Positions 1-64,000 of a stretch of DNA of 64,000 nt are shown piece after piece. This stretch comes from Clostridiales bacterium. Its GTDB lineage: Bacteria; Bacillota; Clostridia; Oscillospirales; Oscillospiraceae. The notes beneath the pieces were generated by a model that did no database searches, was not told the origin of the DNA, and saw only the letters and a program-made list of their open reading frames with translations. The stretch lies in contig JALEMS010000023.1 of the NCBI GenBank assembly GCA_022768185.1, positions 1-64,000 of the forward strand, written 5' to 3'. The position numbers and the translations under genes are program-made. Position 1 is the stretch's first letter. The number at the start of each line of letters is the position of its first letter.

Positions 1-840
1 CGTATAGGGGAGACGGTAGAGACCATAGCCGCCGGGAATGAGGCTGGTGTCGACCAGCTTGCCGCTGAAGGTATGGCAGTCAAAGGTAAAGTAACAGCTG
101 TCGGCCGTGATGGCGCTGTAGGTATACAGGCCGAAGCCGTCTCCGCCGTCGACGCCGTTTCTGCCGTAGTGCCAGACACGCCCGCTCTCGTCGCGCCCGA
201 GCGTCAGCTCCAGCTTTTCGTCAGGAAGAACCGGGATCCGGAAAAAGCTTTGGAAATCGTTCCACTGTTCGGCAGTTGCATATGGCGAAATCCCTACATA
301 TTCCGGCGCTACTGCGTCTGTCAGTTCAATGCTGCAGCCGGGCAGGTGGATCTGCCCGCTGATGGGGTAGTATTCATAGTAGTCCTGGACCAAAACGGTC
401 AGCTTGCCCTCTTTTCCGGGAGCTGTCTTATCATACAGCGCGTCATATGCCGCCGCCAACGGGGAAACGTCTGCGATGCGGCCGTCTGTGTCAAAATAGG
501 ACACGCCGTTGTCATAGCTGTTTTGCAGGGTAACGCCGTTGTAGCTTGGTTCCAACCGGCCGTAATACTGCGTCAAGTGGCAGGTGTATTGCGTCTGGAC
601 GTGCTGTGTTTCAGAGAGCGGCGCAGAGCCGGCCTTGAAGACCGTGTCCCAGAACAGCCGGTAGTCATACTGCATGCCAAGGCTGACAACGGCGCCGTTG
701 GCGGCCGACGGAGACCCTTCCCGCAGGGTTTCGGTATAGGTTACCTGATCGTGGGCGGCGAAGACGGTCCGGGCAGTCAGGCAGATACCGCCGACGGCCA
801 GCACAAGCAGCAAAATGGTGCACGTGAGCGCCTTGCGCAT
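1..840 (-). CDS. Secreted or membrane-anchored protein, last gene of GntR/ABC operon (partial)
   Basis: An open frame begins at ATG 840 and runs without a stop to the window edge, giving 280 codons of a longer gene. The N-terminus is a basic start (MRKALTC) followed by a hydrophobic segment at about residues 7-28, which reads as a signal peptide or membrane anchor. The rest is soluble and rich in Tyr, Gly and Asp, with several YY and YDY runs. It starts 3 bp after the ABC ATPase stop and has an AGGAGG site about 8 bases upstream, so it belongs to the same operon. I do not recognise the family. An extracellular partner of the transporter is an inference from position only. Confidence 0.8.
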   Translation of the reverse strand, partial: MRKALTCTILLLVLAVGGICLTARTVFAAHDQVTYTETLREGSPSAANGAVVSLGMQYDYRLFWDTVFKAGSAPLSETQHVQTQYTCHLTQYYGRLEPSYNGVTLQNSYDNGVSYFDTDGRIADVSPLAAAYDALYDKTAPGKEGKLTVLVQDYYEYYPISGQIHLPGCSIELTDAVAPEYVGISPYATAEQWNDFQSFFRIPVLPDEKLELTLGRDESGRVWHYGRNGVDGGDGFGLYTYSAITADSCYFTFDCHTFSGKLVDTSLIPGGYGLYRLPYT

Positions 841-843
841 GGG

Positions 844-1578
844 TCATTCCTCCTCGCCGGTGATCTCGTCGAGCGCGCGGCTGACGCGATCGGCGTGATA
901 GTGATAGGTCTGCTTGATATAGCCCATGAGATCTTCGCCGGACTCCTCCAGCTCGGACATGGACACATCGCCGACGATCTTGCCTTTCCGGATGAGCACC
1001 GCCCGTCCGATGAAACCGGAAACCTCCTCGATCAGATGTGTGGAGAGCAGCACCGTCTCATTCGGCTCCAGCACGCCCAGCAGCACCTTGTAAAAATCCT
1101 CGCGGTTGAAGACGTCGTTGCCGGCAAACGGCTCGTCCATGAAGATATAGTCCGCGCCCTGGCACAGAGCCAGGATCACCTCAAACTGGTTTTTCTGTCC
1201 GGTTGAGAAGCTGCGCAGCGCCTTATAACGTGGCAGCTCGAAAAAGCGCATCAGCCCGTCGAAGCGCTTGCGGGAGAAGTCGGGAAAGTGCGCGGCGTAA
1301 AAGCCGGCATGCGCTTCGGCATTGAGATTTGGGAAGAAAGAATGCTCGCTGGTGGCAAACGAAAGGCGCGCGATGTTCCGCCGTGTGATGGGCGCGCCGT
1401 CGAGCGTGATGCTGCCGCTGTGCGGCAGCAGGCCGAGGATGCACTTGATGAGTGTCGTTTTGCCGGCTCCGTTTTCGCCGAACAGGCCCACGATCTCACC
1501 CTGCGGAAGACGCAGGCTGACATCGGACAGCGCTTTTTTTCCGGGGTAGGATTTGCTGACGTGGTTGAGTTCAATCAT
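844..1578 (-). CDS. ABC transporter ATP-binding protein (YtrB/BcrA type)
   Basis: This 244-residue protein is the energising subunit of an ABC exporter. The Walker A motif GENGAGKT lies near residue 35, the signature appears as FSTGQKNQ in place of LSGGQ, Walker B is YIFMDEP and the switch histidine is in STH. The chosen ATG (MIELNHVSKSY) overlaps the stop of the upstream membrane gene as ATGA; a longer in-frame reading would run through that gene and is rejected. The C-terminal 30 residues after the ATPase core are acidic and may contact the membrane subunits. The substrate is unknown. Antimicrobial-peptide or envelope-stress export is typical of GntR(YtrA)-linked systems, but this is inference. 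Confidence 0.93.
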   Translation of the reverse strand: MIELNHVSKSYPGKKALSDVSLRLPQGEIVGLFGENGAGKTTLIKCILGLLPHSGSITLDGAPITRRNIARLSFATSEHSFFPNLNAEAHAGFYAAHFPDFSRKRFDGLMRFFELPRYKALRSFSTGQKNQFEVILALCQGADYIFMDEPFAGNDVFNREDFYKVLLGVLEPNETVLLSTHLIEEVSGFIGRAVLIRKGKIVGDVSMSELEESGEDLMGYIKQTYHYHADRVSRALDEITGEEE

Positions 1579-2066
1579 AGCAGGACACTCCAAAGTTTCT
1601 GCCACTGCAGTGGCGTCTGAAGAATTTCCGGTGTGAAAAGACGGTAAATGCCAAGATAAAGCAGCAGCAGAAGGGCCGATACAACCAGGCACAGCGCTGC
1701 GCCCAACACGGGCAGCGTCAGACAGCGCCGGTGCAGTTCCCAACGGCTGGGCAGCCGCCGCATGAGATAGATGCTTTTGCTGCCCTGCAGGTGATAAAGA
1801 TAGTGCGCCGCAGCAGCCAGCAGCATGCATGCTGCCAGCAGAGCAAAGCCGAGCAGCACCCCGTCGATGAGGCTGCAGAAATCCGGCATCTCCGGCGTCA
1901 GCCCCCGCTGCAACGCAAGGATTACATCCCGCCGGGCACGGATGAAGCGAACCGGATATCGCGCGCTGTACAGCACGGCCAGCGCCGAGCCGGTCCCGAA
2001 CAGTTGCAGCTCTGTCCGCAGCCCGAAGCCCGGAGGAGCGAGGCGGGACAGATCAGGTCTCTTCAT
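1575..2066 (-). CDS. Putative ABC transporter membrane subunit (small)
   Basis: This 163-residue membrane protein sits between the other membrane subunit and the ATPase. It has two clear hydrophobic stretches, one around residues 67-90 and one around 117-145, with a basic YLMRRLPSRWELHRR segment between them. That loop is like those seen in ABC-2 type permeases that couple to an ATPase. ATG 2066 is preferred because GGAGG stands about 9 bases upstream. The stop overlaps the ATPase start (ATGA), which implies translational coupling. There is no clear family assignment. With the 239-residue neighbour it probably forms the two halves of the membrane domain. Confidence 0.75.
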   Translation of the reverse strand: MKRPDLSRLAPPGFGLRTELQLFGTGSALAVLYSARYPVRFIRARRDVILALQRGLTPEMPDFCSLIDGVLLGFALLAACMLLAAAAHYLYHLQGSKSIYLMRRLPSRWELHRRCLTLPVLGAALCLVVSALLLLLYLGIYRLFTPEILQTPLQWQKLWSVLL

Positions 2067-2772
2067 CAGCGCAGCCCTCCTTTGCTTCCAGCCAGACGCT
2101 GCGTACGGTGTATGTACAGAGGATTCCCGTGAAAATGGGCAGCAGTGCATTGCCGGACAGGGTCCCCAACGGACTTTTGAAAAACAGCACTGCCATCAAT
2201 ACCATCAGCACCGGGGCCAGCTTTTTCTTTCTGCGCCGCTGCCAGAAGGGAATTGCGGCGGTGCACACGCCCAGACCAAGAGCCAGTGCCGTGTTGCTTA
2301 CCCAGCGGCCGGTTTCCTCCAGCGGCAGAAGACTGTGCAGAAATGCATTGCGGTAAAATGCGAGAAACACCGTCTGCCCGCTGGTGGAGTCCGGGTTTGC
2401 AGATACATATATGCGGCACAGAAGAAACGCTGCGAGCACCTGAACGCCCCACAGGATCAGGTATGTCATAGCGTTGTATCCGGCCTGCCAGAGAAATACA
2501 CTGCGCTCAGAGACCGAGAGCCGCCGGAGCGTATAGCCCGGTTGACTGCTGAAGGAGCAGCCACTGCTGCACAGCAGCAGCGTGACCAGCAGGAAGGACA
2601 CGCAGAAGACAATGGCCGTTCCGCTCGCGCGCACGGCATGCTCCAGACCGGAGCTGTGCAGGCCGATGCGGAAAAGCGCACACTCTGCTGCGGTCATCAG
2701 GATGAACAGGGCCAACAGTCGGTAGACGCCTGCGCGCGCGACCAACATAAAAACGGACAGGTGTTTTTTCAT
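2053..2772 (-). CDS. Putative ABC transporter permease
   Basis: This 239-residue polytopic protein has about six hydrophobic segments, the first just after the MKKHLS start. A basic stretch (QRRRKKK) lies before the fifth segment. ATG 2772 overlaps the GntR stop as TGATG, and GAGG lies upstream; GTG 2775 is an alternative start. The end overlaps the next gene by 14 bp. The tightly packed order regulator, permease, permease, ATPase and secreted protein is that of a YtrABCDEF-like operon. No transport substrate can be read from the sequence, and the permease call rests on context and topology rather than a recognised motif. Confidence 0.75.
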   Translation of the reverse strand: MKKHLSVFMLVARAGVYRLLALFILMTAAECALFRIGLHSSGLEHAVRASGTAIVFCVSFLLVTLLLCSSGCSFSSQPGYTLRRLSVSERSVFLWQAGYNAMTYLILWGVQVLAAFLLCRIYVSANPDSTSGQTVFLAFYRNAFLHSLLPLEETGRWVSNTALALGLGVCTAAIPFWQRRRKKKLAPVLMVLMAVLFFKSPLGTLSGNALLPIFTGILCTYTVRSVWLEAKEGCADEET

Positions 2773-3158
2773 CACAAATCCTCACTGCCTTGCCAGTATG
2801 TTTCGATGAGCGCAAGCGCTTCATCCTTTGTGATCCCCATTTGCTGCATGGCGCGCACGATGCGCCGTGTGTCGGCCTCCAGCAGCTCCTGCCGAATGCG
2901 CGCGGTTTTCTCCTCGTCGAGCACCATGCAGCTTTTTGCGCCGGCGTGCGACTGGATGAGCGACTGCTCTTCCAGCATGCGGTAGGCCTTCTGCACCGTA
3001 TTGGGATTGACGCCGAGCCGGGCCGACAGCACGCGTCGGGATGGGAGCTCGTCTCCGTCGCGGATTGCGCCGGACACGACGCCGCGTTTGAGATACAGCA
3101 GAATCTGCTGATAGATCGGAACGCCGTCCTGCGGAAGAAAATCGTCAAAGCAGATCAT
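2772..3158 (-). CDS. GntR-family transcriptional regulator (YtrA subfamily)
   Basis: A 128-residue one-domain repressor. The winged helix occupies about residues 10-78: PIYQQILLYLKRGVVSG, then DELPSRRVLSARLGVNPNTVQKAYRMLEE, which is the classic GntR signature. Only about 45 residues follow, so it lacks the large effector domain of FadR or HutC types and matches YtrA/YhcF. ATG 3158 is chosen over the upstream in-frame start at 3185 because GGAGG lies 6 bases before it. It is the first gene of the ABC operon. A 23-bp perfect inverted repeat covering its promoter is its probable operator, so it should repress its own operon. The inducer is unknown. Confidence 0.93.
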   Translation of the reverse strand: MICFDDFLPQDGVPIYQQILLYLKRGVVSGAIRDGDELPSRRVLSARLGVNPNTVQKAYRMLEEQSLIQSHAGAKSCMVLDEEKTARIRQELLEADTRRIVRAMQQMGITKDEALALIETYWQGSEDL

Positions 3159-3183
3159 AATGCCTCCGGAAGATGATTTCCGC

Positions 3184-3240
3184 AAACCGTATCATACGTA
3201 TAATACAGTTATCAACCGTATTATACGTATGATACGGTTT
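3184..3240. promoter_or_regulatory. Inverted-repeat operator of the GntR regulator
   Basis: Two perfect 23-base arms, 3184-3206 and 3218-3240, face each other across an 11-base spacer. Each arm has the alternating core GTATNATACGTATNATAC, itself nearly palindromic, so there may be two dimer sites. The right arm covers the -10 and most of the spacer of the operon promoter. YtrA-type regulators bind such repeats next to their own gene. Confidence 0.85.
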
Positions 3241-3248
3241 CTTGTCAA
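3220..3248 (-). promoter_or_regulatory. Consensus sigma-A promoter of the GntR/ABC operon
   Basis: Reading leftward, TTGACA (3248-3243), a 17-base spacer and TATAAT (3225-3220) form an exact consensus promoter. It fires toward the GntR gene start at 3158 and lies inside the inverted repeat, so strong basal expression must be held down by the bound repressor. Confidence 0.85.
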
Positions 3249-3251
3249 GAG

Positions 3252-3286
3252 AAAAGAGCAGAGAATACAGATCGTATTCTCTGCTC
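3252..3286 (-). terminator. Terminator of argS
   Basis: A 13-bp perfect stem (3256-3268 with 3274-3286, loop AGATC) is followed on the minus strand by TTTTCTC. It separates argS from the GntR promoter, whose -35 begins only a few bases downstream. Confidence 0.8.
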
Positions 3287-3318
3287 CTAAAAAATACATT
3301 CGGTTTATGTAAAGCGGC

Positions 3319-5058
3319 TTACATGGATTCCGGCGCGGAAACGCCGATGAGGGCGAGACTCATTTCAATGACACGCCGGGTGCAGTCCGCCAGAATGAGG
3401 CGGGCAGCCAGCACGTCCGGCTCGGCACCGCGCAGGCGGCAGGCATTATAGAACCGGTGGAAGCGGGCGGCCAGCTCCGTGACATAGCGATTGATGCGGC
3501 TGGGATCGTAGTCGCGCGCGGCGGTGCGAATCTCCTCCGGAAGCGCGGCCAGCTGCTTGATGAGGTCGTGCTCCTGCTCCGCGTTCAGCAGGGTGAGGTC
3601 TGCTGTCTCAGGGACGGGGCAGCCGTCTGCCGCGAGGGTGGCCAGCAGCGAGCAAATGCGCGCATGGGCATACTGGACATAATATACGGGGTTTTCGCTG
3701 TCCTGCCGCACGGCGAGATCCAGATCAAACTCCATCTGCGTGTCGGGCTTGGCATTGAAAAAGTAACGCGCAGCATCCACCGGGATCTCGTCGAGCAGGT
3801 CGGTGAGAGAGATGGCTTTGCCAGTGCGTTTGGACATCTTGACGACTTCGCCGTTGCGTGTGAGCTTGACCAGCTGCATCAGCACGATGTCCAGCCGTTC
3901 GGAGCCGTTGAGTCCAAGTGCGTCGAGCGCGCCCTTGAGGCGTGCGACATGACCATGATGGTCAGCACCCCAGATGTTGATGACCTGATCGAAGCCGCGT
4001 TCCTCAAACTTGTTGCGATGGTAAGCAATGTCAACGGCAAAATAGGTATAAAATCCGTTGGCTCGGCGCAGCACGTCGTCCTTGAGGTCAAGCTTTTCAA
4101 TTTCGGCGGGCTTTTTGCCGGCCTTCCGGAGATTTTCCGCAAGGATCTCGGACGTTTTCAGCCAGAGCGCCCCGTCCTTTTCATACGTCCGGCCGAGGTC
4201 GATCAGCTTCTGCACGGTTTCGTCCACGTAGCCGGACTTGTGCAGGTCGGACTCAAAAAACCAGCGGTCGTAATGAATGCCGTAGCGCTCCAGGTCGGAC
4301 TTCATTTTGGGAATGTTGCGGTTCAGACCGTATTCAGCCAGTGTGGCACGGCGTTCAGCTGCCGGCACGTTCAGCAGCCCGTCGCCGTGCTCCTGACGAT
4401 AGGCGGCGGCGATGTCGCGGATGTCGTCACCGTGGTAACCGTCCTCAGGGAAGACGACGGCGTCCTCACCGAGAATCAGCTGCTGGTAGCGCGCCTCAAT
4501 GGACTCGGCAAACTTTTCCACCTGGTTTCCGGCGTCATTTACGTAGAACTCGCGCCAGACCTTTGCGCCGGCAGCGTCCAGCACGGAGGCAAGGCTGTCG
4601 CCCAGCACGCCGCCGCGGGCGTTGCCCATGTGCATGGGACCGGTGGGGTTGGCGGAGACAAATTCAACCATATAGCGCTTGCCGGCAAGCGTGTCGGTGC
4701 GGCAATAGTCGCTGCCCTCGGAGACAATGGCGCCGAGCACGTCGGCATACCATTTGGGTGCGAGACGGAAGTTCATAAAGCCCGGCCCGGCGGCCTCAAC
4801 CTGCGAAAACCACGTGCCCTCCAGTGACATAGCCGCGATGAGGGAATCAGCGATCTTGCGGGGAGCCATGCGGAAGGCGCGCGCGCCGGCCATGGCGTGG
4901 TTTGCAGCGAAATCGCCGTTGGAGACGTCCTTCGGTATTTCAACGATGCCGTGCAGTTCGCTGCCGGCCGGCAGGGAGCCTGTCTCCACAGCGCGGGCGA
5001 GCGCGTCGGCAACGATGGTGTCGATCTGTTGTTTGGCCTGTTCGATTAAATTAGCCAT
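3319..5058 (-). CDS. argS: Arginyl-tRNA synthetase
   Basis: A class I aminoacyl-tRNA synthetase that charges tRNA-Arg in the cytoplasm. It has the N-terminal Arg-S additional domain, the HIGH-like motif in SANPTGPMHMGNARG (about residues 115-128), the GADHHGH segment and a KMSKRTG signature near residue 375. The C-terminal DALR anticodon-binding domain ends with a typical hydrophobic helix and Met. Length is 579 residues from ATG 5058. A TTG two codons upstream (5064) has better spacing to its AGGGG site, so the true start could be there. It directly follows the DUF1934 gene and probably shares its promoter, a pairing common in Clostridia. Confidence 0.97.
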   Translation of the reverse strand: MANLIEQAKQQIDTIVADALARAVETGSLPAGSELHGIVEIPKDVSNGDFAANHAMAGARAFRMAPRKIADSLIAAMSLEGTWFSQVEAAGPGFMNFRLAPKWYADVLGAIVSEGSDYCRTDTLAGKRYMVEFVSANPTGPMHMGNARGGVLGDSLASVLDAAGAKVWREFYVNDAGNQVEKFAESIEARYQQLILGEDAVVFPEDGYHGDDIRDIAAAYRQEHGDGLLNVPAAERRATLAEYGLNRNIPKMKSDLERYGIHYDRWFFESDLHKSGYVDETVQKLIDLGRTYEKDGALWLKTSEILAENLRKAGKKPAEIEKLDLKDDVLRRANGFYTYFAVDIAYHRNKFEERGFDQVINIWGADHHGHVARLKGALDALGLNGSERLDIVLMQLVKLTRNGEVVKMSKRTGKAISLTDLLDEIPVDAARYFFNAKPDTQMEFDLDLAVRQDSENPVYYVQYAHARICSLLATLAADGCPVPETADLTLLNAEQEHDLIKQLAALPEEIRTAARDYDPSRINRYVTELAARFHRFYNACRLRGAEPDVLAARLILADCTRRVIEMSLALIGVSAPESM

Positions 5059-5064
5059 TTGCAA

Positions 5065-5493
5065 TCATTTCCCCTGTTCTCTGACGTTTAGTCTGAATTT
5101 GTTGCGGTTGACGAGTGAATGGTCGATGTCGATGACATAGTCGATCTCCATCACGCCGCCGCGCGGCGAAAAGACGGTACGGATGCGGTTGGTGTCGATG
5201 GTCATCGTGGCCGAGCCAAACGGCGTGTCGTACAAAAAGGAGTCGCGCTGGCCTTCAATGAAGTTCATACAGGTGGTCATTGTGCCCTCGCGCGTTAAAA
5301 AGACCCCCTCCGGGGTGATGGTGATGGTGGTCTGCGTTCCCTCCAGCCCGGTCAGCTCGCTTTCCATATAGGAAATACGGATGAAATTTTTCTCGTAGCT
5401 GTATTTCCCGCAGGTGACAAACTCAATGTTGTCCGGCGTCCCTGCGTCCTGCAGGCCGGAAATGGAGATGATCACATCAATTGCATTTTCCAT
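5065..5493 (-). CDS. DUF1934 (YwiB-like) beta-barrel protein
   Basis: A 142-residue cytoplasmic protein of the YwiB/DUF1934 family, a small calycin-like beta barrel of unknown function usually found beside argS in Firmicutes. Matching features are the opening VIISISGLQ, the MESELTGLEGTQTTITI stretch and the C-terminal GGVMEIDYVIDIDHSLVNRNKFRLNV. ATG 5493 is supported by AAGGAAAGG upstream; longer in-frame extensions have no such site. The stop abuts the argS start region, so the two are translated from one message. Confidence 0.88.
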   Translation of the reverse strand: MENAIDVIISISGLQDAGTPDNIEFVTCGKYSYEKNFIRISYMESELTGLEGTQTTITITPEGVFLTREGTMTTCMNFIEGQRDSFLYDTPFGSATMTIDTNRIRTVFSPRGGVMEIDYVIDIDHSLVNRNKFRLNVREQGK

Positions 5494-5530
5494 GTGTTCG
5501 CCTTTCCTTGGATCATGGCATAATAATAAA

Positions 5531-5559
5531 AGTATAACCGATTCCCACAGTATTGTCAA
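5531..5559 (-). promoter_or_regulatory. Promoter of the DUF1934-argS operon
   Basis: TTGACA (5559-5554), a 17-base spacer and TATACT (5536-5531) on the minus strand, about 38 bases before the DUF1934 start. Confidence 0.8.
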
Positions 5560-5618
5560 AGCTTTCGTTGGGTTTCTTGACCATCTGTAAAAAATATGCC
5601 TTCCGAGAAAAAAACCGA

Positions 5619-5647
5619 TGGAAAACGGCCGTGTGCAATGGTATAAT
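5619..5647 (+). promoter_or_regulatory. Probable promoter of the 5793 gene
   Basis: TGGAAA and TATAAT (5642-5647) are separated by 17 bases. The -35 is weak. The transcript would have a leader of about 140 bases with no feature that I recognise. Confidence 0.5.
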
Positions 5648-5792
5648 AACACAGTTATCAAAATCAACAGCCGCATCGTGTGCATCGGCGTGCCGGGTTT
5701 GCCCGTCCGGTTAATCACGGCGGCCCGGCCATTGCGATATAATAAGCACAGCAGGGCGTTGCCCTGTGTGGCGAAGGGAGGCATGAGGCTTT

Positions 5793-6200
5793 GTGAACGT
5801 TGAATTGACGCAGCTGGAATTCCGGAGGCTTCTGGATCTGGTCTATGTGGGCAACTGGGTGCTCAATTCCGCCCGGGGGGACGACCGTTTTGAGGATTAC
5901 GATATTCTGCAGGAAAAGCTGTTTGCGCTCTGCCCGAAGCAGGGAATGCGTTCGCTGATCGAGACCTGGCGCGGGCATATTTTCCCGTCAGCCGCTTATG
6001 AGGACGGCGGGATTCATGAAGCCATCGCCGATTATGAAGACGCCGTGTTCTTCGACATTCTGGCAGAGGAGCTGGCCCGGCGCGATCTCGATTGTCTGGA
6101 TGAAAACCCGGAGGATATGACAGAGCTGAATCAGCGCATGGAGGAATACATTTCCGAGTTTGAGCAGAACGGACTGGACAACGTTTCCGTGGAGCTGTAG
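5793..6200 (+). CDS. Conserved hypothetical acidic protein
   Basis: A 135-residue, strongly acidic soluble protein with no signal or membrane segment. It begins with an amphipathic helix (TQLEFRRLLDLVYVGNWVLNS) and continues as mostly helical sequence with many Glu and Asp pairs. The GTG start at 5793 follows GGGAGG, at a somewhat long spacing, and a nearer GAGG. An ATG between them opens a different frame that ends after six codons. A terminator follows the stop. I do not recognise the family and give no function. The next gene is spoVAC, but the terminator between them argues against a shared role. Confidence 0.75.
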   Translation: MNVELTQLEFRRLLDLVYVGNWVLNSARGDDRFEDYDILQEKLFALCPKQGMRSLIETWRGHIFPSAAYEDGGIHEAIADYEDAVFFDILAEELARRDLDCLDENPEDMTELNQRMEEYISEFEQNGLDNVSVEL

Positions 6201-6242
6201 CAGATTGGTATGACGTCCGAAAAATCTGGAAAAATAAAAGCG

Positions 6243-6279
6243 CCCTCTTTGGCTGAAACTACGGCCAAAGGGGGTTTTT
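6243..6279 (+). terminator. Terminator after the 5793 gene; 3' arm holds the spoVAC SD
   Basis: An 11-bp stem (6243-6253 with 6264-6274, one G-T pair) and a 10-base loop are followed by TTTTT. The G-run that closes the stem (6270-6274) is also the SD of spoVAC, 7 bases before its ATG. Confidence 0.8.
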
Positions 6280-6281
6280 CC

Positions 6282-6725
6282 ATGAAAATCAGCAGGGAGG
6301 AGTATGCTGCGCTCGTCCGGGAAAAGACGCCGCCGTCTCCGCTGGGCGGCAATCTGCTGCGTGCATTTCTGATCGGCGGGCTGATCTGCTGCGTGGGGCA
6401 GGCATTTTTTGAGCTGTATCGCGCCGCGGGACTGGACAAGGAGACTGCTGCGCCTGTGGTCAGTGTTACGCTGGTGTTTCTTGGGGCGCTGCTCACGGGG
6501 CTGGGCGTTTACGATAATATTGCAAGGTTTGCCGGAGCAGGGTCGCTGGTGCCCATCACGGGGTTTGCAAACTCTGTGGTATCGCCTGCGCTGGAGTTCA
6601 AATCGGAAGGCTTCATCACCGGTATGGCGGCCAAAATGTTCGTGATTGCCGGGCCGGTTCTGGTTTACGGCACGGCAGCCAGCGTGGTCTACGGCGTGAT
6701 TTTGATGCTGTTTGGTCTGGCATAG
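6282..6725 (+). CDS. spoVAC: Stage V sporulation protein AC
   Basis: SpoVAC is a membrane protein of the spore inner membrane. It moves dipicolinic acid with the other SpoVA proteins and in B. subtilis acts as a mechanosensitive channel. The family hallmarks are present: the N-terminal EEYAALVREKTPPSPL, the first membrane segment AFLIGGLICCVGQ, and the conserved GSLVPITGFANSVVSPALEF followed by SEGFITGMAAKMF. The 147-residue length and about four hydrophobic segments fit. ATG 6282 is chosen; an upstream in-frame start would put the terminator hairpin inside the gene. Unusually, spoVAD and spoVAE are not next to it: the flanking gene on the right is a convergent brnQ. Confidence 0.95.
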   Translation: MKISREEYAALVREKTPPSPLGGNLLRAFLIGGLICCVGQAFFELYRAAGLDKETAAPVVSVTLVFLGALLTGLGVYDNIARFAGAGSLVPITGFANSVVSPALEFKSEGFITGMAAKMFVIAGPVLVYGTAASVVYGVILMLFGLA

Positions 6726-6734
6726 GAGGACGGT

Positions 6735-6776
6735 AAACGACAGCTGCAGAGCGAAGCGCTCTGCAGCTGTCGTTTT
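6735..6776. terminator. Bidirectional terminator between spoVAC and brnQ
   Basis: A 19-bp perfect stem (6735-6753 with 6757-6775) and a 3-base loop, with A-runs and T-runs on both flanks, sit between the convergent genes. Confidence 0.9.
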
Positions 6777-6792
6777 AACGGTATGCGGCGGC

Positions 6793-8157
6793 CTATGCCT
6801 TTGCAGCTTCCTTGCTGCGATTGGCACAGCGCAGAATCAGACCGATGACAAGGCCGATGACGGCGGGGCATACCCAGCCGAGACCGATTTCAAAAAACGG
6901 CAGCAGCGTTTTCCCGATGTGCAAAATGTGTTCGAGTGCCGCAGCGGGAATGATACCGGCCGGCAGTGACTTAAGAAAATCGAACAGCGCTGCGATCAGC
7001 GTAAAGCCAGTGGTCCAGGCATAAACACGCCGGTCGTTGCCAAAGAGCTTTCCGCACAGTGCCAGCAGAATCAGGGTGACTGAAAGCGGGTACAACAGCA
7101 TCAGCACCGGAATGGAGTAGGAAATGATCGTGCTCAGGCCCATGGTGGCGATGAGGAATGAGATCAGGCAGAAAATGACGACCCATTGCTTATAGCGGGG
7201 TCCCTTCGGAAACATTTCCGTGAACATCTCGCCGCAGCTGGTGATCAGGCCGACAGCGGTTTTCAGACAGGCCAGCGTGACAATGGCGGCCAGGATGATG
7301 GTACCTGTACGATGAAAATAGTGCAGCGCGATATAGTAAAGCGCTTCACCGCCATCCGCGCAGACGGGGTAGACGGCGCGGCTTTGTGCACCGATGAGCG
7401 TGAGCGCCACATAAATCACCGCCATAATTACGCAGCCCCACACGCCGGCACGTACCGTGTTGCCGGCAATGGCTGCCGGCTCCTCAATGCCGAGGCCGCG
7501 AATGGTGTTGACCACCACGATGCCGAAGGCAAGGCTTGCCAGGGCGTCCATCGTGTTATAGCCCTCCAGGATGCCTTTGAAGAGTGCGTGCTGCTGATAG
7601 GCCGGCTCCGGCTGGACAGACGAGGCTGTGCCCATGGGCGAGACCAGCGCTGCAATCACGACCAGCGCAAGAAAAATGAGAAACAAAGGCGTGAGGATTT
7701 TGCCGACCCAGGTGAGAATATTGCCGGGACGGAAGGAGAACCAGAGCACCGCGACAAAAAACAGGAAGGAAAAGACCCAGATAAGCCAACGGGCTGTTGC
7801 TTCATTCTGCAGCATGGGACGGATGCCCACGGAGAAAGAGGTCGAGGCGCAGCGGGGAATGGCAAAGAACGGACCGATCGTCAGATAGAGCAGGCATGTA
7901 AAGCACATCCCGTACTTTTTGCCGACCTTGCCGCTCATTTCCAGCAGTCCGCTGCTGCGGCTCATACCCAGCGCGGCCACACCCAGCAGCGGGATGCCGA
8001 CACCGGTGATGAGAAAGCCGATGGCGGCGCTCCAGAGGTTTGCGCCGGCCTGCTGTCCCATGTAAACGGGAAAAATCAGGTTTCCCGCGCCGAAAAACAG
8101 CCCAAACAGCATACAGCCGACGGTCAGAGTTTCGGAAAAACGCAATTTCTTTTTCAT
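6793..8157 (-). CDS. brnQ: Branched-chain amino acid transporter (LIVCS family)
   Basis: A 454-residue polytopic protein that imports leucine, isoleucine and valine with Na+ or H+. The opening TVGCMLFGLFFGAGNLIFPVYMGQ is the BrnQ signature, followed by GPFFAIPRCASTSF and GYNTMDALASLAFGIVVVN. About 12 hydrophobic segments are visible and the length is standard. ATG 8157 is the natural start. The gene stands alone with its own promoter about 160 bases upstream and a strong terminator downstream. The leader contains a GGGTGGC string, but no complete T-box could be made out. Confidence 0.96.
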   Translation of the reverse strand: MKKKLRFSETLTVGCMLFGLFFGAGNLIFPVYMGQQAGANLWSAAIGFLITGVGIPLLGVAALGMSRSSGLLEMSGKVGKKYGMCFTCLLYLTIGPFFAIPRCASTSFSVGIRPMLQNEATARWLIWVFSFLFFVAVLWFSFRPGNILTWVGKILTPLFLIFLALVVIAALVSPMGTASSVQPEPAYQQHALFKGILEGYNTMDALASLAFGIVVVNTIRGLGIEEPAAIAGNTVRAGVWGCVIMAVIYVALTLIGAQSRAVYPVCADGGEALYYIALHYFHRTGTIILAAIVTLACLKTAVGLITSCGEMFTEMFPKGPRYKQWVVIFCLISFLIATMGLSTIISYSIPVLMLLYPLSVTLILLALCGKLFGNDRRVYAWTTGFTLIAALFDFLKSLPAGIIPAAALEHILHIGKTLLPFFEIGLGWVCPAVIGLVIGLILRCANRSKEAAKA

Positions 8158-8316
8158 TTGATATCCTCATTTGTGTATTTTCCGGACAAACAAAACTTCA
8201 TGCGCTGTTAGCACCATAAAACGGACAAGCCCGATGCATCCCTATGAAGCTTTTGCATGTCCTTTCCAGCTGCCACCCAGGGAAGGGGGGAATGCATGGA
8301 TTTTTTCACAGCCCCA

Positions 8317-8345
8317 AGGATACCACACATTTCCTATATCCGCAA
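8317..8345 (-). promoter_or_regulatory. Probable brnQ promoter
   Basis: TTGCGG (8345-8340), a 17-base spacer and TATCCT (8322-8317) on the minus strand. The leader of about 150 bases carries a GC-rich part (8265-8300) and ATGCAT elements that can pair, but no recognised regulator. Confidence 0.6.
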
Positions 8346-8372
8346 GCAAAAATGCTGTATTTTTCGGAATGG

Positions 8373-9059
8373 TCACACAAATAGATGGCGGTAAGGCCAG
8401 CGATCCTGAAAAACGAAATGCTTTTCGAAAAAGCGGGAGAACCGACTGATGATCCAGCCGGTGAGCAGCGCGCAGCCGAGCGTGCCCCATTTGACGGCCT
8501 CAAAGTGACCAAAGCCGAAAAAGCAGAACGACAAAATGACGCTCGCCACCAGACTGATGCAGTCATAGCAGGTTTTGCACTTGTGAATGTCAAAGCCGAA
8601 TTTTGCCGACAGCTCCTTGACCACCTGCTCGTAGGCCTCCGGGGGAATGTATGTATGGAAGATCAGTGAGACGCCGCAGGCTGTGCAGAGGACCCCCAGT
8701 ACATAGCACAGCAAGCGCACCGGAAGTGCCGTCAGATCAAAGCAGCCGAGCAGCAACAGGCTCAGATCGAGGATCACACCGTAAAGTACGGCGGTGACAA
8801 AGGATAACAGGTAAGAGAGCTTGAAACGACGCATCACCAGCGCAAGCAGAAGCAGCAGAACGGCCTGCAGGACATACTCCGCCATGCCAAATGAGAAAAA
8901 CGGCAGCACCTGTGAAACCTTCAGATGCAGCAGATAGGCCGGAGCCACGACCATGGACACGCCGAAATTCGCGCGTGCCAGAAGCGCTGCACCAAAGGCG
9001 AGAACGATCAGGCCGGGCGCATAGGCCATCTCCGAATAAAACACATGCTTTTTCTTCAT
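8373..9059 (-). CDS. YczE/DUF6198-family membrane protein
   Basis: A 228-residue integral membrane protein of the YczE/YitT-like group, now often called DUF6198. It has about five hydrophobic segments. Typical of the group are the first segment with LARANFGVSMVVAPAYLLH and the HTYIPPEAYEQVVKELSAKFG loop followed by CKTCYDCISLVASVILSF. The loop CKTCYDC has three cysteines close together. Function is not established for the family. ATG 9059 is preceded by GGAGG. It has its own promoter and a short leader that folds as a terminator, so expression is likely controlled by attenuation. Confidence 0.88.
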   Translation of the reverse strand: MKKKHVFYSEMAYAPGLIVLAFGAALLARANFGVSMVVAPAYLLHLKVSQVLPFFSFGMAEYVLQAVLLLLLALVMRRFKLSYLLSFVTAVLYGVILDLSLLLLGCFDLTALPVRLLCYVLGVLCTACGVSLIFHTYIPPEAYEQVVKELSAKFGFDIHKCKTCYDCISLVASVILSFCFFGFGHFEAVKWGTLGCALLTGWIISRFSRFFEKHFVFQDRWPYRHLFV

Positions 9060-9073
9060 GCCATGTCCTCCAT

Positions 9074-9108
9074 AAAAAAGCCCTTGGCGTCCAAAAGGGA
9101 AACGCCAA
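9074..9108 (-). promoter_or_regulatory. Attenuator-like leader of the DUF6198 gene
   Basis: On the minus strand the leader can form a stem between 9102-9108 and 9084-9090 (7 bp). Alternatively it forms a terminator stem from 9097-9099 and 9091-9094 paired with 9081-9087, followed by a run of U from 9079 to 9074. The two share 9084-9087 and cannot coexist. The SD comes right after the U-run. Confidence 0.65.
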
Positions 9109-9118
9109 AAAACACCTT

Positions 9119-9147
9119 AATTTAGCATATTGTATGAAAAATGTCAA
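9119..9147 (-). promoter_or_regulatory. Promoter of the DUF6198 gene
   Basis: TTGACA (9147-9142), a 17-base spacer and TAAATT (9124-9119) on the minus strand. The expected leader is only about 53 bases long and is mostly hairpin. Confidence 0.75.
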
Positions 9148-9222
9148 ACAGGAATCCTGCGCGTCCCAATTCACCTAAAATGTTGATGAGCAAAGCTCCG
9201 GCGATTTCCCCAACAAGCATTG

Positions 9223-9251
9223 TTGCACATAATTCTATGGTATGGTATGAT
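9223..9251 (+). promoter_or_regulatory. Promoter of the XRE-regulator gene
   Basis: TTGCAC, a 17-base spacer and TATGAT (9246-9251) on the plus strand. It would produce a leader of about 160 bases before the XRE gene, enclosing a 43-codon ORF. Confidence 0.65.
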
Positions 9252-9295
9252 AAACTCCATAAATCGGGGGTTTCAGAGATAGAAATTCTGATTTC

Positions 9296-9427
9296 ATGAA
9301 ACAAATAAATTGTAATGTAGTGTTATATTTTCTCTTTGCAACCGCAAAGTTGCGTGATAGTTGGTGGAGCAACCTGAGAAAAATAAGTAGAATCACATTG
9401 AAAAGGAGGTTGATAATATGTCTTTAA
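9296..9427 (+). CDS. Possible 43-codon leader ORF before the XRE gene
   Basis: ATG 9296 opens 43 codons that end at TAA 9425-9427, ten bases inside the XRE gene. The peptide begins MKQINCNVVLYFLFATAK, a short hydrophobic stretch, and continues as a basic tail. There is no good SD before it. Its overlap with the SD and start of the next gene would permit translational coupling, but the reading could be chance. Confidence 0.25.
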   Translation: MKQINCNVVLYFLFATAKLRDSWWSNLRKISRITLKRRLIICL

Positions 9428-9765
9428 AATTGCCCATTTTAATTATGTTACCTGTTAATCTTTTCATCATCGCGGTTTTTGTATACTTGATATACCTTTT
9501 GATTATGGCATTAAGAAAATATCTTAAGTCAGAATCTGTAAGGAAAGAAAAATCTGACATGGCAAAGTCTCTTGGCGAGGTTATAAAGCGACGCCGAATG
9601 GAATGCAAAATGACGCAGGAGTTTGTGGCTGATGCGATTGGCGTAAGCAGACAAGCAGTTTCAAAATGGGAAAGCGGAGCTTCTGATCCAAGTACATCTA
9701 ATCTTTCTGCGCTTGCAAAGCTCTTTGGGACAACTGCAGAAGAAATATTAAGAGAATTAAAGTAA
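9418..9765 (+). CDS. Membrane-anchored XRE-family HTH regulator
   Basis: A 115-residue protein in two parts. Residues 4-32 form one hydrophobic membrane segment (ILIMLPVNLFIIAVFVYLIYLL). Residues 50-112 form a Cro/CI-type helix-turn-helix: LGEVIKRRRMECKMTQEFVADAIGVSRQAVSKWESG and the usual LSALAKLFG. ATG 9418 has an excellent AAGGAGG site 7 bases upstream, so the membrane part is genuinely translated. The gene is far richer in A and T than its neighbours, which suggests acquisition by transfer. It is flanked by its own promoter and terminator and has no partner gene. DNA targets are unknown. Confidence 0.88.
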   Translation: MSLKLPILIMLPVNLFIIAVFVYLIYLLIMALRKYLKSESVRKEKSDMAKSLGEVIKRRRMECKMTQEFVADAIGVSRQAVSKWESGASDPSTSNLSALAKLFGTTAEEILRELK

Positions 9766-9803
9766 TAGCATATTTGCTGACAATTCCAGGTCGTCTGATT
9801 GTT

Positions 9804-9846
9804 GAAAAGGCTTTGCCTTGGACCGGCGAAGCCTTTTCCTTTATTT
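9804..9846 (+). terminator. Terminator after the XRE gene
   Basis: A 14-bp stem (9804-9817 with 9825-9838, one G-T pair) followed by CTTTATTTT. Confidence 0.8.
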
Positions 9847-10066
9847 TAACAAAGAGAATCAAAGTACCCAAAACCGACACATTAGGTTAAGAAATTCCTG
9901 CTCAAACGCAGTGATTTTGGTGTTTCCCCTGGAATGGACACAGCGCTTCCTGCGAAACGGTGATGACGCGGGGGGAGAGGACGCAGAAGATGAGGAAACT
10001 CGGAACAGCAGGCAGCATGGTTCGACCGAAGCAATCGTCCTGAATCATATTTTGCGATTTGAAAGG

Positions 10067-10101
10067 AAAAGAGGCACGGCCCCTACGGCCATGCCTCTTT
10101 T
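10067..10101 (-). terminator. Terminator of the gdpP-ftsH operon
   Basis: A 15-bp stem (10067-10081 with 10087-10101, one mismatch-like wobble) whose minus-strand exit is TTTTCCTTT, 12 bases past the ftsH stop. Confidence 0.75.
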
Positions 10102-10112
10102 GATCTATTCGC

Positions 10113-12092
10113 TTATTTCGTTGTGTCGTCGTCTGAGCCGCTGTCCGGTTGCTGTGTCGGGACAGGGGTGGAAACGTTTGGATCAGACTCACTGTCCTGG
10201 TGCTCTACAAAGGGGTTGCCGGTTTCCGGGGCTTCTGCCTTCGGCGGCATGCACAAATGCTCGCAGAAGTAATCAAATTCCGGACCGTCGATGGTCTCGT
10301 GGGCAATCAGATACTCTGCCAGCGCATGCACCAGCTCGCTGTGCTCTCGCAGGATCGTCTCGCATTTGTCTGCCGCAGCGTCAAATAAATGCTTGACCTC
10401 TTCGTCAATGAGCGCGGCGGTTTCCTCAGAATAGCTCTTTGTGGTGCCAAAGTCACGACCAATGAAGATGCTGTGGTCGGAGCTGTCAAAGGAGATGGGG
10501 CCGAGCCGGTCAGACATGCCATAGCGCGTGACCATGGCGCGCGCCGTTTCGGTTGCCTGCTGGATATCACCGGAGGCACCGGTGGAGATATCGTCGAGGA
10601 AAAGCTTCTCCGAGATGCGGCCGCCGAGCGCGGTGACGATGCTTTCAAACATTTCCTCGCGCGAACGGAAGCTTTTGTCCTCCACCGGACGATAGACTGT
10701 CATGCCGCCCGCCGGGCCGCGTGGGATGATGGTGACATGCTGAACAGGATCTGCCGTCGGCAGGAAGTGGGAGACGACGGCGTGTCCGGCTTCATGGAAG
10801 GCGGTGAGACGGCGCTCCTTGTCGGAAATGACGCGGCTTCGCTTTTCGGGGCCGGCAATGACCTTGAGTATGGCGTCGTTGATATCCACCTGACGGATGA
10901 AACGCTTGTGTCGGCGCACGGCAAGCAGTGCGGCTTCGTTGAGCAGGTTTTCCAGATCAGCACCGGTGAAGCCGGGCGTACCCCTGGCGATGCTTGCCAG
11001 ATCGACGTCCTCGCTGAGATGCTTGCCGCGGGCGTGCACCTTCAGGATGGCCTCGCGGCCCTTAATATCGGGCAGGCCGACATAAACCTGGCGGTCAAAG
11101 CGGCCGGGCCGCAGCAGCGCGTTGTCCAGAATGTCCGCACGGTTGGTAGCGGCGATGACAATGACGCCGTCGTTGTTGCCGAAGCCGTCCATCTCCACAA
11201 GCAGCTGGTTGAGCGTCTGCTCGCGTTCGTCATGTCCGCCGCCGAGACCGGAGCCGCGCTGGCGGCCGACTGCGTCAATCTCGTCAATGAAGATGATCGC
11301 AGGGGCGACCTTTTTGGCCTGCTCGAACAGGTCACGTACACGTGCCGCGCCGATACCGACATACAGCTCGACAAAGTCCGAGCCGGAGATGGACAGAAAC
11401 TGCACCCCGGCCTCGCCTGCGACGGCCTTGGCAATCAGCGTTTTGCCGGTGCCCGGAGGGCCGACGAGCAGCACGCCTTTGGGAATGTGCGCGCCCATTT
11501 CCGTGAAGGCCTGCGGGTTCTTCAGAAACTGCACGACTTCCTGCAGCTCTTCCTTTTCCTCGTCTGCACCGGCTACATCGGCAAAGGTGACCTTTTTTGC
11601 CTCATCACTGCCAAGTCGCGTGCGTGCCTTGCCGAATTTGCCGACGCCGCCGGCCCCTCCGCTGCCCATGCGGCTGAGCATGATATACCAGAGGATGCCG
11701 AAGATGATGAGCACGCCCAGATACGGCAGGAAGGACACCCACCACGGGGCCTGCCAGGTCGGCTCATAGTCGTATTCGGTGATGATACCGTCCGCCTTCT
11801 GCTCCTTGATCAGATCGTTGAGATCGTTGTAGAAGACGTTGAAGCTGTACATCTTGTAGGTAACGGTCTTGCTGCCGTTGAAATCCTCCCGTAGATTGAG
11901 GATCAGGTTGTTGTTGCCGTCCGTGGTAAACGATTCGACTTTCTCCTGCTCAAAAAGATCAACGACATCGGAATATTTGACAGCAGGCGGCAAATCACTG
12001 CCTGAGGTCAAAGAAAACACCGTTGCAAGCAGAATAATGAGAATCAGCGCATAAAAGCCAAGGTCGCGGGAGCGCTTTTTATTGGGTTTCAA
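10113..12092 (-). CDS. ftsH: ATP-dependent zinc metalloprotease FtsH
   Basis: A 659-residue membrane-bound AAA protease that degrades misfolded and regulatory membrane proteins. It has two membrane segments at about residues 10-30 and 115-140 around an external domain. The AAA module carries Walker A GPPGTGKT, Walker [10 protein letters not shown] and the second region of homology [19 protein letters not shown]. The zinc site HEAGH is near residue 435. The start is TTG 12092, since the frame is closed just upstream and no ATG is available. The C-terminal 40 residues are acidic and low in complexity. It is the last gene of the gdpP-rplI-dnaB-tilS-hpt-ftsH operon. Confidence 0.97.
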
Positions 12093-12122
12093 ATATGACT
12101 CACTTCCCTTTCATGGAGTGGA

Positions 12123-12659
12123 TCAACTGGCGTAGGCTTCCGGTGCCAGGATCCCGATATATGGAAGGTTGCGGTACAACTCGGCATAGTCGAGGCCGTA
12201 GCCGACCACAAACTCATTTTCGATTTCAAAGCCAATATACTCGGCTGTGACAGGGTATTGCCGTCTGGAGGGCTTGTTGAGCAGGACTGCAACCTCAATG
12301 GAAGCGGGATTGCGTGCGGCCAGATACTGCTTGAGGAAGGTGAGCGTGTGGCCGGAATCAAGGATATCTTCCACAATCAGCACGTGCTTGCCTTCAATGC
12401 TGCGGCTCAGGTCCTTCTTCACGGTAATGTCACCGCTGCTCGTACCGTTTCCGTAGGAGGAGATCACCATAAAATCAATGGCAGCCGGCAGGTCGATGCA
12501 CCGGACGAGATCTGCCATAAAAATAAAGCAGCCCTTGAGCACGCCGATGCAGACGATATCCTCACCCACGTAGCGCTGCGTGATCTGCTTGCCGAGCTCT
12601 GCGACCCGGTTGTGAATTTCCTCCTCAGAGAGAAGAACGGTTTTGATGTTGCGGTCCAA
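12123..12659 (-). CDS. hpt: Hypoxanthine phosphoribosyltransferase
   Basis: A 178-residue purine salvage enzyme that makes IMP or GMP from hypoxanthine or guanine and PRPP. The PRPP-binding motif VLIVEDILDSGHTL is near residue 95, the flexible loop region SSYGNGTSSGD is present, and the C-terminal FVVGYGLDYAELYRNLPYIG is typical. The start is TTG 12659 with GGAGG 9 bases upstream. It lies between tilS and ftsH, the widely conserved order tilS-hpt-ftsH, and shares their transcript. Confidence 0.96.
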   Translation of the reverse strand: MDRNIKTVLLSEEEIHNRVAELGKQITQRYVGEDIVCIGVLKGCFIFMADLVRCIDLPAAIDFMVISSYGNGTSSGDITVKKDLSRSIEGKHVLIVEDILDSGHTLTFLKQYLAARNPASIEVAVLLNKPSRRQYPVTAEYIGFEIENEFVVGYGLDYAELYRNLPYIGILAPEAYAS

Positions 12660-12697
12660 TTTGAGTGGCCTCCAATGTATTTATATAGGTTGCTGCT

Positions 12698-14035
12698 TTA
12701 CCGGGGCTGCTGCCCGGCAGAACCGGGGATCGGGGAAAAACAGACACAGAGTATGGGGCTGCCTGCGTCTGCGGCGGCCACGCGCTCTGCCGTGCCGAAT
12801 CCGGCTACAGCAATGGGGCCGCGATCATCATACAGGACGGGAATATGCGCCCGGGCCGTGGGTGGAATGCGCGCCTGCTGAAACAGCTTCTTCAGGCTTT
12901 TGGTACAGCCGTGCCCGGCAAGCCGGATCTCATCGCCCGGCGAACGGGATTTACAAATCACTTTACCACAGATGGCATCGGATTGGAAGTAAAAAATATT
13001 GAAGCATTCGTGAATTTCTTCATTCTGTGCAAGCAGGCGGCAGGAAAGCCGCAGTCCCGCCTGCGGAAGCTCGAATGATACGCCGGGTAAAACCTCACGC
13101 GGCTCGATGGGGCAGACGGCCGGCGCGCCGAAACGCAGCAAACCGTTTTCCAGTACCGCCTGCGTGCCGGGCAGGGAGATCCTGCCGTTTTTTTTACCCT
13201 TGCACAGGGCCAAAACGCTGCGTACCTGTGCAAGGGAAAGCGATGTGCCGCAGGCCAGGCGTACGGCGCGGGAGGCGATGGGGAAGGGCTGCTCCATGAG
13301 CGCGGCGCAGACAATGACGTCCGGCTCCGGCTGTTCAGACAGGAACGCGCGCGCGGTATCCTGAAGATACTGCTCGTCCTCCCGCAGCAGCAGGCCGGCG
13401 CTTGCTGCGTGGGCAGCGGCAGCGGCGTTGACCGACTGCAACGCCGGCAGCGCCTGATGTCGCAGACGGTTGCGGGCATAGCATGCTTCCGCATTGGAGC
13501 TGTCTTCCACATGGGAGATGCCGTGCGCTTCCAGCCAGCGGACGATCTCGCTGCGGGGAACCGTCAGAATGGGGCGCACAACGATACCGTTGCGCGGCGG
13601 GATACCGCACAGACCGCGCAGGCCGCTGCCGCGAGCCAGATTGAGCAGCATGGTTTCCAGCTGATCGTCGGCGGTGTGTGCGGTTGCAATACGTGCTGCA
13701 TGGATGGATGCCGCCGCTTCATGCAGAAACGCATACCGCAGCCGCCGCGCGGCGTCTTCGATACCCAGTCCCTTTGCTGCGGCGTAGGCTGCCGTATCGC
13801 CGGAACCGATGATGCAGGCGACGCCGCGCTGCGCGCAGAAGCCGCGGACGAATTCCTCGTCCCGGTCTGCCTCTGCGCCGCGCAGCCGGTGATTGAAATG
13901 TGCCGCGGTTACGCGGACACCGCGTTCCAGCAGACGGCAGAGAAGGTATATGGAGTCTGATCCGCCGGAGACGGCGCACAGAACCGGCACGCCATCCGGC
14001 AGCATATCATACTGTAGCAGAAATTCGTCATTCAT
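12698..14035 (-). CDS. tilS: tRNA(Ile)-lysidine synthase
   Basis: TilS modifies C34 of the CAU-anticodon tRNA-Ile to lysidine using ATP and lysine, so that AUA is read as isoleucine. The PP-loop SGGSDS lies near residue 25, followed by HFNHRLRGAEADRDEEFV and HTADDQLETMLLNLARGSGLRGL, all family hallmarks. The C-terminal domain ends with LKKLFQQARIPPTARAHIPVL. ATG 14035 gives 445 residues and overlaps the dnaB stop by 8 bp; a TTG start five codons earlier is possible. Confidence 0.95.
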   Translation of the reverse strand: MNDEFLLQYDMLPDGVPVLCAVSGGSDSIYLLCRLLERGVRVTAAHFNHRLRGAEADRDEEFVRGFCAQRGVACIIGSGDTAAYAAAKGLGIEDAARRLRYAFLHEAAASIHAARIATAHTADDQLETMLLNLARGSGLRGLCGIPPRNGIVVRPILTVPRSEIVRWLEAHGISHVEDSSNAEACYARNRLRHQALPALQSVNAAAAAHAASAGLLLREDEQYLQDTARAFLSEQPEPDVIVCAALMEQPFPIASRAVRLACGTSLSLAQVRSVLALCKGKKNGRISLPGTQAVLENGLLRFGAPAVCPIEPREVLPGVSFELPQAGLRLSCRLLAQNEEIHECFNIFYFQSDAICGKVICKSRSPGDEIRLAGHGCTKSLKKLFQQARIPPTARAHIPVLYDDRGPIAVAGFGTAERVAAADAGSPILCVCFSPIPGSAGQQPR

Positions 14036-15371
14036 CGCTGCGTTTGTCAAGTGAACGGAAGGTGGTATACTCCGGCAGCCACATCAGCTCAATGGTGCCG
14101 GTCTCGCCCTTGCGGTTTTTGAGGATGATGGCCTCGGCGACGTTCGGCGTTTCGGATTCCTTATTATAATACCCGTCACGGTACAAAGCAATCACAACGT
14201 CGGCATCCTGCTCGATGGCGCCGGACTCGCGCAGGTCGGAAAGCATGGGGCGCTTGTCCGAACGGCTTTCATTGGCACGCGAGAGCTGAGACAGGCACAG
14301 CACCGGCACGCTCAGCTCCTTTGCCATGATCTTGAGCATGCGGCTGATATCGCTGACGGCCTGGGTACGGCTCTCGTTCGACCAGGAGCGACCGGAGCCG
14401 GCCGACTGCATCAGCTGAAGATAGTCGATGACGACCAGCCCCAGATTGCCGAGCCGGCGGCACTGCGCGTTCATATCGGCGACCGTCAGCGTGGGATTGT
14501 CGTCGATGCGGATGTCGGTGGAGGAGATGACGGCGGCGGCTGAGCCGATGCGCTGCCACTCGTCGCGGGAGAGGCGGCCGGTCAGCAGCTTTTGGCTGTC
14601 GACCTGGCTTTCGCCGGCGAGCAGACGTGTGACCAACTGCTCACGCGCCATCTCGAGTGAGAAGATGGCAACGGTTTTGCCGCTGGTTTTGCCGACGTGC
14701 AGCGCCATGTTCATGGCAAGGCTCGTCTTGCCCATGCCGGGACGCGCGGCGATGAGAATCAGTTCGCCCTGGTTCAGGCCGAGAATGGCCCGGTCCAGGT
14801 CATGCAGGCCGGAGGGCAGACCGGGAATCTTCTGGTCGGAGGCTGCAGATTCGTTCAGCGCGGCAAAGACGTTCTGGATGACGGTGGAGACCTGCACCAG
14901 TCCGCCGACGGTGCGGTCCTTCCGCAGCGCATAGATCTTCCGCTCGGCAGCCTCCAGCAGCTCGTCTGCCTTGGCGCCGCCCTCGTAGACCATACGGTTG
15001 ATGTCGTCGGCAGCGGCGGCCAGGTTACGCATGAGCGCCTTATCCCGAACGATGGCGGCATATTCCAGCACGTTTGCCGACGTCGGCGTGACCTGCATCA
15101 GCTCAAGCAGATAATTTTCGGAGCTTTCCGGATGGAATACGCCCCGCTGCTTCAACTGCTCAAGCACTGTCACCGGGTCGATCGTCTGCCCGTAGGAGAA
15201 CATGGTCAGGACGGTCTCATAGATCTCGCGGTTGGCCTGGATATAAAATTCAGCCGGCTTGACGCGGTCGATGACCTGTGAAATACAGCCCGGGTCAATC
15301 AGGAGCGAGCCGATGACGGCTTGCTCGGCCTGCGCGGAATGTGGGACGCGGCGCCCCAGAAGTTCGTCCAT
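14028..15371 (-). CDS. dnaB: Replicative DNA helicase DnaB
   Basis: The hexameric 5'-3' helicase of the replication fork (DnaC in B. subtilis naming). The 447-residue length is standard. The N-terminal domain opens with VPHSAQAEQAVIGSLLIDP, and the RecA-like domain carries Walker A ARPGMGKT (about residue 205), the Walker B-like LVVIDYLQLM and the LSQLSRANESRSDKRPMLSDLRESGAIEQDAD stretch. ATG 15371 is the normal start. The gene follows rplI, an arrangement conserved in many bacteria. Confidence 0.97.
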   Translation of the reverse strand: MDELLGRRVPHSAQAEQAVIGSLLIDPGCISQVIDRVKPAEFYIQANREIYETVLTMFSYGQTIDPVTVLEQLKQRGVFHPESSENYLLELMQVTPTSANVLEYAAIVRDKALMRNLAAAADDINRMVYEGGAKADELLEAAERKIYALRKDRTVGGLVQVSTVIQNVFAALNESAASDQKIPGLPSGLHDLDRAILGLNQGELILIAARPGMGKTSLAMNMALHVGKTSGKTVAIFSLEMAREQLVTRLLAGESQVDSQKLLTGRLSRDEWQRIGSAAAVISSTDIRIDDNPTLTVADMNAQCRRLGNLGLVVIDYLQLMQSAGSGRSWSNESRTQAVSDISRMLKIMAKELSVPVLCLSQLSRANESRSDKRPMLSDLRESGAIEQDADVVIALYRDGYYNKESETPNVAEAIILKNRKGETGTIELMWLPEYTTFRSLDKRSDE

Positions 15372-15429
15372 AACGGCGTTGTATCCTTTCGGCAGGCTGC
15401 GGCCTGCGGTCTTGCTTTGCGAAGGAGGC

Positions 15430-15879
15430 TTACTTCTCTTCCACCACGATGATGTGGATCACACCGTCGATGGTGTAGCCGAATTTGCATTTGATGTCGT
15501 AGCTGCCAAAGCTTTTGATCGGCTCAGACAGCACGATCTTCTGCTTTTCGATCATCAGACCGTGCTGGGCTTCCAGAGCCTCGGAGATCTCCTTGGAGGT
15601 GACGGAGCCAAACAGACGGCCGTTTGCACCGGCCTTGGCCGGGATCTTAACGAGAATGCCCTCCAGCTTTTTGGCATTTTCCAGCGCGAGGGCGCGTTCC
15701 TTGGCCTCCTGAGCGGCGCGTGCCTTCTCCTTAAGCCTGAGCGCATTCATATTGTCGCGGTTTGCCTCGACGGCAAGGTTTCTCGGGAGCAGGTAGTTTC
15801 TGGCGTATCCATCGGATACTTCCTTCATTTCACCTTTTTTGGCCTGGCCGCGCACGTCGGCCTGAAAAATCACTTTCAT
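15430..15879 (-). CDS. rplI: 50S ribosomal protein L9
   Basis: A 149-residue large-subunit protein near the L1 stalk. It shows the family N-terminus MKVIFQADVRGQAKKGEMKEV with SDGYARNYLLPRNLA, then the long connecting helix rich in Ala, Lys and Glu, and the C-terminal domain with LFGSVTSKEISEAL. ATG 15879 is chosen; the open frame continues upstream into gdpP but has no support as L9. It is 25 bases after the gdpP stop, within the same operon. Confidence 0.97.
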   Translation of the reverse strand: MKVIFQADVRGQAKKGEMKEVSDGYARNYLLPRNLAVEANRDNMNALRLKEKARAAQEAKERALALENAKKLEGILVKIPAKAGANGRLFGSVTSKEISEALEAQHGLMIEKQKIVLSEPIKSFGSYDIKCKFGYTIDGVIHIIVVEEK

Positions 15880-15904
15880 GGATAGCTTCCTTTCTCTTAT
15901 ACGG

Positions 15905-17893
15905 TTATACGGTTGCCAAATATTCGTCGATGGAGGTGAGCAGACGGTTGATTGCGTCCCGCAGGTTGACGTCGTGGAGCTGCACGGCCGCCGCGCCGCG
16001 GTTTCCACCGCCGCCAAGCGTTTCCATAATGACCTGAACATTGACGTCGCCGATGCTGCGGGCTGAGATGGACACGCCGTCTGCGGTGGGGTAGGCGACA
16101 AATGAGGCGTCCACACCGGCAACATTGAGCAGCTCGTCGGCTGCCTGTGCGGCGACGATGCGATCCTGCGGCGCCTCGGGTGCGGAGATGGCAATGCGGT
16201 CGCGGTAGAGGCGCGCCTGCTGCAGGATGGCGTATTTGGCGACGGTGTGCGCCATGTCGTTCTGCAGCAGCTTTTTTACCTCGGAGGTGTCTGCGCCGAC
16301 ACGGCGCAAAAAGGCGGCTGCGTCAAAGGTATGCTCGCCTGTGCGGATGGAGAAGTTTTTCGTATCCAGCACGATGCCGGCCAGCATAGCCTCTGCTTCG
16401 ACGCGAAGAATGCTGCCTGCGTCGAGCAGTTCAATAATCAGCTCAGTTGTCAACTCGCTGGCAGAGGAGGCGCTCGTCTCGTGGAATTCAAGCGCGGCAT
16501 TCTGAATGTAGCTGGCCGCGCGGCGATGATGGTCGATGACGACCACGCGGTTGCATGCCTCGAGCAGTTCGGGACTCTCCACGTTTTCGGGACGATTGGT
16601 GTCCACAACAATCAGCAGGCTGCGGCTGTCGGCCTGCATGAGCGCATCCTTCGGCGTGAGAAATACGCCGCGGTATTCCGGCGCGGTGCGCAGCAGCTCG
16701 ATGAGCTTGCGCGAGGCATTCTGGATCGGATCGATGACGATATGAACCGGCGTGCCGATGCTGCGGGCGATACAGCAGATGCCTGCGGCGCTGCCGACGG
16801 TGTCGAGGTCTCCGAACCGATGGCCCATGACATAGACGCAGGAGCTGTCTTCGACCAGGCGGGAGAGCGTGTGCGCAGTGACGCGGGCCTTGACCTTCGT
16901 GCGCGTCTCGACGGCGGAGCTTTTTCCGCCGAAAAACTCAAAGTTGTAGCGCTTTTTGATGACGGTCTGATCGCCGCCGCGGGAGAGCGCCATCTGGAAG
17001 GCGAGGGAAGCAAAGGCATAGTTTTCCTCAAAGCCGCTGCCCTCGCGGCCGATACCGATGCTCAGCGTCGCATGCACGCCGGCCGGACTGATGATTTGCC
17101 GGACGTGATCCATAACGTCAAACTTCTTGGCGGTCATCTCGGCAAGATAGCGTTCTTCAAAAATGAAAATGTAACGATCCCGCTCACCCCGACAGAAGAA
17201 GCCGTCCTTACCCTCGACCCACTGAGAGAGCTTATCCTCGATGTCGGCTCGCAAATCATCGCGCATGCGGTTGGAGAGATTTTTTGCCAATTCCTCAAAA
17301 TTGTCCACCGCAATGATGCATACGACAGGACGGGATGCCTGAAACTCCAGCCGGACGTTTTCATAGTCGGTTACGTCCAGCCAGTAGGTGATCCCCATGA
17401 AGCTGCCGCTGCCGTCTGAGCCGGTGCGGACGAGGTTGCCGTGCACCTGATACTTCCGCCCGCCCAGCTCCATCAGCTCGGGATACTGATTGTGTCCCTC
17501 TGTGAGCCATTTGGCGGTAAAGTTTGGGATCAGCTCGCTCATGGAGACCTCAAAGCGTGTGCTGCGCTTTTCAAAAATGGAGAAGAAATCCTCGTTTCCC
17601 CAGATGACCTGTCCGTCGCTGAGGCGAAACACCGCCATCGGCAGCGGGAAATTCATCAGCGTGTTGTCCTTGGCGGACTCTGCATTGTATGTAACCGAGT
17701 CAATATAGCTCAGCAGCTTTTCCTGCCTGCGGCGCAGTCGGATGATGGAATAAACAGCCAGCACGACGATCAGGCATGCTTCAACAATTGCCAGAGTGCG
17801 GTTAAAAAACAGCGTTGCCACGGCAAAAGCGAGCAGAACTGCCAAATACAGGCGCAGGCTTGGCTCAATGAGTTTTTTCAGCTTTTTGTTCAA
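15905..17893 (-). CDS. gdpP: Cyclic-di-AMP phosphodiesterase GdpP
   Basis: A 662-residue membrane enzyme that hydrolyses c-di-AMP. Two membrane segments at about residues 15-55 are followed by a PAS-like part, a degenerate GGDEF-like domain (GRDGSGFEEN region) and the DHH/DHHA1 phosphodiesterase. The metal residues are visible as VMGHRFGDLDTVGSA and VVIDHHRRA. The DHHA1 motif reads GGGGNRGAAA, where I would expect GGGGH. The start is TTG 17893, which has a full AGGAGGT site 5 bases upstream; longer in-frame extensions are not supported. The length matches B. subtilis GdpP (about 659). It heads the operon. Confidence 0.95.
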   Translation of the reverse strand: MNKKLKKLIEPSLRLYLAVLLAFAVATLFFNRTLAIVEACLIVVLAVYSIIRLRRRQEKLLSYIDSVTYNAESAKDNTLMNFPLPMAVFRLSDGQVIWGNEDFFSIFEKRSTRFEVSMSELIPNFTAKWLTEGHNQYPELMELGGRKYQVHGNLVRTGSDGSGSFMGITYWLDVTDYENVRLEFQASRPVVCIIAVDNFEELAKNLSNRMRDDLRADIEDKLSQWVEGKDGFFCRGERDRYIFIFEERYLAEMTAKKFDVMDHVRQIISPAGVHATLSIGIGREGSGFEENYAFASLAFQMALSRGGDQTVIKKRYNFEFFGGKSSAVETRTKVKARVTAHTLSRLVEDSSCVYVMGHRFGDLDTVGSAAGICCIARSIGTPVHIVIDPIQNASRKLIELLRTAPEYRGVFLTPKDALMQADSRSLLIVVDTNRPENVESPELLEACNRVVVIDHHRRAASYIQNAALEFHETSASSASELTTELIIELLDAGSILRVEAEAMLAGIVLDTKNFSIRTGEHTFDAAAFLRRVGADTSEVKKLLQNDMAHTVAKYAILQQARLYRDRIAISAPEAPQDRIVAAQAADELLNVAGVDASFVAYPTADGVSISARSIGDVNVQVIMETLGGGGNRGAAAVQLHDVNLRDAINRLLTSIDEYLATV

Positions 17894-17968
17894 GAGAGAC
17901 CTCCTGACGAAGAAACCGGCGCGCGAAAAAGATGCGCAGCGCTGTACAAATGAAAGCATTAGATACAC

Positions 17969-17997
17969 ATTATAGCACAGTCTTCCGGAAAGTGGAA
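17969..17997 (-). promoter_or_regulatory. Probable promoter of the gdpP operon
   Basis: TTCCAC, a 17-base spacer and a perfect TATAAT (17974-17969) on the minus strand. The -35 is weak. Confidence 0.5.
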
Positions 17998-18027
17998 GCA
18001 AATGCCAATATTTTTTTCGCAGTGCGG

Positions 18028-18056
18028 TTGCAAAAAAGAGGCGGCGTACGTATAAT
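18028..18056 (+). promoter_or_regulatory. tatD promoter
   Basis: TTGCAA, a 17-base spacer and TATAAT (18051-18056), about 43 bases before the tatD start. Confidence 0.75.
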
Positions 18057-18098
18057 GCATTCAGCAAAGAATACATCCGATACGGTTGGAGGTGCACG

Positions 18099-18860
18099 AT
18101 GTATTTCGATACACACGCCCATTATGACGACGAGGCCTTTGATGACGACCGCGAGGCGCTCCTGGCGTCGATGGAGGCTGCGTCCGTACACATGATCCTC
18201 AATCCGGGGTGCGATGAAGAAAGCAGCCGGCGGGCGGTGGAGTTGGCGCATACCTGGCCGTTCGTCTATGCTGCCGTGGGCTGGCACCCGGAGAACGCCG
18301 AAACCTTTGATGAACGGGCACCGGAGCTGCTGCGTGCCTGGGCCGCCGATCCGCGCGTAAAGGCCATCGGAGAGATCGGCCTGGATTATCACTATGAAAC
18401 GCCGCCGCGTGAGATGCAGAAGCAGGTGTTGATCCGGCAGATGGAGCTGGCAGATGAGCTGGGACTGCCCGTCGTCCTTCATGACCGCGAAGCGCATGCA
18501 GATTCCCTGGAGATCGTCCGGCAGTTCCCAAGAGTGACGGGCGTGTTTCATTGCTTTTCCGGCAGCGCGGAGCTGGCGCGCCAGCTGGTGCAGCTGGGAT
18601 GGTATGTAGGGTTTACGGGTGTTGTGACCTTTAAAAACGCCCGTCGGGCGCTGGAGGCTGCCGTGGCCTGCCCGCTCGATCGTATTCTGCTGGAAACAGA
18701 CGCGCCCTATATGGCCCCGACGCCGTACCGCGGAAAGCGCTGCGATTCGCGCATGCTGCCGTATATGGCGCAGGCGATTGCGCAGGCTCGGCAGATCACA
18801 GCCGGGGAAGTGGCGCAGGCGGCGGCGGAAAACGGCAGACGTCTGTTTCATATGGAATGA
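18099..18860 (+). CDS. TatD-family metal-dependent hydrolase (DNase)
   Basis: A 253-residue TIM-barrel hydrolase of the TatD/YcfH family, whose studied members are 3'-5' nucleases. Metal ligands are seen as FDTHAHYD at the N-terminus, GEIGLDYHY, VVLHDREAH, GVFHCFSG and LLETDAPYM, in family order. ATG 18099 has GGAGG 6 bases upstream. It is a single-gene transcript with its own promoter and terminator. The gene is divergent from gdpP. The exact cellular substrate cannot be read from sequence. Confidence 0.93.
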   Translation: MYFDTHAHYDDEAFDDDREALLASMEAASVHMILNPGCDEESSRRAVELAHTWPFVYAAVGWHPENAETFDERAPELLRAWAADPRVKAIGEIGLDYHYETPPREMQKQVLIRQMELADELGLPVVLHDREAHADSLEIVRQFPRVTGVFHCFSGSAELARQLVQLGWYVGFTGVVTFKNARRALEAAVACPLDRILLETDAPYMAPTPYRGKRCDSRMLPYMAQAIAQARQITAGEVAQAAAENGRRLFHME

Positions 18861-18873
18861 CCGGACACGGAAA

Positions 18874-18920
18874 GCTCCCGCACAAACAGCCTTTGCGCTG
18901 CCTGTGCGGGAGCCGTTTTT
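18874..18920 (+). terminator. Terminator after tatD
   Basis: An 11-bp stem (18874-18884 with 18903-18913) followed by CGTTTTT. It ends where the convergent histidine kinase gene ends. Confidence 0.8.
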
Positions 18921-20038
18921 CAATCAGCGTATCTTGGTTCGTAGTAGTTTGCGTCGAGGACGGGTGACAGCTCGGTCAGCAGCAGTTCTGCGCCGGCAGC
19001 GCGAAAGCGCGGCCGCGGCTCCCGGAACAGGGCAGTGGACGGGGAACCGGCGTTTTGGGGCAGAGAGACCTGCACGCAGGTTCCGTTGCCCGGCTGGCTT
19101 TCAATGGTGACTGTGCCTCCGTGCAGCTCGGCGATGCCGCGGACGATGGTCAGGCCAAGTCCTGCTCGCGTGAGTGAGTTGCGCAGATTTCTGGGGGTTT
19201 CATGGTATTTGAAGATGGAAGAAAGCGTGCCGGCGTCAATGCCGCTGCCGTTGTCGGCAACCGTAAGGATGACGTTGGGCTGATCAAACCGAAGCGAGAC
19301 GTGCACGGTGCTGTCCTTTGGCTCTGCAGTGATGCCGTTGCAGAGCAGATTGAGAACCAACTGCTCGATCAACTGCGTGTCAATATTGGCAAGGAGCTTG
19401 TCTTCGCCGCAGGTGAATACAATGTGTACTCCTGTGTCCAGCACAAAATGATCGGCCGATTCGCACAGCTCGCGTACCAGCGTGACGATATCGGTGATGC
19501 ATGGAGTGAAGGGGAGACTTCCGTTCCCGAGATTGTTGATTGTATCGATCCCAACGATGATACGCTGCAGCTGATGGCAATTGTGGCTGAGAAAGGCCAT
19601 ATATCGCTGCGTCTGCTTCCGGTAGGCGTCGCTGCCCGGCTCGTCGCTGATCTTCATGAAGCACTCGCCCGAGAGCCGGATGTTTGACAGCGCGATGCGC
19701 ATGGCGGTCACCAGCGGGGGAGGGACGATCGTGTTTTCGCGATCACGTATGGTGCGTACCGGCGATATGACAGCCAGCATCAGCTGCACGCCGTCCATAC
19801 TGGAGACGGAAACGGTGCACGGGCGGCCGCAGATGTGCGCCGAAATGACCCTCGGTTCGTCCCCCGAGTCAAGCAGTTCCTTTGGAAGCAGACGTCTGGC
19901 GTCTGCGCCGGCCTGAATGGTCGGAAAGACGGCGGCAGCTGCCGGATTGATAAATGCAATTTTACCTTCGTAAACGCCGATGGCTAAATCCCGGCTGATG
20001 GAGAAAAGGCTCTCAATGGACTTGATTTTCTTTTGCAT
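18920..20038 (-). CDS. Orphan sensor histidine kinase-like protein
   Basis: A 372-residue cytoplasmic kinase-like protein without membrane segments. Residues 10-90 resemble a PAS sensor (ISRDLAIGVYEGKIAFINPAAAAVF). The phosphoacceptor helix seems to be MAFLSHNCHQLQRIIVGID, different from the usual SHELRTPL. The ATPase domain has the N-box LVLNLLCNGI, where the canonical Asn position is not strictly kept, G1 DNGSGI and G2 GLGLTIV. ATG 20038 has AGGAGG 4 bases upstream; the longer start at 20059 would include that site. No response regulator is adjacent. Input and partner are unknown. Confidence 0.82.
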   Translation of the reverse strand: MQKKIKSIESLFSISRDLAIGVYEGKIAFINPAAAAVFPTIQAGADARRLLPKELLDSGDEPRVISAHICGRPCTVSVSSMDGVQLMLAVISPVRTIRDRENTIVPPPLVTAMRIALSNIRLSGECFMKISDEPGSDAYRKQTQRYMAFLSHNCHQLQRIIVGIDTINNLGNGSLPFTPCITDIVTLVRELCESADHFVLDTGVHIVFTCGEDKLLANIDTQLIEQLVLNLLCNGITAEPKDSTVHVSLRFDQPNVILTVADNGSGIDAGTLSSIFKYHETPRNLRNSLTRAGLGLTIVRGIAELHGGTVTIESQPGNGTCVQVSLPQNAGSPSTALFREPRPRFRAAGAELLLTELSPVLDANYYEPRYAD

Positions 20039-20157
20039 GAAACCTCCTGCTCCGAGCACGCTCCGGACCTGCCATTATTATTTGCATAATGCGGCCGAAA
20101 TATCAAATGCGCAGAAAAAGGTTGCTTGTTATGGTATGGCAAAACCACCGCATAATA

Positions 20158-20186
20158 AGTATAGCAGGAACCTGACGCGCTTGCAA
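20158..20186 (-). promoter_or_regulatory. Promoter of the orphan histidine kinase
   Basis: TTGCAA (20186-20181), a 17-base spacer and TATACT (20163-20158) on the minus strand. With the gap promoter it accounts for the 394-base divergent region 20039-20432, in which I see no gene. Confidence 0.7.
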
Positions 20187-20311
20187 CAGGAAAATTTGTG
20201 TATTCTGTGAAAAAATGCCAAATACCGGCGTCTCCTGCACATTTGGCTGCTTTTTTGGCCCGGCGGCAGAAACATCTTAGGCAACGATGACAAAAAAGTT
20301 GGAAGGATTGA

Positions 20312-20340
20312 TTGACGCAATGAGAAAAAAAGGATATAAT
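20312..20340 (+). promoter_or_regulatory. gap promoter
   Basis: TTGACG, a 17-base spacer and TATAAT (20335-20340). The leader of about 85 bases contains a short GC-rich hairpin (20391-20411) and ends in AAGGAG before the ATG. Confidence 0.85.
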
Positions 20341-20432
20341 ACCAGCGTAGATTTACGGGGCGGTTCATCCGGCCCATCCATTCGCGGCGGCAGTGCGCTT
20401 GCCGCACCACTGTGATGTAAGGAGAAGGAAAC

Positions 20433-21455
20433 ATGAGCATCAAGATAGGGATCAACGGGTTCGGACGCATTGGCCGTCTCGTATTCAAGTCAGCCGTCCT
20501 GAGCGACGACATTGAGATCGTTGGCGTAAACGCGCCCGACAAGACGCCGGCACAGCTTGCTTATGTCACCAAATACGACACCGTCCACGGACGCTTCCCG
20601 GCCGAGGTCGGCTATGAGGAGGGCGAGAAGCCCGCGCTGATCATCAATGGGAAGCATATCGCACTGCTCAGCTCCCGCGATCCGCGCCAGCTGCCATGGG
20701 GCGAGCTGGGAGCAGAATATGTCCTTGAGTGCACGGGTAAATTCCTCACGCGCGAGAGCGTGCAGGATCATCTGGACGCCGGCGCAAAGGTCGTCGTGCT
20801 CTCCGGCCCCTCCAAGGACGATACGCCCATGTTCGTCTGCGGCGTCAATCTGGATAAGTACACCCCGGATATGAACGTCATATCCAACGCTTCGTGCACC
20901 ACCAACTGCCTGGCCCCGCTGGCCAAGATCATCCATGACAGTTTCGGCATTGCCGAGGGCCTGATGACCACCATCCATGCAGCCACCGCCACGGAAAATG
21001 TTGTGGACAACTACAGCAAGAAGAACTGGAGACTGGGCCGTTCCTGCTTCGATAACATCATCCCCACCTCCACGGGCGCAGCCAAGGCTGTCGGCAAGGT
21101 CATTCCCGAGCTGAAGGGAAAGCTGACCGGTACCTCGCTGCGGATCCCCATTGCAGACGTCTCCCTGGTTGACCTAACCTGCCGTTTGGAAAAGCCCGCA
21201 ACCTATGAGGAGATCTGCTCTGCCGTCCGTGCTGCGGCAGATGGCCCGATGAAGAACGTGGTGCTCTACACGGAGGATCCCGTCGTCTCCTCCGATTTTC
21301 GCACCGAACCGCACACCTGTGTGTTTGACGCCACCGCCGGCATCGCGCTCAACGACAATTTTGTCAAGCTGATGGCCTGGTATGACAACGAGTGGGGCTA
21401 TTCCTGCAAGATGGTCGACCTTGTGCGGCACATTGATCAGGTAAGAAAAGCTTGA
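20433..21455 (+). CDS. gap: Glyceraldehyde-3-phosphate dehydrogenase, type I
   Basis: A 340-residue glycolytic enzyme that converts glyceraldehyde 3-phosphate to 1,3-bisphosphoglycerate. The NAD-binding start is [14 protein letters not shown], the catalytic cysteine is in [13 protein letters not shown] (about residue 155), and WYDNEWGYS lies near the end. Asn follows Val at the end of the second beta strand (VGVNAPD), so the coenzyme preference is not certain from this alone. ATG 20433 has a strong AAGGAG site. It is monocistronic, with a consensus promoter and terminator. Confidence 0.97.
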
Positions 21456-21473
21456 TATTGAAAAGTTTTTTTG

Positions 21474-21510
21474 AAATCAGGGGAACGGCTTGTCCGTTCC
21501 CTTGATTTTT
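21474..21510 (+). terminator. Terminator after gap
   Basis: A 15-bp stem (21474-21488 with 21494-21508, one G-T pair) that ends in a T-run. Confidence 0.85.
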
Positions 21511-21600
21511 CTGCGGCTTTGGTGTAAAATCCCATGGCATCGGTTAGAAAAATGAGCAGTGCAGGTATGCGCTGCGTCAGGCCGGATCGGAGGTGCATCC

Positions 21601-23202
21601 TTGGCTGACACAAAAAAGCAGAACTATCTTCACGGCGCGGCGATCCTTGCTGCCGGCGTGATTATCATGAAAATCCTCGGCGCGATTTATAAGATCCCGC
21701 TGGGCAACATCCTTCAGGATGAGGGATATGCGCATTTTCTGGTTGCATACAATATTTACAATGTGTTTCTCACCATTGCGACAGCCGGCCTGCCGGTTGC
21801 GCTCTCACGTATGATCAGCGAGGCCAATACCTTCGACCGGCAGATGCAGATCAAACGCACCTTCCACGTTGCGCTTGCTACATTTTTCGTGCTGGGTATT
21901 GTCTGCACGCTGATTATGTATCTGTTTCCGACGGAGTTAGCCAGCATGATGGGGGACGTGGAGGCCTCGCGCAGCATCTGGGCGCTGTCTCCGGCGGTAC
22001 TGCTGGTGTGCCTCGTTTCGGCCTACCGCGGCTACTGTCAGGGCCACGGCAACATGACGCCGACCACGGTCGGTCAGGTGCTGGAGGTTGTGGCGAAGGT
22101 CATCGTCGGCCTGCTGCTGGCCTGGATCCTTACCCGGGCGGGCAAGAGCCTGCCGGTCGCCTCGGCCGGCGCTATTTTCGGCGTGACAGTCGGCGGCGCG
22201 GTGGCGCTGATTTACATGATCATTTATAAAAAGCGCAACTACAAGCCTGCGGTTATGGCCGAGCCGGATGTGCCGGAGCGCGCTCGGCGCATCTTCGGTA
22301 CACTTCTGCGCATCGGCATCCCCATTACGCTTGGCTCCTCGGTGCTCAGCCTCATCAACCTGATCGACACGGGCCTGTGCCTTACCCGGCTGCAGTCGGC
22401 AGCCGGCTTCTCCTATGCTGACGCCAAGGTGCTTTTCGGCGTTTACGGAAAGGCACAGACGCTCTACAACCTGCCGGCGGCCTTCGTCACGCCGCTGACC
22501 ATCAGCGTTGTGCCTGCCATCGCTTCGTGCATGGCGCGGCGTGACACGGACGAGGCCTGCGGCATTGCCGAGGCGTCCATCCGCATCTCCTCGGTCATTG
22601 CATTGCCCATGTGTGCGGGTCTGGCCGTACTGAGCTATTGTATCATGAACGTGCTGTACCCCAACAGTCATCCGGCCGGGCCTCAGCTGCTGACCGTGAT
22701 GGGCGTTGCTGCCTTCTTTGTGTGCATGGCCCTCATTGAGACTGCCGTGCTGCAGGCCCATGGCGACGAGCGCTTCCCGGTTTATTCCATGCTGACCGGC
22801 GGTATCGTGAAGATCCTTGTCAACTGGGTGCTGGTTGCAAATCCCAACGTCAACATCCACGGCGCACCCATCGGTACGCTCACCTGCTATATGGTCATGT
22901 GTGTGATGAATTTCATTTTCATCCGCAAGCGGCTGGAAACAAAGCTGTCCCTGCGTCGTATGCTGGCCCGTCCGCTGCTGAGCACCGTCGTCATGTCGGT
23001 CGTTACATGGATTGTCTATGCCGCGGCCCGGCATTTTCTGGGAGACAGCCGCATGCAGTTGGCCGTCGCCATGTGCTGCGCCATCGCTGCAGCCGTTGTG
23101 GCATATGTGGTGATGCTGTCTGTCAGCCGCGCCATCACGGCAGAGGATCTCAAGCTGATTCCCAAGGGAGACAAGCTGGCAAAGCTGCTGCATATCCGAT
23201 AA
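21601..23202 (+). CDS. SpoVB/MurJ-type lipid flippase (polysaccharide biosynthesis protein)
   Basis: A 533-residue member of the MOP superfamily with about 14 hydrophobic segments. The N-terminal GAAILAAGVIIMKILGAIYKIPLGNIL and AYNIYNVFLTIATAGLPVALSRMISE are the SpoVB/YtgP pattern. Such proteins flip lipid-linked cell-wall precursors; SpoVB does so for spore cortex. The start is TTG 21601, with GGAGGT exactly 6 bases upstream. It precedes mazG and HU, the order spoVB-mazG-hup-yabO that surrounds the yabM-yabO region of B. subtilis. This supports a SpoVB/YabM relation, but a vegetative MurJ role cannot be excluded. Confidence 0.9.
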   Translation: MADTKKQNYLHGAAILAAGVIIMKILGAIYKIPLGNILQDEGYAHFLVAYNIYNVFLTIATAGLPVALSRMISEANTFDRQMQIKRTFHVALATFFVLGIVCTLIMYLFPTELASMMGDVEASRSIWALSPAVLLVCLVSAYRGYCQGHGNMTPTTVGQVLEVVAKVIVGLLLAWILTRAGKSLPVASAGAIFGVTVGGAVALIYMIIYKKRNYKPAVMAEPDVPERARRIFGTLLRIGIPITLGSSVLSLINLIDTGLCLTRLQSAAGFSYADAKVLFGVYGKAQTLYNLPAAFVTPLTISVVPAIASCMARRDTDEACGIAEASIRISSVIALPMCAGLAVLSYCIMNVLYPNSHPAGPQLLTVMGVAAFFVCMALIETAVLQAHGDERFPVYSMLTGGIVKILVNWVLVANPNVNIHGAPIGTLTCYMVMCVMNFIFIRKRLETKLSLRRMLARPLLSTVVMSVVTWIVYAAARHFLGDSRMQLAVAMCCAIAAAVVAYVVMLSVSRAITAEDLKLIPKGDKLAKLLHIR

Positions 23203-23246
23203 GGACCGCCCCGGCCGGAAAAAACACTTGAATAGGGGATAGAAAT

Positions 23247-24065
23247 ATGATAGATTTTACGCGCAAAGAAAAGTATGACCTGTCTGATTACCGTCGGATC
23301 ATGGAGATCCTGCGCTCGGAAGAGGGCTGCCCCTGGGATCGCGAGCAGGATCATCACAGCATCCGCCGCAATATGCTGGAGGAGGCTTACGAGGTCTGCG
23401 AGGCCATTGACGAGGAGGATCCCGAGCATCTGAAGGAGGAGCTGGGCGACGTGCTCATGCAGGTTCTCTTCCATGCCCGCATGGAGGAAGAAAAGGGCGT
23501 CTTCAGCATCGACGATGTAGCAGACGGAGCCTGCAAAAAGCTCATCCGCCGCCATCCGCACGTTTTCGGCGACACGAAGGTGGCCGATTCCGGCGAGGTG
23601 TTGGCCAACTGGGATCAGATCAAAAAGCAGGAGCGTGCGCAGGAGAGCACTTCTTCCGTGATGGACAGCGTTTCCCGTGCGCTTCCGGCGCTCTGGCGTG
23701 CGGAAAAGATCCAGAAAAAGGCGGCAAAGGTTGGCTTCGACTGGCCAGACGCCGGCGGTGCGGTGGACAAGCTTCATGAGGAGGTCGGCGAGCTGGATGA
23801 GGCGCTGACCAATCAGGATGCGGAAAACATTGCCGAGGAGCTGGGAGACATTCTGTTTTGTGCGGTGAATATCTGCCGTTTCTTCCGGCTGGATCCAGAA
23901 AGCGTACTGCATGCTTCCTGCGAAAAATTCATCCGCCGCTTCCGCTTTATGGAGGCGGGCGCACAGGCAGCCGGACGCTGCTTGGAGAATATGACGCTGG
24001 ATGAGATGGAGGAAATCTATCAGAAGGCGCGTCATGACCTTGAGGGAAAGACCCCTCAGCTTTGA
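23247..24065 (+). CDS. mazG: Nucleoside triphosphate pyrophosphohydrolase MazG
   Basis: A 272-residue house-cleaning enzyme that hydrolyses NTPs to NMP and PPi. It has two all-alpha MazG domains. The first has [28 protein letters not shown] and [13 protein letters not shown]; the second has [13 protein letters not shown] and [16 protein letters not shown]. The EExxE-12-ExxD metal pattern is present in both. ATG 23247 follows GGGGAT. It lies 44 bases after the flippase gene, in the yabM-mazG(yabN)-hup-yabO block. Confidence 0.95.
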
Positions 24066-24141
24066 CTTTACAAGAGATTTGCTCCGCAAACTCATATATT
24101 ACCTGCGGCTTGCAGCCGTTACACATTCAGGAGGATTACCC

Positions 24142-24417
24142 ATGAACAAAGCAGAACTCATTGCATCCGTTGCCGAAAAAGCAGAGCTGTCCCGCAAGGA
24201 CAGTGAGAAGGCGGTCAACGCCATTCTCGAGACCATCACCGCCGCGCTTGAGGCCGGTGAAAAGGTCCAGCTGGTCGGCTTCGGTATTTTTGACGTTAAG
24301 ACCAGAGAGGCACATGTCGGCTGCAACCCCAAGACCCGCGAGGAGATCCTGATCCCGGCTTCCCGTGTCCCCGTCTTCAAGGCCGGCAAGGCGCTCAAGG
24401 AGACGGTCGCACAGTAA
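24142..24417 (+). CDS. DNA-binding protein HU
   Basis: A 91-residue histone-like protein that bends DNA as a dimer. The standard family sequence begins [27 protein letters not shown], followed by [16 protein letters not shown] and a DNA-binding arm with [26 protein letters not shown]. The arm signature at the GFG..F..R..R region is slightly altered. ATG 24142 is chosen, with AGGAGG upstream. Confidence 0.97.
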
Positions 24418-24465
24418 TCGTGCTTCCGAAGAGAAACATTTCTGCACCGCTTTTGGTTTGGAACG

Positions 24466-24705
24466 ATGAGACTGGATAAATATCTGAAGGTTTCCCGCCT
24501 GATTAAGCGCCGCACGGTTGCGGCAGAGGCTTGCGATGCGGGCAGAGTTGCGGTCAACGGAATTGCCGCAAGAGCTTCACGCGAGGTGAAGATCGGCGAT
24601 GTGCTGGAGATCGCATTCGGCCAGCGCACCGTCCGCGTGGAGGTCGTTTCCGTGAGTGAGGCCGCAACGAAGGACGACGCCCCGGCGATGTATCGAGAGC
24701 TTTGA
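24466..24705 (+). CDS. rqcP: S4-domain RNA-binding protein RqcP (YabO)
   Basis: A 79-residue protein that is almost entirely an S4 RNA-binding domain (MRLDKYLKVSRLIKRRTVAAEACDAGRVAVNG). RqcP works with RqcH in C-terminal alanine tailing of peptides stalled on split 50S subunits. Length and position after mazG and HU match B. subtilis yabO. It ends just before a strong bidirectional terminator shared with dapB. Confidence 0.92.
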   Translation: MRLDKYLKVSRLIKRRTVAAEACDAGRVAVNGIAARASREVKIGDVLEIAFGQRTVRVEVVSVSEAATKDDAPAMYREL

Positions 24706-24719
24706 TGATCGTTCAGCAT

Positions 24720-24760
24720 AAAGATGTCCCCGGATCCCAAGGATCCGGGGACATCTTTTG
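24720..24760. terminator. Bidirectional terminator between rqcP and dapB
   Basis: A 17-bp perfect stem (24721-24737 with 24741-24757), a 3-base loop and T-runs on both sides. Confidence 0.92.
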
Positions 24761-24775
24761 TCGTTCAGGGACGGT

Positions 24776-25552
24776 TCAGCGGCTGAGAACCTCGGAGAGA
24801 ACATCGTCCATGGTATACAGACCGGGCGTCTTCACACCGGCAAGGAAGGCTGCCGCGGCAATCGCGCCGTTGGCAAACACCTCCCGCGACTGCGCCGTAT
24901 GCCGAAACTCGATCACCTCGTCGGGCCCTGCGAAGATCACCTCGTGCTCGCCGACGATGGTGCCGCCGCGGACGGAGGAAATGCCGATTTCATGGTCGCC
25001 GCGCGGATGACGGACGCTCTGACGCTCATAGACGTAGGCGGGCGGTTCGTCCATACCGGCGGCTGCAGCGTCGGCCAGCATCAGCGCGGTGCCGCTGGGC
25101 GCGTCGACCTTCATTCGGTGGTGCCGCTCGACGATCTCCACGTCAAAACCGGGGCCGAGTACGGCCGCTGCCTTTTTCACAAGATTTGCCAGCAGGTTGA
25201 TGCCCAGCGACATGTTGCCGGAGCGAAACATCGGCACGCGACCGGACGCCTCGCGCAGACGCTGCAGCTGCTCCGGGCTGTGGCCGGTGGTGCAGATGAC
25301 GGCGGGGATGCCGCGTGCCAGCGCAAAGTCCAGCAGCGGATCGAGAAATGCGGCGTTGGAAAAGTCCACGATCACGTCGGCATGCCCGTCAAAGGACATG
25401 GGGTCGGTGAATACGGGATAATCGTTTTTCTGAATGCAATTGAGATCAAAGCCCGCGCACACCTGCGTATCCGCGCGTTCGGCACATAGGCGCGTGACGA
25501 CCTGCCCCATCCGGCCGTTGCAGCCGGAAACGATCACTTGAATCCTCTGCAT
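24776..25552 (-). CDS. dapB: 4-hydroxy-tetrahydrodipicolinate reductase
   Basis: A 258-residue NAD(P)H-dependent reductase of the lysine and diaminopimelate pathway. The N-terminal cofactor loop is VSGCNGRMGQ. The catalytic region is EIVERHHRMKVDAPSGTA, and GDHEIGISSVRGGTIVGEHEV follows, all typical. ATG 25552 is the natural start. It is the last gene of asd-dapA-dapB, 18 bases after dapA. In a spore former its product also feeds dipicolinate synthesis. Confidence 0.96.
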   Translation of the reverse strand: MQRIQVIVSGCNGRMGQVVTRLCAERADTQVCAGFDLNCIQKNDYPVFTDPMSFDGHADVIVDFSNAAFLDPLLDFALARGIPAVICTTGHSPEQLQRLREASGRVPMFRSGNMSLGINLLANLVKKAAAVLGPGFDVEIVERHHRMKVDAPSGTALMLADAAAAGMDEPPAYVYERQSVRHPRGDHEIGISSVRGGTIVGEHEVIFAGPDEVIEFRHTAQSREVFANGAIAAAAFLAGVKTPGLYTMDDVLSEVLSR

Positions 25553-25570
25553 ATTGCTCCTCCGGATGTC

Positions 25571-26461
25571 TTACTTCAGCTCGAGGCCGACGTTTGTCAG
25601 GCTGGCCTTGAGAATTTCCAGGTTTTCCGGCGCCATGTCGACCAGCGGCAGGCGCAGCTTGCCGACATTCCAGCCCAGCAGGTTCATGGCGGTTTTGATG
25701 GGAATGGGGTTGGTTTCAATAAACAGGCGGGAGAACAGATCTGCATACTTCATGTGAGTGGCGCGCGCCGCGGCAAAGTCTCCGGCCAGACACTGTGCAC
25801 ACAGGTCTGCGACCGCGCGCGGTACAATGTTTGAGGCCACGGAGATCACGCCGATCGCGCCCATGGCCATCATGCCGAGCGTGTCGTCGTCATTGCCGCT
25901 CCAGATCCAGAGATCGTCTCCACAGAGATAGCGCGTCCGGGAGAGCAGAGAAAAATTACCGGAGGCTTCCTTGATGCCGTTGATGTTGGGGTGCGAGGAA
26001 AGCGCCTTGTAGGTCTCGGCCTGAAAGCCGATCCCGGTGCGGCTGGGAACGTTGTAGAGGATAATGGGGATGTCCACGCGGTCGGCAACATAGGTGTAAT
26101 GCGCGATGAGACCGCGTTGGGTGGATTTGTTATAATAGGGCGTCACCATCAGGATCCCGTCTGCGCCGGAGTCCTTTGCACAGCAGGCCAGCTCGTATGC
26201 GGAGATGGTGCAGTTGGAACCGACGCCGGCAACCACCTTCATACGGCCTGCAACATACTTACAGGCAAAGTCGATCAGCGCGGCGTGCTCTTCGACGGGC
26301 TGCGTGCAGCACTCACCGGTCGTACCGGAGATGATAACGGCGGAGGTGCCGTTGGCATACTGGAAATCGAGAAGCTGCTTGAACTTTTCGAAATCGACCC
26401 CCGTTTCAGTATATGGGGTGACCAACGCGGTGGCGGATCCGGTGAAAATAGGCTCCTTCAT
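25571..26461 (-). CDS. dapA: 4-hydroxy-tetrahydrodipicolinate synthase
   Basis: A 296-residue aldolase that condenses pyruvate with aspartate semialdehyde. Motifs in order are SATALVTPYTETGVDFEKF, SGTTGECCTQP, ILMVTPYYNKSTQRG and IILYNVPSRTGI, then NINGIKEASGN with the Schiff-base lysine. ATG 26461 is chosen; the open frame continues upstream without support. It lies between asd and dapB in one operon. Confidence 0.96.
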   Translation of the reverse strand: MKEPIFTGSATALVTPYTETGVDFEKFKQLLDFQYANGTSAVIISGTTGECCTQPVEEHAALIDFACKYVAGRMKVVAGVGSNCTISAYELACCAKDSGADGILMVTPYYNKSTQRGLIAHYTYVADRVDIPIILYNVPSRTGIGFQAETYKALSSHPNINGIKEASGNFSLLSRTRYLCGDDLWIWSGNDDDTLGMMAMGAIGVISVASNIVPRAVADLCAQCLAGDFAAARATHMKYADLFSRLFIETNPIPIKTAMNLLGWNVGKLRLPLVDMAPENLEILKASLTNVGLELK

Positions 26462-26511
26462 GGATACTGCTCCTTTCTGCATCAAAATATTGTTCAATGT
26501 ATTGCGGTTCG

Positions 26512-27606
26512 TCAGGAAGCGGTGTGGGAAATGTAACCCTCGGCACACAGCAGCTCTGCCAGCAGCACTGCGCCGCCGGCTGCGCCGCGCAGCGTGTTGT
26601 GCGACAGACAAACAAACTTGTAGTCGTACTGCGTGTCGGGTCTCAGACGGCCGATGGAAACGGCCATGCCTTTTTCGGCCATGCGGTCGAGCCGGGTCTG
26701 CGGCCGGTCGTTTTCTTCGAAATATTGGAGGAAGCGGCGGGGAGCGGTGGGGAGCTTCAGCTGCTGCGGGTAGCCGACGAAGTGGCTCCAGCGGTCAAGA
26801 ATCTGCTCTCTGGTCGGCTTATCCCGGAAGGTGGCAAATACGGCGGCCATGTGCCCGTTGGAGACGGGAACACGCAGGCATTGTGCAGTGATCGCCGGAG
26901 AGATCGCGTTGACAATGGTATTGCCCTCGATCCGACCCCAGAGCTTCATCGGTTCGCGTTCGGACTTTTCCTCCTCGCCTCCGATGTAGGGAATTACGTT
27001 GTCCACCATTTCCGGCCAGGTCTCAAAGGTCTTGCCGGCGCCGGAAATGGCCTGATAGGTGCACACAAGCACCTTTTCCAGCCCAAACTCTGCCTTGAGC
27101 GGATGAAGGGCGGGCACATAGCTCTGCAGGGAACAGTTGGACTTGACGGCGATGAAGCCGCGCTCGGTACCGAGGCGACGGCGCTGCGCAGGGATGATCG
27201 CCAGATGCTCGGGATTGATCTCCGGAACGACCATGGGGACATCCGGTGTCCAGCGATGTGCGCTGTTGTTGGAGACGACCGGGCACTCGGCCTTGGCATA
27301 GGCCTCCTCCAGTGCCTGAATCTCTTCCTTTTTCATGTCGACGGCGGAGAAAACGAAATCAACCTGTTCGGCGATCTCGCGGATGTCCTCGGCTGCGTTT
27401 TTCACGACCATCTGCTTGACTGCCTCGGGCATCGGCGTTTCCAAAGCCCAGCGGGGGCCGACGGCCTGCTCGTAGGTCTTTCCCGCGCTGCGGGCGCTGG
27501 CGGCGACCACGGTGAGTTCAAACCAGGGATGCCCGTCTGTCAGGGACACGAAACGCTGGCCGACCATGCCGGTGGCGCCAATAATACCTACCTTGAATTT
27601 CTTCAT
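26512..27606 (-). CDS. asd: Aspartate-semialdehyde dehydrogenase
   Basis: A 364-residue NADP-dependent enzyme that makes aspartate semialdehyde from aspartyl phosphate. The cofactor loop is IGATGMVGQRFV and the catalytic cysteine is in IAVKSNCSLQSYVPALHP. The insertions and SGAGKTFETWPEMVDNVIPYIGGEEEK segment place it in the fungal/archaeal-like class rather than the E. coli Asd class. ATG 27606 is chosen. No lysine riboswitch could be recognised in the roughly 110 bases of leader space left by the opposing promoter. Confidence 0.95.
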   Translation of the reverse strand: MKKFKVGIIGATGMVGQRFVSLTDGHPWFELTVVAASARSAGKTYEQAVGPRWALETPMPEAVKQMVVKNAAEDIREIAEQVDFVFSAVDMKKEEIQALEEAYAKAECPVVSNNSAHRWTPDVPMVVPEINPEHLAIIPAQRRRLGTERGFIAVKSNCSLQSYVPALHPLKAEFGLEKVLVCTYQAISGAGKTFETWPEMVDNVIPYIGGEEEKSEREPMKLWGRIEGNTIVNAISPAITAQCLRVPVSNGHMAAVFATFRDKPTREQILDRWSHFVGYPQQLKLPTAPRRFLQYFEENDRPQTRLDRMAEKGMAVSIGRLRPDTQYDYKFVCLSHNTLRGAAGGAVLLAELLCAEGYISHTAS

Positions 27607-27675
27607 ATCCTGTCCATCCTTTCCATCGTGCCATTGTGATCGTGTGGGTCTGCGCACGGCGATTCGACAAAATGC

Positions 27676-27704
27676 TTGAAAAAGAGGCGAATCATTTGTA
27701 TAAT
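27676..27704 (+). promoter_or_regulatory. Promoter of the SpoIID-like/queA/tgt genes
   Basis: TTGAAA, a 17-base spacer and TATAAT (27699-27704), a near-consensus vegetative promoter. A direct repeat CACGTATGCCGG-type (27718-27741) lies just downstream in the leader. Confidence 0.75.
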
Positions 27705-27849
27705 AACATTTAACCCTGCACGTATGCCGGCACGTATGCCGGAACATGCGGCCTTCAAGCATTTAATGCATTACATTTTAACACACCCCAACGACAGCGT
27801 CAATCAGAAGGCCGCCCAATCCTACCGACTGCCATGAGGAGCATCGCTG

Positions 27850-29544
27850 ATGAAATACACGAATATGAAACGCTTTTGTACCGGATTGGTGCTGGTTGCG
27901 CTGATTGCGTGCATCTGCGTACCCGCCGGTGCTGCAGCGCAGCAGTATTTTGTAAACGACGGCCGGCAGACGATTTCCGGCGCGCTGGGAGACTGCTATG
28001 TCACCGGTCGGTCGGGTATGACGCAGCTGGGTACGGACGCGCCCTACGTTATGACGGCGAGCGGTCTCACGCAGTTGGGCGAGGCACAGCCGACGGTGCA
28101 GCGCCAGCCGCAGAGTCTCTCTGTGACGGGCACGGTGCCGGTTGCGCACGACACGGTCCGCGTCGGCCTGTACTACTATTACAGCGATGCGCGGGATACC
28201 TCGCTCACCTCCGCAAACCTGCAGAATTATGCCGGCCGTGGCTACGCCTTCGGCTACTACGACGACAGCCGCAACTTCTGCCAGCTTGGAACGACGGGGG
28301 AGACCAAGCTGACCATGGCCATCGACAAAAATGTTGATCTTTCCGGCGGACACGTTGGCTGCTACCACATTCGCCTGTCCGGCAGCTATGCGGATTTCGA
28401 CTCCGCCTCGGCTGCGGCTGCCGCCTATACAGACGGCTTTCCTGCCTATTACAATGGTACATACTATGTGCTGCTTGGCAGCTATGATACCTCTGCGGAT
28501 GCGGATGCTGCCGCTTCGACCCGCGGCGTCAACGGCTCGGCCTACAGCGCCAGCAATCGCTGTATCGTCGTGACCCGCACCTCGGATGCAAGGATCCTCT
28601 TTGAATTCGACTGCGGCACGGATCGAAGCCTTGCCGTGCGCCCGCTCAATTCCGGCGGAAAAGCGGAGACCTGGTTCAAGGGCTACCGCTATTACGGTGA
28701 TTTTGAATACCTTCGTTACAACGGCGGCAAGCTGACGGTCGTCAATGTCCTGCCGCTGGAGGATTATATCAAGGGCGTTATTCCCTATGAGATGAACGGC
28801 TCCTGGCCGCTGGAGGCGCTCAAGGCGCAGGCCATGTGTGCGCGCACTTATGTGGCGGCCAACTTTGACGCCTACAGCCGCTACGGCTTTGACGTGACGT
28901 GCGATACCTATTCACAGGCTTATCGCGGTACGGTCAGCGCGACGGAGACCTCCAACCGTGCTGTCGATGAAACGGCAAACAAATTCATCACCTACAATGG
29001 CAGCCTGGTGACGGCGCTGTACTTCTCGTCAGACGGCGGCGGAACCGAGGACAGCGAGAACGTGTTTTACAACGCATACCCATACCTGCGCGGCACTGCC
29101 GACCCTTATGAGCAGGCTGCCGCATCCATCAACAGCTACAGTCAGTGGACCCGCACCTGGAGCAAGGCGGATATCGCCGGACGGCTTGCGCGCTCCGGCC
29201 GCTCAATTCCGGATGTGGAGCGCATTGAGGTACAGTATTCTGATTTCGGAAACGCCGTCGGTATGACGTTTGTCAGCGCCAGTGGAAAAACCGTATCGGT
29301 TACCCAGAGCAGCTGCTATACCTTTGCCTGCTACAGCTCCGGTCTCGGACTGCCCAGCATTCATTTTACCATGCAGGACAACGGCAGCTCCGTTACTTTT
29401 ACGGGCGGCGGCTGGGGTCACAACGTCGGCATGAGCCAGTTCGGCGCATATGCCATGGCAGATGCCTATGGCTATCGCTACGATCAGATTCTTTCTTTCT
29501 ATTATGAAGGCGTTGGACTGGCAGAAGGGATATTCAGCGAATGA
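27850..29544 (+). CDS. SpoIID/LytB-domain protein with SPOR-like repeat
   Basis: A 564-residue exported protein. Residues 1-33 are a signal peptide ([21 protein letters not shown]). Around residues 175-240 lies a SPOR-like repeat ([17 protein letters not shown], then [19 protein letters not shown]), which binds denuded glycan. From about 295 to the end is the SpoIID/LytB lytic-transglycosylase domain: [44 protein letters not shown] and [19 protein letters not shown]. It is longer than classical SpoIID (about 340 residues). A vegetative-type promoter and the operon with queA suggest a growth-phase wall enzyme, though a sporulation role is possible. ATG 27850 has GGAG upstream. Confidence 0.9.
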
Positions 29545-30563
29545 AGACCAGTGATTTTAATTTTGACCTTCCGGAGGAGCTGATTGCACAGACCCCTCTT
29601 CAGAAGCGGGACGCTTCCCGGTTGATGCTGCTCGACAAAACGACCGGGGAAGTGGAGCACCGGCATTTCTATGAGCTGCCGTCGTTTCTCTGCCCGGGCG
29701 ACTGCCTGGTAATGAACGATTCCCGTGTGCTGCCGGCTCGCCTGCTGGGCTGCCGCAGCACCGGCGGCGCGGTGGAGGTGCTGCTGCTGCGCGACCACGG
29801 GGACGGCCTGTGGGAGTGCCTGACACGTCCCGGTCGGAAAACGCAGCCTGGTACGGAGCTTTCCTTCGGGGGCGGCGAGCTGACGGCTACCGTGGAGGCG
29901 CTGGCCGAGGACGGCAAACGCATGGTGCGTTTTTCGTGGGAGGGCATCTTCCTTGAGGTGCTCGAACGGCTGGGGCGTATGCCGCTGCCGCCGTATATCA
30001 AGGAGGAGCTGCAGGACGCCGAACGGTATCAGACGGTGTACTCCCGCGTTCCGGGCAGCGCCGCGGCGCCTACAGCCGGGCTGCATTTCACGCCGGAGCT
30101 GCTGGGGCAGATCCGTGCAATGGGTGTGAAGGAGTGCTTTGTCACGCTGCACGTCGGTCTGGGAACGTTTCGCCCGGTCAAGGCCGAGCAGCTGGAGCAG
30201 CATGAGATGCACTCGGAATTCTGCATCATCCCGGAGGAAACCGCGCGGATCGTCACCGAAACCAGGCGCGCCGGCGGCCGGGTGATCGCCGTAGGCACAA
30301 CCAGCTGCCGTACGCTTGAGAGCTTTGCCCAGCCGGACGGCACGCTGCAGCCGGCCTCGGGCTGGACCAATATTTTTATTTATCCGGGATACCGCTTCAA
30401 ATGCGTTGACGCGCTTGTCACAAATTTTCATCTGCCGGAAAGCACGCTTATCATGCTTGTTTCGGCGCTGGCCGGACGCGAGCACGTACTGTCGGCCTAC
30501 CGGCAGGCGGTGGAGAACCGGTATCGTTTCTTCTCGTTCGGTGACGCGATGTTTATACATTGA
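29541..30563 (+). CDS. queA: S-adenosylmethionine:tRNA ribosyltransferase-isomerase
   Basis: A 340-residue enzyme of queuosine synthesis that transfers the ribosyl part of SAM to preQ1-tRNA. Hallmarks are [44 protein letters not shown]-like sequence near residue 155, [14 protein letters not shown] and the C-terminal [12 protein letters not shown]. The ATG overlaps the stop of the SpoIID-like gene (ATGA), so the two are coupled. tgt follows 79 bases later. Presence of both suggests the cell makes or salvages preQ1. Confidence 0.97.
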
Positions 30564-30642
30564 ACCGGTGTTCCGCCGGCCTCGTCGGAACAGATTCGGC
30601 GCACAGCTGCACGGCAGCATTACAAACAGATAGGGAGAGACC

Positions 30643-31773
30643 ATGTTTAAGCTTTTGAGCCAGGAGGGCAATGCGCGGCGCGGGGAATATACCACGCCGC
30701 ACGGCGTTGTGCAGACGCCGGTCTTTATGAATGTCGGCACACAGGCAGCCATTAAGGGCGGGCTTTCTGCGGAGGATCTTGCACGGATCGGCTGCCAGGT
30801 GGAGCTGTCCAATACCTACCATCTGCACGTCCGACCGGGCGATGCGCTCATCCGCGAGATGGGCGGTCTGCACAGATTCATGACCTGGGACGGCCCCATT
30901 CTCACAGACAGCGGCGGTTTTCAGATCTTTTCGCTGGCTACACTGCGCAAGATCCGCGAGGAGGGCGTTTACTTTCAGTCTCATGTCGATGGTCGGAAAA
31001 TCTTTATGGGGCCGGAGGAAAGCATGCGCATTCAGGCAAACCTCGGCTCGGACATTGCCATGGCCTTTGACGAATGCATTGAGATCCCGTCGCCCTATGC
31101 CTACGTGAAAGCGTCCTGCGACCGGACGGTGCGCTGGCTGGAGCGCTGTAGTCGCGCCCTGACGGCGTATACGCAGGAGGACGGGGCGGTCAACCCCGGG
31201 CAGGTGCTGTGGGGGATCAACCAGGGGGCGGTCTATCCGGAGCTGCGCAGGGAGCACATGCTGCGCATCGCTGAGCTGGAGCTGCCGGGCTACGCCATCG
31301 GCGGGCTGGCTGTCGGTGAGACGAAGGAAGAAATGTATGATACGATCGAGTTGGTGACGGAGTATATGCCGAAGGACCGGCCGCGTTATCTGATGGGCGT
31401 CGGCACACCGGGCAACATCATAGAAGGCGTCTACCGCGGCATTGACTTTTTCGACTGCGTGATGCCGGCCCGCAATGGCCGCCATGCGCACCTGTACACC
31501 TGGAACGGCGTCATCAATCTGAAAAATGAGAAATACGCCCGGGACGAACGGCCGATCGACGAAACGTGCGACTGCCCGGTCTGCCGGCGCTATTCCCGCG
31601 CCTACCTCCGTCATCTTTTCAAGGCTGAGGAAATTCTGGCTCTGCGCCTTGCGGTCATGCATAATCTGAGTTTTTATAACACGCTTACCCGGCGCATCCG
31701 TCAGGCGCTGGACGAGGGACGCTACGGCGCGTTTCGTGCGGAGTATGCAGAAAAATTGGACCGGCGGATATAA
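30643..31773 (+). CDS. tgt: tRNA-guanine transglycosylase
   Basis: A 376-residue bacterial Tgt that exchanges G34 for preQ1 in GUN-anticodon tRNAs. Motifs are TYHLHVRPGD, the substrate-binding TDSGGFQIFSL, GGLAVGE and the nucleophile region IDFFDCVMPARNGRHA. The zinc site CDCPVCRRYSRAYLRHLF is near residue 307. ATG 30643 has GGGAG upstream. It follows queA; yajC comes next but has its own promoter. Confidence 0.97.
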   Translation: MFKLLSQEGNARRGEYTTPHGVVQTPVFMNVGTQAAIKGGLSAEDLARIGCQVELSNTYHLHVRPGDALIREMGGLHRFMTWDGPILTDSGGFQIFSLATLRKIREEGVYFQSHVDGRKIFMGPEESMRIQANLGSDIAMAFDECIEIPSPYAYVKASCDRTVRWLERCSRALTAYTQEDGAVNPGQVLWGINQGAVYPELRREHMLRIAELELPGYAIGGLAVGETKEEMYDTIELVTEYMPKDRPRYLMGVGTPGNIIEGVYRGIDFFDCVMPARNGRHAHLYTWNGVINLKNEKYARDERPIDETCDCPVCRRYSRAYLRHLFKAEEILALRLAVMHNLSFYNTLTRRIRQALDEGRYGAFRAEYAEKLDRRI

Positions 31774-31778
31774 AAGAC

Positions 31779-31807
31779 TTGCATTCCACGGGTGCAGCAA
31801 GTATAAT
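31779..31807 (+). promoter_or_regulatory. yajC promoter
   Basis: TTGCAT, a 17-base spacer and TATAAT (31802-31807), between the tgt stop and yajC. Confidence 0.7.
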
Positions 31808-31837
31808 CATAGGGATATTATTCTTCGGAGGGAAAAC

Positions 31838-32110
31838 ATGAACAATATGAACAGCTTTGCCCCGATCATTATTCTTGTTCTCTTCCTGGCGATCTTCTAT
31901 TTTCTGATGATCCGTCCGGAAAACAAGCGCAAGAAAGCGGCGGAGGAGATGCGCAGCAAGATGGCGGTCGGTGACAATATCACCACCATTGGCGGCCTCG
32001 TCGGTAAGGTCGTGCACGTCGATGACAAATATGTTGTCTTTGAGACCGGTGAAGACCGCGTCCGCATCAAGATCCAGAAGAGTGCTGTCAATGTGACTCC
32101 GGGCAAATAA
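31838..32110 (+). CDS. yajC: Preprotein translocase subunit YajC
   Basis: A 90-residue single-pass membrane protein that accompanies SecDF. One membrane segment spans residues 6-25 (FAPIIILVLFLAIFYFLMIRP), followed by ENKRKKAAEEMRSKMAVGDNITTIGGLVGKV, the family signature. ATG 31838 has GGAGGG 6 bases upstream; the frame continues back into tgt without support. The order queA-tgt-yajC is widely conserved. secD and secF do not follow here. Confidence 0.96.
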   Translation: MNNMNSFAPIIILVLFLAIFYFLMIRPENKRKKAAEEMRSKMAVGDNITTIGGLVGKVVHVDDKYVVFETGEDRVRIKIQKSAVNVTPGK

Positions 32111-32130
32111 TCGCAATGCTGTCATGAATG

Positions 32131-32184
32131 ATCCCCCCTGGCAATAGGATGTACAAACATCTGATTGCCAGGGGGGATTTTTTT
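32131..32184 (+). terminator. Terminator after yajC; 3' arm holds the SD of the next gene
   Basis: A 15-bp perfect stem (32131-32145 with 32164-32178) followed by seven T. The G-run in its 3' arm (32171-32176) stands 6 bases before TTG 32183. Confidence 0.85.
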
Positions 32185-32602
32185 GTCAGGAAAGGATTCT
32201 GCTTCCGGCGGCCGGGGTGTGCTGCTGGTGAATGCGGGGCGGGGGGCGCTGCGCGCCGTTCTGCTGACGGTGTGCGTGTTTCTGGTGCTGTCGTTGTTGA
32301 TGGTGAAGGAATATCTGCCGTCCGGGCTGATGCGGGAGTACATCATTGCGGCGGTGTTCTTCAGTGCGCTGGCGGGCGGGGTGCACGCAGCCCGGCGGCA
32401 GGGGAGGGGAGTGGCGGTAACAGGCGCTGTGTGCGGCGTTCTGTTCTTCGTACCGATCCTGCTGCTGGGGGCGCTCAATGACGCCGGACAGTTCGGAGGC
32501 TATACGCTGAGGCTGCTGCTGGCTGCGGTTGTCGGAGGTACCGTCGGCGGCGTTCTGACAGCGAGGGCAAAGCGCCCCAAAAAGCTGCGCAGGAAAAAGT
32601 GA
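32183..32602 (+). CDS. TIGR04086-type small membrane protein
   Basis: A 139-residue protein with four hydrophobic segments and a basic C-terminus (AKRPKKLRRKK). The pattern of a short N-terminus, then AVLLTVCVFLVLSLLMV, EYIIAAVFFSALAGGVHAARR, GAVCGVLFFVPILLLGAL and LLAAVVGGTVGGVLTAR fits the TIGR04086 family, which in Clostridia lies next to yajC. Function is unknown. The start is uncertain: TTG 32183 has the G-run of the terminator as its SD, TTG 32165 is inside the hairpin, and GTG codons at 32219 and 32230 would also keep the first membrane segment. Confidence 0.75.
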   Translation: MSGKDSASGGRGVLLVNAGRGALRAVLLTVCVFLVLSLLMVKEYLPSGLMREYIIAAVFFSALAGGVHAARRQGRGVAVTGAVCGVLFFVPILLLGALNDAGQFGGYTLRLLLAAVVGGTVGGVLTARAKRPKKLRRKK

Positions 32603-32924
32603 TATAACGAATCGTAATCATCCAGGGCGTTTACATAACTGAAAAAGGAATCGACTATATATTGCGTATATTCCGCATTGCAATCACAATATCGGCGGAA
32701 ATACAAGCAAAACGCAGGATAATTTACCGGAAGGTTTTATTTGTTAACATAATATTGTTTACATAACATATATGCATAATCAACAAAATTGCGCCAATTC
32801 TGCGAAAGCACTTGATAACTGCTTGAATTTGTAATATATTGTGCATGCATTATGATTATGTAAAGTGCCTTGTTATTTTCGCAGCCAGCAGATTCGCAGC
32901 CCGCAGAAAGGAGGGACGACCGTA
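32603..32924. other. AT-rich intergenic region with dif-like half-sites
   Basis: This 322-base gap is much richer in A and T than its surroundings and holds no credible ORF. The 11-mer GTTTACATAAC occurs at 32629-32639 and 32757-32767, the variant GTTAACATAAT at 32743-32753, and TTATGTAAAGT in the other orientation at 32856-32866. These resemble the XerD arm of dif sites. The downstream gene is a XerD-type recombinase. Confidence 0.6.
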
Positions 32925-33815
32925 TTGGATAATCAGCAGGTTTATGGTCTTTACGAAGACTATCTCAGAAATGAAAAGAAGGCTTCTGCCAATACGCTCA
33001 GCTCCTATCTGCGCGACATCCGCCAGCTCGGCGAATACCTGGATTCGCATACCGACGAACAGTATGTCACGGCGACGGAGGAGGACTTGTCCGGCTATAT
33101 TGCCTATCTGCGTTCCAACGGCAAGTCGGTGGCCACCGTGTCGCGCGCCATCGCGTCGATCAAGAATTTCTATCATTTTCTGGTGATGCGCAGCTGCGTG
33201 GAGAATAGCCCTGCCGTCGGTCTTGTGCCGGATAAAGCCACGCATAAGCTGCCGGAGATTCTCACCAGCAAGGAGGTCGAGCTGCTGCTTGAGCAGCCCA
33301 AGTGCGTCGACATGAAGGGCTACCGGGACAAGGCCATGCTTGAACTGCTGTACGCCACGGGCATTCGCGTCAGCGAGCTGATTGCGCTCAATGTGCCGGA
33401 CGTCAACCTCAATGTCGGCGTCATCCGCTGCTGCAGCAAGGATAAGGAACGAGTCATCCCGCTGTACCCTGCCGCCATCCGGGCGCTGACCGAATATATT
33501 GAATTCATCCGCCCGCAGATGCTGGCCTCGCCCGACGAGAAGTCGTTATTTGTCAACATCAGCGGCGAGCGCATGTCCCGTCAGGGCTTCTGGAAAATCA
33601 TCAAGTCCTACCAGGCCAAGGCGGGGATCGAAAAGACCATTACGCCGCATACCCTGCGGCACAGCTTTGCCGCACATCTGCTGGAAAACGGAGCAGATCT
33701 GCACTCGATCCAGGAGATGCTCGGACACGCGGATATCAGTTCCACGCAGATCTATTCGCAGCTGATCAAAAAGCAGATCAAGGACGTCTACCGCAAGGCG
33801 CATCCCCGCGCATGA
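32925..33815 (+). CDS. xerD: Tyrosine recombinase XerD
   Basis: A 296-residue site-specific recombinase that resolves chromosome dimers with XerC. The N-terminal SAM-like domain starts YEDYLRNEKKASANTLSSYLRDIRQLGEYL. Catalytic residues are Arg in LYATGIRVSELI, His-x-x-Arg in TPHTLRHSFAAHLLENG, His in MLGHADISSTQIYSQ and the Tyr in the same segment. The start is TTG 32925, behind GGAGG at a slightly long spacing; it gives the exact length usual for XerD. The frame continues upstream without support. It is monocistronic and followed by a terminator. Confidence 0.94.
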   Translation: MDNQQVYGLYEDYLRNEKKASANTLSSYLRDIRQLGEYLDSHTDEQYVTATEEDLSGYIAYLRSNGKSVATVSRAIASIKNFYHFLVMRSCVENSPAVGLVPDKATHKLPEILTSKEVELLLEQPKCVDMKGYRDKAMLELLYATGIRVSELIALNVPDVNLNVGVIRCCSKDKERVIPLYPAAIRALTEYIEFIRPQMLASPDEKSLFVNISGERMSRQGFWKIIKSYQAKAGIEKTITPHTLRHSFAAHLLENGADLHSIQEMLGHADISSTQIYSQLIKKQIKDVYRKAHPRA

Positions 33816-33848
33816 TGTGCCGGGATACCGGAGGCAGAGAGAAAAGCG

Positions 33849-33886
33849 CAAGGGACATCCAGCGGCCGCTGGGTGCCCCTTGTTTT
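33849..33886 (+). terminator. Terminator after xerD
   Basis: Outer stem CAAGGG/CCCTTG and inner stem CCAGCG/CGCTGG with an internal loop, then TTTT. Confidence 0.7.
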
Positions 33887-33958
33887 GTCACATGGAGGTA
33901 AAGCTGCGCTGCGCCTGCCCCGCATCGGGGAAAAATTCTGTATTTCTTCTGCAGATGG

Positions 33959-33987
33959 TTGAAAATTTGCCCGGAACGGGGTATGAT
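33959..33987 (+). promoter_or_regulatory. ruvCAB promoter
   Basis: TTGAAA, a 17-base spacer and TATGAT (33982-33987). No LexA-like box was recognised beside it. Confidence 0.75.
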
Positions 33988-34053
33988 GTATCCGTTATGG
34001 CAGGCGCTGCAGCAGAAAACGATGTATGGCCCTGCGGAACAGGGAGTTGTTCT

Positions 34054-34569
34054 ATGCGCATCTTAGGCATTGATCCGGGCATCGCCACCGTCGGCTTCGG
34101 CGTGCTGGATCTGGTTCGCTCCAAGCCGTCTCTTGTGACCTGCGGCGTCATCACCACGCCGGCCGGGCAGGCACTTTCCTGCCGGCTCGACCAGATCTTT
34201 CGGGATATGAATGAACTGATCGGATCGTTTTCTCCGGATGTTATGGCGGTTGAGGAACTGTTTTTCAATACCAATATCACAACAGGCATCGCCGTGGCAC
34301 ACGGCAGGGGGGTCATTTTGCTGTCTGCCTACCGTGCCGGGCTGCCGATCTTTGAATATACGCCGCTGCAGGTGAAGCAGGCGGTCGTCGGTTATGGCCG
34401 GGCAGAGAAGCACCAGGTCATCGATATGACGCGCCGTATCCTCAATATGGCTGCGCCGCCGAAGCCGGACGATGCGGCCGACGCTGTGGCCATTGCGCTA
34501 TGTCACGCGCGCAGCAGTACGTCGCTCATTGCAAAGCAGGGAGGTACGTCACATTGTTCCACTACATAG
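34054..34569 (+). CDS. ruvC: Holliday junction resolvase RuvC
   Basis: A 171-residue endonuclease that cuts Holliday junctions. The catalytic acidic residues are seen in ILGIDPGIATVGFG (Asp 7), MAVEELFFNTN (Glu) and KPDDAADAVAIAL (Asp pair). ATG 34054 is chosen, with GGGAG 7 bases upstream; an in-frame extension back to 33817 has no family similarity. It overlaps ruvA by 16 bp, and ruvA-ruvB follow in the classical order. Confidence 0.97.
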   Translation: MRILGIDPGIATVGFGVLDLVRSKPSLVTCGVITTPAGQALSCRLDQIFRDMNELIGSFSPDVMAVEELFFNTNITTGIAVAHGRGVILLSAYRAGLPIFEYTPLQVKQAVVGYGRAEKHQVIDMTRRILNMAAPPKPDDAADAVAIALCHARSSTSLIAKQGGTSHCSTT

Positions 34570-35156
34570 AAGGCACGGTCGATTCTCTTGCCCCCAACCT
34601 GGCCGTCATAGACTGCGGCGGCATTGGCTTTGCCCTGAGCGTGTCCAACAACACGCTGACCGGCCTCAGCCCCGGCGAACGGGCGCGGCTGTATACGTAC
34701 CTGTATCTGCGCGAGGACGCTATGGAGCTGTTCGGCTTTTTCAACCGGCAGGAGAAGGCCTGTTTTGAAAAGCTGATCGGCGTATCCGGCGTCGGTCCGC
34801 GTGCTGCATTGGCTATTTTGTCGTACAACACCCCGGCCGGTCTGGCGTTTGCGGTTGCCTCGGGCAATGAGAAGGCACTGACAGTCGTCCCGGGTATCGG
34901 CAAAAAAATTGCCCAGCGCGTGCTGCTGGAACTCAAGGACAAGCTCGGCGTCTCTGCTGATGACGGAGCTGCGGCTTCCGGCTTGCAGCCTGTCTCTCCG
35001 CCGCAGGATGACCGGAAGCTGGCCGACGCCACACAGGCGCTCACCACGCTTGGCTACAGTGCAGCGGAGATTCACGAGGCGCTGCGCCAGATTGACCTGG
35101 CGGCGCTGCCGCTGGAGGCCATCATCAAAGCGGCGCTGAAAAACATGATGCGATAA
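34554..35156 (+). CDS. ruvA: Holliday junction branch migration protein RuvA
   Basis: A 200-residue protein that binds the four-way junction and loads RuvB. The N-terminal OB domain starts LFHYIEGTVDSLAPNLAVIDCGGIGF. The two helix-hairpin-helix motifs are FEKLIGVSGVGPRAALAIL and VVPGIGKKIAQRVLLELKDKL, and domain III contains ADATQALTTLGYSAAEIHEAL. The start is TTG 34554, with GGAGGT 8 bases upstream. It ends 12 bases before ruvB. Confidence 0.97.
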   Translation: MFHYIEGTVDSLAPNLAVIDCGGIGFALSVSNNTLTGLSPGERARLYTYLYLREDAMELFGFFNRQEKACFEKLIGVSGVGPRAALAILSYNTPAGLAFAVASGNEKALTVVPGIGKKIAQRVLLELKDKLGVSADDGAAASGLQPVSPPQDDRKLADATQALTTLGYSAAEIHEALRQIDLAALPLEAIIKAALKNMMR

Positions 35157-35168
35157 GGAGGGACACAC

Positions 35169-36206
35169 ATGAGCATCAGCTATTCCGGTGAGGAGCAGCC
35201 CATCACTGCTGCCACCAGCCTGCCGGAGGATCTGCCGGAAGGCTCGCTGCGTCCCCGTACGATTGACGAATACATCGGCCAGGAAAAAGCAAAGGAAAAC
35301 CTCAAAATTTTCATCCAGGCGGCAAAGCAGCGCGGGGAAGCGTTGGATCATGTGCTGCTGCACGGCCCCCCGGGATTGGGTAAGACCACGCTGGCCTCGG
35401 TCATTGCAAACGAGATGGGCGTGTCCATGCGCATCACCTCCGGCCCGGCCATTGAAAAGGCGGGTGATCTGGCCGCGCTTCTGACGAACCTGCAGGAAAA
35501 CGATATTTTGTTTGTCGATGAGATCCACCGACTCAACCGCTCGGTGGAGGAAATTCTCTATCCGGCGATGGAGGACTATGCCATCGACATCATCATCGGC
35601 AAGGGGCCGTCGGCGAACTCCATCCGGCTGGATCTGCCGCATTTTACGCTCATCGGCGCCACGACGCGCTCCGGCCAGCTGACCGCGCCTCTGCGCGACC
35701 GCTTCGGCGTCAGCCTCCGGTTGGAGCTGTACACTCCGCGGGAGCTGCAGCAGATCGTCACACGCTCTGCCGGCATCCTCGGCATCGAGATCGAGCCAAA
35801 CGGGGCACGGGAGATCGCCATGCGCTCGCGCGGCACGCCGCGTATCGCAAACCGCATGCTGCGCCGCGTGCGTGATTTTGCGCAGGTGCGCGCGGGCGGT
35901 GTGATTACCGAAGCGGTGGCAGACGAAGCGCTCACGCGGCTGGAGGTCGATAAGCAGGGCCTCGATGCACAGGATCGCCGGATGCTGCGGAGCATTATTG
36001 AGTATTACGGCGGCGGTCCGGTCGGCCTGGAGACACTGGCGGCTACCATCTGTGAGGAAGCTGTTACACTGGAGGACATGTACGAGCCATATCTGCTGCA
36101 GCAGGGTTATCTTACGCGCACGCCGAGAGGCCGTTGCGTCACGCCCAAGGCGTATGCACATCTGGGGATGGCTGTACCGGAGCTGCAGCAACAGCTGGAA
36201 TTATAG
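35169..36206 (+). CDS. ruvB: Holliday junction helicase RuvB
   Basis: A 345-residue AAA+ motor for branch migration. Motifs are [20 protein letters not shown], Walker [10 protein letters not shown], Walker [13 protein letters not shown], the sensor [19 protein letters not shown] and the C-terminal winged helix with [12 protein letters not shown]. The length is standard. ATG 35169 has AAGGAGG upstream. It is the last gene of ruvCAB. Confidence 0.98.
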
Positions 36207-36257
36207 GCGATACGCTGATACAGGCACAGGTTCTCTGCGAGTTTTTCAATAAAAGTG

Positions 36258-36285
36258 TTGACTTTTTTGTGGGTTGCGTTATAAT
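36258..36285 (+). promoter_or_regulatory. sigH promoter
   Basis: TTGACT, a 16-base spacer and TATAAT (36280-36285). The 5' leader is only about 20 bases and lacks a clear SD before the ATG. Confidence 0.7.
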
Positions 36286-36311
36286 AAATAACGTTCAAAT
36301 GGATATTTTTT

Positions 36312-36926
36312 ATGTTGGATTTATCTGCATTCCATGATGACGAGCTTCAGGCCATGGCTGCCGCGGGCAGCGGCACAGCCGAAGAAGAGCTTGCCGTTCG
36401 ATACAGCCGCCTGGTTCGCATCTGTGCGCGCCCGTTTTTCTTGGCAGGCGGCGACAGGGAAGACCTGATGCAGGAAGGCATGCTCGGCCTGCTTTCCGCG
36501 ATCCGAACGTACGATCCTGATGCCGGTGCTGAGTTTCGCTCCTATGCGGAGCTGTGCATCCGCCGACGCTTGCTTTCTGCCATCAAGTTGGCATCCGGCA
36601 GGAAGCATATGCCGCTCAACGACAGATTGTCGTTGGATGATCTCCTCTCCAATGAATCCCAGACCCAATTGGCTGACATTGCCGGCACATACCGGCGTAT
36701 CCCTGAGGAGCAGGTTCTGGCCAGAGAGAGCGAACTTGAGTTTTCTACCACCTTTACACGGCGCTTGTCCGATCTGGAAGCGCAAACCTTGTCCCGTTAT
36801 CTTGCAGGCCTGTCCTACAATGAGATCGCCGCAGAGCTGGGACACTCACCGAAATCCATCGACAACGCCGTGCAGCGCATTCGCCGTAAGCTGGAGCGGT
36901 ACCTTGATTCAGGCGATGACAGCTAA
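36312..36926 (+). CDS. sigH: RNA polymerase sigma factor SigH-like
   Basis: A 204-residue sigma-70 family factor. Region 2 contains GGDREDLMQEGMLGLLSAIRTYDPDAGAEFRSYAELCIRRRLLSAIKLASGRKHMPLND, which parallels B. subtilis Spo0H (AELCITRQIITAIKTATRQKHIPLN). Region 4 is LSRYLAGLSYNEIAAELGHSPKSIDNAVQRIRRKL. SigH drives early sporulation genes after Spo0A activation. The protein is slightly shorter than the usual 215-220 residues. ATG 36312 has no good SD, so translation may depend on its very short leader. Confidence 0.88.
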   Translation: MLDLSAFHDDELQAMAAAGSGTAEEELAVRYSRLVRICARPFFLAGGDREDLMQEGMLGLLSAIRTYDPDAGAEFRSYAELCIRRRLLSAIKLASGRKHMPLNDRLSLDDLLSNESQTQLADIAGTYRRIPEEQVLARESELEFSTTFTRRLSDLEAQTLSRYLAGLSYNEIAAELGHSPKSIDNAVQRIRRKLERYLDSGDDS

Positions 36927-36986
36927 GAGTGCTGTTCGCAATATAAAGCCCAAACGGGCGAGTCTTTTCAAAGAGAGGAACAACCC

Positions 36987-37271
36987 ATGTACGAAGACAA
37001 GACTTTAGTCTGCAAAGAGTGTGGCCAGCAGTTCGTGTTCACCGCCGGTGAGCAGGAGTTCTATGCCGAGCGCGGCTTCCAGAACGAGCCTCAGCGCTGC
37101 AAGGCATGCCGCGACGCACGCAAGAACGCTGCCCGCGGTCCCCGTGAGTACTTCACTGCCACCTGCGCAGCTTGCGGCGGCGAAGCTCGCGTGCCCTTTG
37201 AGCCGAAGAGCGATCGTCCCGTCTACTGCAGCGAGTGCTTTGCAAAGATGAGAGAGGAAGCCGGCCGCTAA
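36987..37271 (+). CDS. Zinc-ribbon protein with four CxxC pairs
   Basis: A 94-residue, soluble protein with cysteine pairs CKEC, CKAC, CAAC and CSEC, enough for two zinc ribbons. The first unit reads TLVCKECGQQFVFTAGEQEFYAERGFQNEPQRCKACRDARK, matching the probable zinc-ribbon domain (zf-trcl type) found in many Clostridia. A second ribbon follows. Function is unknown. It has a strong SD (AGAGAGGAAC) and lies 60 bases after sigH, so it may be co-transcribed with it. Confidence 0.88.
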   Translation: MYEDKTLVCKECGQQFVFTAGEQEFYAERGFQNEPQRCKACRDARKNAARGPREYFTATCAACGGEARVPFEPKSDRPVYCSECFAKMREEAGR

Positions 37272-37285
37272 TCAACGGTCTGCGT

Positions 37286-37319
37286 GAACAAAGGGACGCT
37301 GTACAGCGTCCCTTTGTTC
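37286..37319. terminator. Palindromic terminator after the zinc-ribbon gene
   Basis: A fully palindromic 34-base hairpin (17-bp arms). The downstream T-run is poor (TCTCTG), so a protein-binding site is an alternative. Confidence 0.6.
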
Positions 37320-37351
37320 TCTGTAGGACAGGTTGAAGCGCTTACGGTACG

Positions 37352-37378
37352 GCCGGCATCTGCCCGGCTGTTTTTTTA
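37352..37378 (+). terminator. Second hairpin with a T-run before trmK
   Basis: Stem GCCGG/CCGGC (37352-37356 with 37364-37368) followed by TGTTTTTTT. It ends only a few bases before the trmK start. Confidence 0.5.
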
Positions 37379-37391
37379 TGATATGAATCAT

Positions 37392-38102
37392 ATGGAAACC
37401 ATAACACTATCCAGGCGGTTGGCTGCGCTGGCCGCGCTGGTGCCGCAGGGCAGCTGTCCTGTCGACGTGGGAACGGATCACGGCTATCTCCCTGCATGGC
37501 TGCTGCAAAACGGCGTCTGCAGCCGGGCCTATGCCACGGATCTCCGTTCCAAGCCGCTGGAAAGCGCCATGCGCACGGCGCAGGCGGCAGGGCTTTCCGG
37601 ACAGATCACCTTTTTTCTCTGCGACGGACTGGAGGACTGCCCACCCCGGGAAGTTGACACGGTCATCATTGCAGGCATGGGCGGTGAGAACATTGCCGGG
37701 ATTCTGGAGCGTGCCCCCTGGACGAGGGAGAAGCTGCTGATTCTGCAGCCGATGTCAAGACAGGAGGTGCTGCGTGCCTTTTTGACGGAGCATGGGTATG
37801 CCATTGTGTCGGAGCATTTGGTGCAGGATGGCGGTATTCTTTATCAGGTACTGACCGCGCGCGGCGGCACGCCGGCTCCTCATACACCGGCTGAACTGTT
37901 GACCGGCCGCTTCGCACTGCTGGAGGCAGACCCGCTGCTGCCGGAATATCTGGAAAAGACATTGCAGAAGCTCCGCCATGCAGAAGCCGGTCTGGCCTGC
38001 GCATCCTCGGAGGAAGCGGCGCTTCGCCTGGAGAAGATGAGGGCCGTCATCGACGGCATGGAACAGGAATACAGGAGGTTACAGGATGCCGAGCGTGGGT
38101 GA
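37392..38102 (+). CDS. trmK: tRNA (adenine(22)-N1)-methyltransferase TrmK
   Basis: A 236-residue SAM-dependent methyltransferase that modifies A22 of tRNA. The SAM site is CPVDVGTDHGYLPAWLLQNG near residue 22, followed by YATDLRSKPLESAMRTA and TVIIAGMGGENIAGIL, all typical. The C-terminal part is a helical coiled region. The start is not certain: ATG 37392 begins with the family ETITLSRRLAALAALVP, and ATG 37383 is an alternative; neither has a clear SD. The stop overlaps the next gene by 17 bp, the conserved trmK-nif3 pair of Firmicutes. Confidence 0.92.
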   Translation: METITLSRRLAALAALVPQGSCPVDVGTDHGYLPAWLLQNGVCSRAYATDLRSKPLESAMRTAQAAGLSGQITFFLCDGLEDCPPREVDTVIIAGMGGENIAGILERAPWTREKLLILQPMSRQEVLRAFLTEHGYAIVSEHLVQDGGILYQVLTARGGTPAPHTPAELLTGRFALLEADPLLPEYLEKTLQKLRHAEAGLACASSEEAALRLEKMRAVIDGMEQEYRRLQDAERG

Positions 38103-38880
38103 GATTCGCGATCTTTTGGAGCAGAAGGCGCCTTCGTGCCTGAAGCTGGATTTTGACAACGTAGGGCTGCTGGTGGGAGATGCTCAGGCCCCGGTCGAGC
38201 GTGTGCTGCTGGCGCTGGACATCACCGGCGCGGTGATCGACGAAGCTGTCAGCCTCGACGCGCAGCTGATCGTCTCGCACCACCCGTTGTTTTTTTCACT
38301 CAAGAGCGTCACGAGTGAAACGCCTGCCGGAGAGAAGGTGCTGGCGCTGGCTCGCCATGGCATAGCTGCCATCTGCATGCATACCAACCTTGACAGTGCG
38401 CCCGGCGGCGTCAACGATGCTCTGCTGGCCGCGCTGGGCGCAGAAAACGCCGGCTTCCTCCGCCAAACCGGCACGCTTCCGGATGGTACGCCCGCAGGTA
38501 TCACCCGGCTGGGCCGTCTGCCGGAGGCCGTGCCGCTGGCCGATTTTCTTCAGACCGTCCGCACAAAAACTGCAGGCCACGGTCTGCGCTATCATGACGC
38601 AGGGCGTACCGTACAGCAGCTGGCGGTCTGCGGCGGCTCCGGCGGCGGCGACCTGGAGGACGTCATCCGTTTCGGGTGTGATACCTTTGTGACGGCGGAC
38701 GTCAAGTATGATGTCTTTCTGCGCGCAAAGGAGGCCGGCGTCAATCTGATCGACGCAGACCATTTCTGCACGGAAAACGTGGTGATCCCCGTGCTGTGGC
38801 GCTGGCTGCGCAGCGCGTGGCCAAAGCTCGGCGTCATTCTTTCCTCGGTGCATGGCCAGACCGCACAATTTTACGTCTGA
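38086..38880 (+). CDS. Nif3-like dinuclear metal centre protein
   Basis: A 264-residue member of the Nif3/YqfO family, which forms a toroidal hexamer with two metals per subunit. Metal ligands are visible in VSHHPLFF, MHTNLDSAPGGVNDAL and DADHFCTENVV. It lacks the central PII-like insertion of YqfO (about 370 residues), so this is the short form. Biochemical function is not settled. ATG 38086 overlaps trmK and has AGGAGG upstream. Confidence 0.93.
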   Translation: MPSVGEIRDLLEQKAPSCLKLDFDNVGLLVGDAQAPVERVLLALDITGAVIDEAVSLDAQLIVSHHPLFFSLKSVTSETPAGEKVLALARHGIAAICMHTNLDSAPGGVNDALLAALGAENAGFLRQTGTLPDGTPAGITRLGRLPEAVPLADFLQTVRTKTAGHGLRYHDAGRTVQQLAVCGGSGGGDLEDVIRFGCDTFVTADVKYDVFLRAKEAGVNLIDADHFCTENVVIPVLWRWLRSAWPKLGVILSSVHGQTAQFYV

Positions 38881-38943
38881 AGCGGCATAAACCACAGCTT
38901 GCCCCCATAAATTGAAGTAAACATCTCGCAAGGGGGAATGGTT

Positions 38944-40422
38944 GTGGCAGTCAGCCAGATTTATGAGGATATCGCCCTGCGTACGGACGGGGATATCTAT
39001 ATCGGCATCGTGGGACCGGTTCGGACGGGGAAGTCCACCTTTATCAAGCGCTTCATGGAGACCTTGGTCATTCCCAATATTGAAAATGTCTACATGCAGG
39101 AGCGTGCCCGCGACGAGCTGCCGCAGAGCGGCTCGGGGAAAACGATTATGACAGCAGAGCCGAAATTTGTGCCGGAAGACGCGGTAAGCATTGCCCTGCC
39201 GGACGGTGCGCGGCTTTCCGTGCGGCTGATCGATTGCGTCGGCTACATGGTACGCGGTGCGATGGGCCAGTTTGAAGACGGCGTGGAGCGGATGGTCACG
39301 ACCCCTTGGTTTGACCGCGAGGTCAGTATGACCGAGGCAGCGGAGCTGGGAACTGGAAAGGTGATTGCAGAGCACTCCACCATTGGCCTGGTCATCACGA
39401 CCGACGGCACCATCTGCGATATTCCGCGGGAGGACTATGTTGAGCCCGAGGAACGCGTGGTGGCAGAGCTGCAGTCGATCGGTAAGCCCTTTGCACTCAT
39501 TCTCAACAGCGCCCGGCCACAGTCGCCGCAGGCGCAGGCACTGGCTGAGGAGCTTTCGCAGAAGTATGGCGTGGCCTGCCTGTGCATCAACTGTCTTACG
39601 CTGGATGACGCGGACATCACCGAAATCATGCAGGGCGTGCTTCAGGAGTTCCCCATTACGGAGCTGGGCATTTTCCTGCCGTCCTGGGTCGATGCGCTGC
39701 CGATGGAGCATGAGATCAAGCGCGGCCTGTTCGACGCCATTGCCGACGCATCAAAGGATATGAAGCGCATCCGGGATGTCTACGCCGTGCTTGACCGGCT
39801 CGACTGTGTGGAGATCGTCAGTCAGACACGCGTTCGGGATATGGCTATGGGTACGGGACGTGTGTTGGCCGAGCTGGAGCTGCCGCGTCAGCTGTATTAT
39901 CAGACCATCAGCGGTCAGTCCGGCTTCCCGATCCGGGACGACGGGGACCTGATGGCGCTGCTGACAGAGCTGCGCGAGGTCAAGACCGAATATGACCGCA
40001 TTCGCGAAGCGCTCGACGACGTGCGCACCAAGGGCTATGGTATTGTGATGCCGACGCCAGAGGAAATGCACCTTGAGGAGCCGGAGATCGTCCATCAGGG
40101 TGGGCGGTATGGCGTGCGCCTCAAGGCGTCCGCGCCGTCGATTCACATGATTATGGCCAACATTGAGACGGAAGTCTCGCCCGCACTGGGCGGAGAGAAG
40201 GCCTCGGAGGAGATCGTTAATTTCCTGCTGCAGGGCTTTGAGGGCGACGTCAACCGCATCTGGGAATCGAACATCTTCGGCAAATCGCTTTATGATATCG
40301 CCGGGGAGGGCCTGACCAACAAGATCCGGAAAATGCCGGAGGGAGCGCAGGGCAAGCTGCAGGAGACCCTTCAGCGCATCATCAATGAGGGCAGCGGCGG
40401 CCTGATCTGTATCATCCTCTGA
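38944..40422 (+). CDS. spoIVA: Stage IV sporulation protein A
   Basis: The ATPase that polymerises on the forespore surface as the basement of the spore coat. The N-terminal GTPase-like domain has IVGPVRTGKSTFIKRF (Walker A), followed by RLIDCVGYMVRGA and TTDGTICDIPREDYVEPEERVVAEL. The C-terminal region LTNKIRKMPEGAQGKLQETLQRIINEGSGGLICIIL anchors it. GTG 38944 is preferred: it lies 7 bases after AGGGGG and gives 492 residues, the usual length; ATG 38938 is too close to the SD. It is monocistronic. Expression under sigma-E is expected from the family; I could not pick out that promoter. Confidence 0.97.
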   Translation: MAVSQIYEDIALRTDGDIYIGIVGPVRTGKSTFIKRFMETLVIPNIENVYMQERARDELPQSGSGKTIMTAEPKFVPEDAVSIALPDGARLSVRLIDCVGYMVRGAMGQFEDGVERMVTTPWFDREVSMTEAAELGTGKVIAEHSTIGLVITTDGTICDIPREDYVEPEERVVAELQSIGKPFALILNSARPQSPQAQALAEELSQKYGVACLCINCLTLDDADITEIMQGVLQEFPITELGIFLPSWVDALPMEHEIKRGLFDAIADASKDMKRIRDVYAVLDRLDCVEIVSQTRVRDMAMGTGRVLAELELPRQLYYQTISGQSGFPIRDDGDLMALLTELREVKTEYDRIREALDDVRTKGYGIVMPTPEEMHLEEPEIVHQGGRYGVRLKASAPSIHMIMANIETEVSPALGGEKASEEIVNFLLQGFEGDVNRIWESNIFGKSLYDIAGEGLTNKIRKMPEGAQGKLQETLQRIINEGSGGLICIIL

Positions 40423-40436
40423 ATCAGACTGCGACA

Positions 40437-40471
40437 AAGCGCGCGTTCCGTTTTTTCGGATACGCGCGCTT
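40437..40471. terminator. Bidirectional terminator between spoIVA and the DHHW gene
   Basis: A 14-bp stem with one bulged base and a TTTTTT loop (40437-40450 with 40457-40471). Confidence 0.7.
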
Positions 40472-40490
40472 GGCGTTGATTGCGTGCCGG

Positions 40491-41612
40491 TCAGCGGCCG
40501 GCCAGATAGACGCTGGAGTCGGTGCAGAAGTTGGAAACGCTGTAGCAGACGAGCACGGCGTCAAAGTCGTGCTCCTGCAGATACGTCTGCAGACTGGTGC
40601 GGTAATAGCGCAGATCAAGAATATCGATCCGGGAGAAGTGTTCCGTCAGGAAGGGGGACAGGCAGTCCATATAGGAATCGCGCAGGATCAGCAGGGCGGG
40701 CGCGTCGGTGTGCGCTGTCGTGATCTGCAGCAGGGGGGTGTTGCCGCCCCAGAAATACGAGTATTTGTCCTTCTGGCCGAGAAATTCGTCGTGATACATG
40801 CGGCCTTCGACCGGCTTGCCGCTCGGATAGTTGGTGACGTGAACAGCGTCGGTCTCCTCAACAAAGGTTTCGATCTGCTCCGGCGGCACCCATGAGAAGC
40901 CGGAGGATGACCAACTGGTGCCGCAGAAGGAATCGGAGACAATGCGGCGATGAAACGATTCCAAGGGCAGCGGCTGGAGTTCCATGGCCTGCATCAGTGC
41001 GCTGTAGCCGTAATATGCGCCCAGTGTGGTCCAGTGGTGATCGGTGCGGTAATAGATCGGTTCCTCGGCATGGGCAGCCAGTGCGTCCGTCAAGTCGATG
41101 TACTGCGCCTCGGTGCGTGCGCGCACGGTGTCGATGACGGCGGTCTGGCTGGCGTTCGGTGCATTTTTCGGTAGCTTGTCCGCCCAGGTCTCAGACGCGC
41201 CGGGTACCAGCGTCAGATAGACCGGGCAGCCGGCGTGCTCCGTCAGCAGATTGACCGCATTGATATTGGTTTCGAGCAGCTGTTCATCCGGCTCGGAAAA
41301 GGGCTTGATGAGCGTGTTGCCCGGGCAGAGGTAAACCCCGTTGTTTTCCTTTTTCCCCAGCAGGATCTCACTGCGGGCCTTGAGGCTGATCCAGCTGTCG
41401 CGGAAGGGGAACTGATCGGTGGTGTAGGTTTCAAATTTTGAGGTGTAATCCCCGAAAAACAGTTCGCGGCAGGAAAACTTCGGGCGCAGCTGCAAATAGC
41501 GGTTTTCCTGTTCGGAAAAATCCCGATCGGGGGTGCAGAGATTCAGCACAAAAAACCCCGCAAGGAACAGACAGAACAAAAAGATCTGGATCCAGTTCGA
41601 TTTTTTCATCAT
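40491..41612 (-). CDS. DHHW-family protein (AlgJ/AlgX-like)
   Basis: A 373-residue exported protein, anchored by an N-terminal membrane segment (IQIFLFCLFLAGFFVLNL). It belongs to the DHHW family that accompanies MBOAT acyltransferases. The motif RTDHHWT is near residue 193; RFPFRD-like QFPFRDSWISLKAR and LLILRDSYMDCLSPFL, with a Ser of SGNH type, are also visible. With the upstream MBOAT protein it probably O-acetylates an extracellular polysaccharide. ATG 41612 is used; a second ATG follows at 41609. It lies 11 bases after the MBOAT gene. Confidence 0.9.
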   Translation of the reverse strand: MMKKSNWIQIFLFCLFLAGFFVLNLCTPDRDFSEQENRYLQLRPKFSCRELFFGDYTSKFETYTTDQFPFRDSWISLKARSEILLGKKENNGVYLCPGNTLIKPFSEPDEQLLETNINAVNLLTEHAGCPVYLTLVPGASETWADKLPKNAPNASQTAVIDTVRARTEAQYIDLTDALAAHAEEPIYYRTDHHWTTLGAYYGYSALMQAMELQPLPLESFHRRIVSDSFCGTSWSSSGFSWVPPEQIETFVEETDAVHVTNYPSGKPVEGRMYHDEFLGQKDKYSYFWGGNTPLLQITTAHTDAPALLILRDSYMDCLSPFLTEHFSRIDILDLRYYRTSLQTYLQEHDFDAVLVCYSVSNFCTDSSVYLAGR

Positions 41613-41623
41613 GGCGGAGGCTC

Positions 41624-43015
41624 CTAAAACCGGAAGTACAGAAACGGATTATACGTTGCATCAACCAGGTATGCTGTCGACAGCACCAGCACCAGCACGA
41701 CCAGAACCGGCGCTGCCACGCTGCGCAGCTTCTCCGGCAGGCGGGAAAAGAGCTTTTTGCCGAGCGGCATGGATGCAAAAACGGCGATGGCAAGAATCAG
41801 CCCGAACGCGCCGAGGTTAAACAGATCCTCCGGCGCAAACAAGCCGGCCCCCCCGAAGAACATTGCCCGGTAATAATCAAACGCCTGTCCCACGCTGTTG
41901 AGCTGGAAGAGCACCCAGCCGCATACCGCAATCAGCAGCGTGTAAATATGACCCACGGCGGGCGCTTTTTTAAGCCACTTGAGCAGAAACAGCTTCTCAA
42001 GGATAAGAAACACCGCGTAATACAATCCCCAGAGAAGGAAGGTCCAGTTTGCACCGTGCCAGAAGCCGGTGAGCGCCCAGACGACCAGAATATTGAAAAT
42101 CTGCCGTGCGCGGCCCTTACGGTTGCCGCCGAGGGGAATGTAGACGTAATCGCGGAACCATGTGCCCAGACTGATGTGCCAACGGCGCCAAAATTCGGTA
42201 ACGCTGGAGGACAGGTAGGGGTAATCAAAGTTTTCCTTAAATTCGAAGCCCAGCATACGGCCCAGACCGATGGCCATGTCGGAATAGCCGGAGAAGTCAA
42301 AGTAAATCTGCAGAGCGAAGGCGATAATACCGAGCCACGCACCCAGACACGTCAGCTCTCCCGGCGCCTTGGCGGCATAAAAGTCCCACAGTGCACCGAT
42401 GTTATTGGCGATGAGCACCTTTTTCCCAAGCCCCACGGCAAAGCGGCGCACACCGGAGGCAAACTGCTCTGCGCTGTTGGCACGGAAGCCCAGCTGGTCG
42501 GCCACATCCTTGTAGCGCACGATCGGACCGGCAATCAGCTGCGGAAACAGTGCGACAAACGTACCGAAGCTGATGAAGTTCTTCTGTACGTCAGCGTCGC
42601 CTCGGTAGACGTCGATGGGGTAGGACATGGTCTGGAACGTATAGAACGAGATGCCGATGGGCAGCTCCAGGGCCAGCAGCGGCAGGCTGCAGAACGGCAG
42701 TTGATTGAGTGTTTCGGCAAACAGATCGTAATACTTGAAGAACATCAGCATTCCGAGGTTCACCACGGTGTTGACCAGCAGGATTCGGCGCGCTTTTTTG
42801 TCTTCCTGCCGGTATCGGTATACCAGGCGGCCGCTGACGTAGTTGACGCAGATGGAAAACAGCATCAACAGGATGTAGACCGGCTCGCCCCATCCGTAAA
42901 ACACAAAGTTTACGATAAACAGCCAGAGATTGCGCCATTTGACGGGGACAATGTAGTATACTGCCAGAACAATCGGCAGATAGAGGAACAAAAATAAAAT
43001 ACTGGAAAAGACCAT
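41624..43015 (-). CDS. MBOAT-family O-acyltransferase (AlgI-like)
   Basis: A 463-residue polytopic enzyme that passes acetyl groups across the membrane to polysaccharide. Family markers are MVFSSILFLFLYLPIVLAVYY, YPIDVYRGDADVQKNFISFGTFVALFPQLIAGPIVRY, DFSGYSDMAIGLGRMLGFEF and the catalytic histidine in GFWHGANWTFLLWGLYYA. About 11 hydrophobic segments are visible. It pairs with the DHHW protein downstream. A 53-base gap separates it from mpg, and a dif-like sequence lies there. No glycan synthesis genes are in the window, so the substrate is unknown. Confidence 0.94.
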   Translation of the reverse strand: MVFSSILFLFLYLPIVLAVYYIVPVKWRNLWLFIVNFVFYGWGEPVYILLMLFSICVNYVSGRLVYRYRQEDKKARRILLVNTVVNLGMLMFFKYYDLFAETLNQLPFCSLPLLALELPIGISFYTFQTMSYPIDVYRGDADVQKNFISFGTFVALFPQLIAGPIVRYKDVADQLGFRANSAEQFASGVRRFAVGLGKKVLIANNIGALWDFYAAKAPGELTCLGAWLGIIAFALQIYFDFSGYSDMAIGLGRMLGFEFKENFDYPYLSSSVTEFWRRWHISLGTWFRDYVYIPLGGNRKGRARQIFNILVVWALTGFWHGANWTFLLWGLYYAVFLILEKLFLLKWLKKAPAVGHIYTLLIAVCGWVLFQLNSVGQAFDYYRAMFFGGAGLFAPEDLFNLGAFGLILAIAVFASMPLGKKLFSRLPEKLRSVAAPVLVVLVLVLSTAYLVDATYNPFLYFRF

Positions 43016-43035
43016 CAGCTCAAACTCTTTCTGAA

Positions 43036-43063
43036 AGTTTACATAATTTATAAAAATGGAGTT
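43036..43063 (-). other. Candidate dif-like Xer recombination site
   Basis: On the minus strand an 11-base arm TTATGTAAACT (43046-43036) is identical to the XerD arm of B. subtilis dif as I recall it. Before it come a 6-base centre TATAAA and the arm AACTCCATTTT. In all, 20 of 28 positions agree with that dif. A XerC-like gene is 650 bases away. Confidence 0.4.
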
Positions 43064-43068
43064 TTATG

Positions 43069-43632
43069 TTATTCCTCAAAGGGGCTGTCCTCTGTGCCTG
43101 TCGCATCCGGCAGGCGACGCCCCATACAAAAACGCCAGAGACGCTGCTGATCTTCGATGGCGGCATATCCGATGCCGACCCGGGGACGCGGTACAATTTC
43201 GAAGCGCTGTCCATCATCCTCAAGCCGCAATGCGTCATTTCCGTTCAGCTCCTGGCGGTTAAATGCGTCCTTTTCAATCTGCAGACGGCGGGTGAGCCGT
43301 CCGGGGCCTTCCGCATCCACGCAGGCGCGGATCAGCACCGCCTGCGGGCTGCCCACCGGCCCGGTAACGATGTTGAGCAGGTGATGTATGCCGTAGCAGA
43401 GGTAGACATAGAGCGTACCGCCGTGCCGATAGAGCACCTCCGTGCGCTGCGTGCGGCCTTTGTGGGCATGACAGGCGGTGTCCTCCTCGCCGCGGTAGGC
43501 CTCTGTTTCGCTGATGCGCAGGGAAACGGTACTTCCGTCCGGCAGACGGCGAACGAGGAGCCTGCCGACCAGCGCAGGGGCGACCTCCAGGCAGTCCCGT
43601 TCAAAAAAACTTTGGGGAATCCGTGTATTCAT
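43069..43632 (-). CDS. 3-methyladenine DNA glycosylase (MPG/AAG type)
   Basis: A 187-residue base-excision enzyme that removes alkylated purines. It shows FERDCLEVAPALVGRLLVRR, RISETEAYRGEEDTACHAHKGRT with the catalytic Glu, and YLCYGIHHLLNIVTG, then QAVLIRA and PGRLTRRLQI. ATG 43632 has GGAG upstream. Its own consensus-like promoter lies 28 bases before the start. The MBOAT gene follows. Confidence 0.95.
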   Translation of the reverse strand: MNTRIPQSFFERDCLEVAPALVGRLLVRRLPDGSTVSLRISETEAYRGEEDTACHAHKGRTQRTEVLYRHGGTLYVYLCYGIHHLLNIVTGPVGSPQAVLIRACVDAEGPGRLTRRLQIEKDAFNRQELNGNDALRLEDDGQRFEIVPRPRVGIGYAAIEDQQRLWRFCMGRRLPDATGTEDSPFEE

Positions 43633-43659
43633 GGTTCAACTCCGGAAAGGATTTTCAAA

Positions 43660-43688
43660 ATTATACCATTCGTTCCGGTGCTTGTCCA
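43660..43688 (-). promoter_or_regulatory. mpg promoter
   Basis: TGGACA (43688-43683), a 17-base spacer and TATAAT (43665-43660) on the minus strand, between the XerC-like gene and mpg. Confidence 0.75.
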
Positions 43689-43713
43689 TACGGTAAGGAT
43701 ACCGGAGCTGCCA

Positions 43714-44739
43714 TTATGTTTTCTTTTTTTCTTGCTCGTCATTGTCGGGATGGAAGCTGCCCAGCGGGTTTGCATTTGCGGCAATGCGCAGCTCTGTGTT
43801 GTCGACATGTGTGTAGATCTGTGTGGTGTTGAGGTGCTCATGGCCCAAAAGCTCCTGCAGCGTTCGTACGTCGACGCCATTTCCCAGCATCAGCGTAGCG
43901 GCAGTGTGGCGCAGCTTGTGAGCGGAGTATTTCTCTGCGTCCAGTCCGGCCGCCAGCAGCGATTTTTTCACCATGCTGTGGACGGTCTCACGGCTCATGC
44001 GGGTGCGGCGGTTGGAGAGAAACAGTGCGTTCTGGTCGATAGCGGCAACGGTACGGCGCTCAATGAGGTAGTCGTTGATGGCTTCGGCTGTGGCGTCGTT
44101 GAGGTAGACCACCCGTTCCTTACCGCCCTTGCCGCGTACACGCAGATGGTCAGCGCGGATATCGGACAGATTGAGTCCCACGATCTCGGAGATACGCAGG
44201 CCGCAGTTCAAAAAAATGGTGAGGATGCAATAATCCCGCGCCTTGTTTTTTGTGTCAACGGAGGAAAGCAGACGCCGGCTTTCCTCGAGCGTGAGGCAGC
44301 GGGGGAGCGTTTTGGGAATTTTGGGGGCATCCATATCCTGCAGCGGGTTTTCATCCAGCAGGCGGGCCTTCGTTGTGAGGTATTTATAGAAGCTGCGAAT
44401 GGAAGCAATTTTCCGCGCGCGGGAAACGGCGGACAGGCCATACTCCTGCTGACGGCTGCGGGCGTTGCGCACACGGTCGCGGCTGAGGTAGGCCAGAAAA
44501 TCATAAACCTCGGTCACGGTGACGCAGCCGACGAAGGCGAGGTCGACGTCCTGAATGGAGATCTCACTGAGCGGCGTGCCTTTGGGTACGAGGCCGCGGT
44601 GCAGCTTCAGATAACGGAAGAAGGTGCGCAGGTCAAGGTAATATTCGTCGACCGTCGTTTTGGCGTGTCCCTTGATGGTTTCGTGATAATTCAAAAAGTC
44701 TGTCAACAGTCTGGGCGCATCGGCCCGATAATCCTGCAC
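43714..44739 (-). CDS. Tyrosine recombinase, XerC-like
   Basis: A 341-residue site-specific recombinase. The N-terminal binding domain has LLTDFLNYHETIKGHAKTTVDEYYLDLRTFFRYLK. The catalytic set is Arg in FLNCGLRISEIVGL, Lys in RGKGGKERVV, His-x-x-Arg in SAHKLRHTAATLML, His in LLGHEHLNTTQIYTHV and the Tyr within it. Start choice is uncertain: GTG 44739 has GGCGGTGA upstream and gives a normal length, while the open frame reaches 44892. It could be the XerC partner of the XerD at 32925. An AT-rich palindrome lies upstream. Confidence 0.9.
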   Translation of the reverse strand: MQDYRADAPRLLTDFLNYHETIKGHAKTTVDEYYLDLRTFFRYLKLHRGLVPKGTPLSEISIQDVDLAFVGCVTVTEVYDFLAYLSRDRVRNARSRQQEYGLSAVSRARKIASIRSFYKYLTTKARLLDENPLQDMDAPKIPKTLPRCLTLEESRRLLSSVDTKNKARDYCILTIFLNCGLRISEIVGLNLSDIRADHLRVRGKGGKERVVYLNDATAEAINDYLIERRTVAAIDQNALFLSNRRTRMSRETVHSMVKKSLLAAGLDAEKYSAHKLRHTAATLMLGNGVDVRTLQELLGHEHLNTTQIYTHVDNTELRIAANANPLGSFHPDNDEQEKKKT

Positions 44740-45143
44740 GGGAATTTCACCGCCTTTTCTGTGGCGTTTGATCGGATGGAGTGGTCGGCGCGCTGCGTGG
44801 ATGCCGGGAAGAGAGAGGCTGCAAGCCAAATTGCTGCCACACATAAAATTAAACAAAATAAAAATTTTGTTTAATTTAGGGGGGTGCAGCAAGGATTCAA
44901 GGGGGGCTGGACAGCGTGCGATGCTTCAGATCGTCTGCAGCGCGGCCTCTGTCTGCCCAGGATGCTGCAGCTGCATACGATTCTTAGATTGTTCTTAAGC
45001 TGCAAATTACATTATAACAGGAATATCGGTCTTTGTAAACGAAGCCGGATCTGCAGATCTGCTGCCTGCAGCCGGTTCTGCTGTTTTGCGATCGAAGGTT
45101 AAATATTTAACGTTTTAAATATAAGACGAGGCGCTCCCGCCTG
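44740..45143. other. Intergenic region upstream of the XerC-like gene
   Basis: About 400 bases without a credible gene. It contains a 14-bp perfect inverted repeat around an AAAA centre (44846-44877) and, near the radA end, the palindrome GTTAAATATTTAAC (45098-45111). The first could be an operator or an AT-rich terminator-like fold; the second may help end radA transcription. A 60% GC part lies between them. Confidence 0.55.
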
Positions 45144-46505
45144 TCAACTCAGGACGGCGGCGAGCGCTTCGCGGATGTTTTTGACCGGAATAAGCGTCAA
45201 CTTGTCCGGACAAGCTACTTCGCTGCGGATATGCGCCGGGATGACACAACGCCGCAGGCCCAGGCGGGCAATTTCGGTCAGGCGCTGGTTGATGGCCGTA
45301 ACGCTGCGAATCTCTCCGGTCAGACCGACCTCGCCAACCGCTGCCAGATCGTTTCCCAATGGGATGTCCCGTGCGCTTGAGGCGATGGCCAGTACGGCGG
45401 CCAGGTCTGCCGCAGGCTCGTCCAGCGTCAGGCCGCCGATGACGTTGATATATGCATCGCACCCACCCAGCGCCAGCCCGCCGCGCTTTTCCAGAACGGC
45501 CAGCAGGAGCATGGCGCGGTTATAGTCCAGGCCGTTGGAATTCCTGCGGGCTACGTTGAAGCCCGACGGCGTCACCAGTGCCTGCACCTCGGCCAGCAGC
45601 GGTCGTGTGCCCTCGATGATACAGGCCACACAGGTACCCGGCGCGTTGCCGGGCCGACCGGACAGCAGCATCTCAGACGGGTTTTCCACGCCGCGCAGTC
45701 CGCGCTCTGCCATTTCGAACACGCCCAGCTCATTGGTGGAGCCAAACCGGTTTTTGGCAGCGCGCAGCAGGCGGAAGCTGGTGGTGCGTTCGCCCTCAAA
45801 ATACAGCACACAGTCAACCATGTGCTCAAGCACGCGCGGGCCGGCAATTGCGCCGTCCTTGTTGACGTGTCCGACGAGAAACGCCGTAAAGCCCTGTACC
45901 TTGGCCAGCCGCATCACGCTCATGGCGCATTCCTTCACCTGCGGCACGCTGCCGGCTGCGCTGGCCAGCTCCGGAGCGTACATGGTCTGCACGGAATCGA
46001 TGATGACCAGTGTCGGCGACAGATCGTCGATCACAGTGCAGATGTCTGTCAGATTGGTCTCCGAGAGAATGAACAGCTGCTCTGAGGCTACGCCCAGACG
46101 CTTTGCGCGCATTTTCAGCTGACGGCAGCTTTCCTCGCCGGTGACATACAGGATCTTCTCCTGCTGGGCCAGACCGCACATTTGCAGCAACAGCGTAGAC
46201 TTGCCGATGCCCGGCGCACCGCCGACAAGTACGACCGAGCCGCGTACTGCGCCGCCGCCCAGCACACGGTCAAACTCGGAGATGCCGGTGGAGAAGCGCA
46301 GCTCCTCCCCTTCATCCAGCTCGTTGAGCCGTTTTGGCACGGGCCGCGGGCCGACCGCCGCCTTCCGCGCTGCGCCCTTGGGCGCAGCCGGCTGGACAGG
46401 CGCTTCCTCCATGGTGTTCCATGCGCCGCAGGCCGGACATTTTCCCTGCCATTTCGCCGTTTCCGCACCGCATTCCGAGCAGAAAAAAATGGTCTTTTGT
46501 TTCAT
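45144..46505 (-). CDS. radA: DNA repair protein RadA
   Basis: A 453-residue RecA-like helicase that helps branch migration in recombination. It has the four-cysteine zinc finger (CSECGAETAKWQGKCPACGAW), Walker A GGAPGIGKST (about residue 95), the RadA-specific KNRFGSTNELGVFEM, and a Lon-like C-terminal domain with GLTGEIRSV. ATG 46505 starts 6 bases after the cwlD stop, so the two share a transcript. Confidence 0.97.
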   Translation of the reverse strand: MKQKTIFFCSECGAETAKWQGKCPACGAWNTMEEAPVQPAAPKGAARKAAVGPRPVPKRLNELDEGEELRFSTGISEFDRVLGGGAVRGSVVLVGGAPGIGKSTLLLQMCGLAQQEKILYVTGEESCRQLKMRAKRLGVASEQLFILSETNLTDICTVIDDLSPTLVIIDSVQTMYAPELASAAGSVPQVKECAMSVMRLAKVQGFTAFLVGHVNKDGAIAGPRVLEHMVDCVLYFEGERTTSFRLLRAAKNRFGSTNELGVFEMAERGLRGVENPSEMLLSGRPGNAPGTCVACIIEGTRPLLAEVQALVTPSGFNVARRNSNGLDYNRAMLLLAVLEKRGGLALGGCDAYINVIGGLTLDEPAADLAAVLAIASSARDIPLGNDLAAVGEVGLTGEIRSVTAINQRLTEIARLGLRRCVIPAHIRSEVACPDKLTLIPVKNIREALAAVLS

Positions 46506-46511
46506 ATGGCG

Positions 46512-47249
46512 TTATGCACTCCGTGATTGGCTGGAATACTGCACACATGCAGCAGTCAGCACCACAGCGGTCTTCAGCCGGTAGTCTGCCTGCTGCAGCA
46601 GTGCGCATTCCGCAGGATTGGACAGAAAGCCGCACTCGACCAGAATGGCCGGGCAGCGCACATGCTTCATCAGATAAATGCTTGATGGAATCTGGATGGC
46701 CGTGCGGATGTTCTGGGGATACAGCACGTCGGTCATTGTCTGCTGCGTCAGCTCACCCAGCTGGCGGCTGCCCTCTGTTGCAGCGTAAAACACCTGCGGC
46801 CCGCGCGGACCGGAGGCGGGATATTTATTCTGATGCACGCTCAGCAGAATACCGTGCTCGACCGCATTGATGAGTGCGACACGTGCCTTCTGATCGGCAG
46901 CCTTGCGGCTGGCGGTGGTTCTTGCACTATCCGGATATTCGATCATATCAGATGTGCGCGTCATTACGGTCGGAACGCCGCAAAAGCGAGACAGCGCGTC
47001 GATACGCTGCGCAATATCCAGATTGATCTCGCTTTCTTTTGTGCCGTCGGGTGCAACAGCACCGCCGTCCTCTCCACCGTGACCGGGATCGATGATGAGA
47101 ACCTCCTGCGGCGTTTGCTGTGCCAGAACAGCGACGGTATCCGGCTCTTCCTGCTCCAGAACGGCGCCAATGGCGCTGATGAGAAGGATAAAACCGACGG
47201 CGGCGAACAGATATTTCATCAGTCTGGACAAACGGATCGTCATATACAT
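46512..47249 (-). CDS. cwlD: N-acetylmuramoyl-L-alanine amidase CwlD
   Basis: A 245-residue exported amidase needed for muramic-delta-lactam in the spore cortex. An N-terminal membrane segment (YLFAAVGFILLISAIGAVL) precedes the Amidase_3 domain: IIDPGHGGEDGG and a Glu in ESEINLDIAQRID, LLSVHQNKYP and ILVECGFLSNPAE supply the zinc and catalytic residues. ATG 47249 is chosen, with GGAGGG 9 bases upstream; a longer in-frame reading to 47297 would include that site. It precedes radA. Confidence 0.94.
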   Translation of the reverse strand: MYMTIRLSRLMKYLFAAVGFILLISAIGAVLEQEEPDTVAVLAQQTPQEVLIIDPGHGGEDGGAVAPDGTKESEINLDIAQRIDALSRFCGVPTVMTRTSDMIEYPDSARTTASRKAADQKARVALINAVEHGILLSVHQNKYPASGPRGPQVFYAATEGSRQLGELTQQTMTDVLYPQNIRTAIQIPSSIYLMKHVRCPAILVECGFLSNPAECALLQQADYRLKTAVVLTAACVQYSSQSRSA

Positions 47250-47317
47250 ATCATGACACCCTCCCCTCTGCAGTAAGCTATGAGGCGAGGGCGTCATTGA
47301 TGACGGTTTGTCCGATT

Positions 47318-48508
47318 TTATTCAGAGAGAAACGCTTCCAGGCGGCGCAGACCCTCCTGAATGGTTTCCATTGAGGAGGCATAGGTCCAACGCACGAAAT
47401 TCGGCAGGCCGAAGCTGGTGCAGGATACAACAGCGACCAGGCTTGTCTCCAGAAATGCCATGGCAAAATCATCCGCGTTGTGGATGACGCGTCCGCCAAG
47501 CGTGCGGCCAATGAGCCGGTCAATGTTCATCATCACATAAAACGCGCCCTGCGGCATGAGGCAGGAGACACCGTCAATTTGGTTCATATGCTCGACCAGA
47601 TAGGTGCGCCGCTGCTCGAAGACCCGCCGCATCTGCTCAACGCTCTCCTGCGGGCCGTTGACAGCCTCAAGCGCTGCCCACTGACTGATGGTGGAGGGCG
47701 CGCCCGTGGAGTGACTGAGATAGTTGCTCATCACGCGGGCAATCTCCGGATTGCTGGCAGTGAAGCCGATGCGCCAGCCGGTCATGGCATAGGTCTTGGA
47801 AACGCCGTTGACGAGAATGGTACGCTCCTTGATCTCCTCACTCAGCGAAGCCACGCTGACGAAGCGGTTGTCATCGTAGACCAGCTTATAATAGATCTCA
47901 TCCGCAAGAATATACAGATCGTGACGGACGCAGACGTCGGCCAGCGCGCGCAGCTCATCCTCGCTGTAGAGCATGCCGGTGGGGTTGGAGGGATTATTGA
48001 TGATGACCAGCTTGGTCTTTTCCGTGACGGCAGCCTCCAGCTGCTCGGGCGTAATCTTGAAATGCTGCGCTTCCCCTGCCGTGACAATGACAGGAACTGC
48101 GCCTGCCATGCGAATCATTTCACAGTAGCTCACCCAGTATGGTCCGGGCAGGATCACCTCATCGCCGGGGTTGCACAGCGCGCAGAGGGTAATATAAATA
48201 CCGTGCTTTGCGCCGCTTGCCACAACGATCTGTGTATGGTCATACTGGACGCCGCAGTCTGCCTTCAGGCGCGCGGCGATGGCCTTCCGAAGCGGAATGA
48301 TGCCGGCAGACGGCGTATAGCGTGTTTTTCCTTCTTCAATGGCCCGGACGCCGGCCTCGCTGATATTGGAGGGCGTGGAAAAATCCGGCTCCCCTGCGCC
48401 GAAGCCGACGACGTCAAGGCCGTCCGCCTTCATCTGTTTAAACAGTGTGTTGACTGCAAGCGTTGCAGAGGGCTGTATTGCCGCTGCAATGCTGGAAAGT
48501 TCCTTCAT
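47318..48508 (-). CDS. Class I aminotransferase (aspartate aminotransferase type)
   Basis: A 396-residue PLP enzyme of the AspB/Iβ group. Motifs are GAGEPDFSTP, YTPSAGIIPLRKAIA, NNPSNPTGMLYS, DEIYYKLVYD and the PLP lysine in LVNGVSKTYAMTGWRIGF. This group typically transfers from aspartate or glutamate, but exact specificity cannot be read. ATG 48508 has AGGAGG 7 bases upstream; the longer open frame has no support. It lies after the degenerate P-type ATPase with a gap of about 180 bases. Confidence 0.94.
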   Translation of the reverse strand: MKELSSIAAAIQPSATLAVNTLFKQMKADGLDVVGFGAGEPDFSTPSNISEAGVRAIEEGKTRYTPSAGIIPLRKAIAARLKADCGVQYDHTQIVVASGAKHGIYITLCALCNPGDEVILPGPYWVSYCEMIRMAGAVPVIVTAGEAQHFKITPEQLEAAVTEKTKLVIINNPSNPTGMLYSEDELRALADVCVRHDLYILADEIYYKLVYDDNRFVSVASLSEEIKERTILVNGVSKTYAMTGWRIGFTASNPEIARVMSNYLSHSTGAPSTISQWAALEAVNGPQESVEQMRRVFEQRRTYLVEHMNQIDGVSCLMPQGAFYVMMNIDRLIGRTLGGRVIHNADDFAMAFLETSLVAVVSCTSFGLPNFVRWTYASSMETIQEGLRRLEAFLSE

Positions 48509-48691
48509 ACTCCGCCTCCTGAACCTGTTCTGAAAACTCAATATCATTTGAAACGATTATATTCTGCAGGATGCGGAATGTCAATCTGCAAAAACAGCGA
48601 TAATCTGACGGGTATTCGCAAGAATATTCGTCATTTGCGGAAAAAAAGACGGACTACATGCAAAAAGCAAAAATTTAGTGCAACAAAACCT

Positions 48692-50677
48692 TCATTTTTG
48701 CGTTTCGGCTATCAAAGCCGGGACGGCACGGAACGCACCTGCACAGCGGGCCGTCTGAAAAACGGAGGCGCAGCCGTCAAGCAGGACGGCTGCCCAGAGG
48801 GGCGCGGCGCCGAGCATCACGCCGGCCAGAATCAGCAGCTTTACCGCCAGCATCACCAGCAGGTTCAGCCCGACAGTCCGGTGCGTCCGACGCGCCAGCT
48901 CAATGGACAGCGGAACGCCGTACAGCGCATCCTGCATCAAAGCGATATCGGCATGCACATCGTCGTCTCCGTGGCCCAGCGTATTGAACGACACGCCGAC
49001 GTCGGCGGCGGCGAGGGAATCGGCATCGCGCGCGCCCCAGCCGACGCACATCAGCGTACCGTCCTTCTGCGCACATCTCTGGCGCAGACGCCGGATTTGT
49101 TCCGGCTTGCCCTCAACGCGGCACTCGGCGACATATTCGGTAATACCGGCGGTTTTTGCGGTGCGGGCAGCTGCGTCGCGGCTGTCTCCGGTGAGCATAA
49201 TGATTGAGCGAATGCCCAGCCCGCGCAATTCGCTGACCACGCCGGCGGCCTGCTCCTTGAGCGAATCGGACAGAATGATGCACCCGGCATATTGCCCGCC
49301 GAACGAGAGGTACACAGCCAGCTCGCCGGCAGACGAATCGTCCGGCACAACACCGTTTTCCATCAGAAATTCCCGGTTGCCGACACGGACCGGAATGCCG
49401 TCGATGACGGCCTGTGCGCCCCGGCCCGGAATCTCACTGAAATCCCGGATCAACTCGCGGCGGATGGGGCCGGCGTATGCCGCGCGTATGGCACGGGCGA
49501 TGGGATGCGTCGAGCCGGCTTCCACATGTGCGGCAATCTGCAGGAGCATGTCCGAATCCAGACGCGGACTGATGACAGAGCAAACGCGGAACACGCCGGT
49601 TGTGAGCGTGCCGGTTTGATTGAAAACAACGGTTTCTGTCGCTGCAGCATCGTCGAGCACAGACGGCGAGGAGAACAGAACGCCCTGCCGAAGCGCAGTA
49701 CACACTGCGGCATGATAAGCCAGACCGATCGTATCCAGCGCGGCTGGCGAAGCGGCGATGAGCAGCGGCAGCACACGCACGAGCGCTGCAGCAAACGAAA
49801 CCTCTGCCGCAGCCGAGCCGATGACTGCGGCCAGCAGCGCGACTGTACACAGCACGGCCGAGGCCAGACGGAACAGGCGTGAGACGCCGGCCTCAACGCG
49901 GCCGCGCGTTTGCAGCGCCGCCCGGCCTGCCCAGAGTATACGTGCCGCCAGCGAGTCCTGCGCAGCAGCGGTGGCCGTGTATTCTACGGCGCTGCCCTGG
50001 TTGACACAGCCGGAGCAAACCGCGTCGCCCGGCGCAACCGATCGGGAGGCCTCCTGCCCGGCCAGTGCGGTCATGTCCACTGTGGTACGTCCGCGGCTGA
50101 TGACGCCGTTGGTCGGAAACTGCACGCCGGGCGGAATGAGCACGGTGTCACCCGGGCAAATCTCTGCCGGAGAGACGTCCATCGGTTCACCGACCCGGAG
50201 AATGGAAACCGGCGCAGTGCTGATGCGCAGCCGACCGGAAAAGACTGCTTCCATCCGTCCGGCCGCATAGTTTGCAGCAAGGCCCGTCAGCCGGAAAAGC
50301 AGCATGGCGGCTGCGCCCGCTGCGCTTTGCCCGGTCAGAAACGCGGCGGCTGCCGCCGTACAGGTCAGCAGTTCAGGGGCGAACACGTCCCGTTCGGTCA
50401 GAGCGCGGATGGCGCGCCAGAGCACATCGTAAGCTGCGGCAGCAGCAGGAAGAAGCATCAGCAGCCGGAAGATCGCCTGGTTGGCGCAGAACAGCAGCGT
50501 TCCGGCAAACAGCAGCGTGGCTGCAATCAGGCGGACGGCAAGAACCGGCGTGACCGATTCCCACTCCCGCCGGGGACGGTGCTCCACACAGCCGAGCAGC
50601 CCGGCAAAGCAGGCGGAGGCAGCAGAGACTCGTGCAAAAATGCCAGAAGAGCGATTTTGATTTCTCTTTTTTGCCAT
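48692..50677 (-). CDS. Degenerate P-type ATPase (catalytic residues lost)
   Basis: A 661-residue protein with the layout of a P1B metal ATPase: membrane segments at about 45-130, actuator domain 150-235, membrane pair 270-320, P/N domains 340-570 and final membrane pair 600-650. The key motifs are altered. The phosphorylated Asp motif DKTGT is NQTGT (Asn 353), the TGES loop is AGQE (206-209), the ion-site CPC is SPA (310-312) and GDGxND is GWGARD (546-551). The HP pair (391-392) and TGDS (496-499) remain. There is no metal-binding CxxC domain at the N-terminus. The frame is intact, so loss of activity seems tolerated or selected. It starts 30 bases after fba. Confidence 0.88.
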   Translation of the reverse strand: MAKKRNQNRSSGIFARVSAASACFAGLLGCVEHRPRREWESVTPVLAVRLIAATLLFAGTLLFCANQAIFRLLMLLPAAAAAYDVLWRAIRALTERDVFAPELLTCTAAAAAFLTGQSAAGAAAMLLFRLTGLAANYAAGRMEAVFSGRLRISTAPVSILRVGEPMDVSPAEICPGDTVLIPPGVQFPTNGVISRGRTTVDMTALAGQEASRSVAPGDAVCSGCVNQGSAVEYTATAAAQDSLAARILWAGRAALQTRGRVEAGVSRLFRLASAVLCTVALLAAVIGSAAAEVSFAAALVRVLPLLIAASPAALDTIGLAYHAAVCTALRQGVLFSSPSVLDDAAATETVVFNQTGTLTTGVFRVCSVISPRLDSDMLLQIAAHVEAGSTHPIARAIRAAYAGPIRRELIRDFSEIPGRGAQAVIDGIPVRVGNREFLMENGVVPDDSSAGELAVYLSFGGQYAGCIILSDSLKEQAAGVVSELRGLGIRSIIMLTGDSRDAAARTAKTAGITEYVAECRVEGKPEQIRRLRQRCAQKDGTLMCVGWGARDADSLAAADVGVSFNTLGHGDDDVHADIALMQDALYGVPLSIELARRTHRTVGLNLLVMLAVKLLILAGVMLGAAPLWAAVLLDGCASVFQTARCAGAFRAVPALIAETQK

Positions 50678-50707
50678 GGATCAGATCATCTCTGCGGCTG
50701 TGCCCGA

Positions 50708-51643
50708 TCAGGCCTTGCCGTCGCTGCCGAGCACGTTGACGATCTTGGCCTTGACCAGCTCGCGGATGTTGTCGCGTCCGGGTGTGAGATATTTGCGCGG
50801 GTCGAAGTCGGCCGGATGATGCGCCATATACTCGCGTACGCCGGCTGTCATGGCCAGGCGAAGATCGGAGTCGATGTTGATCTTACAGACCGCCATACGC
50901 GCAGCCTGGCGCAGCATGTCCTCGGGAATACCGATGGCATCCGCCAGCTGGCCGCCGTTGCAGTTGATGGTATCCACGTATTTGGGGATCACAGAGCTTG
51001 CGCCGTGCAGTACGATCGGGAAGCCGGGCAGACGGCGCTCCACCTCTTCAAGAATGTCAAAGCGCAGCTGCGGCTTCTGTCCGGGCTTAAACTTGAACGC
51101 GCCGTGGCTCGTACCGATGGCGATGGCCAGAGAGTCGACGCCCGTCCGGCTGACAAACTCCTCCACCTCCTCCGGACGGGTATAGCTCGAGTCCGCCTCG
51201 GAGACGTGTACGGCGTCCTCAATGCCGGCCAGACGGCCCAGCTCGCCCTCAACGACGACGCCCTTGTCGTGCGCGTATTCCACGACGCGGCGCGTCAGCT
51301 CGATATTCTCCTCGAACGGATGCTTCGAGCCGTCGATCATGACGGAGGTGAAGCCGCCGTCAATGCAGGATTTGCAGATCTCAAAGCTGTCGCCGTGGTC
51401 AAGGTGCACGCAGATGGGCAGATCGGTGTCTTCCACAGCTGCCTCGATCAGCTTCATAAGATAGACATGCTTGGCATACTTGCGTGCGCCGGCGGAAACC
51501 TGCAGAATCAGCGGCGAGCGCACCTCTGCCGCCGCCTCGGTGATTCCCTGGATGATCTCCATATTATTGACGTTGAAGGCGCCGACAGCGTATCCGCCTT
51601 CATAGGCCTTGCGGAACATTTCGGTGGATGTTACGATGGGCAT
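50708..51643 (-). CDS. fba: Class II fructose-1,6-bisphosphate aldolase
   Basis: A 311-residue zinc aldolase of glycolysis. Zinc ligands and active-site residues are in VHLDHGDSFEICKSCIDGGFTSVMIDGS, VVEGELGRLAG and IVLHGASSVIP, followed by NIDSDLRLAMT. ATG 51643 is chosen; TTG codons at 51649 and 51652 stand nearer the AGGAG site and could be used. It is divergent from the PPi-PFK gene, so two consecutive glycolytic steps share one intergenic region. The degenerate P-type ATPase follows on the same strand. Confidence 0.96.
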   Translation of the reverse strand: MPIVTSTEMFRKAYEGGYAVGAFNVNNMEIIQGITEAAAEVRSPLILQVSAGARKYAKHVYLMKLIEAAVEDTDLPICVHLDHGDSFEICKSCIDGGFTSVMIDGSKHPFEENIELTRRVVEYAHDKGVVVEGELGRLAGIEDAVHVSEADSSYTRPEEVEEFVSRTGVDSLAIAIGTSHGAFKFKPGQKPQLRFDILEEVERRLPGFPIVLHGASSVIPKYVDTINCNGGQLADAIGIPEDMLRQAARMAVCKINIDSDLRLAMTAGVREYMAHHPADFDPRKYLTPGRDNIRELVKAKIVNVLGSDGKA

Positions 51644-51852
51644 TGACAACAACTCTCCTTCGTATTATGATTGGAATTAAGTATGCGAACCCGGAAGTTG
51701 AGGAAATATTAGCATAATTCCCGGCAAAATAAAAGGCTTTTTTGCGGCTTTCCGCAATAGTCTGCACCAAACAGCCGTTTTGCTGCACAACGCCGGCCCG
51801 CAGCTTCATTATATCACATTGTGCCTATTTGTATATAGCTGGGAGGAAAAAC

Positions 51853-53094
51853 ATGGCAAACGTTTTAAAAGGCGCGTGCATTTTCGGCCAATCCGGCGGT
51901 CCGACCGCTGTCATCAACGCAAGTGCGTACGGCGTCTTCCGTACGGCGCTTGACCGGCCTGAGATCACGCGGGTGCTCGGTGCGAAAAACGGCATTACCG
52001 GCGTGCTGCATGACCGGATGTACGATATGGGCGAGGAGGACGCGCAGGAGCTGAACCGTCTGCTGTACACGCCCGCGGCCGAGCTTGGCAGTTGCCGCTA
52101 TAAGCTGGCGGACCCGGAGACGGATGACAGCGATTACCGCCGCCTGCTGGAAATCTTCCGCAAATATGATGTGCGCTATTTTTTCTATAACGGCGGCAAC
52201 GATTCGATGGACACCTGTGCCAAAATCAGCCGCTATATGCAGAAGGCCGGCTATGAATGCCGCGTGATGGGTGTGCCCAAAACGATCGACAACGATCTGT
52301 GGGGCTGTGACCATTGCCCCGGATACGGCAGCGCCGCCAAATACATCACCGTCTCCTGCATGGAGGTGGCCAAGGACACCAGCGTGTACGATACCGGCAT
52401 GGTCACCGTCATTGAGATCATGGGCCGCCATGCCGGCTGGCTTGCCGGCGCGGCAGGGCTGGCCACAAAATTCGGTTCCGGACCGGATCTCATCTACCTG
52501 CCTGAGGTAGACTTCGATATGGAACGGTTTCTGGCGGACGTCGACCGCGTTTATGCCGAGAAGAAGAAGGTCTTCGTCGCCGTCTCCGAGGGCATCCGCT
52601 ATGCCGACGGCACCTTTGTCTCTGCCCGCGGCCCCAGCCTGGCCGACGGCTTCGGTCACGTGCAGCTCGGCGGTTTGGCCACGACGCTGGCACACACTGT
52701 CAAGGCACACAACGGTGCAAAGGTACGCGGAATTGAGTTGAGCCTGCTGCAGCGCGCGGCGGCTCATCTTGCTTCGCAGACAGACATCGACGAAGCGTTT
52801 CTTGTTGGCAAGACCGCTGTGGAGTGCGCCGTCGCCGGCGAAACCGATAAAATGGTCGGCCTTGTGCGCGAGACAAACGGCGGCGCATACCGCTGTACTA
52901 CAGAGCTGGTTCCGCTCAGCAATGTCGCAAATCAGGAGCGCAAGGTGCCGCGCAGCTGGATCAACGAAGCCGGCAACCAGGTGACGGATGCGTTTATCGA
53001 CTATGTCCTGCCTCTGATCCAGGGCGAGCCGAAGCTGCCGCTGGAATGCTCGCTGCCGCGCTATGCCCGGCTGAAGAAGGTTTTTGCAAAATAA
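51853..53094 (+). CDS. Diphosphate-fructose-6-phosphate 1-phosphotransferase
   Basis: A 413-residue phosphofructokinase of the PPi-dependent type. The phosphate donor motif is GGNDSMDT in place of the ATP-type GGDGS, and the catalytic loop is PKTIDNDL with the Lys typical of PPi enzymes. IEIMGRHAGWLAGAA and PEVDFD also fit. It therefore uses PPi and can run in both directions, common in anaerobic Clostridia. ATG 51853 has GGGAGG 7 bases upstream. It is divergent from fba and followed by a terminator. Confidence 0.94.
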   Translation: MANVLKGACIFGQSGGPTAVINASAYGVFRTALDRPEITRVLGAKNGITGVLHDRMYDMGEEDAQELNRLLYTPAAELGSCRYKLADPETDDSDYRRLLEIFRKYDVRYFFYNGGNDSMDTCAKISRYMQKAGYECRVMGVPKTIDNDLWGCDHCPGYGSAAKYITVSCMEVAKDTSVYDTGMVTVIEIMGRHAGWLAGAAGLATKFGSGPDLIYLPEVDFDMERFLADVDRVYAEKKKVFVAVSEGIRYADGTFVSARGPSLADGFGHVQLGGLATTLAHTVKAHNGAKVRGIELSLLQRAAAHLASQTDIDEAFLVGKTAVECAVAGETDKMVGLVRETNGGAYRCTTELVPLSNVANQERKVPRSWINEAGNQVTDAFIDYVLPLIQGEPKLPLECSLPRYARLKKVFAK

Positions 53095-53104
53095 TGCACT
53101 TGTA

Positions 53105-53148
53105 CAGAGAGCGCTGTTTGTCCGGACGGCGCTCTCTGCTGTATTTTT
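53105..53148 (+). terminator. Terminator after PPi-PFK
   Basis: A 10-bp stem (53105-53114 with 53129-53138) followed by a T-rich stretch. Confidence 0.7.
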
Positions 53149-53272
53149 ATTGCCGTCGGAAGCTGCGATTGACAAGCGCGTCGGTTGACCTTATCATAGA
53201 CGGGCGGCCGCGCGGGTGCGCCGTGCAGCCATCCATCATGCGGCAGAGCCGCCGGAAAGGACGTCGTCGGGC

Positions 53273-54370
53273 TTGGAACAGACACCGGTCAGAACGGAAC
53301 GGAATATGGGGATCGAGGCGCTGCGCATCGTATCCATGTTTATGATCGTCGTGCTGCATGTGCTGGGGCCGGGCGGCGTGCTGAGCGCCGTGCCCGTGCT
53401 CTCGGTACGCTATCAGGCAGCGTGGCTGGTGGAGATTGCCTGCTATTGTGCTGTGGACTGCTATGCGCTCATCAGCGGGTATGTTGGGCGGCGCTCGCGC
53501 TTTCGCTGCAGCCGTCTGGCCCAGTTGTGGCTGCAGATGATATTTTATACCGTGCTCATTACAGCGGCCTTCGCCGTGCTTCAGCCGGGCAGCATTACCG
53601 GACTCAACTGGCGCAGCGCGGCGCTGCCGGTCATGACGCAACAATACTGGTATCTTTCCGCATATTTCGGACTGTTTTTCCTGCTTCCGGTTTTCAATAC
53701 CGCGCTGACACATCTGAACAAGCGCAGCCTTGCTCTGCTGGGCGCGGCGATTTTCTGCGTTTATTCCCTGCTCCCCTGTCTGCTGCAGTCCGACCCCTTT
53801 TATCTGCGCAGCGGGTACTGCATGCTGTGGCTGTGTCTGCTGTACGTGCTGGGCGGTGTGCTTGCCGAGTGCGGTGCAGCCGGGCGTATCCGAACACGCA
53901 CGGCGCTGCTCGGCTTCTGTGCGGCAGTGCTGCTGACATGGGGCAGCAAGCTCGTCCCGGAATACCTTGCGCTGTGCCGCACAGGCGAGACCGGCGTGAG
54001 CGACCTGCTCGTCAGCTACACTTCGCCGACCGTGCTGGCAGCGGCTCTGCTTCTTCTGCTGCTGTTTGCACAGTTGCGCGTTTCAACGACCGGCAGGCGC
54101 ATCCTTGCACGGATCGCGCCGGCCGCGCTGGGCGTGTATATCATCCATGTCCACCCTCTGGTGTTCACCCGATGCATTGAGGGGCGCTTTGCCGGCCTGG
54201 CCGCTGCTCCGGCCGCGCTGCTGCTGCCGGAGGCGCTGGGCGCAGCGCTTGTGATTTATCTGGCGTGTACGGCCGCAGAGCTGCTGCGTGCGCGCATTTT
54301 TCTCTGGCTGAAGGTATCTGAACGGCTGCAGGCGCTGGAACAACGTATGCGGCAGAAAATCGGCCTCTGA
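53273..54370 (+). CDS. Acyltransferase 3-family membrane protein
   Basis: A membrane protein of about 365 residues with ten hydrophobic segments. RNMGIEALRIVSMFMIVVLHVLG is the family start with the conserved His; SGYVGRRSRFR and YWYLSAYFGLFFLLPVFN follow, and GVYIIHVHPLVF lies near the end. Such enzymes acylate surface sugars or lipids. The start is uncertain: TTG 53273 is used, GTG 53216 is the longest option and ATG 53306 (MGIEAL) the shortest. It stands alone between PPi-PFK and a convergent PerR gene. Confidence 0.87.
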   Translation: MEQTPVRTERNMGIEALRIVSMFMIVVLHVLGPGGVLSAVPVLSVRYQAAWLVEIACYCAVDCYALISGYVGRRSRFRCSRLAQLWLQMIFYTVLITAAFAVLQPGSITGLNWRSAALPVMTQQYWYLSAYFGLFFLLPVFNTALTHLNKRSLALLGAAIFCVYSLLPCLLQSDPFYLRSGYCMLWLCLLYVLGGVLAECGAAGRIRTRTALLGFCAAVLLTWGSKLVPEYLALCRTGETGVSDLLVSYTSPTVLAAALLLLLLFAQLRVSTTGRRILARIAPAALGVYIIHVHPLVFTRCIEGRFAGLAAAPAALLLPEALGAALVIYLACTAAELLRARIFLWLKVSERLQALEQRMRQKIGL

Positions 54371-54398
54371 GGAAAAGACGGGAAATAACAAAAAAACC

Positions 54399-54432
54399 AA
54401 AGGCCTTCCGGAACAGCGCCGGAAGGCCTTTT
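54399..54432. terminator. Bidirectional terminator between the acyltransferase and perR-like genes
   Basis: A 13-bp perfect stem (54399-54411 with 54419-54431), with an A-run before and a T-run after. Confidence 0.85.
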
Positions 54433-54452
54433 GATTTCATCTGACGATATGC

Positions 54453-54878
54453 TCAGTAGGGACAGCAGGTGATGCGCTTTTCCCGGCGGACACATGCCGC
54501 ACATACGCCGGAAAATGTCAGACGGTGCGTCTGCACACGGCATCCGCCAAGCATCTTTTCCACACGGGGATAGACCACGCCGGGGGCAAGGTCAGGCAGC
54601 TCCACGTTTTCAATTCGGCCGCATGTGCTGCAAATGAAATGGCTGTGCGGTTCCGTACGCGCATCATAGCGCTCGTGTCCGTCAACGGTACCGACACAGA
54701 CAATCTGGCCGCTTTGGAGAAAATAGGACAAGTTCCGGTAAACTGTGCCCAGGCTGAGATCCGGCCAGACCGGCTTGAGCGCCGCGTACAGCATCTCCGC
54801 TGAGGGATGTGCTTCAGATGCCAGAATGGCCTCAAAAACAGCCTGCCGTTTTTTACTGTTTCGCGTTGAATTTGACAT
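54453..54878 (-). CDS. Fur-family regulator, PerR-like
   Basis: A 141-residue metalloregulator. The winged helix includes HPSAEMLYAALKPVWPDLSLGTVYRNLSYF. The regulatory site HERYDARTEPHSHFICSTCGRI and the late THRLTFSGVCAACVRRE correspond to PerR, and two CxxC pairs form the structural zinc site. PerR senses peroxide through iron-driven His oxidation; here both candidate histidines are kept. A Fur/PerR box lies over its start region, so it is likely autoregulated. A ferric (Fur) role cannot be excluded. Confidence 0.87.
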   Translation of the reverse strand: MSNSTRNSKKRQAVFEAILASEAHPSAEMLYAALKPVWPDLSLGTVYRNLSYFLQSGQIVCVGTVDGHERYDARTEPHSHFICSTCGRIENVELPDLAPGVVYPRVEKMLGGCRVQTHRLTFSGVCAACVRREKRITCCPY

Positions 54879-54891
54879 ATTTCACCTTAAT

Positions 54892-54910
54892 AATAATAAT
54901 TCTTATTATT
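54892..54910. promoter_or_regulatory. Fur/PerR box upstream of the PerR-like gene
   Basis: A 19-base A/T palindrome, AATAATAATTCTTATTATT, with 8-base perfect arms around TTC. It sits 14-32 bases upstream of the start codon, where binding would block transcription or initiation. Confidence 0.7.
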
Positions 54911-55011
54911 GATAAGATAAAAATACCACGAAACCAGGTATTTGTAAAGCAAAAATCGAGCGTTTTGCAGAAATCTGCTTTCACAAATGTCAAAACAACA
55001 CCGGAATCACA

Positions 55012-55440
55012 CTAAAGCCGCCTGAAGTTGGATGAAATTTCGCTGAGCGCCTCTGCCGCCTCCATATCGCAGCCGGAACGCCGCGCCAGATCGCACAGCG
55101 ACAGCATCCCGACCAGCTGCTGTTCTTTCACGACCGGCAGACGCCGCACCTGATGGTCCGCCATCTTTCGCGCAGCATCCTCAACGGAGTCGTCCGGTGA
55201 AACGCTCACCACTCCCCTGCTCATGATCTCACGGATCCTTGTTTCCCCCGGGTCCATATCTGCGGCAATGCAACGAATCACAATGTCACGGTCGGTGATG
55301 ATGCCGCGCAGACGTCCGCTGTCGTCACAAACGGGCAGCGCGCCGATGTTATTGCGCTGCAGTTGCCGGGCGGCAGCAGAAACCGGCTCATCTGGATGGA
55401 TGGAGATGACGCTGCTGCTCATCAGCTCATGTGTCTTCAT
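55012..55440 (-). CDS. CBS-domain pair protein
   Basis: A 142-residue protein made of two CBS domains: MKTHELMSSSVISIHPDEPVSAAARQLQRNNIGALPVCDDSGRLRGIITDRDI and IMSRGVVSVSPDDSVEDAARKMADHQVRRLPVVKEQQLVGMLSLCDLAR. Such modules bind adenine nucleotides, SAM or c-di-AMP. It resembles YhcV/YkuL-type Firmicutes proteins. No effector domain is attached. ATG 55440 has GGAGG upstream. It lies 56 bases after spoIIP on the same strand. Confidence 0.92.
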   Translation of the reverse strand: MKTHELMSSSVISIHPDEPVSAAARQLQRNNIGALPVCDDSGRLRGIITDRDIVIRCIAADMDPGETRIREIMSRGVVSVSPDDSVEDAARKMADHQVRRLPVVKEQQLVGMLSLCDLARRSGCDMEAAEALSEISSNFRRL

Positions 55441-55496
55441 GTAGGTGACCTCCTCGCATGTGGTGATGCGGGGATTATTTCCAATCGCCCGGTCGG

Positions 55497-56546
55497 TTAT
55501 ACCTGCGGCTCAACCAATGCTTCCAGCGCAGGCCCCACCGCGTCGGCAAACATGCCGACCGCTGTCAGCGCCTCCTGCAGCGTGTTACCTGCCGAGCCGA
55601 CCTCCAGAATCATGGAGCCGGTCGTCAGATGTTGGTTGTAGCGCTCGCTGACCACGCTGACGGGACGCACCAGCGTTGGATATTTCCGGACAGCTGCTGA
55701 CTGCAGATACAGAGCCAGCTTCAGGTTTTCCTGCCACTTCGGATGATACAGGCCGCTGGCATCCGTGCCGACCAGCAGCATCACCTGTGAAGCACAGACG
55801 CCGCCGGCCTCTGCCACGGTTTTGTAAATGACGTCTCCGCTGCCCAGTGCGTCGCGGTGCAGGTCGATCACCACTGCGATGCTTGGATACTGCGACAAAT
55901 ACTGCGAGACAGCTTCGCCCGAACGTGTGTAGGAGCCGGTGTAGCTGGGATAATCGTAAACGTTCCGGTCGTGCAGGACCTGCAGGCCGTAGCTCTCCAG
56001 CCGCGCAGCCAGCTCGTCACCAACACGGACAACATTGAAGTGGAGATCCTCCGTTCGATAGCTGTCGGACGCTTCGTAGCGATCGCTTCCGGTTGGGGTG
56101 TAGGCTTCGCTGGAGTGTGTGTGCAGGATCAGTATTTGAGGCTGGCCCGCAGTCAGACGCTGCGGCACCCCTTCGCTGAGCAGCTTCGGGATGTCGATGG
56201 CATAGGGCGTGGCATTTTTAATGGACAAGCCGCTGGCGATTGTTGTTTCCAGTATCTCTGTTCCGGATTCCTCTGTCGAATCAACACGATTATTATTTAA
56301 AATTGTATCTTCTGTGTTGGAAACGGCCTGTGAGGCTGCCCCTGTATGGTCGGCGGCAAACTCGGGAACCGGCTCATAGCTCCGCTCTCCATCCTGTTCT
56401 GCCTGCGCGGCCGATGCGGATATCGTTACGGGCCGCCGTAGCTGTGTACCCTGCGTCAGCGACCGGAACGTATCGCTTTCGGCTGCGAACAGGCCAAGAC
56501 GAAGGCCAAGCAGTAGCGCGGCGATGGCAGCAATGCGCTTTTTCAT
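55497..56546 (-). CDS. spoIIP: Stage II sporulation protein P
   Basis: A 349-residue peptidoglycan amidase/endopeptidase that acts with SpoIID and SpoIIM to drive engulfment. An N-terminal membrane segment (IAAIAALLLGLRLGLF) is followed by a variable linker. The catalytic domain has ILILHTHSSEAYTP, VVIDLHRDALG and YNQHLTTGSMILEVGSAGNTLQEA, with zinc ligands in the first two and a catalytic Glu in the last. ATG 56546 has AGGAGG 7 bases upstream; the longer reading is not supported. gpr, its usual neighbour, is not here. Confidence 0.95.
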   Translation of the reverse strand: MKKRIAAIAALLLGLRLGLFAAESDTFRSLTQGTQLRRPVTISASAAQAEQDGERSYEPVPEFAADHTGAASQAVSNTEDTILNNNRVDSTEESGTEILETTIASGLSIKNATPYAIDIPKLLSEGVPQRLTAGQPQILILHTHSSEAYTPTGSDRYEASDSYRTEDLHFNVVRVGDELAARLESYGLQVLHDRNVYDYPSYTGSYTRSGEAVSQYLSQYPSIAVVIDLHRDALGSGDVIYKTVAEAGGVCASQVMLLVGTDASGLYHPKWQENLKLALYLQSAAVRKYPTLVRPVSVVSERYNQHLTTGSMILEVGSAGNTLQEALTAVGMFADAVGPALEALVEPQV

Positions 56547-56624
56547 CCTTCCGCCTCCTGTCTGCGCTGAAAATGCTCTATGGGGATTTCTATGCGCCGT
56601 GCACGCCTGAAATACAAGATTTAT

Positions 56625-56653
56625 TTTACATTTTCTGCCGACTGCGTTATAAT
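56625..56653 (+). promoter_or_regulatory. Promoter of the TSCPD gene
   Basis: TTTACA, a 17-base spacer and TATAAT (56648-56653), about 48 bases before the gene. Confidence 0.65.
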
Positions 56654-56701
56654 GGCAGTCGGAAAATCTGCCGGCTTCCGGCAATCATCACGGAGGAGAT
56701 T

Positions 56702-56956
56702 ATGCTTTATCATTATCAGCCCAGGGGCGTCTGCGCCAGAGAGATCGAAATCGATATGGATCAGGATGTGATTCGCGGCGTCCGCTTTTTCGGCGGCTGC
56801 AGCGGCAACCTGCAGGGCATTGGCCGCCTGCTGGAAGGCATGACGGCATCCGACGCCATCCGCCGTCTGCGCGGTATCCGATGCGGCGCAAAGCAGACGT
56901 CCTGCCCCGATCAGCTGGCCCATGCGCTGGAAGAAATCACGGCAAAAAAAGATTAA
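56702..56956 (+). CDS. TIGR03905-type TSCPD-domain protein
   Basis: An 84-residue protein named for the TSCPD motif, seen here near residue 65 (GAKQTSCPDQLAHAL). The core is RGVCAREIEIDMDQDVIRGVRFFGGCSGNLQGIGRLLEGM, with three cysteines and a CSGN motif. A related domain is found in B12-dependent ribonucleotide reductases, but this stand-alone form is of unknown function. ATG 56702 has GGAGGAG upstream. It is divergent from spoIIP. Confidence 0.9.
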   Translation: MLYHYQPRGVCAREIEIDMDQDVIRGVRFFGGCSGNLQGIGRLLEGMTASDAIRRLRGIRCGAKQTSCPDQLAHALEEITAKKD

Positions 56957-57156
56957 CATAATTCAATTTTATCTGAAACCAGACTGTCATTTTGCATCAG
57001 CGGGCGACAGAAAAAGCGTCAAAATCCCTTTTTTCGGCATATTGACAAATCTATATATTGTGTCATACTCATAAAATACTTGTTCAAACCACATACATGG
57101 TGTGTTTTTGTTGAAGCGTGATAAAATGACGTTTTGACCTTTATGCAAAACGCACA

Positions 57157-57186
57157 TTGCACAGGCTATTACAAATAGGTTATAAT
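57157..57186 (+). promoter_or_regulatory. Promoter of the SleB-type hydrolase
   Basis: TTGCAC, an 18-base spacer and TATAAT (57181-57186). The 306-base gap 56957-57262 around it is AT-rich and shows no gene. Confidence 0.65.
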
Positions 57187-57262
57187 ATTCCTTGCAGTAA
57201 AGAGTTAAACGCCACCAATCAGCCAATTGCTGCATACGAAAAACGTTTGAACAGGAGCGATT

Positions 57263-58138
57263 ATGAGCAACATGAAAACCCGCAGAATTGCCATCATATG
57301 CGTCCTCTGCCTGATAACGTGTATGCTGTGCGGCTTTACAGCCGTTTCCCCTCCCCAGCAGGAGGATGCGCGCACGTCACCCTGTACGGATGTTCTGGTA
57401 GCCGTCAACGGCCTGCCTGTCAGCCGCGCATATAAGATTGACGATACCACGTTTATGGCTTTTCCTGCCTTTTGTGAGGCACTCGGCTTTCAGCCGGAGA
57501 CCGAGTGGGATGAGGAAACGGCGCAGTATCGCCTTTGGTTTGACGGCATGTACATGGAGTACACGGCCGGAAACAGCTACATGCTGGCAAACGACCGCTG
57601 CATCTATCTTGACAGCGGAGTTTACAAATTGGGCGACAGTTTGATTTTCCCGATCCGTTCTCTGGCAAAGGCTTTCGGCGTCGGTGTCTCATGGCAGGAC
57701 GGCGAGGCGGGCGACTGTGTCGATCTTGATATGACAGAGCTTTCCCTGCTGGCCCCCGGTGATTCGTTTTATAACGCCGACGACCTCTATTGGCTCTCGC
57801 GTATCATTCAGGCTGAGGCCGGTAATCAGTCTATCGACGGCAAGATCGGCGTGGGCAACGTCGTGCTCAACCGCGTTGCAGACCCGACCTGCCCGAACAG
57901 CGTTTACGAGGTCATTTTCGATAACCGGTACGGCGTGCAGTTCTCACCCACGGAGAGCGGAACGATCTACTGTGAGCCGTCAGAAGAATCCGTTGCCGCA
58001 GCAAAGCTCTGCCTTGAGGGATATGAGACCGTTGGCGCCAGCCTGTTTTTCCTGAATCCCGACAGCGGTGCAAGCGACTGGTTTGCCAATACGCGCACAT
58101 ACGTTGTAACCATTGGCAACCACGACTTCTACGCATGA
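57263..58138 (+). CDS. SleB/CwlJ-type cell-wall hydrolase with stalk-protein domain
   Basis: A 291-residue exported protein. A signal segment (RRIAIICVLCLITCMLCGFT) leads into a copper-amine-oxidase N-terminal-like domain at about residues 45-155 (VNGLPVSRAYKIDDTTFMAFPAFCEALGF, then VYKLGDSLIFPIRSLAKAFG). From about 170 it is a Hydrolase_2 (SleB) domain with WLSRIIQAEAGNQSIDGKIGVGNVVLNRV, the catalytic Glu in QAEAG. SleB-type enzymes degrade spore cortex in germination; in Clostridia similar ones also act in growth. The vegetative-looking promoter leaves this open. A terminator follows. Confidence 0.92.
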   Translation: MSNMKTRRIAIICVLCLITCMLCGFTAVSPPQQEDARTSPCTDVLVAVNGLPVSRAYKIDDTTFMAFPAFCEALGFQPETEWDEETAQYRLWFDGMYMEYTAGNSYMLANDRCIYLDSGVYKLGDSLIFPIRSLAKAFGVGVSWQDGEAGDCVDLDMTELSLLAPGDSFYNADDLYWLSRIIQAEAGNQSIDGKIGVGNVVLNRVADPTCPNSVYEVIFDNRYGVQFSPTESGTIYCEPSEESVAAAKLCLEGYETVGASLFFLNPDSGASDWFANTRTYVVTIGNHDFYA

Positions 58139-58173
58139 TGAATTTGCAATAGACTTTTGATGCAAATTATGTT

Positions 58174-58203
58174 ATAACAGGATGTGCTTGCACATCCTGT
58201 TAT
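58174..58203 (+). terminator. Terminator after the SleB-type gene
   Basis: A 14-bp perfect stem (58174-58187 with 58190-58203) with a minimal loop and TTTCATTTT after it. It ends just before the SD of rsmG. Confidence 0.7.
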
Positions 58204-58221
58204 TTCATTTTGAGGTGAATC

Positions 58222-58932
58222 ATGGCGGAACGATTTGAAAGTACGCTTGCGGACGGCCTGCTGCAGATGCAGCTGCCTGCTGCTCCGGACGCCGTGACGC
58301 AGTGCGGCAGATTTTACGAATATCTGCAGGAGCAGAACCGTGTGATGAATCTGACGGCCATCTCAGGCGAGGAGGAATCGGCGCGGCTGCATTTTCTCGA
58401 CTGCGCAGCGCTGCTGCAGGCGGTTGACTTCTCCGGAAAGCGCGTAATCGACGTTGGAACGGGCGCCGGCTTTCCGGGCATGCCGCTCAAGCTTCTCGGG
58501 CCGCGATTTTCCCTGCTTCTGCTGGACAGTCAGCAAAAGCGCATTGACTTTCTGCAACGCGCTTGCGCGCTGCTGCAGCTGGAGGAGATCGAATGTGTCC
58601 ACGCCCGTGCCGAAGAAGCGGCGCAGTACCGTGAGCAGTTCGATCTTGCCGTCTCCCGTGCGGTGGCACGCTTGAGCGTGCTCAGCGAGCTGTGCCTGCC
58701 GTTTGTACGGCCGGGCGGACTGTTTCTGTCCATGAAGGGGCCGGGGGCGGCTGAGGAGGCCGAGGAGGCTGCCCACGCCATTCAAACGCTCGGCGGCACG
58801 CTGCGAGGCATTTACGATTATGATATTCCCGGCACCGATACGCGACACTGCGCCGTTCTCATTGAAAAAACCGCACCGACGCCGAAGGCTTATCCCCGAC
58901 GTTTTGCAAAAATACAAAAATCACCACTCTGA
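58222..58932 (+). CDS. rsmG: 16S rRNA (guanine(527)-N7)-methyltransferase RsmG
   Basis: A 236-residue SAM-dependent methyltransferase (GidB) that modifies G527 of 16S rRNA. The SAM site is RVIDVGTGAGFPGMPLKLL, preceded by NRVMNLTAISGEEESARLHFLDCAALL, and LAVSRAVARLSVLSELCLPFVRPGGLFLSMKG follows; this order is diagnostic. ATG 58222 has GAGGTG upstream. It is followed 14 bases later by the glutamine synthetase gene; the usual partner mnmG is absent here. Confidence 0.96.
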   Translation: MAERFESTLADGLLQMQLPAAPDAVTQCGRFYEYLQEQNRVMNLTAISGEEESARLHFLDCAALLQAVDFSGKRVIDVGTGAGFPGMPLKLLGPRFSLLLLDSQQKRIDFLQRACALLQLEEIECVHARAEEAAQYREQFDLAVSRAVARLSVLSELCLPFVRPGGLFLSMKGPGAAEEAEEAAHAIQTLGGTLRGIYDYDIPGTDTRHCAVLIEKTAPTPKAYPRRFAKIQKSPL

Positions 58933-58946
58933 TTGGAGGAGCAGTC

Positions 58947-61031
58947 ATGACCGACCTTCCCGCGATGTTTGGCTCCATGGTTTTCAACGAAGCCGCAATG
59001 GAGCAGTATCTTTCAAAGGAAGCTTTTACCGCACTCAAGCGTGCCATGGACGGCAGCGCAACGATGAATCTGACGCTGGCAAACCAGGTTGCCAGTGCCA
59101 TGAAGCAATGGGCCATCTCCAAGGGTGTCACGCATTTCACACACTGGTTCCAGCCGCAAAACTCTGTCACTGCGGAAAAGCATGACTGCTTTATCACACC
59201 GGACGGCGACGGGGTCATCATGGAGTTTTCCGGCAAGGAGTTGATCAAGGGCGAGCCGGACGCCTCCAGCCTCCCTTCCGGCGGTCTGCGCGCCACATTT
59301 GAGGCCCGCGGCTACACGGCATGGGACCCGACGTCCTATGCCTTCATCAAGGATAACGTGCTGTGCATCCCCACGGCCTTCTGCTCCTACGGAGGCCACG
59401 CGCTGGATATGAAAACGCCGCTGCTGCGCTCAATGGAAGTGTTGAACGTGCAGGCAATGCGTGTGCTTCAGCTGTTTGGCGTCAAATGCGGCTGTGTTTA
59501 CCCCACCGTTGGTCTGGAGCAGGAGTATTTCCTTGTCGATCAGAAAAAATTCAATGAGCGTATCGACCTGATTTACACCGGCCGTACCCTTTTCGGCGCC
59601 CGCCCGCCCAAGGGTCAGGATCTTGACGATCATTATTTCGGCTCGATCAAAACGAACATTGCAGCCTTCATGAAGGACCTGGACGAAGAACTGTGGCGTC
59701 TGGGCATCATGGCCAAAACCGAGCACAACGAAACCGCCCCGGCTCAGCACGAGCTGGCCAATATTTTTTCCAAGGCCAACCTTGCCGTCGATCAGAACCA
59801 GGTGACCATGGAGATGATGCGCAAGGTGGCAGAACGGCACGGCATGACCTGCCTGCTGCATGAAAAGCCGTTTGACGGCGTCAACGGCTCCGGCAAGCAC
59901 AACAACTGGGCGCTGTCTACCGACACCGGTCTCAATCTGTTTGAACCGGGTGACACGCCGGAAGAAAACGCGCAGTTTCTCACCTTCCTGTGCGCAGTCA
60001 TCCGCGCTGTGGACGAATATCAGGACCTGCTGCGTATCTCCATTGCCTCAGCCGGCAATGACAACCGTCTCGGTGCAGCCGAAGCGCCGCCGGCAATCGT
60101 GTCCATGTTCGTGGGCGATGAGTTGGAGGCTGTGCTGGAATACCTCGACACCGGGGTGATGCCGGACCGGGCCCAGGCCGAGCAGATGAAAATCGGCGTG
60201 GATGTGCTGCCGGCCATTCCCAAGGATACAACCGACCGCAACCGCACCTCCCCCTTCGCGTTCACGGGCAACAAGTTTGAGTTGCGTATGCTCGGCTCCT
60301 CCATGTCCGGCGCAGCCTGCAACACCGTACTGAACACCATTCTGGCCGAGTCGCTCTCCATGTTTGCAGATGCGCTCAGCGGCGCGGAGAATTTCAATGA
60401 AACACTGCACGAGCTGCTGCATGCAACGGTGCACCGTCACAGACGCATCGTCTTCAATGGAAACGGCTACGACAAAAGCTGGTATGAGGAGGCCGCGCGC
60501 CGCGGACTGTCCAACTACCCCACCACAGCTGACGCACTTGCGCACTACATGGACGAAAAAAATGTCAGCCTCTTCGAGCGCCACGGTGTGCTCAGCCGTG
60601 TGGAAATGCAGGCGCGCGCGGATATTGCCTTCGGCAACTATGCAAAGCGCCTGTGTATTGAAGCGCGCGTCATGTCTGAGATGATCCGGCGCGACATTCA
60701 GCCGGCAATCACCGACTACTGCCGCACGCTCTCCGACAGCATACTGTCTAAACGGGCCGTCTGCGAGACACTGCCCTGCCGTGCCGAGCTGCAGACGCTC
60801 CAGCGTCTGGCCGAACTGGGAGACGCAGTGTATGACGCCTGCCGCGCACTGGAACAGGCCGAAGCCGAGGCAACGGCCATGCAAGCCAATGACAAAAAGG
60901 CTTATTTTTGCCGTGACCGCCTCTGCCCGGCGATGAAAACGCTGCGTGAGGCCGTCGATGAGGCCGAGATGCTGATTGATAAGGACGCTTGGCCGTATCC
61001 CAACTACGGCAGTCTGCTCTATCAGCTTTGA
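58947..61031 (+). CDS. Glutamine synthetase type III (GlnN)
   Basis: A 694-residue glutamine synthetase of the GSIII class, much longer than GSI (about 440). Signatures are THFTHWFQPQNSVTAEKHDCFITP, MEFSGKELIKGEPDASSLPSGGLRATFEARGYTAWDPTS, the metal site VGLEQEYFLVD, AKTEHNETAPAQHELA and NGSGKHNNWALST. It assimilates ammonium in the cytoplasm. ATG 58947 has GGAGGAG upstream. It probably shares transcription with rsmG. A very strong convergent terminator follows. Confidence 0.96.
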   Translation: MTDLPAMFGSMVFNEAAMEQYLSKEAFTALKRAMDGSATMNLTLANQVASAMKQWAISKGVTHFTHWFQPQNSVTAEKHDCFITPDGDGVIMEFSGKELIKGEPDASSLPSGGLRATFEARGYTAWDPTSYAFIKDNVLCIPTAFCSYGGHALDMKTPLLRSMEVLNVQAMRVLQLFGVKCGCVYPTVGLEQEYFLVDQKKFNERIDLIYTGRTLFGARPPKGQDLDDHYFGSIKTNIAAFMKDLDEELWRLGIMAKTEHNETAPAQHELANIFSKANLAVDQNQVTMEMMRKVAERHGMTCLLHEKPFDGVNGSGKHNNWALSTDTGLNLFEPGDTPEENAQFLTFLCAVIRAVDEYQDLLRISIASAGNDNRLGAAEAPPAIVSMFVGDELEAVLEYLDTGVMPDRAQAEQMKIGVDVLPAIPKDTTDRNRTSPFAFTGNKFELRMLGSSMSGAACNTVLNTILAESLSMFADALSGAENFNETLHELLHATVHRHRRIVFNGNGYDKSWYEEAARRGLSNYPTTADALAHYMDEKNVSLFERHGVLSRVEMQARADIAFGNYAKRLCIEARVMSEMIRRDIQPAITDYCRTLSDSILSKRAVCETLPCRAELQTLQRLAELGDAVYDACRALEQAEAEATAMQANDKKAYFCRDRLCPAMKTLREAVDEAEMLIDKDAWPYPNYGSLLYQL

Positions 61032-61077
61032 GCAGCGCCTTCCTCTGAAACGCCTGTGAGATGGAGATAAAAGAAGA

Positions 61078-61128
61078 AAAGCCCGGACCGCCTGCAGCGC
61101 GCAACGCGCTGCAGGCGGTCCGGGCTTT
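61078..61128. terminator. Bidirectional terminator between glnN and caxA
   Basis: A 24-bp perfect stem (61078-61101 with 61105-61128) with a 3-base loop, A-rich before and TTTATT after. It is the longest hairpin in the window. Confidence 0.92.
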
Positions 61129-61141
61129 ATTGCACAGAAAA

Positions 61142-62116
61142 TCAGAACGCAAACTGGAATACACAGAAGGCGGCATAAATAATCAGCAGCGCAACGCCCT
61201 GTACACGCGAGAGCTTTCCTCGCACCAGCGTGGGCACCGTCAGCAGCAGCATTACCGCGAACATCACCGGGATATCTACAGCCAACGAGGCGTTGACGCC
61301 GGCAATCAGCTTCCCCTGCGGAATGGAAAAGGGCGCCAAAACCGTTGACAGACCGCTGACCAGCACAAGATTGAACAGATTTGCGCCAATGACGTTGCCC
61401 AGTGACAGCGCACCGTGACCCTTTGCCAGCGAGGTGATTGCCGTTACCAGCTCCGGCAGCGAGGTGCCCAATGCAACAAATGTCAGCGCGATAACCGACT
61501 CCGGGACCCCCAGGGCCTGTGCAATGAGTGTTCCGTTGTCTACCAGCAGGCGCGCGCCTACCGCAATGAGCGCTGCCCCTACGACCAGCAGTGCCAGCTG
61601 CTTGGCCAGCGGGGCGTCGTCCTTCCCCGTGTCCTCCGGCTGCGTCGGACGGGAGAGACAACTCTCACGACGGGTCTGCAAAACGGTACACACCATGTAA
61701 ATCACAAATATTGCCAGCAGGATCGCACCGGCCAGACGGCTGAAAAAGCCTGCAGCATAAGCAACTGCTGCGTAAAATACCGCTGCGGCGAAGAAAAACA
61801 GCACCGGCGTACGCAGTGTGCTGCGTGTCACCTCCGCAGGACGGATGGCAATGGTGAGCGCGGCGATGAGCGCCGTGTTGCAGATAACCGAGCCGATGGC
61901 ATTGCCGTAGGCAATTTCTCCGTGTCCGCCAACGGCGGAAGCCGCTGAGACCATCACCTCAGGAAGCGTTGTGCCGATTGAGACAACGGTTGCGCCGATG
62001 AGCAGCTCCGGTATACGCAAGCGATGGGCCAGACCGGTGGCTCCGTCGACAAACCAGTCGCCACCCTTAATGAGCAGCACCAGGCCAACGAGAAACAGCA
62101 AAACAGGGACGAGCAT
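61142..62116 (-). CDS. Calcium/sodium antiporter (CaCA family, YrbG-like)
   Basis: A 324-residue membrane exchanger made of two inverted repeats. Repeat one has TVVSIGTTLPEVMVSAASAVGGHGEIAYGNAIGSVICNTALI; repeat two has TFVALGTSLPELVTAITSLAKGHGALSLGNVIGANLFNLVLV. The Glu in each LPE and the GN(A/V)IG are the ion-binding residues. About ten hydrophobic segments are visible. It lies 20 bases after mntP and shares its transcript, so a role in divalent cation efflux under the same control is likely. Confidence 0.94.
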   Translation of the reverse strand: MLVPVLLFLVGLVLLIKGGDWFVDGATGLAHRLRIPELLIGATVVSIGTTLPEVMVSAASAVGGHGEIAYGNAIGSVICNTALIAALTIAIRPAEVTRSTLRTPVLFFFAAAVFYAAVAYAAGFFSRLAGAILLAIFVIYMVCTVLQTRRESCLSRPTQPEDTGKDDAPLAKQLALLVVGAALIAVGARLLVDNGTLIAQALGVPESVIALTFVALGTSLPELVTAITSLAKGHGALSLGNVIGANLFNLVLVSGLSTVLAPFSIPQGKLIAGVNASLAVDIPVMFAVMLLLTVPTLVRGKLSRVQGVALLIIYAAFCVFQFAF

Positions 62117-62136
62117 AAAACCTCCGATCCGGCGCT

Positions 62137-62724
62137 TCAGAGCACGCCGCTGAGAAAAATCTCAACTCCGATTAAAATCAGTATGACACCGCCCAGAATA
62201 TCCGCCTGATTGGACAGCTTGGTTCCAAAGCGCTTACCCAGCGCCAGGCCCCCCATGCAGATGACGAAGGTAACTGCAGCGATGATGAGCGCAGCGGCCA
62301 GCGCCATTTGCCAGTTGTATTCCGCAATGGTAAAGCCGACGGACAGCGCGTCAATCGACGTAGCCACGCCCTGCACCAGAAGCGCACCGAAGCTGAGCAC
62401 AGCCTCGGGCGACTCGTCCTGCCCGCGCTTGCGAATGCCGCCGATGAGCATTTTTCCACCGATGAACGCCAGTAAAATCAACGCAATCCACGGAATCAGC
62501 CGCTCAAACGAGCGGAAAAGCCGCATCACAGTGTGTACGCACACCCACCCGATCATCGGCATGACAGCCTGAAACAGCGCAAACACGCCGGCGATCACGG
62601 ACATTTTTCCCGCGCGCATCCGCGGCTCGCTCAGTCCGTTTGCCAGCGAGACGGAAAAAGCATCCATTGCCAGTCCGATGCCAAGCAGCGCACTGTTGAG
62701 TACGAACAGGAAGTTCCACTGCAT
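62137..62724 (-). CDS. mntP: Manganese efflux pump MntP
   Basis: A 195-residue, six-segment exporter of Mn2+. Family features are LLGIGLAMDAFSVSLANGL with the acidic Asp, GVFALFQAVMPMIGW, WIALILLAFIGGKMLIGG, then ATSIDALSVGFTIA and GKRFGTKLSNQADILGGVILILIG. ATG 62724 is preferred, with GGAGG 9 bases upstream; TTG 62730 is nearer but too close. It is transcribed from its own promoter through a 150-base structured leader. Confidence 0.94.
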   Translation of the reverse strand: MQWNFLFVLNSALLGIGLAMDAFSVSLANGLSEPRMRAGKMSVIAGVFALFQAVMPMIGWVCVHTVMRLFRSFERLIPWIALILLAFIGGKMLIGGIRKRGQDESPEAVLSFGALLVQGVATSIDALSVGFTIAEYNWQMALAAALIIAAVTFVICMGGLALGKRFGTKLSNQADILGGVILILIGVEIFLSGVL

Positions 62725-62875
62725 ATCCAATTCCCTCCGGGAACCTTTTTTCTTACCATTCCGTCATAATCTGCGGAGACGGGGCATCGCCCGGAGAGCC
62801 GGTATCGTTTCGAAGCGAGCAGCCGTCCTTATCGGGGGTTCTCCGATCACACGGTTTCGGATCGATCAGGCTTTA
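62725..62875 (-). promoter_or_regulatory. Structured 5' leader of mntP (possible riboswitch)
   Basis: A leader of about 150 bases with competing pairings. CGGAGA at 62845-62840 can pair with UCUCCG at either 62797-62792 or 62779-62774. CUCCGGG at 62796-62790 can instead pair with CCCGGAG at 62741-62735, which includes the SD of mntP. I do not find the GGGGAGUA element of the yybP-ykoY manganese riboswitch. Confidence 0.55.
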
Positions 62876-62881
62876 TGGAGC

Positions 62882-62910
62882 ATTATAACCCGTACTGCAC
62901 CGGAACACAA
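62882..62910 (-). promoter_or_regulatory. mntP promoter
   Basis: TTGTGT (62910-62905), a 17-base spacer and TATAAT (62887-62882) on the minus strand. Confidence 0.65.
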
Positions 62911-62959
62911 GCATGATCTGCGGCAGAAGTCAACTTTTTCCTCTCGGCGTGCGGAACGG

Positions 62960-62988
62960 TTGCATTTTTTCACGGGGTCTGGTAGCAT
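62960..62988 (+). promoter_or_regulatory. Promoter of the DUF3298 lipoprotein
   Basis: TTGCAT, a 17-base spacer and TAGCAT (62983-62988), about 65 bases before the gene. Confidence 0.55.
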
Positions 62989-63053
62989 AGCTCATACATC
63001 AATAACAAATAATGTGTATCACTGAAAAACCAGGTTTTACGGAGGATGCTTTG

Positions 63054-63857
63054 ATGAAACGAATTTTTGCACTCGCTCTGTGCCTGTGCATGCTGCTGTG
63101 CGCATGCACAGGCACAACCACGCCAAACGAGCCGAAGCAGCCGGACAATCCTGTGCCTGCCGGGCAGCCGGAGCAGCCGAAGGCTCCGGTTCTCAGGACG
63201 GAGCGGATTATTCTGACGGACGAGGCCATGCAGGCAGCCCGGCTGAACGTGGAGTATGATGCCGTTACAGTCGACGGCGACGGGTTTGATGCGCTCAACC
63301 GTGCTCTGGATGCGTGGAGCCGCAGCCTGGCCGATGATCTGAGTACCGCGGCAAAAAATGTGCTGCCCGATCTTGAGGAGCTGAACGGTGTGGTTTCGGA
63401 GGATACGAGCTATGCGCTGGAGAACAGCGTTGCCATTGTCCGCGCCGATGCACAGTATGTCTGCCTTGCGATCACGTCTTATTCCAGCCTCGGCGGCGTG
63501 CATCCCTTCACCGCCACCCGCTCGGTCTGCTTTGACACGCAGACCGGCAGCCAGCTGCAGCTCAGGGACATTGCCAAAGACTACGACGCCGTCTACCAGG
63601 CCACGCAGGATGCGCTCGCCCATTATGAAGACCGGGAAGCGTTCTTTGAAGACTACGCCGGGACGGTCTATGATATGTTCTATACCAACGAGGACGACAC
63701 GCTGACCTGGCTTCTGGGTGAGGATACGCTGACGATCGTTTTCTCCGTCTATATGATCGCGCCTTACGCCTACGGCCCGCTTGAGGTGGTGCTTCCGTTT
63801 ACAGACGGCACGCTTTCAGACGGCGCGTCCGGTTCTGTGGTAACAACCCTCGACTGA
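63054..63857 (+). CDS. DUF4163/DUF3298-domain lipoprotein
   Basis: A 267-residue exported lipoprotein. The signal peptide IFALALCLCMLLCACTGT ends in a lipobox with Cys at about residue 18. A Pro/Gln/Glu-rich linker (NEPKQPDNPVPAGQPEQPK) follows. The rest has the DUF4163 to DUF3298 layout also seen in RsiV and PdaC: LNVEYDAVTVDGDGFDALNRALDAW, then YSSLGGVHPFTATRSVCFDTQTGSQLQLRDI and FSVYMIAPYAYGPLEVVLPF. In RsiV this domain binds lysozyme; here binding of a wall glycan is only inference. ATG 63054 has GGAGG 8 bases upstream. Confidence 0.9.
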   Translation: MKRIFALALCLCMLLCACTGTTTPNEPKQPDNPVPAGQPEQPKAPVLRTERIILTDEAMQAARLNVEYDAVTVDGDGFDALNRALDAWSRSLADDLSTAAKNVLPDLEELNGVVSEDTSYALENSVAIVRADAQYVCLAITSYSSLGGVHPFTATRSVCFDTQTGSQLQLRDIAKDYDAVYQATQDALAHYEDREAFFEDYAGTVYDMFYTNEDDTLTWLLGEDTLTIVFSVYMIAPYAYGPLEVVLPFTDGTLSDGASGSVVTTLD

Positions 63858-63880
63858 ATTTCATATCCCGGAAGAGTCCG

Positions 63881-63914
63881 ACGGCCGGAGGCAGCAGCTG
63901 CCTCCGGCCGTTTT
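63881..63914 (+). terminator. Terminator after the lipoprotein gene
   Basis: A 14-bp perfect stem (63881-63894 with 63898-63911) followed by TTTT. From 63915 to the window end I see nothing. Confidence 0.85.
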
Positions 63915-64000
63915 GAATCTCTGTGCCGCAGTACCGGTTTGACATGAGTTTTACAAAAGCTGCCTTTTCCATTTTACAGCCGGCCGGTATTCTGAAAACT

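Follow-up and report, generated by a model that had tools for sequence, protein, structure and literature searches.

P-type ATPases are textbook pumps, and the locus described here raises the question of what such a protein is doing when its catalytic motifs are broken and its gene lies directly behind that of a glycolytic aldolase. In the window, which is the whole stretch of 64,000 nucleotides analyzed, a single open reading frame (ORF) on the minus strand runs from an ATG at 50677 to a stop at 48692 and comprises 661 codons with no internal stop. The G+C content at its three codon positions (0.70/0.53/0.70) follows a gene-like pattern. The 661-residue product, P0001 (48692..50677, minus strand), matches the Pfam models E1-E2_ATPase and Hydrolase, and NCBIfam heavy-metal P-type models cover nearly its whole length with scores that do not reach the curated cut-offs for heavy-metal subfamilies. 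The AlphaFold2 model, computed from a six-sequence alignment, has a complete P-type fold (mean pLDDT 79.7, pTM 0.74), and Foldseek placed it closest to solved P1B pumps, with a TM-score of 0.80 to 7r0g_B. By descent and fold, with homology over its whole length, the protein is a member of the P1B superfamily, and the ORF, the profiles and the model agree with the first-pass annotation, which had read a full P1B architecture in one 661-codon frame. An antisense ORF of 575 codons on the plus strand (window 47480-49207) extends across the ATPase and aminotransferase genes and is typical of G+C-rich coding DNA.

Alignment recovered all of the lesions that the annotation had listed. The phosphorylated Asp of DKTGT is replaced by Asn353 (N353-Q-T-G-T; 49619..49621), the TGES loop of the actuator domain by A206-G-Q-E (50051..50062), the CPC metal site by S310-P-A (49742..49750), whose Pro is invariant across 22 orthologues, and the Mg-site motif GDGxND by G546-W-G-A-R-D (49025..49042), all on the minus strand. 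Judged as a working pump, the window copy lacks DKTGT, TGE(S), GDGxND and a CPC or CPx motif in M4, and has the HP of the N domain (H391-P392 within T390-H-P; 49502..49507, minus strand), a nucleotide-site motif that is absent from most other dead copies. T496-G-D-S also survives, as had been noted, and the actuator domain (residues 151-256; 49910..50227, minus strand) is present. The earlier statement that every catalytic step is hit was slightly too strong: four of the nine scored catalytic residues are missing, and Glu386, HP, GxG, TGD, Lys524 and Asp551 are retained. ATPase activity is presumably absent from copies with such lesions, which are called dead below.

The gene directly upstream, fba (50708..51643, minus strand), encodes a class II fructose-bisphosphate aldolase and shares 72-87% identity with its counterparts in other Clostridia; its start was set at the ATG that agrees with the homologues. 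The ATPase follows the aldolase by 30 bases, as first reported, with its ATG 30 nt past the fba stop, and the spacer (50678..50707, minus strand) contains no arsR, terminator or clear Shine-Dalgarno sequence. From this short spacing, we infer that fba and the dead ATPase gene are co-transcribed. The divergent neighbor, pfk (6-phosphofructokinase; 51742..53094, plus strand), is conserved at the locus.

Among 300 genomes of the family, the best protein match to the window protein reached 36%, and the genus of the window is represented by one genome; a close-match scan of the GTDB r220 contigs with P0001 returned no relatives. The 58 best-scoring homologues fetched first all contain DKTGT and TGE, all contain CPC except for a distant non-P1B paralogue (L033), and have an altered GDGxND only in L039/L155 of genome G103, where it reads GEGLND. 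Because these homologues retain the motifs apart from the exceptions given, the lesions of the window copy are far from chance. Before the search based on fba, the window copy seemed to be a lone casualty, because it had no close kin and its best-scoring homologues were catalytically intact.

Orthologues were reached through fba itself, by scanning for the aldolase and inspecting the gene directly after it on each contig. In L060, L061, L062 and L102, this gene encodes a full-length P1B ATPase, likewise dead but through lesions other than those of the window copy. A profile (A1) built from these four proteins and P0001, which searches independently of the position of fba, found copies in 9 of 11 genomes of genus g4 (10 when G402, where the copy runs off the contig, is counted) and in 11 of 13 genomes of genus g67. 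All of these copies are dead and all lie directly behind fba, with pfk divergent beyond fba wherever the contig extends far enough. The g4 and g67 genomes with no copy (G376, G150 and G418; completeness 78-90%) also have no close fba. The window copy and 21 copies of these two groups, including L061, which groups with g4, make up the 22 orthologues. Their acceptor position is occupied by Asn in 10, Asp in 5, Ser in 4, Ala in 2 and Glu in 1, so that the suggested conservation of Asn353 across species did not hold and was rejected as the key feature; the conserved feature is the loss of catalysis. A sequencing error or a recent casualty was also rejected, since many separate genomes agree.

A wider search sought fba in 122 genomes of the family and matched it in 100, from 87 genera; 88 downstream stretches were read. 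Ten more dead copies were found directly behind fba in eight genera (one each in g110, g44, g86, g95, g117 and g57, and two each in g5 and g21). The actuator domain, 106 residues long, is reduced to 12-24 residues in nine of these ten, and the membrane, N and P parts are retained. In the Post-Albers cycle, a P-type pump that has no actuator domain is unable to dephosphorylate. The total comes to 32 dead P1B ATPases directly behind fba in one bacterial family, 31 besides the window copy, with frames of 534-725 residues and no stops; the 11 genera are mostly uncultured Clostridia. The proposed linkage to fba is thus found for every dead copy. At the threshold applied, an order-wide search gave no further copies beyond the family, its best-placed rows being mostly of that same family. 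L298 (G081, g82; minus strand 2635-3570) lies near fba but on the other strand and matches the profile weakly, at 36 bits.

Each of the 32 dead copies has lost 4-9 of the nine catalytic residues; of 21 intact relatives, 20 retain all nine. Apart from the window copy, the acceptor is Asn, Ser, Ala or Glu, or an Asp with broken neighbors. The TGE loop is retained only in L146, the exact GDGxND in none of the 32 (L141 keeps the D, N and D of the motif), and L253 and L259 are the only copies with a complete CPC. Inspection of about 60 other P1B ATPases, arsR-linked ones included, revealed no dead protein and one with GEGLND. The most diverged fba-linked copies, L318 and L320 of g21, have a long acidic N-terminus and no M5 Lys / M6 Asp pair.

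What the dead proteins keep is unevenly distributed. The column identity of the N domain is 0.53 in dead copies against 0.55 in intact ones, whereas the other domains all drop, from 0.62-0.72 in intact proteins to 0.43-0.48 in dead ones. Matching of ZntA positions through a ZntA alignment showed that the equivalents of Glu202, Lys693 and Asp714 are kept in 29, 30 and 29 of the 32 dead copies, respectively; in the window copy, the latter two are Lys613 (48839..48841) and Asp634 (48776..48778), both on the minus strand. In ZntA, Glu202 belongs to the exit path, and Lys693 and Asp714 form the zinc site and its counter-ion (PMC6305203). These patterns suggest that the present function may be carried by the membrane core and the N domain, with ATP-driven transport forming no part of it. 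The best-kept N domain together with the three ZntA equivalents indicates a membrane sensor or scaffold tied to the aldolase, and a role as sensor, scaffold or regulator, as originally proposed, is plausible from the sequences. It is quite possible, if somewhat doubtful, that the protein no longer pumps but sits in the membrane, where it senses a ligand or holds one and is tied to the aldolase. The g21 copies have no Lys/Asp pair, and the membrane core is therefore not universal.

The same residues could instead form a passive or regulated ion pathway, in which the helices bind or pass a cation without ATP. They are found in about 29 of 32 copies despite the lost cytosolic catalysis, and CPC is still present in the g44 and g110 copies. 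However, most orthologues have neither the first Cys of CPC nor the funnel residue Glu214, the Lys/Asp pair is missing from g21, and this pair could be a structural salt bridge. An ion pathway would also leave the constraint on the N domain unexplained, and we consider it unlikely.

The regulation of the locus was compared with that of intact genes at the same position. In G069, pfk and fba are followed by arsR and an intact cadA and then by c12, c7, xer, c13 and radA, the downstream set being that of G388 (g67); the window neighborhood has pfk, fba, radA, xer and, with G388, the aminotransferase gene in common with these loci. A hairpin with a T run, resembling a terminator, and a TTGACA promoter-like sequence lie between fba and arsR in G069, G197 and G047, and the order in G069 and G197 is fba, terminator-like hairpin, promoter-like sequence, arsR and cadA. 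The dead loci have no terminator-like hairpin, promoter-like sequence or arsR. Their ATPase genes start about 1-115 nt past the fba stop, with GGAGG ahead of most and none clear in the window copy, and the adjacency of fba and the ATPase gene is constant while the downstream genes vary. The spacers after fba in L187, L189 and L190 contain G+C-rich inverted repeats with no T run, seen in several g67 genomes, which could be RNA-processing or stability elements.

These arrangements bear on the possibility that the dead copy regulates an intact CadA/ZntA paralogue, as prozyme does for its active partner, a principle established for other enzymes (PMC5201418). Intact P1B paralogues are present in the same genomes (contig 70 of G000; L173 in G003). 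To our knowledge, however, P1B pumps function without partner subunits, and the loss of arsR, with coupling to fba instead of metal control, speaks against a metal role. Such regulation is therefore regarded as improbable.

In the phylogenetic tree, the 22 orthologues form one clade with a support of 100/98, which becomes 100/97 after the catalytic columns are dropped. When the ten further copies are added and the actuator and catalytic columns removed, the distribution of dead and intact copies needs three changes (the main group; g110 and g44 beside the intact G069; and g21), with long branches that make the exact number of origins uncertain. More than one origin of the dead state is likely from these trees, and the dead family probably arose three or more times. 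The rpoB species tree, with genes picked by homology, places g1, g67 and G103 together and g4 apart, so that either the copies descended vertically and were lost in places, or the gene died on more than one occasion. L259 (g110) and L253 (g44), which are actuator-less with CPC and the acceptor Asp still present, are sister to the intact G069 gene and are likely to be an independent, younger conversion. L155/L039 (contig 6 of G103) is an otherwise intact, arsR-linked CadA-type ATPase that adjoins the dead clade; its GEGLND is possibly a first step of loss.

A further explanation is slow decay, in which a dispensable Zn/Cd pump drifts to a pseudogene and stays open by chance or through polar effects in the operon. 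The lesions of the catalytic sites vary among lineages, G069 has an intact pump at the same locus, and the branch of the window copy is long, all of which would fit decay. The substitution rates speak against it: dS was close to saturation in most pairs, and across the closest 25 dead orthologue pairs in which it was unsaturated, dN/dS was 0.10-0.39, compared with 0.05-0.43 for intact pairs. When nine close pairs were divided by domain, dN/dS was 0.10-0.25 overall with a domain maximum of 0.36, and thus below 0.4 in every domain. No stop occurs in the 32 copies; on the window branch alone, which has 1.52 changes per site, about 28 would be expected under neutrality. The persistence of the fba-ATPase adjacency despite changing downstream genes also argues against decay, which we judge very improbable; the case against it is almost complete for the family and weaker for the window copy taken alone.

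The window copy, one of the most diverged, has lost G82, E120 and P318, residues conserved in the other orthologues. Because of this divergence and these losses, and because it has no clear Shine-Dalgarno sequence, the evidence for its own upkeep is the absence of stops from the frame, together with the codon structure; the anticipated dN/dS well below 1 applies to the orthologue pairs and not to the window copy itself, which has no close relative or second genome of its genus to be paired with. An intact homologue at the same locus, which the annotation would have taken as a sign of recent loss, does exist in G069. A recent loss of function from a G069-type pump does not, however, account for the window copy, because 31 other copies are also dead and under purifying selection, and the earlier reading of maintenance rather than recent decay is upheld. 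With catalytic residues missing in each of the 32 and retention by selection across species, the dead fba-linked copies are very probably a maintained pseudoenzyme family.

An active enzyme of changed mechanism, such as a phosphatase or an ATPase using other residues, is highly improbable, since the orthologues have no conserved replacement at the acceptor, Mg or loop positions and nine copies have a deleted actuator domain, even though the window copy retains Glu386, HP, GxG and TGD of the nucleotide pocket. As a caveat to the dead-enzyme reading, some proteins called pseudoenzymes employ migrated catalytic residues (PMC10211241).

Overall, a maintained P1B-derived pseudo-ATPase family that was merged into the fba unit with its pump cycle dismantled is a rather likely explanation. 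The ancestor would have been a Zn/Cd exporter gene behind fba, transcribed from a promoter of its own under ArsR control. In several lineages, the terminator, promoter and arsR would have been lost, so that the gene was absorbed into the fba transcription unit. The phospho-acceptor, the Mg site and the dephosphorylation loop would then have been dismantled, together with the whole actuator domain in several genera, while purifying selection retained the membrane helices, the N domain and the P-domain fold. Since selection maintains a non-pumping protein, the pump body has probably been reused for another membrane job. The resulting membrane-bound protein would sense or hold a ligand and tie the ligand state to the aldolase; candidates are a cation, for the Glu/Lys/Asp membrane core, and, for the N domain, a nucleotide, a metabolite or the aldolase itself. 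The partnership with the aldolase is deduced from a genomic link. More tentatively, an aldolase-linked Zn/Cd pump may have been converted three or more times, on each occasion entering the fba transcription unit and losing the pump cycle, into a sensor or anchor through which the membrane is coupled to glycolysis at the aldolase step.

The P1B-2 exporters of Zn, Cd and Pb (ZntA/CadA) share with the dead family the fold, the helix plan, the A, P and N domains, ancestry and the Lys/Asp of the last two helices. Unlike them, the dead family has no phospho-acceptor, Mg site, TGE or CPC, is coupled to fba with no metal-controlled promoter or arsR of its own, and is actuator-less in several genera. 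The open-access literature search found no paper joining a P-type ATPase with a pseudoenzyme or pseudo-ATPase, and a pseudoenzyme review (PMC10211241) does not mention ATPases. The nearest case in that literature is TMEM94, a human P-type-like protein that has no TGES and for which ATPase activity was not detected (PMC12134183), and whose classification is disputed (PMC13322241). The two have a P-type architecture and a missing dephosphorylation motif in common, the dead family being known from sequence; TMEM94, in contrast, is eukaryotic, belongs to another subfamily, keeps its proposed acceptor Asp and has an unrelated gene context. Scaffold roles independent of flippase activity have been reported for P4-ATPases (reviewed in PMC10654040), which share the concept of a P-type ATPase acting outside transport, although they are a eukaryotic lipid-flippase family still considered to be pumps. 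Regulatory dead paralogues such as prozyme are likewise catalytically dead homologues under selection, but they have a different fold, and the dead ATPase is known without a partner.

If the proposed explanation is correct, the P-type fold can persist in a new use that does not involve hydrolyzing ATP, after the loss of phosphorylation, of the Mg site and even of the actuator domain. The explanation also points to a membrane partner, so far unsuspected, for a core enzyme of glycolysis. As the conversion would have recurred at a single locus, the reason for it becomes testable. By sequence, the genes resemble heavy-metal exporters, and an annotation as such would mislead.

Follow-up and report, generated by a model that had tools for sequence, protein, structure and literature searches.

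Downstream of a candidate promoter, and immediately before a gene for a putative manganese efflux pump, lies a predicted leader RNA that raises the question of whether it is a regulatory switch. The gene, mntP, is followed by a caxA-like gene in the window, which here means the whole 64,000 nt stretch of DNA that was analysed. A preliminary description of the region had proposed that one segment of the leader can pair either with an upstream element or with the Shine–Dalgarno (SD) region, the layout of a translational switch, and that the leader lacks the signature of the yybP-ykoY Mn2+ riboswitch by which mntP is classically controlled. We found that the pairings are real strings that occur near chance level, and that they do not demonstrate the proposed switch.

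The mntP-caxA operon and its leader

The start of mntP is backed by homologues, and the position of the -10 element upstream of it gives the predicted length of the 5′ UTR (Table 1). A -35-like hexamer further upstream, TTGTGT, is weak (3/6 consensus), and because of this a consensus promoter scan did not list the TATAAT. The caxA-like gene is the second in the operon and is separated from mntP by 20 bp.

Table 1. Features of the mntP-caxA locus, in window coordinates
Feature	Position	Strand	Basis
Candidate -10, TATAAT, perfect	62887-62882	-	sequence
Predicted mntP 5′ UTR, ~150 nt	62725..62875	-	distance from -10 to ATG at 62724
CGGAGA upstream element, complementary to either UCUCCG copy	62840..62845	-	sequence
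CUCUCCGGG, complementary to SD region, 9 bp including one G-U	62790..62798	-	sequence, folding
UCUCCGGG, the two-partner segment	62797-62790	-	sequence
Second UCUCCG copy	62774..62779	-	sequence
CCCGGAGGG, includes Shine–Dalgarno GGAGG (62738-62734)	62733..62741	-	sequence
SD-region CCCGGAG	62741-62735	-	sequence
mntP, putative manganese efflux pump, 195 aa, ATG at 62724	62137..62724	-	Pfam PF02659, E 7e-37
caxA-like calcium/sodium (cation) antiporter	61142..62116	-	PF01699, E 3.2e-59; TIGR00367 above cut-off

On either side, two further features were seen. At 61077-61127, between caxA and a convergent type III glutamine synthetase gene, a long inverted repeat that is almost perfect precedes a T-rich stretch; recognized by eye, it looks like a terminator shared by the two genes. 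The divergent neighbour of mntP, at 63012-63857 on the plus strand, encodes a DUF3298 protein (PF11738) that likely starts at an ATG near 63054, opening a lipoprotein-like signal peptide.

No recognizable yybP-ykoY riboswitch in the leader

The sequence GGGGAGUA is the signature of loop L1 in yybP-ykoY RNAs, and it fits the 32 leaders of the lineage that were aligned here. These RNAs form a four-way junction in which loops L1 and L3 come together around Mn2+ and L3 carries an invariant adenosine (PMC6754395). In the region 62725-62920 the L1 signature is absent, whether as GGGGAGUA, GGGAGUAG or GGGAGUA, and a scan for GGGAGTA upstream of mntP genes left the locus itself (L112) unflagged. When all Rfam models were run over 62400-63200, no riboswitch match was returned up to an E value of 10, and over the full window nothing was found above the gathering score. 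RF00080, the model of yybP-ykoY, matched neither the mntP leader nor any other part of the host genome.

RF00080 performs poorly on related sequences. It gave 0 matches above its cut-off and 12 at E ≤ 0.01 in 200 genomes of the bacterial family, and of 11 loci in which GGGAGTA precedes mntP or caxA, only 2 were matched at E ≤ 0.05, both under the gathering score. As clear members of the class are missed, a negative result with RF00080 is uninformative on its own, and a lineage model, R1, was therefore built as a covariance model from the 32 aligned leaders. R1 recovered 6/6 held-out members, including the divergent caxA-type L154 and L155 (E approximately 1e-5), and matched 86/200 family genomes, or 70 of the 129 of good quality. 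In the host genome there were 0 matches, and with the filters off R1 returned nothing in the mntP leader; the best match in 62000-64000 scored 6.7 bits and lay outside it. A degenerate yybP-ykoY element was rejected on these R1 results. Thus, the reported lack of a yybP-ykoY signature holds for the motif, for Rfam and for R1, and nothing positive was found for the accompanying suggestion of a divergent Mn riboswitch.

Most of the clear yybP-ykoY RNAs in this bacterial family are overlooked by RF00080, those at loci L113, L116, L120, L130, L153 and L160 among them. Aptamers upstream of mntP at L041, L051, L071 and L113 look intact apart from extra sequence inside their variable hairpins, and the RNA collected at L051 is 188 nt long, compared with the usual ~105 nt.

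Riboswitches and gene order in relatives

GGGAGTA is present within 400 nt upstream in 51/110 mntP loci, a set in which the locus itself is counted and which is made up of 80 loci from a wider genome contig set and 30 from the family, some with less upstream DNA. Among the matches listed, R1 was found no more than 450 nt upstream of 33/149 mntP places in the family (and of 5 of the 19 closest listed), as well as upstream, within the same distance, of 14/73 caxA places. In relatives, therefore, mntP and caxA are each, separately, members of a Mn-riboswitch regulon. PMC8546581 describes a Bordetella calcium:cation antiporter that is under the control of a yybP-ykoY riboswitch and exports manganese, and the presence of yybP-ykoY in both caxA and mntP leaders of relatives fits with this. 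The riboswitch-bearing caxA genes of the family are likely Mn exporters. The caxA places with a yybP-ykoY leader of their own, among the matches listed, are L153, L154, L155, L160 and 10 others. A cobalamin riboswitch (RF00174, 58 bits) was also seen at L153:11-204, upstream in the caxA locus of genome G073.

Adjacency of mntP and caxA was not found between the 149 family mntP places, which exclude the locus itself, and the 73 caxA places, among the matches listed. In the wider genome contig set, a distant caxA (~33% identity) lies within the flank of two mntP loci, L073 and L085. At L085 a yybP-ykoY RNA (positions 1099-1202, minus strand; 69 bits with R1) precedes a divergent caxA-like gene, and mntP there lacks such an RNA. 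The MntP matches listed for the family fall into two groups, as if they represented two paralogous lineages: 20 places, including the one studied here, are at 55% identity or above and the others at approximately 35–45%.

The leader was also sought as such, in draws of genomes (200, 394, 300 and 291) that overlap and that represent the genus by one genome. BLAST returned no homologue from 200 family genomes, where the best match in another genome was 26 nt (E 0.006), or from 394 order genomes, where it was 27 nt (E 0.0025). The short matches in order genomes were treated as chance, and of those listed for the family, none was closer than 3 kb to mntP among the matches listed. When R2, a structure model of the mntP leader, was run on 300 family genomes, 291 class genomes and 59 mntP/caxA loci plus the window, only the leader itself was recovered. 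Elsewhere in the host genome the sole repeat was a 19 nt chance match at 30512.

The pairings measured against chance

The strings on which the switch was founded are present: the segment 62790-62797 is complementary, on the minus strand, both to 62840-62845 and to the SD region at 62735-62741. The SD helix joins 62798-62790 to 62741-62733 in 9 bp with one G-U, and UCUCCG occurs at 62797-62792 and again at 62779-62774, each copy complementary to the CGGAGA at 62845-62840.

In 2000 dinucleotide shuffles with the last 20 nt fixed, a 9 bp SD helix, G-U counted, was attained in 78 and the 7 bp Watson–Crick core in 215, making the SD helix commoner without the G-U and rarer with it. The layout of one segment with two partners of at least 6 bp arose in 86/2000, and all of these shuffle figures are per leader, the mntP leader having been singled out in the preliminary description among the dozens of genes of the window. 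An SD helix of at least 9 bp, counting G-U, is found at 7/51 genes of the window. Opening the SD would cost 7.24 kcal/mol, which was equalled or exceeded in 67/400 shuffles and places mntP fifth among the 51 window genes, behind four with higher values. The fold of the whole leader has a z-score of +0.37, with 128/200 shuffles as stable, and the segment 62725-62866 one of −0.58. Taken alone, the SD hairpin (62733-62798; z −2.08, 7/200 shuffles) and the 5′ segment (62808-62866; z −1.91, 8/200 shuffles) score lower, both segments having been picked because they pair. The pairings are barely more than chance and are weak as evidence of a switch.

Predicted folds of the leader

In the folding ensemble of the full leader with 30 nt of coding sequence, the pairs of the SD helix have probabilities of 0.93–0.99. 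The pairing of 62845-62840 with 62797-62792 has a probability of 0.00, and forcing it costs 8.5 kcal/mol above the minimum free energy (MFE). The second UCUCCG, which had been put forward as a further competitor, is present and complementary, but its pairing with 62845-62840 likewise has a probability of 0.00 in the full leader and costs 4.8 kcal/mol above the MFE when forced. As the SD helix is populated and its competitors are not, the mntP leader RNA is predicted not to be bistable. With the SD kept free, the full leader folds at best 7.8 kcal/mol (MFE) or 7.3 kcal/mol (ensemble) higher, and its folding did not yield two mutually exclusive folds of comparable stability, one of them hiding the SD. 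In principle, the energy of a bound ligand could pay for the 7.8 kcal/mol gap.

The MFE fold of the segment 62761-62856 alone is an interrupted helix of 15 bp, spanning 62854-62840 and 62779-62761, that uses the second UCUCCG and the CGGAGA (−30.8 kcal/mol, z −0.58), and a closely similar helix recurs in the most stable fold of the full leader that leaves the SD free. The segment 62856-62761 could take up this helix on leaving the polymerase, so a kinetic switch is conceivable, though not favoured. With pairings near chance, competing helices unpopulated and no relative found that has the leader, the claimed translational switch is not supported. A terminator/antiterminator platform was also considered and rejected, the only terminator-like site being the SD hairpin read on the plus strand, which is the wrong strand for mntP.

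Possible transcriptional control

An MntR-like protein is encoded at G000:C38:19551-19712, with PF01325 and PF02742 above cut-off; its best NCBIfam models are MntR, matched below their equivalog cut-offs. An Nramp importer was not found in the host genome. The best inverted repeat near the mntP promoter, with 9 bp half-sites agreeing at 7/9 positions, was reached in 184/300 shuffles. Inverted repeats near the promoter are thus at chance level and do not point directly to an MntR operator.

The mntP gene of E. coli is activated by MntR as well as being under its riboswitch (PMC11647493). Several 18 bp sites serve MntR in activating the Mn efflux genes of B. subtilis (PMC11275975), for which another study reports an MntR motif that differs (PMC10448178). 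As the two motifs differ, the operator search is not a confident one.

Discussion

We conclude that the leader is probably an ordinary, lineage-specific stretch of approximately 150 nt preceding a Mn efflux operon, mntP-caxA, and that any control is more likely exerted at the promoter. The yybP-ykoY riboswitch that many relatives carry on either gene would have been lost from this leader, or would never have been present in it. The SD would lie within a GC-rich hairpin of chance-level strength that probably lowers basal translation without sensing, and a response to Mn, if there is one, would more likely act on the promoter via the MntR-like regulator, whose gene lies at another place in the genome. 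We infer all three of these elements: the promoter of mntP, the lowered translation and the MntR control. Against an ordinary leader, 150 nt is long for an unregulated gene, RNA control would fit two genes that belong to Mn-riboswitch regulons in relatives, the SD hairpin and 5′ segment taken alone, though picked for pairing, have z-scores of −2.08 and −1.91, and the inverted repeats near the promoter do not rise above chance. On balance, an ordinary leader is more likely than a new switch.

The SD hairpin could alternatively be a static translational attenuator or a simple RNA thermometer, needing no ligand and either fixing translation at a low level or melting with heat. The high pair probabilities of the SD helix and the 7.24 kcal/mol needed to open it are consistent with this, but we think it unlikely given that four of the 51 window genes need more energy, that 67/400 shuffles reach this value, that no Rfam thermometer model matched and that no conservation was found. 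An orphan translational switch is rather unlikely. In it, the early 15 bp helix would free the SD, the SD helix of the full transcript would hide it, and a metal ion or other signal would select between them in place of yybP-ykoY. Each of the two folds is indeed the MFE at one length, 62761-62856 alone or the full leader, a replacement sensor would be logical in an operon that joins two genes under Mn-riboswitch control in relatives, and in E. coli the leader of mntP is reported to hide its SD when Mn2+ is lacking (PMC11647493). However, the layout recurs in 86/2000 shuffles, the upstream helix segment has a z-score of only −0.58, the SD-free fold lies 7.8 kcal/mol above the MFE, and with no homologue of the leader found there is no covariation. 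A more specific form, in which a new, genus-specific metal-sensing switch replaced yybP-ykoY when mntP and caxA were joined, with 62854-62840 paired to 62779-62761 as ON and 62798-62790 paired to 62741-62733 as OFF, is quite improbable.

It is very improbable that this stretch upstream of mntP was captured recently, or is a remnant, and has no regulatory role, in which case the true transcript may start elsewhere. No homologue was seen in any of the genomes searched, and the mntP-caxA adjacency, unseen in other family genomes among the matches listed, points to a rearrangement that is recent on the scale of the family; against this, the leader lies between a plausible promoter and a good SD, as in a regular transcription unit. 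Divergence of a yybP-ykoY riboswitch past recognition is extremely improbable. The 51/110 mntP loci with an upstream GGGAGTA, which caxA relatives carry too, would be consistent with such an ancestry, but the leader has no GGGAGUA, neither R1 with filters off nor RF00080 finds anything in it, RF00080 finds nothing in the genome, and R1 reaches even L154 and L155.

Compared with known systems, the leader resembles yybP-ykoY (RF00080) of the translational type, as in E. coli mntP, in standing before mntP and in having a long UTR fold that hides the SD, a likeness in how it would work only; it differs in having no L1 GGGGAGUA, no four-way-junction aptamer and no RF00080 or R1 match. With the MntR-controlled Mn efflux promoters of B. 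subtilis mneP/mneS and E. coli mntP it shares a Mn exporter gene and an MntR-like regulator in the genome, although here no inverted repeat with 9 bp half-sites rises above chance near the promoter. The second gene of the operon belongs to the calcium/cation antiporter family, as does Bordetella BP3410, a CaCA-family Mn exporter under yybP-ykoY (PMC8546581), whereas caxA here shares an operon with mntP, lying behind it, and lacks a separate riboswitch.

If the switch were real, manganese sensing by RNA would have a second solution, placed before the very genes that yybP-ykoY controls in relatives. In GC-rich 150 nt leaders of this kind, chance alone yields a segment complementary both to the SD and to a second partner in a few per cent of cases, which calls for caution. 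For the bacterial family as a whole, a negative RF00080 search means little.
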